From contig JAILAR010000069.1 in NCBI GenBank assembly GCA_024681515.1, positions 1 to 36,656 of the forward strand: a stretch of DNA of 36,656 nucleotides, given 5' to 3'. Each line of letters starts with the position of its first letter. The stretch's first letter is position 1. Both the position numbers and the translations under genes were made by a program. Below, piece after piece: positions 1 to 36,656 of the stretch. The DNA comes from Eubacterium sp. (GTDB taxonomy: Bacteria > Bacillota > Clostridia > Lachnospirales > Lachnospiraceae). The notes under the pieces are model-generated. The model ran no database searches, was not told where the DNA came from, and was given only the letters and a program-made list of their open reading frames with translations.

Positions 1-180
1 ATCGTCCTTATCGCAGAGATCGAGAGCTCCCACACCGGAGCGGGCCAGGGCTTCCACCACGTAGCCTCCCACACCACCGACGCCGAAGACTGCAACGCGG
101 CTGGAGGCCAGGCGCTCCATGGCGGGGGTGCCGAGGAGCCACTGGGTGCGGATGAATTTGTTATCACTATGATCAGTCAT
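1..180 (-). CDS. tcdA: tRNA threonylcarbamoyladenosine dehydratase (TcdA/CsdL), N-terminal fragment
   Basis: Only the first 60 codons are in the window; the gene runs off the left edge. The fragment begins MTDHSDNKFIRTQWLLGTPA and carries the nucleotide-binding glycine motif GVGGVGG at residues 33-39, followed by YVVEALARSGVG. This is the start of the ThiF/MoeB/HesA E1-like fold and matches the TcdA branch in particular. TcdA uses ATP to cyclise the t6A at position 37 of ANN-decoding tRNAs to ct6A (family knowledge). A GGAG lies about ten bases before the ATG. It follows the dehydrogenase gene by 42 bases on the same strand, so the two probably share a transcript. The adenylating core and any C-terminal region cannot be seen. 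Confidence 0.85.
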   Translation of the reverse strand, partial: MTDHSDNKFIRTQWLLGTPAMERLASSRVAVFGVGGVGGYVVEALARSGVGALDLCDKDD

Positions 181-222
181 ATAACCAAACTCCACAAATT
201 ATTTTCCGGTAGATAGACGGTT

Positions 223-1038
223 CTATTTGCCGGCACGCTTCGATTGCGGACCGTCTGCGGTTTTGCGCCTCTGTTGTCTTGCTGTCAACTTGACCGCCAT
301 CTTCCGCGGTAGCAGGCGTCCGCCGACGACTGCACCTTTAATGGTCAATGTCGGAACGATGACCACCTTCCTTTTTTTCATTCCGTTCAGTGCTGTCTTC
401 ACACATTTCTCCGGTGTGATTCCCTTCAGCGCGAACTGCACATCTGCCACCTTGTTGAACTCCGTATCCACCGGTCCCGGGCAGAGACATCCCACATAGA
501 TCCCGCTGCCGGCAAGGCGCATCTCTTCTGCCACTGCCTGGGTCAGGCTTGCCACATACGCTTTCGTCGCATAGTAGGTTGCCATATAAGGACCTCCGGG
601 AAGGAGTCCTGCAGAGGAAGCCACATTCAGGATATAGCCCTCTCCCCGTTCGTTCATGGTCTGCAGCGCCGCCTTCAGCAGATGATGCATCGCGGAAATG
701 TTCAGGTCTATCATCTGCTGCTCTCTCTGTACATCCGTTTCCAGAAAACTCCCGGCCAGACCGAAGCCCGCATTGTTGATGAACACCTCCACCTTATGCT
801 TCGTCATCCAGCTCGTCAGCATTTCCCTGCCATAATCCGTCACCAGATCTGCCATCAGAACCTGCGCACGAACGCCATGCTTCCCGAGCTGTTCCTTCAT
901 GTGATACAGTCTTCCGCCACGCCGCGCCACAAGCAGAAGCTGATACCCCTGCCGCGCCAGCTGCCGTGTAAACTCCAGACCGATCCCGCTGGTCGCACCC
1001 GTGATCACCGCCCAACTGTCTTTTGCACTCTTCTTCAC
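223..1038 (-). CDS. Short-chain dehydrogenase/reductase (SDR, classical)
   Basis: This is a 271-residue NAD(P)-dependent oxidoreductase of the classical SDR family. The cofactor motif TGATSGIG is at residues 13-20, NNAG at 88-91, the catalytic serine in VASSAG near 141, and YxxxK is Y155/K159. These residues make an active enzyme likely, but the substrate cannot be read from sequence. The frame stays open upstream, but I chose the GTG at 1036-1038 because GGAGG lies eight bases before it, while upstream in-frame ATGs have no such site. The C-terminus is basic. The gene precedes tcdA in the same direction. The closest familiar subgroup is the DltE/YqjQ-like SDRs, which gives no pathway. Confidence 0.88.
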   Translation of the reverse strand: MKKSAKDSWAVITGATSGIGLEFTRQLARQGYQLLLVARRGGRLYHMKEQLGKHGVRAQVLMADLVTDYGREMLTSWMTKHKVEVFINNAGFGLAGSFLETDVQREQQMIDLNISAMHHLLKAALQTMNERGEGYILNVASSAGLLPGGPYMATYYATKAYVASLTQAVAEEMRLAGSGIYVGCLCPGPVDTEFNKVADVQFALKGITPEKCVKTALNGMKKRKVVIVPTLTIKGAVVGGRLLPRKMAVKLTARQQRRKTADGPQSKRAGK

Positions 1039-1093
1039 TCCTGATACCTCCATACCATGATCCATGCCCTGCGGCACTCTGCTGATTTTTATG

Positions 1094-1135
1094 AAGAGGA
1101 GCATCTGCGCCGGCAAATGCTCCTCTTTTGTTTTT
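1094..1135 (+). terminator. Strong hairpin followed by a T-rich run, oriented for the plus strand
   Basis: An 11-bp perfect stem (1094-1104 with 1117-1127, AAGAGGAGCAT and its complement) is followed on the plus strand by a T-rich run. On the minus strand, where both flanking genes are read, the base after the stem is A-rich, so it would work poorly there. It sits between the antiporter and the dehydrogenase. It may block antisense transcription or act as a minus-strand RNA hairpin. Confidence 0.5.
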
Positions 1136-1188
1136 CAGATCTCGGTTCCACCGGCTCTTATCCGCGCCTGTCTTAGCCAGATCCGGTG

Positions 1189-2874
1189 CTATTCCTCCGC
1201 TCTTGTCTTAGCCGATTCCGCCGGCTCTCTTCCGGCGAAATGCTCGATCACGAACAGCGTGCCGAGCATCAATATGATACCGATGGGAAGTGCGAGCCAG
1301 CCGAGCTCCCAGAACCACTCCAACAGACCGGAAACGATATAGGTCACCGCCGAAACGGCAGCTACGGTAAGTGCATACGGAAGCTGCGTGGATACATGGT
1401 TCACGTGATTCGACTGCGCCCCCGCCGATGCCATGATTGTGGTATCGGAGATCGGTGAGCAATGGTCGCCGCAGACTGCACCTGCCAGACAGGCAGCGAT
1501 ACACATTACCATCATGGTTCCGTGATCGAACACACCTAAAACGATGGGAATCAGGATTCCGAAGGTTCCCCAGGAGGTTCCTGTTGCAAATGCCAGTCCC
1601 AAAGCCACCAGGAAGATAACCGCCGGAAGGAATGCCTGCAGGGCTCCCGCAGAGCTGCCCACCATATCAGCCACGAAAATCTTTGCGCCCAGCAGATTTG
1701 TCATACCGGACAGGGTCCATGCCAAAGTCAGGATCAGGATCGGTGCTACCATGGCCATAAAGCCCTTCGGGATGCAGGCCGCAAACTCCTTAAAGGTGAT
1801 AACATCGCGATACATGTAATAGAAGAACGTGAAGACCAGAGTGATGAACGCACCGTACACCAGACCCACGGATGCATCCGCATTTGCAAATGCATCGATA
1901 AAGCTCTCTCCTTCAAAGAAACCGCCGGTATAGACCATACCCATGACACAGCTGGCGATCAGAACCACCACCGGAAGTACCAGATCCAGCACCCGGCCCT
2001 TTGGATTCGGCTGGCCCTCTTCTGCTTCGGAAACCCGACCGCTGGTGAAGAGATCGCCCTTCAGGGCATTCAGCTCATGCTTCTTCATCGGGCCGTAATC
2101 CAGACGACGTACGGTAATATAGATCATCATGATGATAGTCAGGAGCGCGTAGAAGTTATACGGAACGGTCTTCAGAAATGTCCGAAATCCGTTGATCCCT
2201 GCATCATCCGGAACGGAAGAAGTAACCGCCGCCGCCCAGGAACTGATGGGAGCGATGATACAGATCGGCGCAGCCGTTGCATCGATCAGATAGGCCAGCT
2301 TCGCACGGGACACCTTGTGCCCGTCCGTCACCGGACGCATAACACTTCCCACCGTCAGGCAGTTGAAATAATCGTCCACAAAGATCAGAATACCAAGTGC
2401 GATAGTCGCCAGCTGTGCCCCGATCCGCGTCTTGATATGTGCGGAAGCCCAGCGGCCGAAAGCGGAGGAACCGCCGGCCCTGTTCATCAGGGCTACCAGA
2501 ATACCCAAAAGCACCAGGAATACGAGGATACCGGCGTTCCAGGAATCCGCGATCTTCGGGATCAGACCTGCGGCATCGCCGTCAGAATCCGTTCCGAAGA
2601 GCATGGTATTAAACGCAAATTCCAGATCAAAGTTTGCATACAGAAGTGCACCCGTGACCGCTCCGATGAGCAAAGAGAAATACACTTCTTTTGTTACCAG
2701 CGCAAGAACGATGGCGATGAGCGGCGGGAGCAACGCTACCCATGTAGCATAAAATTTGCTCTGATAATCTTCTCCGACCACCAGCTCACTGCAGAGTGTG
2801 TAGATGATGAGACCGATCACAGCCAGAAGGATCAGTGTGATCGCTATATTCTTTTTTACACGTGCCTTATTCAT
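1189..2874 (-). CDS. nhaC: Na+/H+ antiporter, NhaC family
   Basis: This 561-residue polytopic membrane protein has more than ten hydrophobic segments and belongs to the NhaC/ArsB-like ion transporter superfamily. Recognisable stretches are IFVDDYFNCLTVGSVMRP in the first half and GTSWGTFGILIPI followed by CAACLAGAVCGDHCSPISDTT in the second. The paired acidic and glycine-rich helices are typical of the family. NhaC relatives exchange Na+ and H+, and some paralogues exchange organic acids or amino acids. The ATG at 2872-2874 has AGAGGGG just upstream; an upstream in-frame TTG lacks a site. The gene follows the ABC-transporter ATPase by 49 bases on the same strand. An ion or amino-acid antiporter serving that uptake system is plausible, but this is inferred from context. 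Confidence 0.88.
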   Translation of the reverse strand: MNKARVKKNIAITLILLAVIGLIIYTLCSELVVGEDYQSKFYATWVALLPPLIAIVLALVTKEVYFSLLIGAVTGALLYANFDLEFAFNTMLFGTDSDGDAAGLIPKIADSWNAGILVFLVLLGILVALMNRAGGSSAFGRWASAHIKTRIGAQLATIALGILIFVDDYFNCLTVGSVMRPVTDGHKVSRAKLAYLIDATAAPICIIAPISSWAAAVTSSVPDDAGINGFRTFLKTVPYNFYALLTIIMMIYITVRRLDYGPMKKHELNALKGDLFTSGRVSEAEEGQPNPKGRVLDLVLPVVVLIASCVMGMVYTGGFFEGESFIDAFANADASVGLVYGAFITLVFTFFYYMYRDVITFKEFAACIPKGFMAMVAPILILTLAWTLSGMTNLLGAKIFVADMVGSSAGALQAFLPAVIFLVALGLAFATGTSWGTFGILIPIVLGVFDHGTMMVMCIAACLAGAVCGDHCSPISDTTIMASAGAQSNHVNHVSTQLPYALTVAAVSAVTYIVSGLLEWFWELGWLALPIGIILMLGTLFVIEHFAGREPAESAKTRAEE

Positions 2875-2923
2875 TTTTCCCCTCTTTTCCAACAATCTGA
2901 TACTCTCTATACTTTACAGACCT

Positions 2924-3688
2924 CTACCGCAGCACCTTGCCAAGGAATTCTCTCAGTCTCGGATTCTTCGGGCTGGAGAAGAGCTCATCCGGAGGTGCAT
3001 CCTCCTTGATCACTCCCTCATCGATGAAGAGCACCCGAGAGGATACTTCCATGGCAAATCCCATTTCGTGGGTAACCACCACCATGGTCATTCCTTCTGC
3101 CGCCAGATCCTTCATGATCTTCAGGACCTCGCCCACCATTTCCGGATCCAGTGCGGAAGTAGGTTCGTCAAAGAGCATCACATCCGGCTTCATGGCCAGG
3201 GATCTTGCGATGGCTACACGCTGCTGCTGTCCGCCGGACAGCTGTGCGGGATAGTTTTCCGCCTTGTCCGCCAGACCCACCCGGTCCAGAAGACGCGCTG
3301 CTTCCCTGGCTGCTTCCTCTCTGTTCATGACACCGAGGGTCACCGGTGCAAGAGTCAGATTCTCCAGAACGGTCTTATTCTTAAACAGGTTAAACTGCTG
3401 GAACACCATGCCGATCCGTTCCCGGATCCGGTTCTGCTCTGCCGGTTTCTTGCCTGTCAGTTCCTCGCCTTCAAAAACGATACTTCCACTGTCCGGTGTC
3501 TCCAGAAGATTCAGAGACCGGATAAATGTGGACTTTCCGCAGCCGGAAGGTCCGATGATGGAGATCACTTCCCCTCTGTGGATGTCCAGACTGATTCCCT
3601 TTAATACTTCATTTTTATCAAAGGATTTACGAAGATCCTTCACGGACAGAAGAACCTCATCGCTGACGTTATATCTGTTATCGCTCAT
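2924..3688 (-). CDS. Polar amino acid ABC transporter, ATP-binding subunit
   Basis: This 254-residue ABC ATPase is of the GlnQ/HisP/ArtP type. The Walker A motif GPSGCGKST is at residues 46-54, a Q-loop follows, the signature LSGGQQQR is at about 150-157, and Walker B with the catalytic glutamate is in [13 protein letters not shown] near 171-183. The H-loop appears in [10 protein letters not shown]. It powers import by the fused binding-protein/permease encoded immediately upstream, whose 3' end overlaps this start by 11 bases. Translational coupling is therefore likely. The amino-acid substrate is not defined by the sequence. Confidence 0.95.
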
Positions 3689-5198
3689 TCTTCTTCAGCC
3701 TCCTCTCCAGCCAGGATACCAGGGATGTGAGAAGCACCACCAGGATCAGGTACACCACTGCTACCGTCAGCAGCGGGAGATACGGCTCATAGGTCAGGCT
3801 TCGGATGATATCACCGCCGCGGGTCAGATCCTGCAGACCGATGTAGCCTGCGATGGACGTCTCCTTCAAAAGGGCGATGAACTCATTTCCGATGGCCGGA
3901 AGTACGTTCTTCAGCGCCTGCGGAAGGATGATGCTCTTCATCATGACGTGGTAGTTGATACCCAGACTCTTCGCCGCCTCGAACTGTCCCTCATCGATGG
4001 ACATGATACCGGAGCGGATGACCTCACACAGATATGCGGAGGAGTTCAGGCCGAAGGCCACGATGGCCACCAGAAGCTTGCTGATATCCACGGATGCAAA
4101 GATCACATAGTAAATGATCAGCAGCTGGATCATCATAGGCGTACCGCGGATGATGGTCACGTAAAGCTTCACGATAAAGTTCAGGATCCTGCAGGAGCCG
4201 TTCTTATCGTGGGCCACGCGTACCAGTGCCATCAGGAAGCCCATGATCACACCGATCAGGATCGCCAGAACGGTGATGATGATGGTATTCAGAAGACCCT
4301 GTGCCAGGAATTTCCAACGTCCTTCTTTGATGAAGTTGTTATACAGCTTGGTTCCGAAGCTGTTTGCTTCCTTGATGGCCTCATCATCGCGAACGATGAT
4401 GACCTGCTTGGAGGTCGTATAGGAATCCGAGAAATTGATCTGCTGTTTCCGCTCATCCGTTACGGTAAAGCCCGCCAGACCGATATCCGCCTTGCCGGAG
4501 CTGACGGAGCTGATGATCGCATCGAACTCGATATCGTCGATCACAAGAACCTTGCCGACACGGTCGGCGATGGCCTTGCCGATCTCCACATCGATACCCA
4601 CGATCTTACCGTCCTGATAGAACTCATAGGGCGGGAACTGGGCATTGGTCGCCATGATCAGCTTCTCTCCCTCCGTCACCTTCTGCTCATAGGTAAAAGG
4701 AACGGTCTCTCCTGTCTCCTCGTCCGGGATATAGTTGTCGATGATCTTCTTTAAGGTTCCGTCCTTTCGAAGCTCATCCAGCGCCCGATTCACACTGATC
4801 AGCAGATCCGAGTTCTCCTTTGCGATCACGGCTGCATACTCTTCCAGCGTGAACTCTTCATCCAGGATCCGAAGCTCCGGATTCTGTCTCACAAATGCCT
4901 TTGCCGGCTGCTCGTCGATGATGACGCAGTCGATCTTCCCCTGCTTCAGAGAGGACACGGCATCCGCACCCTTGTTGTAACGCTCAACCTGAGCCTTTAC
5001 CTCAGCGTCCTCCGCTTCATAGTCACCGGCATAAATATCACCGGTGGTACCCAGCTGAACGCCGATCACCTTTCCTTCCAGATCATCTACTTTGAAGACC
5101 CTGTTCGGGGGGATATCCGAACTGCCGCAGGCGGTCAGTCCCAGAGCCCCGAAGACCATCAGGCAGAGGATCAGAAGTCGTTTCTGCACTCTCTTCAT
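3678..5198 (-). CDS. Amino acid ABC transporter, fused substrate-binding protein and permease with swapped lobes
   Basis: This 506-residue membrane-anchored protein carries both the ligand-binding part and the HisM/GlnP-type permease of an amino-acid importer. A lipoprotein-like signal ends in LTAC (about residues 21-24). Residues 34-157 resemble the second half of an SBP_bac_3 domain ([14 protein letters not shown] to [12 protein letters not shown]). Residues 178-275 resemble the first half ([15 protein letters not shown] to the [18 protein letters not shown] region). So the lobes come in reverse of the usual order and only one of each is present. From about 290 the permease follows, with the EAA loop ([21 protein letters not shown] split over 420-445). 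The ATG at 5196-5198 is preceded by AGAGGGAG. Binding-protein/permease fusions are known; the lobe order is the unusual part. Confidence 0.88.
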
Positions 5199-5320
5199 AC
5201 TCCCTCTCTCCACTCTTTCGCTGTATTATCAGCTTTTTTTTGTTCTCATTGCCGGCGATCATCCCCCGGAACACTTGCGGGGCAGGAACAGGTAGTGTAA
5301 AATAAGGCTGTATCCCAGCT

Positions 5321-5360
5321 TTGATCCGGCATCGGAACATTCTATATTTTATAATATAAT
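5321..5360 (+). promoter_or_regulatory. AT-rich divergent promoter region for the DUF6062 gene and the ABC transporter
   Basis: The 205-base gap between the divergent transporter and DUF6062 genes has a very AT-rich core with two overlapping TATAAT matches (5350-5355 and 5355-5360). A TTGATC at 5321-5326 lies 16 bases from TATATT (5343-5348). The exact hexamers in use, and the site for the opposite strand, cannot be fixed by eye. Confidence 0.4.
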
Positions 5361-5403
5361 ACAGAAAAATGCCACAATTATCTTGTTTTATTCGGAGGCC
5401 GCC

Positions 5404-6129
5404 ATGGCAGAACAACTTTTCACGATCCCCGTAAATGAAGCTTTTGAAGGCGATTCGGAATGTCCCTTCTGCGAGATGCGGAAGAAGATCGAAGATTCCG
5501 CCATCGAATTCACCCTGGGTCCCAGCTATATGGAGGACGACAACCGGGAAGTCACGGACAAACTGGGCTTCTGTCCCGTGCACATCCGCCGGCTGTACTC
5601 CGAGAAGAACCGTCTCGGGCTGGCATTAATGATGAATACTCACATGAACAAGCTGCTGAAGGATCTGCATGCCGCAGCCGATCAGGGTCCCGGCGAGCGC
5701 GGCGGATTCCTATCAAAAAAGACAGGAGAATCTCCTGTCGTCAAACTGATCCACACTGTGGAAAGCACCTGCTTTGTCTGCCAGCGCATCACTCCGGTCT
5801 TCGACCGCTATGTAGACACCTTCTTCTACCTCTGGAAAAAAGAAAAGGAATTCCGGGGCAAGGTTGCCGGATGCAAGGGGTTCTGTCTGTCCCACTACGG
5901 GAGGCTTTATGAAGAAGGCGTGAAACGTCTCGGAAAATCCGATTTGGATGAACTTCTTGCAGTCCTGAATAAGGTCTTCTTCGAAAACCTGGAGCGGGTC
6001 AACGCGGACACCTCCTGGTTTATCGATAAGTTCGATCACCGGAATGCGGATAAGCCCTGGAATAATTCCCGGGATGCCCTGCCCCGGGCGATCACCAAGG
6101 TGAATTCTGAGATCGTAAGCGAGTCATGA
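5404..6129 (+). CDS. DUF6062 family protein with a duplicated Cys/His metal-site pattern
   Basis: This 241-residue soluble protein matches the DUF6062 type common in Clostridia, for which I know no established function. It has two similar cysteine modules. The first is CPFC (C20, C23) with FCPVH (C57, H60). The second is CFVC (C123, C126) with FCLSH (C161, H164). The spacing between pair members is nearly the same (about 34 residues), which suggests an internal duplication and two C3H metal sites, probably zinc or possibly Fe-S. The ATG at 5404 is preceded by GGAGG with five bases between. It is convergent with the VanZ-like gene (22-base gap) and divergent from the amino-acid transporter. 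Confidence 0.8.
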   Translation: MAEQLFTIPVNEAFEGDSECPFCEMRKKIEDSAIEFTLGPSYMEDDNREVTDKLGFCPVHIRRLYSEKNRLGLALMMNTHMNKLLKDLHAAADQGPGERGGFLSKKTGESPVVKLIHTVESTCFVCQRITPVFDRYVDTFFYLWKKEKEFRGKVAGCKGFCLSHYGRLYEEGVKRLGKSDLDELLAVLNKVFFENLERVNADTSWFIDKFDHRNADKPWNNSRDALPRAITKVNSEIVSES

Positions 6130-6151
6130 AACACTGACGGAGGTGCAGTCG

Positions 6152-6655
6152 TTACTGCTCCGGAGATTCTTCCGAACAAATCTCCTTGCGGCGCTTTCTG
6201 TGCACAAGCGCAAGGATGCCGGCCAGGATCAACAGCCCCGCCAGTGCACCGAGACTGTCAACGCCCACATCAAAGAACGTCCCGGCACGTCCGGGCACAA
6301 AGAGTTGATGGAATTCATCCGTTCCCGCATAGAATACGGCGAAAGCCCAAGCCACCGCATATCTCCGAAATCCCGTGAACGGAAGCGCACCGAACACCAG
6401 CAGCGCAAGCAACGCATATTCCGATGCATGCGCTGCTTTTCTTATGGGATATTCGATCTTGTCCGCCCAGGCTTCCTGCTCGGATTCACTCATCTCATCA
6501 AACCCCGACACAAAGATATGTCCGATCATCCTGCCGACCCATCCGCTGGTTTTCGAGGATTCATCTCCATCCGCTGCCGAAAAGCAGAAGATCACCACCA
6601 TCCACACGATGGCCAGTCCGCCGAATATATAGTTTGCCCTTGTCATCTTCTTCAT
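6152..6655 (-). CDS. VanZ-like membrane protein
   Basis: This 167-residue protein has about four transmembrane segments and the VanZ signature: KAAHASEYALLALL (a helix with the conserved His/Glu), then FAVFYAGTDEFHQLFVPGRAGTFFDVGVD, then a final hydrophobic helix and a basic tail. VanZ-type proteins are linked to low-level teicoplanin resistance in enterococci, but most chromosomal relatives have no assigned role. The ATG at 6653-6655 has a GGAGG 12 bases upstream, a little far; an in-frame ATG three codons on is possible. It lies 60-70 bases downstream of the noncoding RNA terminator, so it is probably transcribed separately. Confidence 0.87.
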   Translation of the reverse strand: MKKMTRANYIFGGLAIVWMVVIFCFSAADGDESSKTSGWVGRMIGHIFVSGFDEMSESEQEAWADKIEYPIRKAAHASEYALLALLVFGALPFTGFRRYAVAWAFAVFYAGTDEFHQLFVPGRAGTFFDVGVDSLGALAGLLILAGILALVHRKRRKEICSEESPEQ

Positions 6656-6721
6656 GCAGCCCGAAAACCTCCGGCTGAGAGCATACCATAATCTCTCGTA
6701 TTAATCAATGACGCGCACGTT

Positions 6722-6760
6722 AAAAAGGAGGATCACCGTTTCAATCGGTCATCCTCCTTA
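6722..6760 (-). terminator. Intrinsic terminator of the large noncoding RNA
   Basis: A 9-bp stem (AAGGAGGAT with its complement), one C-C mismatch and a further 4 bp enclose a 7-base loop. On the minus strand the stem is followed by TTTTTAA. It marks the 3' end of the ncRNA transcript and insulates the VanZ gene. Confidence 0.88.
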
Positions 6761-7325
6761 AAATCTATTATTAAGTTTTTTACGCTTCTCCCACCGGACC
6801 TTCGTCCACGGGCAGGAGTCGCTGTATGTGCTCTTTCGAGCTCTCGCGTCTTCCTTATCATCTACCGCGCGTTCCCGTACCACATGTGATACAAGCACCG
6901 CCATTAGCTGTTTCTACATGATCCATCTATACAGCCATTTCCATTCTTGACGTCTGTAACTACCGGGTTTCCAGGTCGCTTTCTGCGGTATCTGTCGGTT
7001 GCCGCTTCATTGCTATGCTGCTCATCTTGCAAATATGCATAATGCTCATTCTTCGCTCGCTGAAAAGAATCTCGAACTGGCGGGTCTTTTTCATATCATC
7101 TCATAAATGATCTGACGTACCAATTTAAGTATTTCGATTTATATTTCCCTGTACGCTGACCAATCGCCGTTTCCTCCATCTCCGGCCACCGGAGACTGCA
7201 TCCGAAATCGTTTCGGCTACCGCATCTACCTTCCTTTCCTCTTTATTTGCCCCTCCCAGTTGGGGCAGATCCCGCTTCGAATCAACTTCCTATAAATCTG
7301 CGGGAGATATATTTCCCTTGCTTGT
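6722..7325 (-). ncRNA. Large structured noncoding RNA, about 600 nt; candidate ROOL/OLE-class ornate RNA
   Basis: No plausible protein is encoded here. The minus strand has a complete transcription unit: a consensus promoter just upstream, start near 7325, and an intrinsic terminator at 6722-6760. In between, simple helices abound: TCTCCGG/CCGGAGA closing TGG (7179-7195), CCGAAA/TTTCGG closing CGA (7202-7216), ATTCTT/AAGAAT (7065-7070 with 7048-7053), GCTGT/ACAGC (6931-6935 with 6907-6911), GCTC-GAAA-GAGC with a GNRA loop (6830-6841), and GGAC-GAAG-GTCC (6796-6807) nested in an outer CTCC/GGAG pair. Purine-rich joining segments occur throughout. Size, host type and autonomy fit the ROOL RNA class (about 580 nt, Firmicutes) best; OLE (about 600 nt) is an alternative, but its usual neighbours are absent. 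Class membership is inference. RNase P, tmRNA and group II intron landmarks were not found. Confidence 0.75.
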
Positions 7326-7331
7326 AAGTCA

Positions 7332-7360
7332 ATTATACGTCAATTTGCGTGACATGTCAA
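7332..7360 (-). promoter_or_regulatory. Consensus sigma-70 promoter of the large noncoding RNA
   Basis: On the minus strand TTGACA (7355-7360) and TATAAT (7332-7337) are separated by exactly 17 bases, a perfect match to the vegetative promoter. This is the best promoter in the window and implies a strongly expressed RNA starting near 7325. No open reading frame follows it. Confidence 0.9.
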
Positions 7361-7439
7361 CAAAAATATGTTAAATAATCAAATTATTTTTCATGAATTG
7401 CATGAATTGTCAGACATCTTTGACGATTACACCGGATCA

Positions 7440-8078
7440 TTACTTCGTTGTCTTTTTCTTCTCAATGATCAGTTCCCGATCTCCGATCACATCCTCCAGA
7501 ATTCCCCGAAGCAGCTTCTCTGTCTGTTCTTCGGACTTCTGTTTCAGCTCATCCATGTTTGCATTTGCAGTGACATCACCCTCTGCTGCCTGGATGGCCT
7601 CGGCCACATCCTGCTTGTCACTCCAGTTAAAGATCGCATAACTCTGATCATAGAAATCGATGGAATTCGGATCCACGTGCACCGACTGGATTTCCGTTTC
7701 CGGCAGGGTTATGACCACGTTCTTGCTGTTCACATCCACCTGGATCTTGGAGAAATCGATACCGGCTTTCACGGTCGCGTTGTACTTCATCGTAAATCCC
7801 TTTTTTGTCAGCCAGGGGATGGAACCGTCCTCGAAACGCACGATCCCGGTATAATTCAGTTCCGCCGTTGTAAGATCACTGGCCACTTCCATCTTTCCGG
7901 TGATATATTCCGCGGTGATCGTCGGTTCCTTTTTTCCGAAGAGAAATGTCTTCAGCCAGACGCCCACCATGATCAGCAGGACCACAACCGCGATCAGAAT
8001 GACGGTCCTGGTCATCTGATTCAGACTTGCCCACCACATACTGCGCCGGCTGGCGCGCTCCATGCGATCACCTTTCAT
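7440..8078 (-). CDS. DUF4230 membrane-anchored protein
   Basis: This 212-residue protein has a short basic N-terminus, one transmembrane helix (about residues 23-42) and an extracytoplasmic DUF4230 domain. The domain is recognisable in ELNYTGIVRFEDG, the beta-rich middle with VVITLPETEIQSVHVDP, and the helical C-terminus with AEGDVTANANMDEL and EKLLRGILEDVIGD. The biochemical role of DUF4230 is not established. The ATG at 8076-8078 has AGGAGG six bases upstream; the upstream in-frame codons are in the leader cassette. It is the last gene of the first MoxR operon, after the transglutaminase gene, so an envelope role with those proteins is likely by context. Confidence 0.8.
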   Translation of the reverse strand: MKGDRMERASRRSMWWASLNQMTRTVILIAVVVLLIMVGVWLKTFLFGKKEPTITAEYITGKMEVASDLTTAELNYTGIVRFEDGSIPWLTKKGFTMKYNATVKAGIDFSKIQVDVNSKNVVITLPETEIQSVHVDPNSIDFYDQSYAIFNWSDKQDVAEAIQAAEGDVTANANMDELKQKSEEQTEKLLRGILEDVIGDRELIIEKKKTTK

Positions 8079-8090
8079 CTCACTCCTCCT

Positions 8091-8121
8091 ATTCCACACT
8101 TCGCGCCTAAGGCGCTCCGTG
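8091..8121 (-). repeat. Leader cassette copy 1 (hairpin plus Shine-Dalgarno tail)
   Basis: Read on the minus strand: ACGGAGCGCC, a short loop, GGCGCGAAGTGTGGAATAGG, then the GAGG of the DUF4230 ribosome binding site. It fills the gap between the transglutaminase stop and the DUF4230 start. Confidence 0.75.
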
Positions 8122-8124
8122 CAA

Positions 8125-10674
8125 TTACTGCTTCGCTATTCTCTGTAATAGTTCATCCAGTCTCTGCTTCGCTATATTGAAATCTTCTTCGGAAATGCTT
8201 TCCTTTGCAAATCCTGCATGTTCCAGCATGCGGATCAGCTCTTCCAGGGTCGCCGAATCCACACGGTTCCCGTCCTGTTTGATCGGTTCCCGGTATTCCA
8301 TCCACTGCGTATCCGCTGCTCCTGCCTCGCGTCTCCGGTCATACAGACATTCCATCTGTTCCCGGTAATTCACACATTTGGAAAGCTCCGGATCCCGACG
8401 GCGTCGATGCATCGCCCTGCTGTAATACAGAACGAGCCGCTCTGACCAACTACCCTTCCGGTAGTTCACATGATACCGGTATACCGGTCTCAGTTTAAAT
8501 CTAAGGAAGATCAGGCCTCCCAACGCAAACAGCCCGAATGCAGAGAAGATGATGATCCGAACCACCTTGTCATTGATGGCGATCCGGAACCCACCGCCGC
8601 CGTCTCCACTGTCAGCCGCGTTGTCCTCATCACCGTCACCGAACCATTTATTAAAGTTTTCCCAGAAGGACGTTGTCCCGTCATCCTCATCTATGGTGGA
8701 GGACGGCGTTACCTCGACTACCTTCCAGCCCTTCCCTTCGATATAGATCTCCACCCAGGCATGGGCATTGGCGTCAGAAGCCTTCACCGTGATCAGTGCC
8801 GTACGTCCGAGCGCACTGTAACCGGAATAATACTGATCGTATTTTGCCTCACCGTCAGCCACCAGTTCTCCTCGGGTCAGCACCTGTTCATAGGAAATGG
8901 CATAGCCCTCGCAGTATCTTGCCGGAATGCCGATGGACCGGAATGCAAGGACCGCAGCACTGGCAAAATGCGCACAGTAACCCTTCTTGTTCTTTGTCAG
9001 GAAATAATTGATGAAGTCCTGTCTTCTCGGTGTTGCACCCGGACGGATGGTATAAGGCACATTTGCCTCATAGTACTCCGCCAGCCGCGCCACATTTTCC
9101 TCCGGCGTCAGCTTCTCAGACATGCCCGCATCCAGTACCAGGCCGTTTATGGCCGCCTGATTCGCGGGATCCACGGTGAGATATCCCGAATCGATGGCCG
9201 ATGGTTCCTCCAGTTGAAGAAGATCATCATCCGTCAAAGGATAGTATACCACTTCCTGGCTCTTTCCGCGATATAATTCTCCCTGTTCTTCATCAGAATA
9301 ATACGGGTGATAGGTCTGGGGCGCCGCTTCGATATTCTGAAGGATCATCACGCCGCGCGCTGCCTTCTCATCTCCGTCCTCATATGCCTGCCGAAGGGCT
9401 TCCGTCTCGCGAAGATTCTGTCCTTCCGGTGTCTTATAATCCTCCGGCTGCGACCAGTAATTCTCGCCCGGATGATAGTCCCTGCCGATCAGGTTCTTAA
9501 TGTACAGTGTATCATAACTATATGGCGTAAATGTGACCGACAGATCCGGCATATAATCCAGACGGATGGAATTCACTCCACCCAGCTCACCGCTGGCCAG
9601 ACCGCCGTTATTTGGATACCAGTTCCAAAGTGCGGAGAAGCCCAGCATGATCATGTTCTGAACATATTCCCGGGTCGCCTCCTTGTATGGGTTTTCCTCC
9701 CGGGAGTAGATATAGGTATCCTTGGGGTGGATCACATTCACGACTCCCGCGATCAGCACCACCAGCCCAAGCGTCACCAGCATACCCTGGCGAAGGGATT
9801 TGTGATCCAGCCCGTAGGAGATGCCCCATTTTCGGCGTTTGAAAATGTGATCGTTCCGGCTCAGGGTAAAATGCCGTCCGCATTTCAGAACAAAGGTCAT
9901 GCAGACACCGGAGATCACCATAAGAGAATACAGCAGCTCCGGCTCCTTCTCCATGTACAGCGCTATGAGATTGATGGTGATACCGAGGAACGCCGCGATC
10001 ATATATCGCGCACGGCGGAGGATATAATTGTTCAGCAGTATATTTGCCGCAATTCCGATCAGCGTCACTGCCACCGTCACTGCCACATAACGATTTGCGA
10101 TACGCTCGTTGTAATGCTGCAGACCTTCCGCATCGAAATAAATGGAGGCCCATTCATTTGTCTCATTGACGATGGCGTAGAACCCACTGTTGATATAGTC
10201 CCGGAACAGATACAGAGTCCCCGCATACACACCGAAGAAGACCAGATATCCCAGGTTCTCGGATTTCCAGCTGTGATAGAGGCATGCACAGAGCAGCGCC
10301 GTGATAAGGATCACCGCATGGAAGATCAGCCGTGAAAATTCGATTTCCATGGCCGTAAGATAACTTCCGAGACCGCCCGCCGTGATCAGATACACGATAA
10401 AGCCCTTGATCAGAAGTGTCCAGTACCGGTTCTCACCGATCTGATAAACGGACTGATCGATGGTCACCCCCTTGCAAATGGGGATCTCCCGAAGGTCCTC
10501 GTCCACCCACGCCGAACGCCGGATCCTTTTCTTCTCCGCCTTCGCCGCCTTCTTCTCCTCCTGTGTCAGAGGAACGTTTGGTGTGCCCGCTGCCTTCCCG
10601 CGTCTGCCGGTCACTCTTCCCGCTGCATTATCTGCCGTATTCAGTTGGTTAGTCCTGCTCGACAACCTCGGCAT
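8125..10674 (-). CDS. Membrane transglutaminase-like protein (TgpA type)
   Basis: An 849-residue protein with a basic cytoplasmic N-terminus, a cluster of about seven membrane helices (residues 85-315), a long extracytoplasmic region with the transglutaminase-like fold, another membrane helix (about 705-725) and a cytoplasmic tail. The catalytic cysteine is in GYCAHFAS (about C567) and the histidine in NAHAWVE (about H638). The third position, usually Asp in a VDPT motif, reads VEVT, so it seems to be Glu. MoxR-DUF58-TgpA operons are widespread and thought to act on envelope proteins. I chose the ATG at 10672-10674 because GGAG precedes it; an ATG 12 bases upstream is possible. The start overlaps the DUF58 gene by 26 bases. 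Confidence 0.88.
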   Translation of the reverse strand: MPRLSSRTNQLNTADNAAGRVTGRRGKAAGTPNVPLTQEEKKAAKAEKKRIRRSAWVDEDLREIPICKGVTIDQSVYQIGENRYWTLLIKGFIVYLITAGGLGSYLTAMEIEFSRLIFHAVILITALLCACLYHSWKSENLGYLVFFGVYAGTLYLFRDYINSGFYAIVNETNEWASIYFDAEGLQHYNERIANRYVAVTVAVTLIGIAANILLNNYILRRARYMIAAFLGITINLIALYMEKEPELLYSLMVISGVCMTFVLKCGRHFTLSRNDHIFKRRKWGISYGLDHKSLRQGMLVTLGLVVLIAGVVNVIHPKDTYIYSREENPYKEATREYVQNMIMLGFSALWNWYPNNGGLASGELGGVNSIRLDYMPDLSVTFTPYSYDTLYIKNLIGRDYHPGENYWSQPEDYKTPEGQNLRETEALRQAYEDGDEKAARGVMILQNIEAAPQTYHPYYSDEEQGELYRGKSQEVVYYPLTDDDLLQLEEPSAIDSGYLTVDPANQAAINGLVLDAGMSEKLTPEENVARLAEYYEANVPYTIRPGATPRRQDFINYFLTKNKKGYCAHFASAAVLAFRSIGIPARYCEGYAISYEQVLTRGELVADGEAKYDQYYSGYSALGRTALITVKASDANAHAWVEIYIEGKGWKVVEVTPSSTIDEDDGTTSFWENFNKWFGDGDEDNAADSGDGGGGFRIAINDKVVRIIIFSAFGLFALGGLIFLRFKLRPVYRYHVNYRKGSWSERLVLYYSRAMHRRRRDPELSKCVNYREQMECLYDRRREAGAADTQWMEYREPIKQDGNRVDSATLEELIRMLEHAGFAKESISEEDFNIAKQRLDELLQRIAKQ

Positions 10675-11689
10675 CTGCTTCTCCATTTCTGTTGCAAATA
10701 TGAACGTAGGCCTTCAGCTCGGGATGAATGCTCCGCATCAGTTCCCGTGTCTTGTCCCGATTCTCGTAAACTTTGTCGTAATAAAGGTCGGCATAGGCCA
10801 GGCGGAGGGCTTCCCGGCTCACGATCTGCCGCTCTTCAAAGGCAAACCGACCCTCACTCCACCACATCAGCCGGACATATACCTGCTCATCCACAAAGGA
10901 TTCGCAGACTCCGTAGGTCAGAGACAGGATCTCGTCCACCTGCTCGTCCTCACCGGAAAGCTCCGTCAGGATCACCATTTGCTGATCCGACATGGAGACC
11001 CGGTCCTTCACCATCAGAATGTCTCTCTTTGCAGAGAGCTTCCAGTGGATCGACATCAGTTTGTCCCCCGGAATGTACTCCCGGACATCCGATACATCCG
11101 AGAAATCGTGACCGCGTTTCATGGTCTCCTCGCTCTCCGTCATACCCTGGGACATATCGGACAGATTGCCTTTTTTCGTCACATCCCCGTGGGGATAGAT
11201 CACCACCTCGGTCGTGGTCTGTGATTTTTTTGAGAGAGATACGATCCCCAGCAGATCCCGCATGGTAAAGCCGTCCATCTGGTAGCGGTACAGGCCGTTC
11301 ATGGAGTATTTGATCGGGATCATCTGCTCGTAGGTGGAATGCATCTGAATGGGTACGGAGATCCGGGTGGTACCGGAATCCTGAAAGAAACAGTTCTCGG
11401 TCCGAAGGATCAGATTTGCGTCAAAAGAGAAAAGCCAGCTGCGGTTCACCACCCGAAGCCGGAGGTACCCCGGTTCGTCCCGGTACTGCTCCCGTTCCGG
11501 CGCCATAATCGTCACTTCCACAAACCGCCGCAATATGAATACCGCTCCGATGGACAGGAAAGGAACCACCGAAAGAATGATAAAGAGCATCAGAAAGAAA
11601 TGGCTCCGAAGGAACCAGAAAAGAAAGGTCACAAGCGCGTACTGGACCAGGTATGCAATGATTCTTGTTGTGTGGATCCGGGTTTTCAA
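10649..11689 (-). CDS. DUF58 domain protein (first MoxR operon)
   Basis: This roughly 346-residue protein has two N-terminal membrane helices (about residues 10-55), a beta-rich middle and the DUF58 core with VREYIPGDKLMSIHWKLSAKRD and a following hydrophobic strand. DUF58 proteins have a VWA-like fold and accompany MoxR ATPases. The likely start is TTG at 11687-11689 because AAGGAGA lies about seven bases before it; an upstream in-frame GTG (11711-11713) has no site. Its 3' end overlaps the transglutaminase start, suggesting coupled translation. A cloverleaf-like element separates it from moxR. Confidence 0.86.
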   Translation of the reverse strand: MKTRIHTTRIIAYLVQYALVTFLFWFLRSHFFLMLFIILSVVPFLSIGAVFILRRFVEVTIMAPEREQYRDEPGYLRLRVVNRSWLFSFDANLILRTENCFFQDSGTTRISVPIQMHSTYEQMIPIKYSMNGLYRYQMDGFTMRDLLGIVSLSKKSQTTTEVVIYPHGDVTKKGNLSDMSQGMTESEETMKRGHDFSDVSDVREYIPGDKLMSIHWKLSAKRDILMVKDRVSMSDQQMVILTELSGEDEQVDEILSLTYGVCESFVDEQVYVRLMWWSEGRFAFEERQIVSREALRLAYADLYYDKVYENRDKTRELMRSIHPELKAYVHICNRNGEADAEVVEQD

Positions 11690-11732
11690 TCGGGGGTCTC
11701 CTTGTAATTCCACAATGATCTGTTCATATCAT

Positions 11733-11866
11733 ATGAGCCATGCTGCCCTCTCCGATTGCTACGCAATCGTCGAGGTCACGGCATTCGCCGTATAGTCCTG
11801 CGCTGACAACGCTTTGTTCGTGAGCAAGCTCACACAAAGCGTGTCGCGCAGTCCTGCATGGCTCAT
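11733..11866 (-). other. Cloverleaf-like inverted-repeat element between moxR and the DUF58 gene
   Basis: An 11-bp closing pair (11733-11743 with 11856-11866, ATGAGCCATGC and its complement) encloses three hairpins: GATTGC/GCAATC (11754-11768), CGGC/GCCG (11779-11790), and a long, nearly perfect stem of about 18 bp at 11798-11851 with GTGAGC/GCTCAC at its tip. The closing strand starts at the moxR stop codon. It could be a stabilising 3' structure, a processing site that sets the MoxR to DUF58 ratio, or a small nonautonomous mobile element. Confidence 0.7.
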
Positions 11867-12807
11867 TACTCGCGCAAACTTCGCGGTGCAGGTACCATTT
11901 CCAGAAGGGTGCGGATGGCGCCGTCCATGTTCACGCCCTGAGCGCGGGTCCGCTGTCCCAGCTTCACCCTGTGTCCCAGGGTCTCACGGGTAACTGCCTG
12001 CACGTCCTCTGCCGTGACAAAATTCCGCCCGGCGATCACTGCCATGGCCTTTGCCATTTTCAGGATTGCTATGGTTCCGCGGGGGCTGGCCCCCATGGAG
12101 AAAAGATCACTGGTACGAGTTGTTTCAACCAGATTTACGATATACTCATAGATCACATCATGAACGTAGAGATCATTGGACTCCTGCCGGAGCGCCTTCA
12201 GCTCCTCCACGCCCAGCACCGCTTCCACCGTATTGATGGGATTTAATGCATTTCCCTTCAGGATCTTCACCGCATCCTCATGCTCCGGATATCCCATGGA
12301 AAGACATACCATGAACCGGTCCAGCTGGGACTCCGGAAGCAGCTGGGTACCCGAAGAACCGTAAGGATTTTCCGTTGCGATCACGACGAAAGGATCCGGA
12401 AGCCGGCGGGTCACGCCGTCCACCGTAGCCGTTCCCTCTTCCATGACCTCCAGCAGCGCGGACTGGGTCTTCGGAGACGTACGGTTGATCTCATCCGCCA
12501 GGAACAGATTACAGAAGACCGAACCTGCACGGTACTCAAATTCCTTGGTAGCGCTGTTGTACATGGAGAAGCCCAGGATATCACTGGGCAGTACGTCCGG
12601 TGTAAACTGCACGCGCTTGTAATCCAGGGACAGTGCCCTTGCAAAGGCCGTTGCCAGCGTGGTCTTTCCGACACCGGGGATATCCTCCATCAGGATATGT
12701 CCCCCTGCGATCACCGCCGCCAGAACCTTCCGGACGACATGCTCCTTACCCTTGATCACCTTATTTACATTGTCCTGCACCAGCTGGATCTTTTGTACGT
12801 CTGCCAT
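11866..12807 (-). CDS. MoxR-family AAA+ ATPase (first operon)
   Basis: This 313-residue protein has the MoxR layout: Walker A in PGVGKTT (about 44-50), Walker B in LFLADEINR, the conserved RTSPKTQSALLEVMEE helix, sensor 1 in IATENP, the arginine-finger region QLDRF, and a C-terminal lid with SMGASPRGTIAILKMAKA and a GHRVKL motif. MoxR ATPases are thought to be chaperones that mature or assemble partner VWA-type proteins. The ATG at 12805-12807 has GAGG seven bases upstream; an upstream in-frame ATG has none. It is first in the operon with DUF58, transglutaminase and DUF4230 genes. A promoter candidate lies at 12970-12999. Confidence 0.93.
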   Translation of the reverse strand: MADVQKIQLVQDNVNKVIKGKEHVVRKVLAAVIAGGHILMEDIPGVGKTTLATAFARALSLDYKRVQFTPDVLPSDILGFSMYNSATKEFEYRAGSVFCNLFLADEINRTSPKTQSALLEVMEEGTATVDGVTRRLPDPFVVIATENPYGSSGTQLLPESQLDRFMVCLSMGYPEHEDAVKILKGNALNPINTVEAVLGVEELKALRQESNDLYVHDVIYEYIVNLVETTRTSDLFSMGASPRGTIAILKMAKAMAVIAGRNFVTAEDVQAVTRETLGHRVKLGQRTRAQGVNMDGAIRTLLEMVPAPRSLRE

Positions 12808-12969
12808 ACGATTCCTCATTTCTTTCTGTTTCGCAATTGATTTCGTTGGGTGTGTACCAACTCATGTTTGAGATTTTCCTGTATTTTTGCAACAGGCTAT
12901 ACAAAGTTATTGTATCATTTCTCCACCGATTCCGCATTATAATTATTCTTAACACACCCTGCTGTTTGT

Positions 12970-12999
12970 ATTATATCGAAAAAAAGAGTTTTCTGACAA
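12970..12999 (-). promoter_or_regulatory. Candidate promoter of the first MoxR operon
   Basis: On the minus strand TTGTCA (12994-12999) is followed after 18 bases by TATAAT (12970-12975). It would give a leader of about 155 bases. The interval from here to the moxR start holds no other gene that I can support. Confidence 0.55.
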
Positions 13000-13010
13000 A
13001 TGCTTAATTC

Positions 13011-13042
13011 GAATATCGTGATATTCAAGAACGGAATATCAC
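13011..13042. promoter_or_regulatory. Overlapping dyads upstream of the pyk promoter
   Basis: GAATATC (13011-13017) can pair with GATATTC (13020-13026), and GTGATATTC (13018-13026) can pair with GAATATCAC (13034-13042). The middle arm is shared, so this may be a double operator. It lies 45 bases upstream of the pyk -35 and just outside the divergent moxR -35. Confidence 0.4.
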
Positions 13043-13086
13043 TCTGTCATGGCACGAGACAATCTTCCTTAAGGCCTCCGCTTTCC

Positions 13087-13115
13087 TTGAAAAAACCTTC
13101 CCCACATGGTATAGT
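13087..13115 (+). promoter_or_regulatory. pyk promoter
   Basis: TTGAAA (13087-13092) and TATAGT (13110-13115) are 17 bases apart. The start codon is about 60 bases downstream of the expected transcription start. Confidence 0.75.
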
Positions 13116-13179
13116 GGAGGCATGTCAGATAATCCCACGGAGCGCTTTAGATGCGAACGTGAAACAAGGAGGATATCCT

Positions 13180-14601
13180 ATGCGTAAAACGAAAGTCATC
13201 GCAACCATCGGTCCCGCCAGCGAAAATGAAGAGACCTTTACGGCCCTCTGCCGCGCCGGCCTGAACGTGGCGCGTCTGAATTTTTCTCACGGTACCCACG
13301 AGGAACATAAAAAGAAGATCGATCTGATCAGGAAAGTTCGGAGCAAGCTCTGCCTGCCCATCGCCATCATGCTGGACACCAAGGGCCCGGAGTACCGGAT
13401 CAAAACCTTTGAAAACCATAAAGTAGAGATCGGCGAAGGCGATACCTTCACCTTCACCACCGAAGACATCGTCGGCAATCAGGAACGGGTATCCGTAAGC
13501 TACGAGCATCTGATCGAGGATCTGTCCGTCGGCGACAGGATCCTGGTGAATAACGGCCTGGTGATCTTTGAGGTCACGGAGCTGCGCGGCAGGGATGCCG
13601 TCTGCAAATGTCTCTCCGGCGGTGTACTCTCCGACCGGAAGAGCATGAATTTCCCGAACAAGGTCCTGAAACAGGTTTTCCTCAGTGAGCAGGACAAATC
13701 CGATCTGCTCTTCGGTATCGAGCAGGGGGTTGAGTATGTGGCAGCCTCCTTTGTATCCTGCAAGGATGACGTGGCATCCCTCCGTGAGTTCCTGAACGAA
13801 CACGGCGGCCGGGACATCGACATCATCGCAAAGATTGAAAACCGCTCCGGTGTGGACAATATCGATGAGATCTGCGAGATCGCCGACGGCATCATGATCG
13901 CCCGCGGCGACCTGGGCGTGGAGATCCCGGCAGTGGAGGTTCCCGCCATCCAGAAGCACCTCATCACCAAGTGCCGCATGCTGGGCACCCGTGTCATCAC
14001 TGCCACGGAAATGCTGGAATCCATGATCGAGAAGCCGCGTCCCACCCGTGCAGAGGTATCCGACGTGGCCAACGCCGTATACGACGGAACCTCCGCAGTC
14101 ATGTTGTCCGGCGAAACCGCTTCCGGCAAGTATCCCGTGGAAGCGCTCCGCACCATGATACAGACCGTGGAGGCCACCGAAGCCACCATCCACTACACGA
14201 AACGTTTCAAAGCTCTGGACGTGGAGATCCGCAACAATCTGGATGCGGTGTCCCACTCCACCTGCTCCATGGCCATCGATGTAAATGCAAAATGCATCAT
14301 CGTCAATTCTCTGTCCGGCCGTACTGCCCGCATGGTCAGCCGTTTCCGCTGCCCGGTGGACATTATCGGCATGACCACCTCCGAGAAGGTCTGGAGAAAG
14401 CTGAACCTCTCCTGGGGCGTGACTCCGATGCTCTGCGGCATTTACGATTCCATGGAATCCATGTTCTCCAACGCGGTTCGTGAAGCCACCCGTGTTCTGG
14501 GCCTGAAACCTGGGGACAATGTCGTACTGACAGGCGGTATCATGGACGGTCACAGCGGAAATACAAACATCATCAAGGTGGAGTGCATCGAGGAGTCATA
14601 G
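13180..14601 (+). CDS. pyk: Pyruvate kinase
   Basis: This 473-residue enzyme transfers phosphate from phosphoenolpyruvate to ADP, the last step of glycolysis. It starts MRKTKVIATIGPASEN and has the substrate and metal motifs LNFSHGT, MLDTKGPE, IAKIENRSGVDN with the active lysine, IMIARGDLGVEIP, and TRAEVSDVANAVYDGTSAVM followed by LSGETASGKYP. The position after GPE is Tyr (GPEYR) where most homologues have Ile. The C-terminal allosteric domain is present, but there is no extra PEP-utiliser domain as in Bacillus and some Clostridia. The frame is open upstream, but the ATG at 13180 has AAGGAGG seven bases before it. It is monocistronic, with its own promoter and terminator. Confidence 0.97.
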   Translation: MRKTKVIATIGPASENEETFTALCRAGLNVARLNFSHGTHEEHKKKIDLIRKVRSKLCLPIAIMLDTKGPEYRIKTFENHKVEIGEGDTFTFTTEDIVGNQERVSVSYEHLIEDLSVGDRILVNNGLVIFEVTELRGRDAVCKCLSGGVLSDRKSMNFPNKVLKQVFLSEQDKSDLLFGIEQGVEYVAASFVSCKDDVASLREFLNEHGGRDIDIIAKIENRSGVDNIDEICEIADGIMIARGDLGVEIPAVEVPAIQKHLITKCRMLGTRVITATEMLESMIEKPRPTRAEVSDVANAVYDGTSAVMLSGETASGKYPVEALRTMIQTVEATEATIHYTKRFKALDVEIRNNLDAVSHSTCSMAIDVNAKCIIVNSLSGRTARMVSRFRCPVDIIGMTTSEKVWRKLNLSWGVTPMLCGIYDSMESMFSNAVREATRVLGLKPGDNVVLTGGIMDGHSGNTNIIKVECIEES

Positions 14602-14649
14602 CCGCATCGAGCAGGATCGGCAGCATCCCGTCATCTCGCCTGTGTATAA

Positions 14650-14697
14650 GAAAACCCGGAACGTGTGGCAGTAATATGACACATGTCCCGGGTTTTA
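14650..14697 (+). terminator. pyk terminator
   Basis: A long hairpin with AAAACCCGG and CCCGGGTTTT at its base and a paired GTGT/ACAC segment nearer the loop is followed by TTTTATATT. It lies 50 bases after the pyk stop and could also stop minus-strand transcription from the Bat operon. Confidence 0.8.
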
Positions 14698-14762
14698 TAT
14701 TAATACCTGTTCCATTTTCACCTTTATGCAACCGGTGCAGACCGATCACCGGTGCTTTTTGA

Positions 14763-15656
14763 TCACCAGTTCTTCCCGTTGGAGTTTTGTCCGCCGCCTC
14801 CGCCCTGCTGCTGATCTCCGCTTGCATCCCACTGGGACTGCTGCTTCTGCTGTTCCTCAGCGCGTTCCTGAAGGGCTTCCTTCTGCTGCTCTTCCAGCTG
14901 CTCGCGGATCTTCTTCTCCTGCTCGGTTTCCTTATTCTGATCCTGATCCTGGTTCTGATCCTGATCTTTGTTCTGATCCTGGTTCTGATCCTGATTGTCC
15001 TGGTCATCCCCGTCCTGCTGATCCTGATCCGGCGGATTCTCCAGCTTATCGATCATATCGTCGATATCTTTCTTTAACTGCTCTGCCTCTTCGCTGTGGC
15101 CGTCATCCTCCACAGGACCTGCACACTGATGGGCCGTCAGAACCGTTCTGGCCGCACGGAGCTGCTGGATCGCATTCTGAACCTTCTTCTCCGTACTCAG
15201 ATCATTAAAGTCGATCTTCTTGATCATAGCCAGCGCCAGATTGATCCGGATCGGACATTCCTTATACTTGGGCGGATCCATATCCAGTGCCTGTTTATAG
15301 TACCCGATGGCACGGGAGTAATCGCCTTCCTTATAGGCCACATTTCCGAGATTATAGTAAGGCAGATACCGTTCCACAAGATTCAGCTTCTTCAGGCTCT
15401 CCTCCTGCTCCGTCTGGTAATCTCCGCCTTCATACGCCTTGACGAATTTCCGGTTCATCATGTATCGGATCCCGATGTACAAACCGAAAGCCAGAAGGAA
15501 AAGAACCAGCACATCCATCCAGAACATGAACATTCTGGGATTCTTCAGCCGAAAACGTTTTTTCTTTTTTCCGCCGGCCTTCCCCGTCTCTTCTTTTGTT
15601 TCCGTTATTACGGTGATTTCCTTTTTCTCAGTTTTTTTGTCCGTATTCTTACTCAT
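14763..15656 (-). CDS. TPR-containing membrane protein, BatC-like
   Basis: This 297-residue protein has a charged N-terminus, one membrane helix (about residues 43-66), TPR-type repeats (YLPYYNLGNVAYKEGDYSRAIGYYKQAL split around 98-125), and a C-terminal low-complexity region rich in Asp, Asn, Gln and Glu, ending in a Gly/Gln/Asn tail. The TPR-plus-acidic-tail form and its place after two VWA genes match BatC of Bat (aerotolerance) operons, whose function is still unclear. The start is the ATG at 15654-15656, with a purine-rich GGAAGG upstream. It is the last gene of the second MoxR operon. Confidence 0.78.
   Translation of the reverse strand: MSKNTDKKTEKKEITVITETKEETGKAGGKKKKRFRLKNPRMFMFWMDVLVLFLLAFGLYIGIRYMMNRKFVKAYEGGDYQTEQEESLKKLNLVERYLPYYNLGNVAYKEGDYSRAIGYYKQALDMDPPKYKECPIRINLALAMIKKIDFNDLSTEKKVQNAIQQLRAARTVLTAHQCAGPVEDDGHSEEAEQLKKDIDDMIDKLENPPDQDQQDGDDQDNQDQNQDQNKDQDQNQDQDQNKETEQEKKIREQLEEQQKEALQERAEEQQKQQSQWDASGDQQQGGGGGQNSNGKNW
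14930..15035 (-). repeat. In-gene short tandem repeat coding for Gln-Asp-Gln-Asn units
   Basis: Twelve-base units resembling CAGGATCAGAAC repeat imperfectly within the BatC-like gene and encode the QDQN-rich spacer. This is a slippage-prone coding repeat. It has no spacers and is not a CRISPR array. Confidence 0.8.
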
Positions 15657-15717
15657 AGAAAGGCACCTTCCTTTCCCGGGGGTTCTCCCGTATTTGCCGC
15701 CTTTTCCACAGTTTCTG

Positions 15718-16683
15718 TTACAGTCTCCGCTCCAGCAGAAGTCCGATCAGTTCCCAGATCAGAAGCGCTGCCAGAACCGCACCGAGATAGAACGTGATAT
15801 CCTCATAGGTGATCATTTCCGCTTCTTCCATGCGGATACTGCTGCCGCTCTTGATGGCATCCATCATGTAGCTGACCTCGGACGCATCCCGCACATTCAG
15901 ATATTCCACCTGAAAATCCTTTGCGATCTTCTGCAGATTCTCTTCATTGAGCGTGGAAACCGCATCCGTATTATTCTCCCGGTCCTGCACATATTTCCGG
16001 GAATAGCCGTTATCCGCCTGCATCTTCCCGCCTTGTTTGGTACCGAAACCAAGCACGGCACCGCCGTCCACATACTGCTCCAGCTCCGCAAAACTACCGA
16101 GCTGGGATCCGTCCGTGATTTCTCCGTCGCTGATGAAGAAGATGATGGTCTTCCTCTCCTCTTTCTTGGACGAAGAAATGAGAAGATCCTTTATTTCATC
16201 GTAGGGCACATTCAGGTTACTGCCCGTAGCATAATAGATATCCGGCTGCTTAATGGTGGAAAAAGCATCCGACACACTGCGTGCATCCTGGGTAAAGGGT
16301 GCCAGGATCTGCGCTCGGTTATCAAATCGGATCAATGCGAAATTACTTCCTGCGAGCTCCTGCAAAATATAATCGCAGGTTTCCTGCACACCGTCCATGC
16401 GCGTCTTGCCGTTCCCATAGTCCTCCGCCCACATACTGATGGTGGAGTCCACAACGAACAGCACGTCGATATTCTTCAGCTCGATCTCGGCATTATACCG
16501 CTTCACGGAGGGCCGAAGATTGAGAAGAAATACCAGTGTCAGGATCAGGATCAACCTGGCCGTGGACAGGATCTTCTTCCATACCTTATCCTTCCGCCGG
16601 AAAACCGTAATCAGCAGCAGGATCAGCACGACCGACAGTACAGGAACCACGATGTAATTGGAAAGTACCGGATTCGTAATCAT
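15718..16683 (-). CDS. VWA-domain membrane protein, BatA/BatB-like (second of pair)
   Basis: This 321-residue protein has two N-terminal helices (about 8-26 and 40-58), an extracytoplasmic von Willebrand A domain and a C-terminal helix (about 295-315). The metal-ion-dependent adhesion site is visible as DSTIS near residue 80, a threonine/glycine segment ATGSN, and SDGE after a hydrophobic strand. The first motif has Thr in place of the middle Ser, which is a tolerated variant. Its ATG overlaps the stop of the preceding VWA gene by four bases (ATGA), so the two are translationally coupled and probably act as a pair. Confidence 0.88.
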   Translation of the reverse strand: MITNPVLSNYIVVPVLSVVLILLLITVFRRKDKVWKKILSTARLILILTLVFLLNLRPSVKRYNAEIELKNIDVLFVVDSTISMWAEDYGNGKTRMDGVQETCDYILQELAGSNFALIRFDNRAQILAPFTQDARSVSDAFSTIKQPDIYYATGSNLNVPYDEIKDLLISSSKKEERKTIIFFISDGEITDGSQLGSFAELEQYVDGGAVLGFGTKQGGKMQADNGYSRKYVQDRENNTDAVSTLNEENLQKIAKDFQVEYLNVRDASEVSYMMDAIKSGSSIRMEEAEMITYEDITFYLGAVLAALLIWELIGLLLERRL

Positions 16684-17753
16684 GACCGTATAATCACTCC
16701 TGCTCCAAAACCAAGTGTCATCATTACCAGAAGGGCGATCACAAAGCCCTCAGGCTGATCGATCTCCTTCGTAATGATCAGTTCATCCACTTCCAGCGCT
16801 TCCTGGCGCTGGATGTCCGCCACGATATCCTCCACCGTCAGCGATCTTGACTGCTGATAGAAGGTACCGCCGGTGCGCTCTACATCCGACTGAAACTGCT
16901 TTAAATCTGAAGAGTAGTCGCTGTAATTTCCCTTGTTGTAGGTCTCCTGATCCGGGAACAGACCGAAGATCTTGATGTGATTCTTGATGGCTAAATCCGT
17001 CGCCTCATCGATCTCAATCAGCGGCTTGGACAGCTCCATCTGGGCATTATCCGTCGCCATGATGATAAGGCGGGTCCGATCCTCCGCCAGCCGCGGGAAG
17101 CTGTAAACACAGCTTGCCAGACCTTCACCGATCAGAGAACTTCCCTTGGTATAGTTGTTGACCAGCGTACCCGCATCGTAATACTGCAGGGTCTCCATCA
17201 TTTTCATGTAATCATCATCCATATTGAAACTGTAATCATTGTCCTGATAGATCTGCTGCAGGCGGAAATACTCCTTCAGCTCGTCCAGCTTCTGCCGGAT
17301 GAAATCATAGTCATCCGTCATGGGCACGTACAGCACCGAAGAGGTGTTGAAGATCAGGATACCGAACCGGTCTCCCTTCAGCCCTGCCACCACTTCCTCC
17401 AGACTGTCCACCAGGTCATAGTTCAGGTAGCAGATGGAGTAGGAAACATCCATGCAGAGGAAGATGTCGCGCTTCTTCACACCGTTGCTGGTGGTTTCCG
17501 TCCGATAAGGACGCGCTGCCAGGATCAGGGACATCACCAGACTCCCCACCAGGCAAGCCTCCAGAACAATGGCCAGCACCCGGCGCAGCTTCTTCTGTCC
17601 GATATAATCCGGGAGTTCCCGGAAGAACTTCGTATTTGCCACTCTCATCCCGCCATGATATTTCTTCTTTCTCCAGAAGAAATGCATCGCAAAAAGCCCT
17701 GCTATCAGCACGGGGATTCCGATGTATAGGAAGAGTGGGTATTTCAACTCCAT
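16680..17753 (-). CDS. VWA-domain membrane protein, BatA/BatB-like (first of pair)
   Basis: This 357-residue protein has an N-terminal helix (about 7-25), a second helix (about 60-80), a VWA domain and a C-terminal helix. The adhesion-site motif is DVSYS near residue 101, with a TKGSS segment further on; the third motif reads TDN rather than TDG. The insertion YDFIRQKLDELKEYF to DDDYMKMMETLQYYD, absent from short VWA domains, is rich in Tyr and Asp. The start overlaps the 3' end of the small membrane-protein gene by 10 bases. It belongs to the MoxR/Bat operon. Confidence 0.88.
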   Translation of the reverse strand: MELKYPLFLYIGIPVLIAGLFAMHFFWRKKKYHGGMRVANTKFFRELPDYIGQKKLRRVLAIVLEACLVGSLVMSLILAARPYRTETTSNGVKKRDIFLCMDVSYSICYLNYDLVDSLEEVVAGLKGDRFGILIFNTSSVLYVPMTDDYDFIRQKLDELKEYFRLQQIYQDNDYSFNMDDDYMKMMETLQYYDAGTLVNNYTKGSSLIGEGLASCVYSFPRLAEDRTRLIIMATDNAQMELSKPLIEIDEATDLAIKNHIKIFGLFPDQETYNKGNYSDYSSDLKQFQSDVERTGGTFYQQSRSLTVEDIVADIQRQEALEVDELIITKEIDQPEGFVIALLVMMTLGFGAGVIIRS

Positions 17754-18229
17754 AACTCGATCGCCTTTCTGGTCCGAAACAGAGATGCCCGGATGTCCGC
17801 CATGGACTGCCGTGCAAATTCCGGCTCATAATACTCCTGTACCAAAGCTGTCAGCCCGGGGATCCCGACACGCCGGATCTCCTGCAGCGAATAATTCTGC
17901 ACCTTGATCCCGGTCGCATCCGTTACAAATGTACGGATCAGCATGGACAGCTCCTGATATGCATTTCGCTTGGTATATGCTCCCGCCATGATCCCCCGTT
18001 CCAGGTGATCCAGCCGCTGCAGATACTCCCATTTCAGAACCGCCAGCGGTTTCTTCTTCGGAGGACGAACCTTCGGCTGACGCTTCTCCCGTTTCTTCTT
18101 AAGCTGATCGCGAAGCAGGATCCGGAAGAAAATCTGTATGAAAAAAACAGCCGCCACGGCGACGATCGCCAGAATCAACCATAACAGATAATATGACATT
18201 GGATCCTGTAAATCTACTGAGGTCTGCAT
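17744..18229 (-). CDS. Small membrane protein of a MoxR/Bat operon (DUF4381-like position)
   Basis: This 161-residue protein has one N-terminal membrane helix (about residues 12-38), a very basic stretch of Lys/Arg and a helical cytoplasmic domain. Its position between the DUF58 and first VWA genes, and its size and topology, match the DUF4381-type proteins of such operons, but the similarity is by layout more than by firm motif. The ATG at 18227-18229 has AAAGGAG seven bases upstream, located in the end of the DUF58 gene, whose stop is only two bases away. It overlaps the next gene by ten bases. Confidence 0.75.
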   Translation of the reverse strand: MQTSVDLQDPMSYYLLWLILAIVAVAAVFFIQIFFRILLRDQLKKKREKRQPKVRPPKKKPLAVLKWEYLQRLDHLERGIMAGAYTKRNAYQELSMLIRTFVTDATGIKVQNYSLQEIRRVGIPGLTALVQEYYEPEFARQSMADIRASLFRTRKAIELWS

Positions 18230-18231
18230 GT

Positions 18232-19098
18232 CTATACTCCTTTATGCTCCTCGATCAGTTCCGCGATCTTGTCGATCACTTCTTCTTCCTTCCGGATCTC
18301 CGTCTGCGTTATCTCATACCGCTTACAGATCGTCAGGAAATCCTCCCGCCTCTTTCTGCGCTCCCGCCGCTCCAGTTGCGCCAGTCGCTTCGACTGCTGC
18401 AGGAAATCCGGCTCATAATCCTGTTTCTCCACATCGTACGCGTTATCTCCGGTCAGGTACGCATCGGATATCGTGAGGAACAGCACATCGCTCTGCACCG
18501 TCAGCTTTTTCAGCAGACGCTCATCCACATGAGACGCTCCCTCCATATCCGTGATGACGAAGATCAGCATTCTTCTCCGGAAATGATCCGCCACATAATC
18601 CAGGATATCTCCGATATTTTTATCCGTCGGTTTTCCCACGGTGGTTTCATACCGATGGACGATACGCTCAAAATGCACCTCTCCGGACTTGAAGAAACTG
18701 AAATCGATCCCCGCACCGCGGTTCATCATCATGGCGAAATCATCGCCATGCCGGTTGGCCAGATACGCCAGAGAACCCAGAGCCAGCACCGCCAGCTTCT
18801 CCTTCGGCTCACCTGCCTCCGTGTCGGCGATCATTTTCAGACCGGAATCTCCCACCAGGAGGATGTTGTGTTTCCGCTCCGCGATGTACCGGCGCACCAG
18901 AGTCTTCCCCGTTTTGGAGGAGGATTTCCAGTCGATGTCCCGGACATTATCTCCGTAGGTATACTCCCGGAGGTCATCAAAATCAAGGCTCCGCCCGCGA
19001 AATATCGAGCGGAAGCCTCCATCCAGCAGATTTGCAGTTTTCTTCTTCGAATACAGGGTAAGATTTGCCCTGATCCGGGAGAGATAATCGTAATCCAT
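18232..19098 (-). CDS. DUF58 domain protein (second MoxR operon)
   Basis: This 288-residue soluble protein has the DUF58 signature GRSLDFDDLREYTYGDNVRDIDWKSSSK (about residues 35-62), followed by the VWA-like strand NILLVGDSGLKM and the later strand MLIFVITDMEG. Unlike the first DUF58 protein, it has no membrane helices. The long charged C-terminus (about 230-288) is probably a coiled coil. It follows moxR after a 257-base gap and leads the tightly packed Bat genes. Confidence 0.88.
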   Translation of the reverse strand: MDYDYLSRIRANLTLYSKKKTANLLDGGFRSIFRGRSLDFDDLREYTYGDNVRDIDWKSSSKTGKTLVRRYIAERKHNILLVGDSGLKMIADTEAGEPKEKLAVLALGSLAYLANRHGDDFAMMMNRGAGIDFSFFKSGEVHFERIVHRYETTVGKPTDKNIGDILDYVADHFRRRMLIFVITDMEGASHVDERLLKKLTVQSDVLFLTISDAYLTGDNAYDVEKQDYEPDFLQQSKRLAQLERRERRKRREDFLTICKRYEITQTEIRKEEEVIDKIAELIEEHKGV

Positions 19099-19286
19099 AC
19101 CAGTTATACTCTTTAATGCTCTCTTATGCTCTTCATGCCATCCACAAAGCCGCCGCTCCGTATGTAATTATCCTTCCATCCTCACGACTCCTGCCATTCG
19201 GATAAATGCGAGTCATCTGACCCAGGTATATTTCATATACGAAACAAATACGCGATTTTATGGTAATGTCGCAAAATCAAACCGAT

Positions 19287-19391
19287 CATTGTATCCAAAT
19301 GATTTCACAAATCCTGTCAACCATAGTATCCTGATGATTTCATGGATCCTGTCGATCAGGGAGTCCGAATGCTTCCGAAAATCTTGTCGAT
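19287..19391 (-). repeat. Three degenerate 35-bp tandem units spanning the end of the second moxR gene
   Basis: Units with an exact 35-base period are anchored by CCTGTC at 19313 and 19348 and CTTGTC at 19383 on the plus strand. The third contains the last codons of moxR and its stop; the other two lie in the gap before the DUF58 gene. The outer two are about 80 percent alike, and the coding one is more diverged. The rest of the 257-base gap (19099-19286) shows nothing I can name. Confidence 0.75.
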
Positions 19392-20348
19392 GATGGTCTC
19401 AACGGATACATCATCCGCAATGGCCGCATAGTTCAGCTCCACTCTGTGACGCAGCACCTGATAACGCAGCGCCTTCACATCATCCGGCGTAACGTAGGTA
19501 CGGCCATACAGAAGAGCAACCGCCTTGGCGATCTTCAGGAATGCGATGGACGCACGTGGGCTGGCACCCATACGTACGTAGCACGCCAGTTCCTCCGGCA
19601 GGACCTGATCCGCATGGCGGGTCGCATCCACCAGATAGGAAATGTATTTCTTAATGGCCGGATCCACATAGACCTTCTCGGTGATCGCCTGCAGACGGTC
19701 CACATCCTGAATGGACAGAACCGCAGGGGTCCGCTCCATGGCTCCGCTTTCGATACGGTTCAGGATCTCGGTCTCCTCCTCCGGTGACGGATAGGTGATC
19801 TTCTCCTTGATCAGGAAACGGTCTGTCTGTGCCTCGGACAGCAGGTAGGTACCTTCCTGCTCGATGGGGTTCTGGGTCGCGATGACGATGAACACATCCT
19901 CCGGCATCTGATAGGTCACACCGCCGATGGTGACATGGCGTTCCTGCATGGCCTCCAGCATGGCACTCTGCGTCTTGGCACTGGAACGGTTGATCTCGTC
20001 CAGCAGCACGAAGTTCGCAAATACAGGACCCAGGATCGTCTCAAACCGTCCCGAGGACTGGTTGTAGATCTGGGTACCGATAATATCGCTGGGGAGCAAG
20101 TCCGGCGTACACTGGATCCGGGAGAACTTCCCGGCAACGGCGTCGGAAATGGCTTTGGCAGCCGTCGTCTTGGCAAGTCCCGGCACGGATTCCACCAGAA
20201 TGTGCCCATCTGCCATAACAGCTGCCACCAGCGCAAATTTCATCATTCTCTGACCTACGACCTTGGAGTCGTAGTAATTCGACAGCTTCCCGATGATCTC
20301 CTGGGACTGGTCGAACTCTTCCTGTAAAATGTGATTCTCCTGTTCCAA
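19356..20348 (-). CDS. MoxR-family AAA+ ATPase (second, Bat-type operon)
   Basis: This 330-residue MoxR ATPase has Walker A in VPGLAKTT (about 55-62, the usual LAKT form for this branch), the TPDLLPSDIIGTQIYN segment, Walker B in FVLLDEINRSSAKTQ, sensor 1 IATQNP, the arginine finger in TDRF and the C-terminal RMGASPRASIAFLKIAKA helix with VLRHRVELNY. It is the canonical partner of DUF58 and VWA proteins. The start is TTG at 20346-20348, with AAAGGAG about seven bases upstream. It is first in the operon running to 14763. It differs enough from the first MoxR that a recent duplication is unlikely. Confidence 0.93.
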   Translation of the reverse strand: MEQENHILQEEFDQSQEIIGKLSNYYDSKVVGQRMMKFALVAAVMADGHILVESVPGLAKTTAAKAISDAVAGKFSRIQCTPDLLPSDIIGTQIYNQSSGRFETILGPVFANFVLLDEINRSSAKTQSAMLEAMQERHVTIGGVTYQMPEDVFIVIATQNPIEQEGTYLLSEAQTDRFLIKEKITYPSPEEETEILNRIESGAMERTPAVLSIQDVDRLQAITEKVYVDPAIKKYISYLVDATRHADQVLPEELACYVRMGASPRASIAFLKIAKAVALLYGRTYVTPDDVKALRYQVLRHRVELNYAAIADDVSVETIIDKIFGSIRTP

Positions 20349-20553
20349 AGCTTTCTCCTTTATTTACGAGGTGATCCGGTGTCAAAATAGTCCCCTATAA
20401 TCTACACCCAATCCATCCACTGCGTCAAGCAGTTACTTATTATCTACACACTTCATGATCCATGGTTTGTGCGCCGCTCATATCGATCACCCACCTTATC
20501 TTTTTACTTCACCCACGCGCGAATTACATGCAATCCATGTCGTATTCTCCTTG

Positions 20554-20583
20554 TTTACGCTTCCGATCCGTGTATGCTATACT
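20554..20583 (+). promoter_or_regulatory. galK promoter with extended -10
   Basis: TTTACG (20554-20559) and TATACT (20578-20583) are 18 bases apart, with TG one base before the -10. The leader of about 90 bases has GGATCC repeats that could fold into a hairpin. The rest of the 333-base gap (20349-20681) holds only the probable moxR promoter (a TTGACG near 20432) and no gene. Confidence 0.6.
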
Positions 20584-20681
20584 TGAATCAGGATCCAGCG
20601 TCCGACATGCCATGCGGCTTTTGGATCCCATGGAACGCTCAGAAACAGTAATCAGATCAATATATATTCAGGAGAAATGTA

Positions 20682-22055
20682 ATGACCACAATTGACACAT
20701 TGCAGAAAACCATAGCGTCACAGGCGTTTTGGGATAAACTGCTGGATATCTACGGAGACGTGGACCGGAACACGCATCAGCAGGAGCGCTATCATAACGC
20801 TCTGGAGAAGTTCCGCGAGCAGTTTGGGGATGTCCCGGTGGCGGTGTTCAGCGCCCCCGGACGGACCGAGATCGGTGGAAATCACACGGATCATCAGCAC
20901 GGCTGTGTCCTGGCCGCCTCCATCAATGTGGACGCCATCGCCGTAACCGCACCGCGGGAAGACGGGCAGATCCGGGTGCTGTCCGAAGGCTATCCGATGA
21001 TCACGCTGGAGCTGCCGGCCGACAGTATCTCCACAGGTTCCCAAGACAATGAAACGGGCAATCTCGATCATGGACCGAATCCGAAGCTGGCTCCCCTTCC
21101 GGAAGAGGAAGGTACCACCCGGGGACTGATCCGGGGCATGGCCGCCGGCCTTCTGGAACGCGGCTACCGGATCGGAGGGTTTGACGCCTATATCACAAGC
21201 GAGGTTCTGGGAGGCTCCGGCCTGTCCTCCTCCGCTGCCTTCGAGACCCTGATCGGCACCATCCTTTCCGGACTTTACAACGAAATGTCCGTCGATGCCG
21301 TAACCATCGCCAAGATCGGACAGTATGCGGAGAATATCTACTTCGGCAAACCCTGCGGACTTATGGACCAGATGGCCTGCTCCGTGGGAAGTCTGTGTTA
21401 CATGGATTTTAATGACCCGGAAGATCCGAAATATGAGCGGATCGGGCTTGACCTGCATGCTGCCGGCTTCCGCCTCTGCATTACAGATACCAAAGGCTCT
21501 CATGCGGACCTCACTCCCGACTATGCAGCCGTACCCGCGGAAATGAAAGCCGTAGCGGCACATTTCGGAAAGGAAGTCCTCCGGGAGGTTTCCGAGTTGG
21601 ATTTCCGCGCGGCCATACCGGCCCTCCGGGAGAAGCTGGGAGACCGTCCGATCCTCCGGGCCCTTCATTTCTATGCAGAGAATACCCGTGCTCGGCATGA
21701 AGCCACCGCACTGAAAAACGGGGATTTCGCATATTTTCTGAAGCTGGTACGGGAATCCGGTGATTCCTCCTTCAAATATCTGCAAAACGTCTATACCTCA
21801 CGGGATGTGCAGCATCAGAACGTCTCCCTGTCCCTGGCGGTCAGTGACAGTGTCCTGGAAAGTGCTGCAGACTCCGATGATATCCTGAGCAGGGGTGTAG
21901 CCAGAGTTCACGGCGGCGGATTTGCCGGAACCATCCAGGCATTTGTTCCCGGCGGGCTGGTTTCCCAATACCGTCAGGCCATGGAAACCCTGTTCGGCCC
22001 CGGCTCCTGCATGGTTCTCCAGATCCGAAAGTACGGAGGGATGCAGATCCTGTAA
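20682..22055 (+). CDS. galK: Galactokinase
   Basis: This 457-residue enzyme of the GHMP kinase family phosphorylates galactose to galactose 1-phosphate, the entry to the Leloir pathway. The galactokinase signature is GRTEIGGNHTDHQHG (about residues 60-74, usually GRVNLIGEHTDYN), the ATP-binding motif is VLGGSGLSSSAAFE, CGLMDQMAC follows, and the third motif is ARVHGGGFAGTIQAFVP near the C-terminus. The protein is longer than E. coli GalK (382 residues), with a longer N-terminus and a loop rich in acidic residues and Asn/Gly around 108-140. The ATG at 20682 has AGGAG about eight bases upstream. No other Leloir gene is in view, so galactose metabolism is split over several loci. Confidence 0.93.
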   Translation: MTTIDTLQKTIASQAFWDKLLDIYGDVDRNTHQQERYHNALEKFREQFGDVPVAVFSAPGRTEIGGNHTDHQHGCVLAASINVDAIAVTAPREDGQIRVLSEGYPMITLELPADSISTGSQDNETGNLDHGPNPKLAPLPEEEGTTRGLIRGMAAGLLERGYRIGGFDAYITSEVLGGSGLSSSAAFETLIGTILSGLYNEMSVDAVTIAKIGQYAENIYFGKPCGLMDQMACSVGSLCYMDFNDPEDPKYERIGLDLHAAGFRLCITDTKGSHADLTPDYAAVPAEMKAVAAHFGKEVLREVSELDFRAAIPALREKLGDRPILRALHFYAENTRARHEATALKNGDFAYFLKLVRESGDSSFKYLQNVYTSRDVQHQNVSLSLAVSDSVLESAADSDDILSRGVARVHGGGFAGTIQAFVPGGLVSQYRQAMETLFGPGSCMVLQIRKYGGMQIL

Positions 22056-22061
22056 AGCTAC

Positions 22062-22118
22062 AAAAAACACATGGTCCTTCCGACGCAGCGAAAACGCCGG
22101 AGGCCATGTGTTTTTTTT
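22062..22118 (+). terminator. Bidirectional intrinsic terminator after galK
   Basis: AAAAAACACATGG pairs with CCATGTGTTTTTT, and an inner CCTTCCG/CGGAGG segment extends the stem. T-runs follow on both strands, so it serves galK and any minus-strand transcript from the TerD-domain gene. Confidence 0.9.
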
Positions 22119-22203
22119 GTGCCTGTCTTATATTTTATTATTTTATTTTTGACCGGGATCAAACACGTTTGGTCCCGGCATCATCGTAGTCACTTGTCTC
22201 CGT

Positions 22204-24252
22204 CTACCGGTTCATAAGTTCAAGCATCCGTTCCGTATCATACTCACGGATCACTTCAACGCCTTCCGGAACCTCGATCGGCTGATCGACAACGACCACC
22301 TCCGCCTCCGCCGGATCCTCCACCACTTCCGTTGCCATCAGTTCAAAGAACTTTGCCACGTTCATGGTCTCGGTCACATGGAAATAGTCCGTCAGGAACT
22401 TCATCCCGGTCTCTCCTGCCACGGCTGCGCCGCTGTTTCTTGCCATATTAAGCCATACCAGCTCATTTGTTGCCATGTCTATGCCAAAGAGGTACGCGAA
22501 GGTACTGTCAGCGTTGATGGTATATGCCGACTCCACGGTCTTCGGCTCATAGATCTCGCCGGAATCCTCTATGTCACGGATCATGTAACCCGCTCTGCAA
22601 AAACACTGACTGAAATTCACTCTGCTGAACACGTTGTTGCAGAATACAAGATACTGCACATCCGGATACATCTCACAGAACTTCCGGAAATCGATATCGA
22701 AAAACTCAGAGCCGCCGTTATAACCGCTGGTCTCATCGCCGGAATAGGTGATCGCATCCGACTGCCGACCGGCCATGGTACGCCAGGAAAACTCTGTCTG
22801 ACGTCCGGCAGAATCGATACCGAATACCGACAGATCGATGTCATCCACCTTCTCCCAGTACGTAAAGGCACGGAGTTTCTTCCAGATACCCATCGTCAGC
22901 CGGGTTCCCCTTGTCAGGACACCGTAGCCGCCCTGAGACGTTGTCTCCTGGATCGGAAGTGCATACCTCTTCATTTCCGGACTTATGTAAACCTTGCCCA
23001 GACGTCCAGCCAGAAGCTTCTCCAGACGTGTCCGGATCTGCGCCTCCAGGAAATGTGCCCTTTCTTCCGAAAGCACTGTCCCCCTGCGAGCCATCTCCTC
23101 CTTCGTCTCCTGATGAACCTTCAGTCTCTCATACTTTGTGAAGCAGAAGGCCCGGGGCATCCCTTCGCCCTTGTAATTTGCATACTGAAACAGAAGCTGC
23201 ATCAGTACGATCGTGTTCTTTGAATCGATGAAGGAAAGGACCTCTTCGATCTCCTTCTCCGTCTCACAGCGGCTCACAAGATAGTTCAGGTTCCGAAGCA
23301 CCGCACCGGAGCCCTTGCTTTCCTTCAGGATCCGTGCCGCCTCCGATACCCAGCGGGCAGACATGGCCTTCTCAAAGACCGCATAAACCGACCGGTTCCC
23401 CTTGCCGCGCATGGCATCCACAAATGCCTGCCCTTCCGGTGTCTTCGCCGTATAATGCAGGTGGTGCAGCAGACCGTTCCAAAGCTTCTTCTTTTCAAAA
23501 CAGGTCCGAAGATCACACCGACCGATTGCGATCAGCCGATCGATCACCTTCGTAAGGAACTTACGGTCATGATTTACGAGATTCAGTTTCCGGAGATCCG
23601 TGTTGCCGTAGAGCCTGTAATTCATTTCATCTGCCAGACGGATCACATCAGACAGATCCAGGGAATCCGCCAGACGAAGACTTCTGGTATCCAGAAGAAG
23701 ACGGACTGCCGTATTCTTCGAAGCAATACAGGTTACCTGAGGATCCTTTTCCAAAAGGAAGGTAAGTACCAGCGTGTACTGCCGGTCACTGAGCGGACGC
23801 GTGCCTGCCAGAAGTCCGCGGACCAGTTCTTCCAACCGCTGCTCTGCCTCTTCCTCCGTCACGATCTCAAATTCGCGGATCACTGCCTTTTCCCTGAATG
23901 CAGCCCGGGCAAAATCCCCTTCAAACAGGGAATGTCCCGGCTGTGAGAAATCCCCGAAGCCGTACGTCACGGCATAATGAACCAGCTGGTCAAAAAGCAG
24001 CTGATCCTGCGTGAGCTCACGCACACTCTGCGGAAACCCTCTGTAAAACGGTTTCGGAACATTAGAGCCGAGTTCCTTTTCCGCCAAATGGATCATCCGC
24101 TCCTGCGCCAGTTCCGCGCCGGACACGAGCCTGATCCCAAAAAGATTTGCCAGAGCAAAAACCGTCTCAAAGGAATGCTCCTCTGCCGGAAGACCGGCGT
24201 CCTGAACCAATATATGCTTTTCAAAAAGATAACTTTCGTAGATCTGATTCAT
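22204..24252 (-). CDS. Large uncharacterised protein with C-terminal TerD-like domain
   Basis: This 682-residue protein has no signal or membrane segment. Residues 1-460 are mainly helical and I do not recognise a named family there. Residues about 465-600 resemble TerD: TYWEKVDDIDLSVFGIDSAG, ITYSGDETSGYNGGSEFFDIDF, and a strand YLVFCNNVF. The acidic loops are where TerD proteins bind calcium. TerD proteins belong to a tellurite- and stress-response network that published genomic analysis links to MoxR ATPases, VWA proteins and metallopeptidases. Such genes lie about 8 kb away. The ATG at 24250-24252 has GAGAGG upstream, supplied by a leader cassette. Confidence 0.75.
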   Translation of the reverse strand: MNQIYESYLFEKHILVQDAGLPAEEHSFETVFALANLFGIRLVSGAELAQERMIHLAEKELGSNVPKPFYRGFPQSVRELTQDQLLFDQLVHYAVTYGFGDFSQPGHSLFEGDFARAAFREKAVIREFEIVTEEEAEQRLEELVRGLLAGTRPLSDRQYTLVLTFLLEKDPQVTCIASKNTAVRLLLDTRSLRLADSLDLSDVIRLADEMNYRLYGNTDLRKLNLVNHDRKFLTKVIDRLIAIGRCDLRTCFEKKKLWNGLLHHLHYTAKTPEGQAFVDAMRGKGNRSVYAVFEKAMSARWVSEAARILKESKGSGAVLRNLNYLVSRCETEKEIEEVLSFIDSKNTIVLMQLLFQYANYKGEGMPRAFCFTKYERLKVHQETKEEMARRGTVLSEERAHFLEAQIRTRLEKLLAGRLGKVYISPEMKRYALPIQETTSQGGYGVLTRGTRLTMGIWKKLRAFTYWEKVDDIDLSVFGIDSAGRQTEFSWRTMAGRQSDAITYSGDETSGYNGGSEFFDIDFRKFCEMYPDVQYLVFCNNVFSRVNFSQCFCRAGYMIRDIEDSGEIYEPKTVESAYTINADSTFAYLFGIDMATNELVWLNMARNSGAAVAGETGMKFLTDYFHVTETMNVAKFFELMATEVVEDPAEAEVVVVDQPIEVPEGVEVIREYDTERMLELMNR

Positions 24253-24257
24253 AATAA

Positions 24258-24288
24258 CCTCTCGAGCTTACGCGCTCCGTGATTTTAA
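24258..24288 (-). repeat. Leader cassette copy 2
   Basis: Minus strand: CACGGAGCGCGTAAGCTCG followed by AGAGG, the ribosome binding site of the TerD-domain gene. The 3' stem arm is altered (GCTCG) and the ATGGAAT tail is missing. Confidence 0.6.
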
Positions 24289-24337
24289 AAAGTGGTCAGG
24301 GCGATATTATCGGATTAAAGGCATTATTGGAAGAAAA

Positions 24338-24487
24338 GAAGTAAACCCGACTAGCTGTCCTGACCGAATGGCGATATCATCAGACTTAACCGGTGCTCTA
24401 ACCAGCTGAGCTACGGATTGCACGCAATCCGGCAGGACTCGAACCTGCGACCCCCGTCGTGACAGGTTGAAGTAAGCCTGAATAGCT
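24338..24487 (-). repeat. Imperfect direct repeats flanking the tRNA-like element
   Basis: AGCTATTCAGGCTTACTTC (24469-24487) and a copy with three changes (24338-24356) flank the tRNA halves at a distance of 131 bases. A second related pair (24371-24389 and 24301-24318, ending ATATCGC) lies on the left. They may record an old duplication or insertion. Confidence 0.6.
24387..24466 (-). tRNA. Reversed-order tRNA halves (permuted tRNA-like or pseudo-tRNA, Asp-GUC-like)
   Basis: On the minus strand the 3' half comes first (24466-24425): a GUC anticodon loop CTGTCAC, GACGG, a 5-base variable loop, an intact T arm (GCAGG-TTCGAGT-CCTGC) and the acceptor strand CGGATTG. After four bases (CGTG) the 5' half follows (24420-24387): acceptor strand CAATCCG, TA, an intact D arm (GCTC-AGCTGGTTA-GAGC) and CCGG. 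The acceptor strands are perfectly complementary over 7 bp, 8 if the next bases are counted. Joining the halves gives an anticodon stem with one mismatch. The order is that of circularly permuted tRNA genes, otherwise known to me in archaea and algae. A relic of tandem tRNAs is the alternative. Confidence 0.55.
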
Positions 24488-24522
24488 GCCATTATTTTCA
24501 GTATTAAATTAATACCAGCTGA

Positions 24523-24771
24523 TCAGCTGGCCTTGTCCAGCGGTGTGCCGGCCTGAACGACGATGATGTCATCCATCGTCACGCCCAGCAGCATCGCCAG
24601 GATCACCAGGTTATCAATTGTGGGGAGCGCCAGCCCCTGCTGCCACTTGTAAATGGCCTGGGGGGTCGCGAACCCAAACTCACGCTGCAGGTCCTTTACG
24701 GAAAGGCCTGCGTGCTTCCGCAGACTTACAATATTCTGTCCGGTTGCAATCAGATCGATCATCGGAAACAT
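24523..24771 (-). CDS. Small Xre-type helix-turn-helix regulator
   Basis: This 82-residue protein is a single HTH domain: MIDLIATGQNIVSLRKHAGLS, then VKDLQREFGFATPQAIYKWQQG as the DNA-reading helix pair, then LPTIDNLVILAMLLGVTMDDIIV. The form is frequent in Clostridia, but its targets are not known to me. I chose the ATG at 24769-24771 because AAGGAG lies six bases before it and homologues begin near this point. An ATG at 24835-24837 with GGGAG upstream would add 22 residues. The gene is read toward the tRNA-like element and the TerD-domain gene, so self-regulation or control of those is possible. Confidence 0.82.
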   Translation of the reverse strand: MFPMIDLIATGQNIVSLRKHAGLSVKDLQREFGFATPQAIYKWQQGLALPTIDNLVILAMLLGVTMDDIIVVQAGTPLDKAS

Positions 24772-24942
24772 AACCCTCTCCTTTTCCGGCCACGATACGG
24801 ACTGCGGTCCGCCGAGGCCTGTGCTTACTGATAACATGTTACTCTCCCCATCCCGAATACAATATACACCCGTGTTTTGACTTTTATTTTGCACAAAGTC
24901 GATTTTCAGAAATAATATTTTAAAAAAATCGATGTTTTTGAG

Positions 24943-24983
24943 GCAAAATAAAACTGCCTATCCCGACACGGAATAAGCAGTTT
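24943..24983 (-). terminator. Terminator-like hairpin upstream of the Xre gene
   Basis: AAACTGC (24951-24957) and GCAGTTT (24977-24983) close a hairpin with an inner ATCCCG/CGGAAT pairing. On the minus strand TTTTATTTTG follows. It would end a transcript from the small ORF at 25011-25172. Confidence 0.6.
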
Positions 24984-25010
24984 GAATTTACGTGAGACGC
25001 CTTCTTTTCA

Positions 25011-25172
25011 TCGGCGTCTGCCCGTGATTCCTCCGCTTATCTGTCGTAGTATGAAAGGGGAACAAAAAAGCTGCCCATTTTCGGACAATAAAACATTGCC
25101 TGGGTTCTCTATCTTAAGTATATTTCTGTTTACTGATTTAATTCCTGATTTAATTCCTGAATTTGCACGCAT
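25011..25172 (-). CDS. Possible small protein, 53 residues, unknown
   Basis: The ATG at 25170-25172 is preceded by AAAGGAGG with about eight bases between, one of the best ribosome binding sites in the window. A terminator-like hairpin follows the stop. The peptide starts MRANSGIKSGIKSVNRNIL, with a tandem GIKS duplication encoded by a repeated 12-base unit, and ends in a basic ITGRRR. I recognise no family. Base composition is more AT-rich than that of its neighbours. It could be a real small gene or a decayed gene that kept its start. The remaining parts of the 25173-25404 gap hold a dyad and promoter-like sequence. Confidence 0.4.
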
Positions 25173-25222
25173 TTTGGGTTCCTCCTTTCCGACATACTTA
25201 CCGACGTAATGTCTGTTTTTAC

Positions 25223-25268
25223 CGGTGATATTAGTCATCGATTTTAGTGTCGATGGTTAAAATCACCG
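25223..25268. promoter_or_regulatory. Nested dyad upstream of the small ORF
   Basis: Outer arms CGGTGAT/ATCACCG (25223-25229 with 25262-25268) and inner arms CATCGA/TCGATG lie symmetrically around an AT-rich centre. It could be an operator or a leader hairpin. A TATAAT on the minus strand at 25366-25371, with a weak -35, could start transcription toward it. Confidence 0.5.
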
Positions 25269-25420
25269 TAACTATATGAAATTTGATTTTAAAACGTATC
25301 CCGAAAAACGCACGCGTCCGCCGAGACACATAAATGATTCTACCACGGCATTATCCTGTTGTAAATTATACCTGTAATATAATTCACAGAAAAAACATAC
25401 GTTCGAAAACGCTGCATTCC

Positions 25421-27505
25421 CTATTGCTTCTCCAGCATCTTCTCCAGGCGGAGCACATTCTTCCCGTCGACACGTTCGTAGCTGTAGTTATCCGCCAGCT
25501 CGAAAGTGATGAACCGCCCCAGGCCGCCGATGGTATTCATGTGGTCAAACTCTTCCATATCGGGAAGATCCTGCGTTGGGTCAAAGGGCTTTCCATCGTC
25601 AATAAAGATCAATGTCACCCGATCGGTCACATCGATTGTCACATCCACCACGCCCTTCTCTCCGTCATATCCATAGGAGCAGATATTTGCATAGATCTCA
25701 TCGATCATGATCAGAAGATTCATCCGCAGATTCTCCGGAACCCCGGGAATCTCCGCGATGGCATCCCGAAGAACACCCATATTCTGCGGATCCGCCGGAA
25801 AATGAAACTCTTTGTGATACAAAGGCTCTCCCGTTTTTTCCTTCTTCTCATCCATACGATCCGCATTGCCTCCGCTCTGCATCATTTTAATCGTACTCTC
25901 GCCGGTTCCGATTTTCTTCTCTCCACCGATGCTCGTCGGCTGGAACGCAATCATGGTGATGTCGTCGCTCTGCTCCGCACCGCCTGCAAAGTCCAGAAGG
26001 TGTGCCCGGATGGTGCGTACCACCTGCTCGGCGCTCTTCCCGAAGAGAGCCTTCAGCTCATCCTCCAGCCGCTCCGTGGTGAACAGTTCGTTATTCATAT
26101 TCTGCGCTTCATTGACACCGTCGGTATACATGAATACGCAGTCTCCCGGCTTCAGTGAGATTTCCGCCTCTTCAAAATCCTCATCCGCAAACAGTCCGGA
26201 AGCGATGCCCTGCGCCCCGTCCAGCGGGATCAGCCGGTTGGAAAGCACGTAGGGGATGTTGTGACCGCCGTTGGAGTAGGTCAGCTTGCGGGTTTCCGGA
26301 TCATACACCGCCACAAAGGTGGTGATGAAAAGTCCTCCGGCGTTATTCTCCGAAAGCGTATTGTTATATTCCCGAAGAATCTGTGCCGGGGAATAACCCA
26401 TTTTCGCATAAAGATGAAGGAGCGTCACCGCGCGGGACATAAAGAGGGATGCCGTGATCCCCTTGCCGGACACATCCGCCACGGCCATAAAGACCTTCCC
26501 GTTCTCCAGTTCCAGATAGTCATAGAGGTCTCCGCCCACATCCTTTGCCGGGAACATGCAGGCATGGATCTCAAACTGCGGTTTCCGGAAATGTGCTTTT
26601 GCAAGCAGTCCCAGCTGGATATCTCCGGCAATGTCCAGCTCCGCCTGTCTGACGTGTTTTTCCTGATTCAGCCGGTCGATATTTCCGATGTAGCCGCTGA
26701 TATTTTCCGCCATGGTATTGAAAGAGCGGGACATTTCAGCAAATTCATCCTGGCCCTTTACGGGGAGCGGCTGAATACCCTGATTGTAGTCCTCCACGAA
26801 GCTGCTCATGCGGCGGCTGATCATGCGGGCCGGCATGGAAACCCTGCGATACAGGATGACACCTGTCGCCACTGAGATCATGATGGAAAGGAGAACCAGA
26901 AGCACCGTCATCAGATCAAATGATTGCCGGATCTCCTCCATCACACTGGACAGAGAGATTTCCACTCCGATCAGATACGGCGTGGAGATTTCGATCATGT
27001 CGCCCGCATCGTTCATCTTCAGATGAACGTTCGTATAACAGATCAGCGTCTCTCCGTATTGATTCTTCAGATGTTCAATATACCGGTTTCCCGGATGATC
27101 CAGCGCATCCAGCATCTCCTGTGGCATCGGATCCAGTTTTCTCTCCGTACCGATCCTGATATCGTCCTTTGCCTCCTGGGAAGCATCCTCTCCGAATCCG
27201 ATCGCCATGTACGTGATCGCCGTTCGATCCTTATTTACATTCAGGACATACATATACGGCAGATCCAAATGTTTGCAGAAGCTTGCCAGCGAGGCACTGA
27301 GTACCTGCATACTGTCCGGCTTACCCGTATCAAAATAAGATACCCATTCTTCCACAATACCGGAAGCGTTCTCCAGCTGCTTTACGCAGGAATCGTAACT
27401 CCGCTTATATGCAAGGCGATATGACACAACAAGTAGTGCTGCGTCCACGAGCAGCACTACTACAAGAATGATCAGTGAGATCTTCCGGAATATGGTTTTC
27501 TTCAT
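25421..27505 (-). CDS. Sensor phosphatase: extracytoplasmic sensor, HAMP, PP2C (SpoIIE/RsbU) and anti-sigma-type ATPase domain
   Basis: This 694-residue membrane protein has a helix at about 9-30, an extracytoplasmic sensor of about 165 residues, a second helix (about 198-220), a HAMP linker, a PP2C phosphatase (about 290-525) and a C-terminal HATPase_c domain (about 565-690). Phosphatase motifs are PAKDVGGDLYDY, VADVSGKG, MYTDGVNE and QSDDIT. The ATPase domain has the N-box EIYANI, DDGKPFDP and GGLGRF, as in RsbW/SpoIIAB. It should dephosphorylate a STAS antagonist, such as the one encoded just upstream. The ATG at 27503-27505 has GAGG 11 bases upstream. No sigma factor gene is nearby, so the output is unknown. 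Confidence 0.92.
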   Translation of the reverse strand: MKKTIFRKISLIILVVVLLVDAALLVVSYRLAYKRSYDSCVKQLENASGIVEEWVSYFDTGKPDSMQVLSASLASFCKHLDLPYMYVLNVNKDRTAITYMAIGFGEDASQEAKDDIRIGTERKLDPMPQEMLDALDHPGNRYIEHLKNQYGETLICYTNVHLKMNDAGDMIEISTPYLIGVEISLSSVMEEIRQSFDLMTVLLVLLSIMISVATGVILYRRVSMPARMISRRMSSFVEDYNQGIQPLPVKGQDEFAEMSRSFNTMAENISGYIGNIDRLNQEKHVRQAELDIAGDIQLGLLAKAHFRKPQFEIHACMFPAKDVGGDLYDYLELENGKVFMAVADVSGKGITASLFMSRAVTLLHLYAKMGYSPAQILREYNNTLSENNAGGLFITTFVAVYDPETRKLTYSNGGHNIPYVLSNRLIPLDGAQGIASGLFADEDFEEAEISLKPGDCVFMYTDGVNEAQNMNNELFTTERLEDELKALFGKSAEQVVRTIRAHLLDFAGGAEQSDDITMIAFQPTSIGGEKKIGTGESTIKMMQSGGNADRMDEKKEKTGEPLYHKEFHFPADPQNMGVLRDAIAEIPGVPENLRMNLLIMIDEIYANICSYGYDGEKGVVDVTIDVTDRVTLIFIDDGKPFDPTQDLPDMEEFDHMNTIGGLGRFITFELADNYSYERVDGKNVLRLEKMLEKQ

Positions 27506-27546
27506 ACGTGACAAACCTCTATAGCACGATCATCCTTTTTCAAACA

Positions 27547-27852
27547 TCAGTCCTTCTCGATGTTCAGCTTCTTATCGAAACCGGTGAGACGGATGATATC
27601 GCTCACATTACGGTTCAGATTACGAAGGATGAGATCGCCGCCCTTCTCAGACATTACCTTGTGCGTGGATACGATCACACGAAGTCCGGCTGAAGAGATA
27701 TAATCAACGCCTGCAAGATCCAGGACCAGCGTATCATAGTCATCAACATACGCATTCACACTCTGCTCCAGTTCGGATGCATTTGTGGAATCCACCCAGC
27801 CCTCCGGAAAAAGGATGCAGATATCATCTGTTGTGGATACTTCGATTTTCAT
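27547..27852 (-). CDS. STAS-domain anti-sigma factor antagonist (RsbV/SpoIIAA type)
   Basis: This 101-residue single STAS domain contains the phosphorylation site in DYISSAGLRVI (serine near residue 57) and the surrounding VLDLAGV strand. In the family the unphosphorylated form binds the anti-sigma kinase. The ATG at 27850-27852, with AGGAGG about 10 bases upstream, is supplied by leader cassette copy 3. The frame is open upstream but codes only for the cassette. It lies between the reductase-like gene and the phosphatase gene on one transcript, which makes it the probable substrate of that phosphatase. Confidence 0.93.
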   Translation of the reverse strand: MKIEVSTTDDICILFPEGWVDSTNASELEQSVNAYVDDYDTLVLDLAGVDYISSAGLRVIVSTHKVMSEKGGDLILRNLNRNVSDIIRLTGFDKKLNIEKD

Positions 27853-27869
27853 AATATTTGTACCTCCTA

Positions 27870-27901
27870 ATTCATACTTCGCGCCTGCCGGCGCTCCGTA
27901 A
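27870..27901 (-). repeat. Leader cassette copy 3
   Basis: Minus strand: TTACGGAGCGCCGGCAGGCG, then CGAAGTATGAATTAGGAGG. The stem and tail are both well conserved, and the tail forms the ribosome binding site of the STAS gene. Confidence 0.8.
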
Positions 27902-27931
27902 ATAAACTTTATCATTTTTTGAGAAAGAAAT

Positions 27932-29140
27932 CTATTGTTTCTTCTCAAAGAAATCAAATTTCTTCAATGTCAGAAATGCATTTACCAGGTAATCTCCGTG
28001 GATGATGGGCCACTTGAAGTTCATGCGATACAGCGCCTTCGTAGTAAATGCATTGCTGTGGCCGATCTCCGTCTCTGCCACATTCTTCGCGCGGCTCTCT
28101 GCCAGACTGAGGGGCAGGACGATATCCCGCAGATCCCGGTCCGTAAGTGCCGCCTTCAGCGCATTCAGGTAGGCATCTTCCTTCACGACTTTCAGCTCGA
28201 TCCCTGCACGGAAGAGAGCTTCGATCACATCACCGTTCTGAACCACATGACCGTTGGTGGCATGGAATACCGTGAACTTCCGGCTCGTAGCTGCCAGACG
28301 GACCACCGCCTCAGCCGTGCAGTCCACCGGCGAGAATTCCACTGTCTCATCCAGCACGGAAACGGGAACCACACCCAGCGCCGCGTAAGCACGAAGACAA
28401 CGCATATAACGGTTGTCCACAAAATTGATCCGGAACTCGCCGTCACTGTAACGACCCATCAGATTTCCGATGCGGATCACCTTCGCATCCAGACCGTCCT
28501 TTTCTATGGCCTTCAGCACGATCTGTTCTGCCCGGAACTTGGACTGCAGGAAGGAATTGGAAAGTGTCTGACCGATATCCTGCTCATTTTCATGAAGCAG
28601 CGTACCTTCTGGGAGCTTGCCGTTTGGATTGGTTCCGGAGATGCCCACCGGTGAGATCTGGATCATCCTGCGGTTTCCTTTCACCGAGAGATGCACCAGA
28701 TTCTCCGCGCCCTGTACATTGACCGGTTCCAGCGCCGCGCCGAACATACAGTTTGCGCAGTTGATCACCGTCTTAAAGGGAAGCGTACCCAGCTTCTCCA
28801 CGGAAGCCGCGTCTGTAAGATCTCCTTCCACGGCCTTGATCCGGCTGCCGAACAGCTCCCAAAACGGATCATCGAAATAGTACATCAGCATATTCTGCAG
28901 CTGCTTCTCCGCCGTGTCATTTCCCGGCAGGATCAGGCAGTACACCATCTTCTTTGTATGATCCAGCAGGTATTTCAGAACATGGATCCCCAGGAAGCCT
29001 GTGGCGCCGGTGAGCAGAACGTCCCCGATCTCCTCCGGGTCATCGATCTCCGTAACGTACGCCGATGTGTTATGCGCCAGCACATTCTGCAGAGAGATCT
29101 TCTCTGTCTCCTGTGCGCTTTTCTCTATCTTCTCCGACAT
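27932..29140 (-). CDS. Thioester-reductase-like SDR protein lacking the catalytic tyrosine
   Basis: This 402-residue extended SDR is of the NAD_binding_4/thioester reductase type. The cofactor motif LLTGATGFLG is near residues 41-51, with EGDLTD and NCAN segments following. The region that should hold YxxxK reads SNSFLQSKFRAE, so Lys is kept but Tyr is Phe. This suggests altered or lost catalysis, perhaps with a role in binding. It is not joined to adenylation or carrier domains, as NRPS reductases are. The ATG at 29138-29140 has AGGAGG upstream; the longer frame has no start site. It leads the operon with the STAS and phosphatase genes. Confidence 0.82.
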   Translation of the reverse strand: MSEKIEKSAQETEKISLQNVLAHNTSAYVTEIDDPEEIGDVLLTGATGFLGIHVLKYLLDHTKKMVYCLILPGNDTAEKQLQNMLMYYFDDPFWELFGSRIKAVEGDLTDAASVEKLGTLPFKTVINCANCMFGAALEPVNVQGAENLVHLSVKGNRRMIQISPVGISGTNPNGKLPEGTLLHENEQDIGQTLSNSFLQSKFRAEQIVLKAIEKDGLDAKVIRIGNLMGRYSDGEFRINFVDNRYMRCLRAYAALGVVPVSVLDETVEFSPVDCTAEAVVRLAATSRKFTVFHATNGHVVQNGDVIEALFRAGIELKVVKEDAYLNALKAALTDRDLRDIVLPLSLAESRAKNVAETEIGHSNAFTTKALYRMNFKWPIIHGDYLVNAFLTLKKFDFFEKKQ

Positions 29141-29151
29141 TTTGAACCTCC

Positions 29152-29173
29152 TATCCCATACTTTGCGTAACAA
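29152..29173 (-). repeat. Leader cassette copy 4, hairpin-less
   Basis: Minus strand: TTACGCAAAGTATGGGATAG, then GAGG. The conserved ends of the cassette are present but the hairpin core is gone. It supplies the ribosome binding site of the reductase-like gene. Confidence 0.55.
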
Positions 29174-29177
29174 TCTT

Positions 29178-29205
29178 ATAGTATCATAAACCTTGTTCTC
29201 TGCAA
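29178..29205 (-). promoter_or_regulatory. Candidate promoter of the reductase/STAS/phosphatase operon
   Basis: On the minus strand TTGCAG (29200-29205) is followed after 16 bases by TACTAT (29178-29183), about 40 bases before the start codon. Confidence 0.5.
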
Positions 29206-29254
29206 AGAAAAAACAACAAAGCTTGGTTAAACCACCAAAAAAACACCATTTAAA

Positions 29255-29283
29255 TTGAAAACCCACCTGTACTTTGCTATAAT
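29255..29283 (+). promoter_or_regulatory. Promoter of the HTH-Uma2 gene
   Basis: TTGAAA (29255-29260) and TATAAT (29278-29283) are 17 bases apart. The start codon is about 65 bases downstream. Confidence 0.8.
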
Positions 29284-29353
29284 ATGGCTATAAAATGATT
29301 TTTATTTACTATTATTATTCAAAACACCTCAAAAAACCGGAAAGGAGTTCACC

Positions 29354-30232
29354 ATGACAATCAAGCAAATGATCGAAGAAAAAAAGAGGATCGGTCTCAC
29401 CAACCAAATGATCGCAGACCGTTCCGGGGTTCCGTTAACAACTGTACAGAAGATATTCAGCGGTGCCACTCCTTCTCCGAGATATGAAACACGGATGGCT
29501 CTCGAGAAGGTATTTGAACCGTTTAAGACCGATTTCCCAGACTTTGTCGCCGAACCAAGCTCCTATGGTTCCGGCGCGAAGAAGAAGTTCATTTTCGATT
29601 TCAAAGATACCGAGACTCATGTAGCCTACGGTACAACAGAGTCGGAAACAGACGGCCACAGGATCGGGCATTCGAAGGGGGACAGGACTATCGCGGATTA
29701 TCTGGCACTTCCGGATACCGTACGCGTTGAACTGATCGACGGAAGATTCTATGACATGGGATCACCAACAACCCTTCATCAGAGGATCGCACCGATCGTC
29801 GAGTCCATATTTGAGCAGCATATCGAAGGGAACCGAGGGCTCTGCGTTCCCTTCATCGCACCTATGGATGTCCAGCTGGACTCAGATGATAAAACCATCG
29901 TCCAGCCGGATGTGCTTGTTGTGTGCAACCGCAGTAAGATCACCCGCTCACGGATCGTGGGGGCTCCTGACCTCATAGTCGAAGTGGTATCACCGTCGAA
30001 TTCCTCGGTGGACACCATTCTGAAACTTCACAAGTATAAAAATGCAGGCGTTCGCGAATACTGGATCATTTTTCCTGACGAAAAAAAGGTATATACCTAC
30101 TTCTTCGAAGAAAGCGATGAGCCTATGGTATATACCTTCAAGGATACCGTTCCTGTTCGTATTTGGAACGGAGAATGTTCTGTTGATTTTGCGGCCGTTT
30201 ATGACCGGATCTCGTTTTTGTATGAACTATAA
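29354..30232 (+). CDS. HTH domain fused to a Uma2-like (DUF820) nuclease-fold protein
   Basis: This 292-residue protein has an Xre/Cro-like N-terminus (MTIKQMIEEKKRIGLTNQMI, ADRSGVPLTTVQKIFSG, about residues 1-55), a variable linker and a Uma2 domain of the PD-(D/E)XK fold from about 105. Likely active-site residues are E126 (VELIDG), D186 (QPDVLVV) and E210 (DLIVEVVSPS), with KLHKYKNAGVREYWII after them. Uma2 proteins are abundant in cyanobacteria and some Firmicutes; their function is not settled. The ATG at 29354 has GGAG about six bases upstream. Composition is more AT-rich than in neighbours and it has its own promoter, so it may be acquired. Confidence 0.85.
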   Translation: MTIKQMIEEKKRIGLTNQMIADRSGVPLTTVQKIFSGATPSPRYETRMALEKVFEPFKTDFPDFVAEPSSYGSGAKKKFIFDFKDTETHVAYGTTESETDGHRIGHSKGDRTIADYLALPDTVRVELIDGRFYDMGSPTTLHQRIAPIVESIFEQHIEGNRGLCVPFIAPMDVQLDSDDKTIVQPDVLVVCNRSKITRSRIVGAPDLIVEVVSPSNSSVDTILKLHKYKNAGVREYWIIFPDEKKVYTYFFEESDEPMVYTFKDTVPVRIWNGECSVDFAAVYDRISFLYEL

Positions 30233-30279
30233 TACTGCGGCACACGAGCAACGTATGAGGAGTCCTCACAACTCCCACA

Positions 30280-31113
30280 TCAATGCATTTTCTCGTACGG
30301 ACGTACTTTTTTCTTCCGTCCGGACGGATCTATGGAATAATACGCATGCTTTGCCTCATCGTATGCCAGGATCGGGATCCGTCCGCTGTAGATCACGGAT
30401 CCGTCGATGAAATAGTGGCTTGCTCCGTCAAAGTAGACATCGTGAAAATCCCTGTCTCCGGCCAGATCCTTGCTCCCGGTTCCCGTGTGCCCGGCGATCA
30501 CCGTCTTATAGAATTCTCCCTGCGTGGGCGGATATTTCCAGAGGAAGATGCTCTCGCAGGGATCATCACTGGCCGCAAATTTCCACAGGTCTTCCGCCTC
30601 TTCATCCACGCCGGCATGCACGAAGATGGCGTCCTCCGTTTCATAAAAAAGCGGAAGCTTCCGAAGCCAGCGGAGAATATCCTCGCATTCCTCTTCCACC
30701 ATCCGGGCTGCGAGCCGGTTGCACTGATCCGCCGTGCCCTTCTTCGCCGCCGCCTCAAATTCCGCAAACTTCTGTGCACTCACCAACGTCCGAAAGCATT
30801 TGAAGCCGGCATCCGAGTCTGTAAGAAGCCACTCACTGTAATCCGAATATGCTCCGCGCTTCGGACTTCGGTAGATCTTCAGCCATTCCAGCAGCATCGC
30901 CTCATGATTTCCAGGCAGAACGATCACCCGCTCATTTCCGTATTCCTGCTGAAGATCATACAGATAGCGAAGCACCTGTCCGGACTGCGGACCGTAGTCA
31001 ATATAATCTCCGAGAAAGATCAGCCGGTCCTTCTCCGGATCAAACTTGATCCGCTTCATATTCTCCTGCAAAACATCAAAACAGCCATGAATATCTGCCA
31101 TTGCGTAGATCAT
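30280..31113 (-). CDS. Calcineurin-like metallophosphoesterase (PrpA/ApaH-like protein phosphatase)
   Basis: This 277-residue protein has the full two-metal motif set: DIHG (7-10), GDYIDYG (about 35-41), GNHE (about 67-70), a histidine in FVHAG, and GHT near 205. This layout is that of bacterial PPP-type serine/threonine phosphatases and symmetrical Ap4A hydrolases. An insert (about residues 80-140) is longer than in PrpA. The substrate is not determined. The ATG at 31111-31113 follows a GGGGG-rich site from leader cassette copy 5. It is downstream of the GH26 gene in the same direction. Confidence 0.9.
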   Translation of the reverse strand: MIYAMADIHGCFDVLQENMKRIKFDPEKDRLIFLGDYIDYGPQSGQVLRYLYDLQQEYGNERVIVLPGNHEAMLLEWLKIYRSPKRGAYSDYSEWLLTDSDAGFKCFRTLVSAQKFAEFEAAAKKGTADQCNRLAARMVEEECEDILRWLRKLPLFYETEDAIFVHAGVDEEAEDLWKFAASDDPCESIFLWKYPPTQGEFYKTVIAGHTGTGSKDLAGDRDFHDVYFDGASHYFIDGSVIYSGRIPILAYDEAKHAYYSIDPSGRKKKVRPYEKMH

Positions 31114-31125
31114 AAACCGCCCCCT

Positions 31126-31156
31126 ATTCCATGATTCGCGCTTACGCGCTCCGTAA
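31126..31156 (-). repeat. Leader cassette copy 5
   Basis: Minus strand: TTACGGAGCGCGTAAGCGCG, then AATCATGGAATAGGGGG. It lies directly before the phosphatase start. Confidence 0.78.
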
Positions 31157-31157
31157 G

Positions 31158-31200
31158 ATCATCCCTTCGCACAAAGTGCCGAAGATGATTCTCCGGCACT
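31158..31200 (-). promoter_or_regulatory. Two partly exclusive hairpins in the GH26-phosphatase gap
   Basis: Stem A pairs AGTGCCG (31175-31181) with CGGCACT (31194-31200). Stem B pairs 31158-31169 with CGAAGATGAT (31180-31189). They share bases 31180-31181 and their interiors, so on the minus-strand RNA they are likely alternatives. No T-run follows. Confidence 0.45.
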
Positions 31201-31237
31201 CGCACTATCAACAATATTATCACATCATCTGCACAAC

Positions 31238-32212
31238 CTAGTACAGCACCGGCAGTTCGTCCTTCGTCACGGCATACGGGCTGTCATAGACCTTCCGCAG
31301 CTCATCGAAGGTATTGAACTTCTCGGTCAGGCAGTAATCCTTGGACCAGGTCATGTAGGAGGACCAGCCCACATGCTTCTTATGAAGCTCCTTCACATCC
31401 GGGATCACGCCGATCTCTCCGATCAGCACCAGCTTCGGCTCCCCCGGAATCCGCTCCATGGCCGCATACTCTTCCTGACGCGCCGTGTGTTCATGCGCCT
31501 CCGGATACATGTCTCTGGAAATGATATCCACCACGTCATCTCCGGGATAGAATTCCGCATGCTCCGCGTTCCATACCCAGATCAGATTCGTCAGATGGTG
31601 CACCTCCGTGAAACGTTTGTACATGATGCGCCAAAGACGCTTTGCCGGCTCCGCGCCTTCCCGTCCCCACCAGAACCAGGTACCGTCCATTTCATGGAAA
31701 GGCCGCCACAGAATGGGCACACCCTTTTCACAGAAGGGACGGAGCAGGCCTGCCATATGATCCAGATCCGAAAGCAGCGCCTCATGCTCCGGCGTTCCCT
31801 CGTTCACTGCCTGCCAGGCATCATATTCCGTATTCTTTGTAAAGAACGACTTCGAATGTCCGTACATGGGGGAGAACCAGTGCCAGGTAAAGGTGATCAG
31901 TCCTTTCTTCTCAGCCCATTCCCAGGCATGCCGCAGGGTATCGCGGTTTTCCCGTACCTCCGTCATGCACTCCTCATCCGTATCCTGTTCATTGATATTC
32001 GGCGAATAAGACAGGAGTTCAAAGCCCAGCAGCGCCGGTTCCTTCCCGGTCACCTCCCGGATCTTCGTCAGTTCCTCCATCTCCATCGTCTGTGTATGCT
32101 GCCCCGTTATGATCCGGTCTCCCGTGATATCCGCCAGGAACATCATCACGCTCCTGACACAGGGCTGCGATTCAATATTTGAAGGGAGATCCCATTTCCT
32201 TGTGCTTGCCAT
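31238..32212 (-). CDS. Glycoside hydrolase family 26 (beta-mannanase type), cytoplasmic
   Basis: This 324-residue enzyme of clan GH-A is of the GH26 type, whose best known members hydrolyse beta-1,4-mannans. The acid/base glutamate is E174 in WRPFHEMDGTWFWWG and the nucleophile is E266 in LVLIGEIGV; TGQHT, WHWFSP and IWVWNAEH also fit. There is no signal peptide, so it should act in the cytoplasm on imported manno-oligosaccharides, or on another glycan. The ATG at 32210-32212 has AAAGGAA seven bases upstream; the earlier in-frame start lacks a site. No transporter or phosphorylase for mannosides is nearby. Confidence 0.92.
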   Translation of the reverse strand: MASTRKWDLPSNIESQPCVRSVMMFLADITGDRIITGQHTQTMEMEELTKIREVTGKEPALLGFELLSYSPNINEQDTDEECMTEVRENRDTLRHAWEWAEKKGLITFTWHWFSPMYGHSKSFFTKNTEYDAWQAVNEGTPEHEALLSDLDHMAGLLRPFCEKGVPILWRPFHEMDGTWFWWGREGAEPAKRLWRIMYKRFTEVHHLTNLIWVWNAEHAEFYPGDDVVDIISRDMYPEAHEHTARQEEYAAMERIPGEPKLVLIGEIGVIPDVKELHKKHVGWSSYMTWSKDYCLTEKFNTFDELRKVYDSPYAVTKDELPVLY

Positions 32213-32297
32213 TGGCGGTTCCTTTCTAATCACCTTCTCCAATGCCAAAGATTACAGTCTTCACGAGGAAATGTCAACCTAATTTTTCCTATGATTG

Positions 32298-32330
32298 ATT
32301 CCATACTTCGCGCATTTTGGTGCTCCGTGG
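32298..32330 (-). repeat. Leader cassette copy 6, remote from a start
   Basis: Minus strand: CCACGGAGCACCAAAATG, CGCGAAGTATGGAATC. Unlike the others, it is about 85 bases from the next start (GH26) and its tail does not lead into a Shine-Dalgarno. Confidence 0.65.
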
Positions 32331-32397
32331 CTTATGCACTCATACTACCGTTTTTACGCCATATGCCTCGTTTTCAGTCTCGCACGCTTTGTGATAA

Positions 32398-34236
32398 TCA
32401 TTCATAATAGAACACCTTCCCCCTTGGCCGAAACGGCAGCGCATGTCCCTTCGGGATAAGAAATGCATGCTCGCGTTTCACGGTAAGGTCAGATTCGATC
32501 CAGCCGTCCGTAATGATCAGGATCGGCCCATCCTTCGGAAAATCCTTCGCTGCCTCCAGCAGGTCCACTCCCGGCTGCAGCACGGTTCCGCCACGTCCCT
32601 GCACCTCCACACGTCCTGCCACCTCTTCCGGAGAAAGATACCCCACATCATAGGCATCCGCGTCGCAGAAGACCACCCGCATCTTCGGTACATCCTTTGC
32701 ATCCGCATAGCTGGCGATCGCTCCCAACGCGATTCCGATATCCCGGACAGACATGGAACCGGAGGTATCAATCACCACTCCAAAGGTCCGGCCCTCCGTC
32801 AGACTCTCATCCAGAATATAACGCGGCCGCGGAATATCCGGTGTAGACGCCTGGCGACGGCTGGGACGTGCGTAGGTTCTGTGCTTCTCCAGCGGCGCAA
32901 ACCAGTCATCAAACCATTTGGCGAGCTCCACATCCCAAGGAATCGGCGGCATGGCCAGCGCCCGGATTTCTTCCATCAGGCCGGCCGGAACCAGTCCGCG
33001 TCCCGAAGAGACCTGATACTCCAAACCCTGCATAAGCGCATTTTTACAGTACTCTTCCATCGAAACAGCGCCCCCGGATAAGACCTGCCCCGGTTGGCCG
33101 CTGCCCAGGATGTCTCCCTTCCCGTATCCGCGAAATGTCATCAGCTTCTTCGCCGTACGGATCGTTCGGGCCAGCTCATCATAGATTTCCTCCGCAGACA
33201 GGCCCGCCAATGTCTCATCAAAAAGCAGACCCTGCTGCGGCATCAGTCCGATGTGCATCTCCCTAAGCCATGCGTTGATCACGTAGTCACAGGCTGCGTT
33301 CCAAAGTTCATGATCCCGTCCGTTCCTGCGTCCCGCATGATCCAGCCCCGCATGAAGATACTCATGCGCCAGAACAAATTTTAATTCCTCAAAGGAAAGA
33401 TTTGCCGCCGGATTCACGTAGATCTCACCCACAGATACATCCACCGCCGCCACAGCGATCTCCTGTCTCTGACAGATCACCGGATCTTCGATGATCTTAA
33501 AATGCGCCGCCAGTCCTCCCAGCAACGGATAGCTGTTGATGAACCAGGATGCAGCCCTGTGTGCCGGTGTATCCGGATTCTCCGAAGCCGTACTGCTCGC
33601 CTCGCGCAGCACGCTTCGCACGGAGCTCTGCACCGCCGCGGCAAACTCTGCCTCATAGCCGGACAACGTCCGAAGCCTCCAAGGCGTCTTTGTTGTCCAG
33701 ATCTCCTCCAGATTCCGGATATCACAGTTTCCCTTTCCGAAAGTCCCCAGGATCGCATATTTCTCCGTCTCCCCGTCATGGGAGATCAGATACTCGTAGA
33801 TGGCCTTCTCATCCTTCATGCTTCCGGGAAACTCGTGGAGCACCTCTGCCGATGCCGGTTCTCCCGGAAAACGGATATCCCGAAGAAACCTCGTCACATA
33901 GATATCACAGGCCACGTTCCATGTCCGAACCTCCACTCCCTGCGACACCTTCGCCGGATTCACATGCCCCAGTCCAAGATGCAGCAGCAGATGCGCAAAA
34001 ACATACGCCCAGGCCTCTGGGGTCTGGTTTCGGTTTTTACAGACCGTAATCCCTCCAAACGGCGTGACACAGGCTGACCCCTCCACGCCCTTCGGAAGCT
34101 CCACCATGGTCCATGGATACAGTGACTTAAACAGCACCCCAAAAAGAGGGTGGCTCCGGATCAGAGCATAGCCCTCCTGGATATGCTGCTCCGCAACGGA
34201 CAGCTTCGGACCGGTTTTCTTCTTTTCTTTTCCCAT
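32398..34236 (-). CDS. Metallopeptidase-like/VWA protein (DUF2201 type) with duplicated N-terminal domain
   Basis: This 612-residue protein has two similar N-terminal domains and a C-terminal VWA domain. Domain 1 has FAHLLLHLGLGH (about 80-91) with WNVACDIYVTRFL (106-118). Domain 2 has LAHEYLHAGLDH (289-300) with WNAACDYVINAWL (312-324). Only the second has HExxH (291-295) with a third ligand, so only it can be a zinc peptidase; in the first, Glu is Leu. The VWA part shows DTSGSMS (490-496), RGGTVL (548-553) and TDG (576-578). Such proteins pair with MoxR-like ATPases, as here, where the ATPase gene ends 37 bases upstream. A link to the TerD stress network is known for this pair. Confidence 0.85.
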   Translation of the reverse strand: MGKEKKKTGPKLSVAEQHIQEGYALIRSHPLFGVLFKSLYPWTMVELPKGVEGSACVTPFGGITVCKNRNQTPEAWAYVFAHLLLHLGLGHVNPAKVSQGVEVRTWNVACDIYVTRFLRDIRFPGEPASAEVLHEFPGSMKDEKAIYEYLISHDGETEKYAILGTFGKGNCDIRNLEEIWTTKTPWRLRTLSGYEAEFAAAVQSSVRSVLREASSTASENPDTPAHRAASWFINSYPLLGGLAAHFKIIEDPVICQRQEIAVAAVDVSVGEIYVNPAANLSFEELKFVLAHEYLHAGLDHAGRRNGRDHELWNAACDYVINAWLREMHIGLMPQQGLLFDETLAGLSAEEIYDELARTIRTAKKLMTFRGYGKGDILGSGQPGQVLSGGAVSMEEYCKNALMQGLEYQVSSGRGLVPAGLMEEIRALAMPPIPWDVELAKWFDDWFAPLEKHRTYARPSRRQASTPDIPRPRYILDESLTEGRTFGVVIDTSGSMSVRDIGIALGAIASYADAKDVPKMRVVFCDADAYDVGYLSPEEVAGRVEVQGRGGTVLQPGVDLLEAAKDFPKDGPILIITDGWIESDLTVKREHAFLIPKGHALPFRPRGKVFYYE

Positions 34237-34273
34237 AGTAAATACTCAAAAGTAAAGGATGCGTGATTCGTTT

Positions 34274-35332
34274 TTATTTCCGGATCAGGCGCGGCAGATC
34301 GCGCACGATTTCCAGCAGAAACCAGTCCGGCAGGGTCTTCCCTCCATCGTCAGACACCACCAGCTGTGCCAGTTCAAAATTGATTGCCGCCAATTCCTTC
34401 ATCAGTGCCTTCGCGCGGTGAGTCAGCTGCTGCTGATCCGCATTCATGCTCTCCTTTTCCTTCGGGAGGTCCAACAGGAGCCGATCCCGGAAGGACTGTG
34501 CCAGGAAATACAGCACATCCCGATCTTCCGGTGCCGACGGCCAATGTGCCTCGCCCTTGATGATATCCGACAGCAGGTTCTTATTTCCCAGCTGCTTTGT
34601 AAACGCCAGGAACATCCCCGCATGATTCGGAGATACACAGCCGTAAGCCAGACGTTTCAGCGTTTCAGAGGTCGGCGAGATTCCGGCCTTATCATACTCA
34701 CGGATCAGATCACTCAACATATGCCAGGAGCGCGGCGTGGAAAACGGTTCTTCCGTCTTCGGCGGTGCAGCAAACAGATGCTCCGGACGAATACTGATAT
34801 ATTCCGTGATCCAGGGATGAATGCCCTCCGTATACGCCCAGTCCAGCCACTGCTTCGTATTTACGCGCAGCTCCACATGGAACATACGGTTCACCAGTGC
34901 CGAGGACATGGTCTTTACGATGGCGCTGTCCTGCGTTCGGTTTCCGGCTCCGACCACTACACTGCCTTCCGGCAAATGATATTCCCCGATCCGCCGCTCA
35001 TAGATCAGACTGTAGAACGCCTTCTGCACCTCCTGGGAGCAGGCGTTCAGCTCATCCAGAAACAGCACATAGGGTGACTTGCGCGCAATCATTTTCGGAG
35101 GAAGAAACTCCGACACCTCATCCCGGATCCGTGGGATGCCGATGATATCCTCCGGTGCCAACTGACTGCCCAGAAGCGACACGCACTCCATGCCGCAGTC
35201 CGCAGCGAATTTCTCCACCAGCGCCGACTTTCCGATCCCCGGTGCCCCCCAGATAAAGACCGGCCGCACCGGCGCAACATTCAACAAAATATCCGATAAC
35301 TCCTCCTGAGTTACCTGTACAGGTAAATTCAT
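34274..35332 (-). CDS. MoxR-like AAA+ ATPase, third system
   Basis: This 352-residue AAA+ protein has Walker A in WGAPGIGKSALV (about 28-39), Walker B in VLFLDELNAC, sensor 1 in GAGNRTQDSA, and an arginine in LVNRMFHVEL. It belongs to the group that accompanies DUF2201 metallopeptidase-VWA proteins and is distant from the other two MoxR proteins here. The ATG at 35330-35332 has TGGAG eight bases upstream. The longer open frame reads through leader cassette copy 7 and is not credible protein. It probably remodels or activates the metallopeptidase encoded next. Confidence 0.87.
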   Translation of the reverse strand: MNLPVQVTQEELSDILLNVAPVRPVFIWGAPGIGKSALVEKFAADCGMECVSLLGSQLAPEDIIGIPRIRDEVSEFLPPKMIARKSPYVLFLDELNACSQEVQKAFYSLIYERRIGEYHLPEGSVVVGAGNRTQDSAIVKTMSSALVNRMFHVELRVNTKQWLDWAYTEGIHPWITEYISIRPEHLFAAPPKTEEPFSTPRSWHMLSDLIREYDKAGISPTSETLKRLAYGCVSPNHAGMFLAFTKQLGNKNLLSDIIKGEAHWPSAPEDRDVLYFLAQSFRDRLLLDLPKEKESMNADQQQLTHRAKALMKELAAINFELAQLVVSDDGGKTLPDWFLLEIVRDLPRLIRK

Positions 35333-35344
35333 AGATAGTTCTCC

Positions 35345-35377
35345 ATTCCATACTTCGCGCGCACGCGCGCTACGTAA
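35345..35377 (-). repeat. Leader cassette copy 7
   Basis: Minus strand: GTTACGTAGCGCGCGTGCGC, GCGAAGTATGGAATGGAG. The stem is the strongest of all, and the tail supplies the ribosome binding site of the third ATPase gene. Confidence 0.78.
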
Positions 35378-35412
35378 CGAATCATATCGCGCGTGTATAT
35401 CGTTTTTTTGCT

Positions 35413-35472
35413 TCACACTCCGATTTCAGTCCGCGCTTCATGTTTTTCGTCTTTATATATAATTACCTTCAT
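35413..35472 (-). CDS. Possible 19-residue leader peptide
   Basis: The ATG at 35470-35472 has GGAGG four bases upstream and opens a 19-codon frame, MKVIIYKDEKHEARTEIGV, ended by TGA. It lies in the long leader of the third ATPase gene. It could be a leader peptide or a remnant of a longer gene. The rest of the 35333-35677 gap has cassette copy 7, a terminator at 35583-35612, and a TATAAT (35563-35568, minus) without a good -35. Confidence 0.3.
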   Translation of the reverse strand: MKVIIYKDEKHEARTEIGV

Positions 35473-35567
35473 GCTTCCTCCGCTGATTTGTTCCGATTTT
35501 ACCACACATCTGCCTCTCGGTCATTTCTCTCAATATCGTAACACACCGCAGTCCTCCGGTCATTATA

Positions 35568-35612
35568 CCGTAAATATAAAATGTGCCGGGCAAGACACTT
35601 CCTCCCCGGCAC
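35568..35612 (-). terminator. Terminator after the phosphoesterase pair
   Basis: GTGCCGGG (35583-35590) and CCCGGCAC (35605-35612) form an 8-bp stem. On the minus strand ATTTTATATTT follows. It ends transcription from the phosphoesterase genes. Confidence 0.75.
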
Positions 35613-35677
35613 AGGTTCACTCACAGTGTAAGTTCCATATATGAGATTTACACATCCGCGATTCTCATTTTCAAGCT

Positions 35678-36415
35678 TTACACTTCTGTGTTCTCCGCCT
35701 CTGCGTTCTCCGGTGCCGCATTCTCCGCTTCGACACTCTCATCCTCTGAACCCTTCACTTCGGCACTCTCATCCTCGGCACTCTTCGCTTCTTCGGTTCC
35801 AGCATCAGCCTCCCGCCTCTGACGGTCCATATCCAGCAGTTCCCAGATCGAGCGCGGCTCATAATCCATGTACGGCATCATGCATCCGACGTTAAACGCC
35901 TTCAGCTCGCTCTTCCCTGTCCGGCGGCCGCTGTAATCCGTTGCATTCATTTCTGCGAGACAACGCTGGAAATAAACCTCTTCCTCGGAGTTGTGCACAT
36001 GTCCGTAGAGCAAAATGGTTCCTCGATGCTGGTGCTTCCACATCAGGATCGGGTAATGGCAGAGAACCAGCTTTACATTCTGCCCACGGAATCCGTCGCT
36101 CACTTCCTTGTAATCACAGATTTCTTCAAAGAGCTGTCTGTACATGGGATCCCTGAGGTCATCATGATTCCCCTTGACCAGGACCTTATGTCCCTTCAGA
36201 CTCCCTACATACTCGATGCATGTCTCCGCTGACGCATGCATGGCCACATCACCGACAATGTATACCGTGTCGGCCCGTGTCACCTTCTTATTCCACTTCT
36301 CCCGGATCTTCTCACCCATCTCCGAAACATTCGCAAACGGCCGATTGTCATAGTTCCGTCCGGCCATGGTCACATTTCTGTGAAACAGATGAAGATCACT
36401 GATGTAGTAATTCAA
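35678..36415 (-). CDS. Calcineurin-like metallophosphoesterase with acidic Ala/Glu tail
   Basis: This 245-residue protein has the phosphoesterase motifs DLHL, GDVAM, GNHDD, CHYP and GHVH (about residues 7-135). It is a small cytoplasmic phosphoesterase of the YfcE-like or phage-type group, substrate unknown. The last 50 residues are a degenerate repeat of Glu, Ala, Ser and Asn (AEDESAEV, SEDESVEAEN, PENAEAENTEV), likely disordered. The start is TTG at 36413-36415, with GGAGG seven bases before it. The preceding phosphoesterase gene ends 15 bases upstream, so they are cotranscribed. Confidence 0.88.
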   Translation of the reverse strand: MNYYISDLHLFHRNVTMAGRNYDNRPFANVSEMGEKIREKWNKKVTRADTVYIVGDVAMHASAETCIEYVGSLKGHKVLVKGNHDDLRDPMYRQLFEEICDYKEVSDGFRGQNVKLVLCHYPILMWKHQHRGTILLYGHVHNSEEEVYFQRCLAEMNATDYSGRRTGKSELKAFNVGCMMPYMDYEPRSIWELLDMDRQRREADAGTEEAKSAEDESAEVKGSEDESVEAENAAPENAEAENTEV

Positions 36416-36430
36416 ATTTGGACCTCCGAC

Positions 36431-36656
36431 TCAATTCAGATAAAACAGTTTCTCATCATCCAGGCGGATGCAGGCCAGATTTGCTTCCAGGTTCCAGGAA
36501 CGGAACACGCACCCGCAGTCGATATTGATGAAACGCTTGTTCCCACGTTCCTCAAAGAACACCTGCCCGTGGTTATAGAAATCCCGTTCGACAATGGTGG
36601 GCGTGTGGCCGAAAACGATGGTGGCATTCTCCTCCCCATAATCCATGCCCTCTTCC
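36431..36656 (-). CDS. Metallophosphoesterase, C-terminal fragment
   Basis: The gene enters from the right edge; only about 74 codons are visible. The residues TIVFGHTPTIV and RFINIDCGCVF are the C-terminal metal-binding and closing strands of PPP-type calcineurin-like phosphatases. It resembles the 30280-31113 protein more than its immediate neighbour. The N-terminal metal motifs are outside the window, so activity cannot be judged. Confidence 0.8.
   Translation of the reverse strand, partial: EEGMDYGEENATIVFGHTPTIVERDFYNHGQVFFEERGNKRFINIDCGCVFRSWNLEANLACIRLDDEKLFYLN

Follow-up and report, generated by a model that had tools for sequence, protein, structure and literature searches.

A candidate stand-alone long structured RNA gene, found so far in one clade of a Lachnospiraceae genus

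Long structured RNAs are few in bacteria, and several of them are without known function. Among these, ROOL forms an octameric RNA cage and is carried by phages and prophages, often near tRNA islands, while OLE is accompanied by an adjacent gene for its partner protein, OapA; a 2017 survey reportedly arrived at 224 candidate RNAs. In the accessible portion of PMC12286853, ROOL is represented by a 659-nt example with a complex fold, a rumen source and no known protein partner, the raiA RNA is a monomer, and the HEARO RNA is bound by IsrB. OLE, according to the available part of its source, is an RNA of about 600 nt with conserved blocks that occurs in Gram-positive, often anaerobic bacteria (PMC9723947), and an excerpt on Ligilactobacillus salivarius describes a long abundant RNA that is encoded on a megaplasmid, forms its own transcript and is reported to be specific to one species (PMC5643018). 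The literature that was searched held no description of the RNA considered here; the passage that a term search brought up in PMC11109978 mentions neither Lachnospiraceae nor VanZ nor DUF4230, and PMC8632094 had none of the searched terms.

The present locus lies on the minus strand of a 36,656-nucleotide stretch from Eubacterium sp. (contig JAILAR010000069.1), referred to as the window. The RNA gene is placed at 6722..7325 (about 604 nt), with a predicted, unmapped start assumed to lie about 7 nt past the -10 box. It shares with ROOL, as far as the accessible text describes the latter (PMC12286853), a length class, a complex fold (predicted here) and a rumen source; in contrast to ROOL, it gave no model match, was not found in the phage, plasmid and viral-contig collections, has no tRNA in the window and occupies one chromosomal place within a clade. 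The likeness to OLE consists of a length of about 600 nt with conserved blocks and a protein gene downstream (PMC9723947, in part), whereas the OLE model, which had no positive control, did not match and the VanZ-like gene 3' of the RNA is not constant. The L. salivarius RNA is likewise a stand-alone long RNA of narrow range (PMC5643018, in part), but it resides on a megaplasmid, and the model that finds it misses the present RNA. The raiA and HEARO RNAs are also long structured bacterial RNAs, from which the present one differs in having no Rfam match and in being flanked by genes that Pfam assigns to DUF4230 and VanZ-like proteins.

A sigma-A type promoter, TTGACA-17-TATAAT, occupies 7332..7360 of the minus strand (TTGACA 7360-7355, a 17-nt spacer, TATAAT 7337-7332); identified by a promoter scan and by comparison among copies, it scores 12/12 against the consensus and is the sole perfect one among the four promoter-like sites listed in 6000-8000. 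The terminator (6722..6757, minus strand) consists of a hairpin at 6757-6727 followed by TTTTT to 6722, which was read from the sequence and is also present in the predicted fold; a consensus terminator scanner run over 6000-8000 did not list it, presumably because of a G-G mismatch inside the stem. Between these signals, 7326-6716 folds at -188.3 kcal/mol compared with -155.5 +/- 5.7 in shuffles (z -5.73, from only 20 shuffles), and GAAA-type loops can be seen by eye, for example in CCTGGAAACCCGG and GCTCGAAAGAGC. No open reading frame of at least 50 aa lies inside 6722-7360. The perfect promoter, the intrinsic terminator, the dense series of hairpins and the protein-free character that the first-pass annotation had described were all upheld, and the observation of a promoter, a strongly folding stretch and a terminator at minus 7360-6722 is confirmed. 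The stretch is very probably an RNA gene and is presumably transcribed.

Thirteen of the 61 genus genomes searched carry the RNA, comprising 11 in which the core is sequenced and two in which it is cut by contig ends. By route, ten carriers were recovered by both the DNA search and the covariance model R1 (core, eight sequences), one (G060) by the model, one (G010, cut) by DNA, and one (G019) by a promoter at a contig end. The DNA search gave a match at E <=0.01 in 13 genomes, from which G041 (27 bases; by eye no core and no promoter) and G014 (23 bases) were dropped, and R1 matched 12 of the 61 genomes at E <=1, of which inspection of the sequence eliminated G046 and a second match in G072. 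Absence from the non-carriers is based on these DNA and R1 searches; a one-strand motif scan of 17 DUF4230 loci was not relied on. The carriers are exactly the 13 genomes with a DUF4230 protein at least 58% identical to that of the window (the next best is 53%), which indicates that the RNA follows one clade. Two of the 13 carrier assemblies break at or inside the RNA gene (G010:C240 and G019:C159/C161), perhaps by chance.

Beyond the genus, R1 found the window's own genome alone among 397 genomes of the family, under strict filters that left 9-12 first-look candidates to be scored per genome. Under the same kind of filters (again 9-12 candidates per genome), model R2 found the window's genome and nine weak matches among 392 genomes of the order. 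These nine matches, with E of 0.003-0.04 per genome, were taken as chance, being fewer than the roughly 20 that chance would give at 0.05 over 392 genomes; the three of them for which open reading frames were listed all lie inside a long one. Since R1 gave three divergent members of the genus E values of only 3e-7 to 0.02, still more distant copies could be missed. In a collection of genome contigs, a core-motif pattern matched 10 stretches, all in records of Lachnospiraceae, Clostridiales or 'Eubacterium sp.' and all titled as MAG or uncultured except Lachnospiraceae bacterium AC2029; three titles name goat omasum, sheep rumen or deer rumen, in agreement with the gut-type Clostridia host proposed earlier, and we take the RUG series and AC2029 to be of rumen origin as well. 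Combined, the searches describe a family that no Rfam 15 model matches and whose range, within the genomes searched, appears to be a single clade of a Lachnospiraceae genus.

Comparison among the copies points to one chromosomal place 3' of a DUF4230 gene, a sigma-A type promoter of the RNA's own, a covarying terminator stem, a nearly constant 3' core and a middle arm that some copies lack. The RNA ranges from about 360 to 640 nt, and the end-to-end alignment takes in the eight closer copies. From the 5' end, two hairpins (7248..7305, minus strand, as are all features below) keep their stems in the closer relatives with partly different letters, such as CCCGC/GCGGG versus CTGCAG/CTGCAG, and are followed by a conserved block, GGAAAGGAAGGTAGAT (7224..7239), in which most columns are invariant over nine aligned rows. 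The variable middle arm (approximately 7003..7205) measures about 200 nt in the window and is absent from two RNAs of about 360-370 nt, L024 and L027. Within the 3' core (6866..6978) lies a near-invariant motif of 28-29 nt, GCTGTATAG-(3-4 nt)-ATCAYGTAGAAACAGC (6935-6907), which is found in all 11 sequenced cores; in G020, G053 and G060 it is nearly unchanged (one base shorter, with one further change in one copy), and the DUF4230 proteins of these genomes are just 58-64% identical to that of the window. A penultimate hairpin, CTCCTGCC...GGTGGGAG (6787..6818), shows compensatory changes between relatives. Ten of the 11 copies carry CCCGAGA as the terminator loop; the exception is the window, with ATTGAAA at 6745-6739. 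A simple terminator scan covering the window plus 10 relative loci returned 11 hairpins, five of them the RNAs' own and six with other loops. A pairing partner for CCCGAGA inside the RNA was sought across the copies and none is common to all; five copies contain a GTTTCGG/TTTCGG match, which sits in a hairpin absent from L024 and L027.

The eight-copy alignment folds 8.5 standard deviations better than 60 column shuffles (z -8.5) that preserved gap pattern and conservation class, though not dinucleotides; four relatives folded singly gave weaker values than the window (z -2.39, -1.75, -1.89 and -2.44). In the terminator stem, 11 of the 12 pairs have changed on either side, and paired cells make up 90.9% of the total. 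Its covariation score of 0.682, compared with 0.314 +/- 0.041, was reached by none of 500 shuffles and is sharply peaked at slide 0, and its number of further pair types was reached by three of 500. The covariation among homologues called for in the first-pass annotation is thus present in the terminator and penultimate hairpins, whose compensatory changes are those expected of a structured non-coding RNA. The core shows almost no covariation because its 11 closely related sequences hardly vary, so that its pairing is predicted and not proven.

The promoter region is itself conserved. The copies contribute 12 complete promoters and 11 terminators of their own, and the complete promoters have in common TTGAC[AG]TGTC-N3-CAAWW together with a TATAAT-like -10. 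A search of 18 genomes with this pattern, allowing up to two mismatches, recovered the 12 RNA loci present there in full and a single further position, in G053. An upstream site, TGTCTGACAA (7407..7416; consensus [AT]GTC-W-GACAA, also given as [AT]G[TA]C[TA]GACAA), is present in 13 of 13 promoters, with one mismatch in L026. A second site, TGTCACGCAAAT (7343..7354), lies directly 3' of the -35 box within the -35/-10 spacer, and its TGTCRNRCAAWW sequence occurs in 12 of 12 complete promoters. The spacing from the upstream to the second site is 62 bp in 11 of the 13 loci and 61 bp in the other two. Across the 13 carrier genomes, the exact twin-site pattern matched RNA loci only, but just 6 of the 13, and the backward control of the pattern gave one match. 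As both sites read TGTC-N3-CAA, they appear to be one operator in direct repeat, and the combination of a site in the spacer with an auxiliary site suggests a looping repressor, which is the simplest reading, with an activator as the alternative. A dedicated putative DNA-binding protein would occupy the two TGTC-N3-CAA sites 61-62 bp apart and, if it represses by looping, would make the RNA inducible.

The upstream neighbour is a gene for a DUF4230 protein (7440..8099, minus strand), which ends about 60-170 bp from the RNA promoter in 13 of 13 carriers and closes an operon-like run of MoxR-type AAA ATPase, DUF58, transglutaminase and DUF4230 genes; no relative of this protein was found in viral contigs. 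Farther upstream, at 10649-20348 of the same strand, two MoxR/DUF58-type clusters were seen, one with VWA-domain proteins and the other continuing into transglutaminase and DUF4230 genes. Downstream, as the first-pass annotation had noted, lies a gene for a VanZ-like protein (6152..6655, minus strand). The same annotation had described a locus free of phage and tRNA neighbours, and the tRNA half of this holds throughout the window, while prophage genes were examined solely by Pfam on the 26 window proteins. The RNA had no match in viral contigs, phages or plasmids, and a phage or plasmid origin was rejected. Repetitive palindromic intergenic elements stand just 3' of the RNA in several relatives (L025 5710-5880, L043 1110-1200, L127 1-60, L032 after 5540), and one such element is a sub-threshold Clostridiales-1 RNA match (L044 1845-1958, 30 bits against the 48 needed).

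Overall, the best explanation is probably a stand-alone, clade-restricted long structured non-coding RNA of about 360-640 nt that acts in trans as a folded object under its own putative regulator. With less assurance, the RNA may scaffold either a ribonucleoprotein or an assembly of RNA alone, making contacts through the near-invariant core and the conserved terminator loop, and would act neither by antisense pairing nor as the leader of a neighbouring gene. The scaffold mechanism in particular falls a little short of even odds. Assembly into a particle is more tentative, as is the fuller proposal that the RNA represents a new large ornate class of one Lachnospiraceae clade in which core and terminator loop would assemble a particle, either with protein or of RNA only, and a dedicated looping regulator would trigger expression. 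Against the best explanation stand the scarce core covariation, the modest z of single relatives, the close relatedness of the 11 cores, the lack of a loop-pairing partner common to the copies, and the window's departure from the conserved loop.

Four other explanations were weighed against this one. That the RNA is a divergent member of ROOL, OLE, GOLLD, RNase P or 6S RNA is very improbable, although its size, dense folding and ruminant Clostridia host resemble the ROOL env-120 RNA from cow rumen in the accessible part of PMC12286853. Scans with the Rfam 15 library (4227 families) were run at the gathering cut-off and at E up to 10; no family matched the window at the former, and the latter gave eight weak matches at the locus and, across the 11 copies, 16. 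These weak matches were confined to unrelated families, and no family came up repeatedly within the RNA. Neither the locus nor any of the 11 copies matched ROOL (RF03087) or OLE (RF01071) at E up to 10, and run genome-wide neither model hit any of the 13 carrier genomes, the 14 built-in control genomes being silent in both. The positive control, which covers the ROOL model and not OLE, recognised the L. salivarius pMP118 region, that of the long RNA, as ROOL at 130.4 bits. GOLLD and RNase P both have models in Rfam and were not among the matches of the 4227 families in the window, the locus or the 11 copies. A separate 6S RNA scores above cut-off elsewhere in the window's genome, and the 6S model matched 55 of the 61 genus genomes; among the 13 carriers it matched 11 and gave no hit in G010 or G060. 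With no tRNA in the window and no phage, plasmid or viral-contig match either, membership in these five classes was rejected. The first-pass assignment to ROOL first and OLE second is therefore not sustained, and its proposal of an autonomous structured RNA or new class survives, through conservation, covariation in the varying hairpins, promoter and terminator, without the kinship to ROOL or OLE. Least credible of all is a messenger for a small conserved protein. Short open reading frames and a Shine-Dalgarno-like GGAAAGGAAGG block are present, and a start reading MQSPVAGDG (once MQSSVAGDG) is common to six of eight rows, but this stretch overlaps a conserved hairpin, has differing ends and is absent from L024 and L027. 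Of the 13 short frames listed, 12 (all but one 26-aa plus-strand frame) were compared with the seven aligned relatives, and none retained both its start codon and an uninterrupted frame throughout; a conserved frame in relatives, named at first pass as evidence against an RNA, did not appear among them, and a small-protein gene was rejected.

A cis-acting leader of the VanZ gene, in which the terminator would work as the switch of a riboswitch or attenuator, accords with the position of VanZ 3' of the RNA in nine of the 11 copies, among them the window, with the terminator in between. However, the intact RNA is followed in G020 by a gene for a 165-aa protein without Pfam family and in G060 by a class II tRNA-synthetase gene with threonyl-type domains, with VanZ on other contigs in both genomes, so that the RNA does not always lie 5' of the gene it would regulate and is not its leader. 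Relatives of VanZ are also present in 55 of the 61 genus genomes, including 43 non-carriers, and VanZ probably has a start signal of its own, since by eye a TG-N-TAnnnT extended -10-like element precedes it in 8 of 9 copies (window 6655-6700, L023, L025-L028, L030 and L032; not L024). This explanation was rejected as improbable. The distance from the -10-like element to the VanZ ATG is 6-8 nt in L026, L027, L028, L030 and L032, as if the mRNA were leaderless. An unlikely but better-placed alternative is a long sRNA that regulates in trans by base pairing, using CCCGAGA or other C-rich loops as seeds against mRNAs: 10 of 11 copies have an identical terminator loop on a stem that drifts, and the promoter looks regulated, yet the window's own loop is different and the most conserved part of the RNA is a long core and not a short seed.

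Read as a stand-alone structured RNA, the family is tractable, offering deletion variants that occur in nature, a fixed position on the chromosome, a short-form copy of about 370 nt in the named strain Lachnospiraceae bacterium AC2029, and a conserved, apparently regulated promoter. Such a family provides a route to the function of long structured RNAs and to the cues that activate them. If the new-class reading is true, the natural short forms of about 360-370 nt would show which domains are dispensable, and a range that proves this narrow would show that a single genus can be the setting in which large structured RNA genes arise, or survive.
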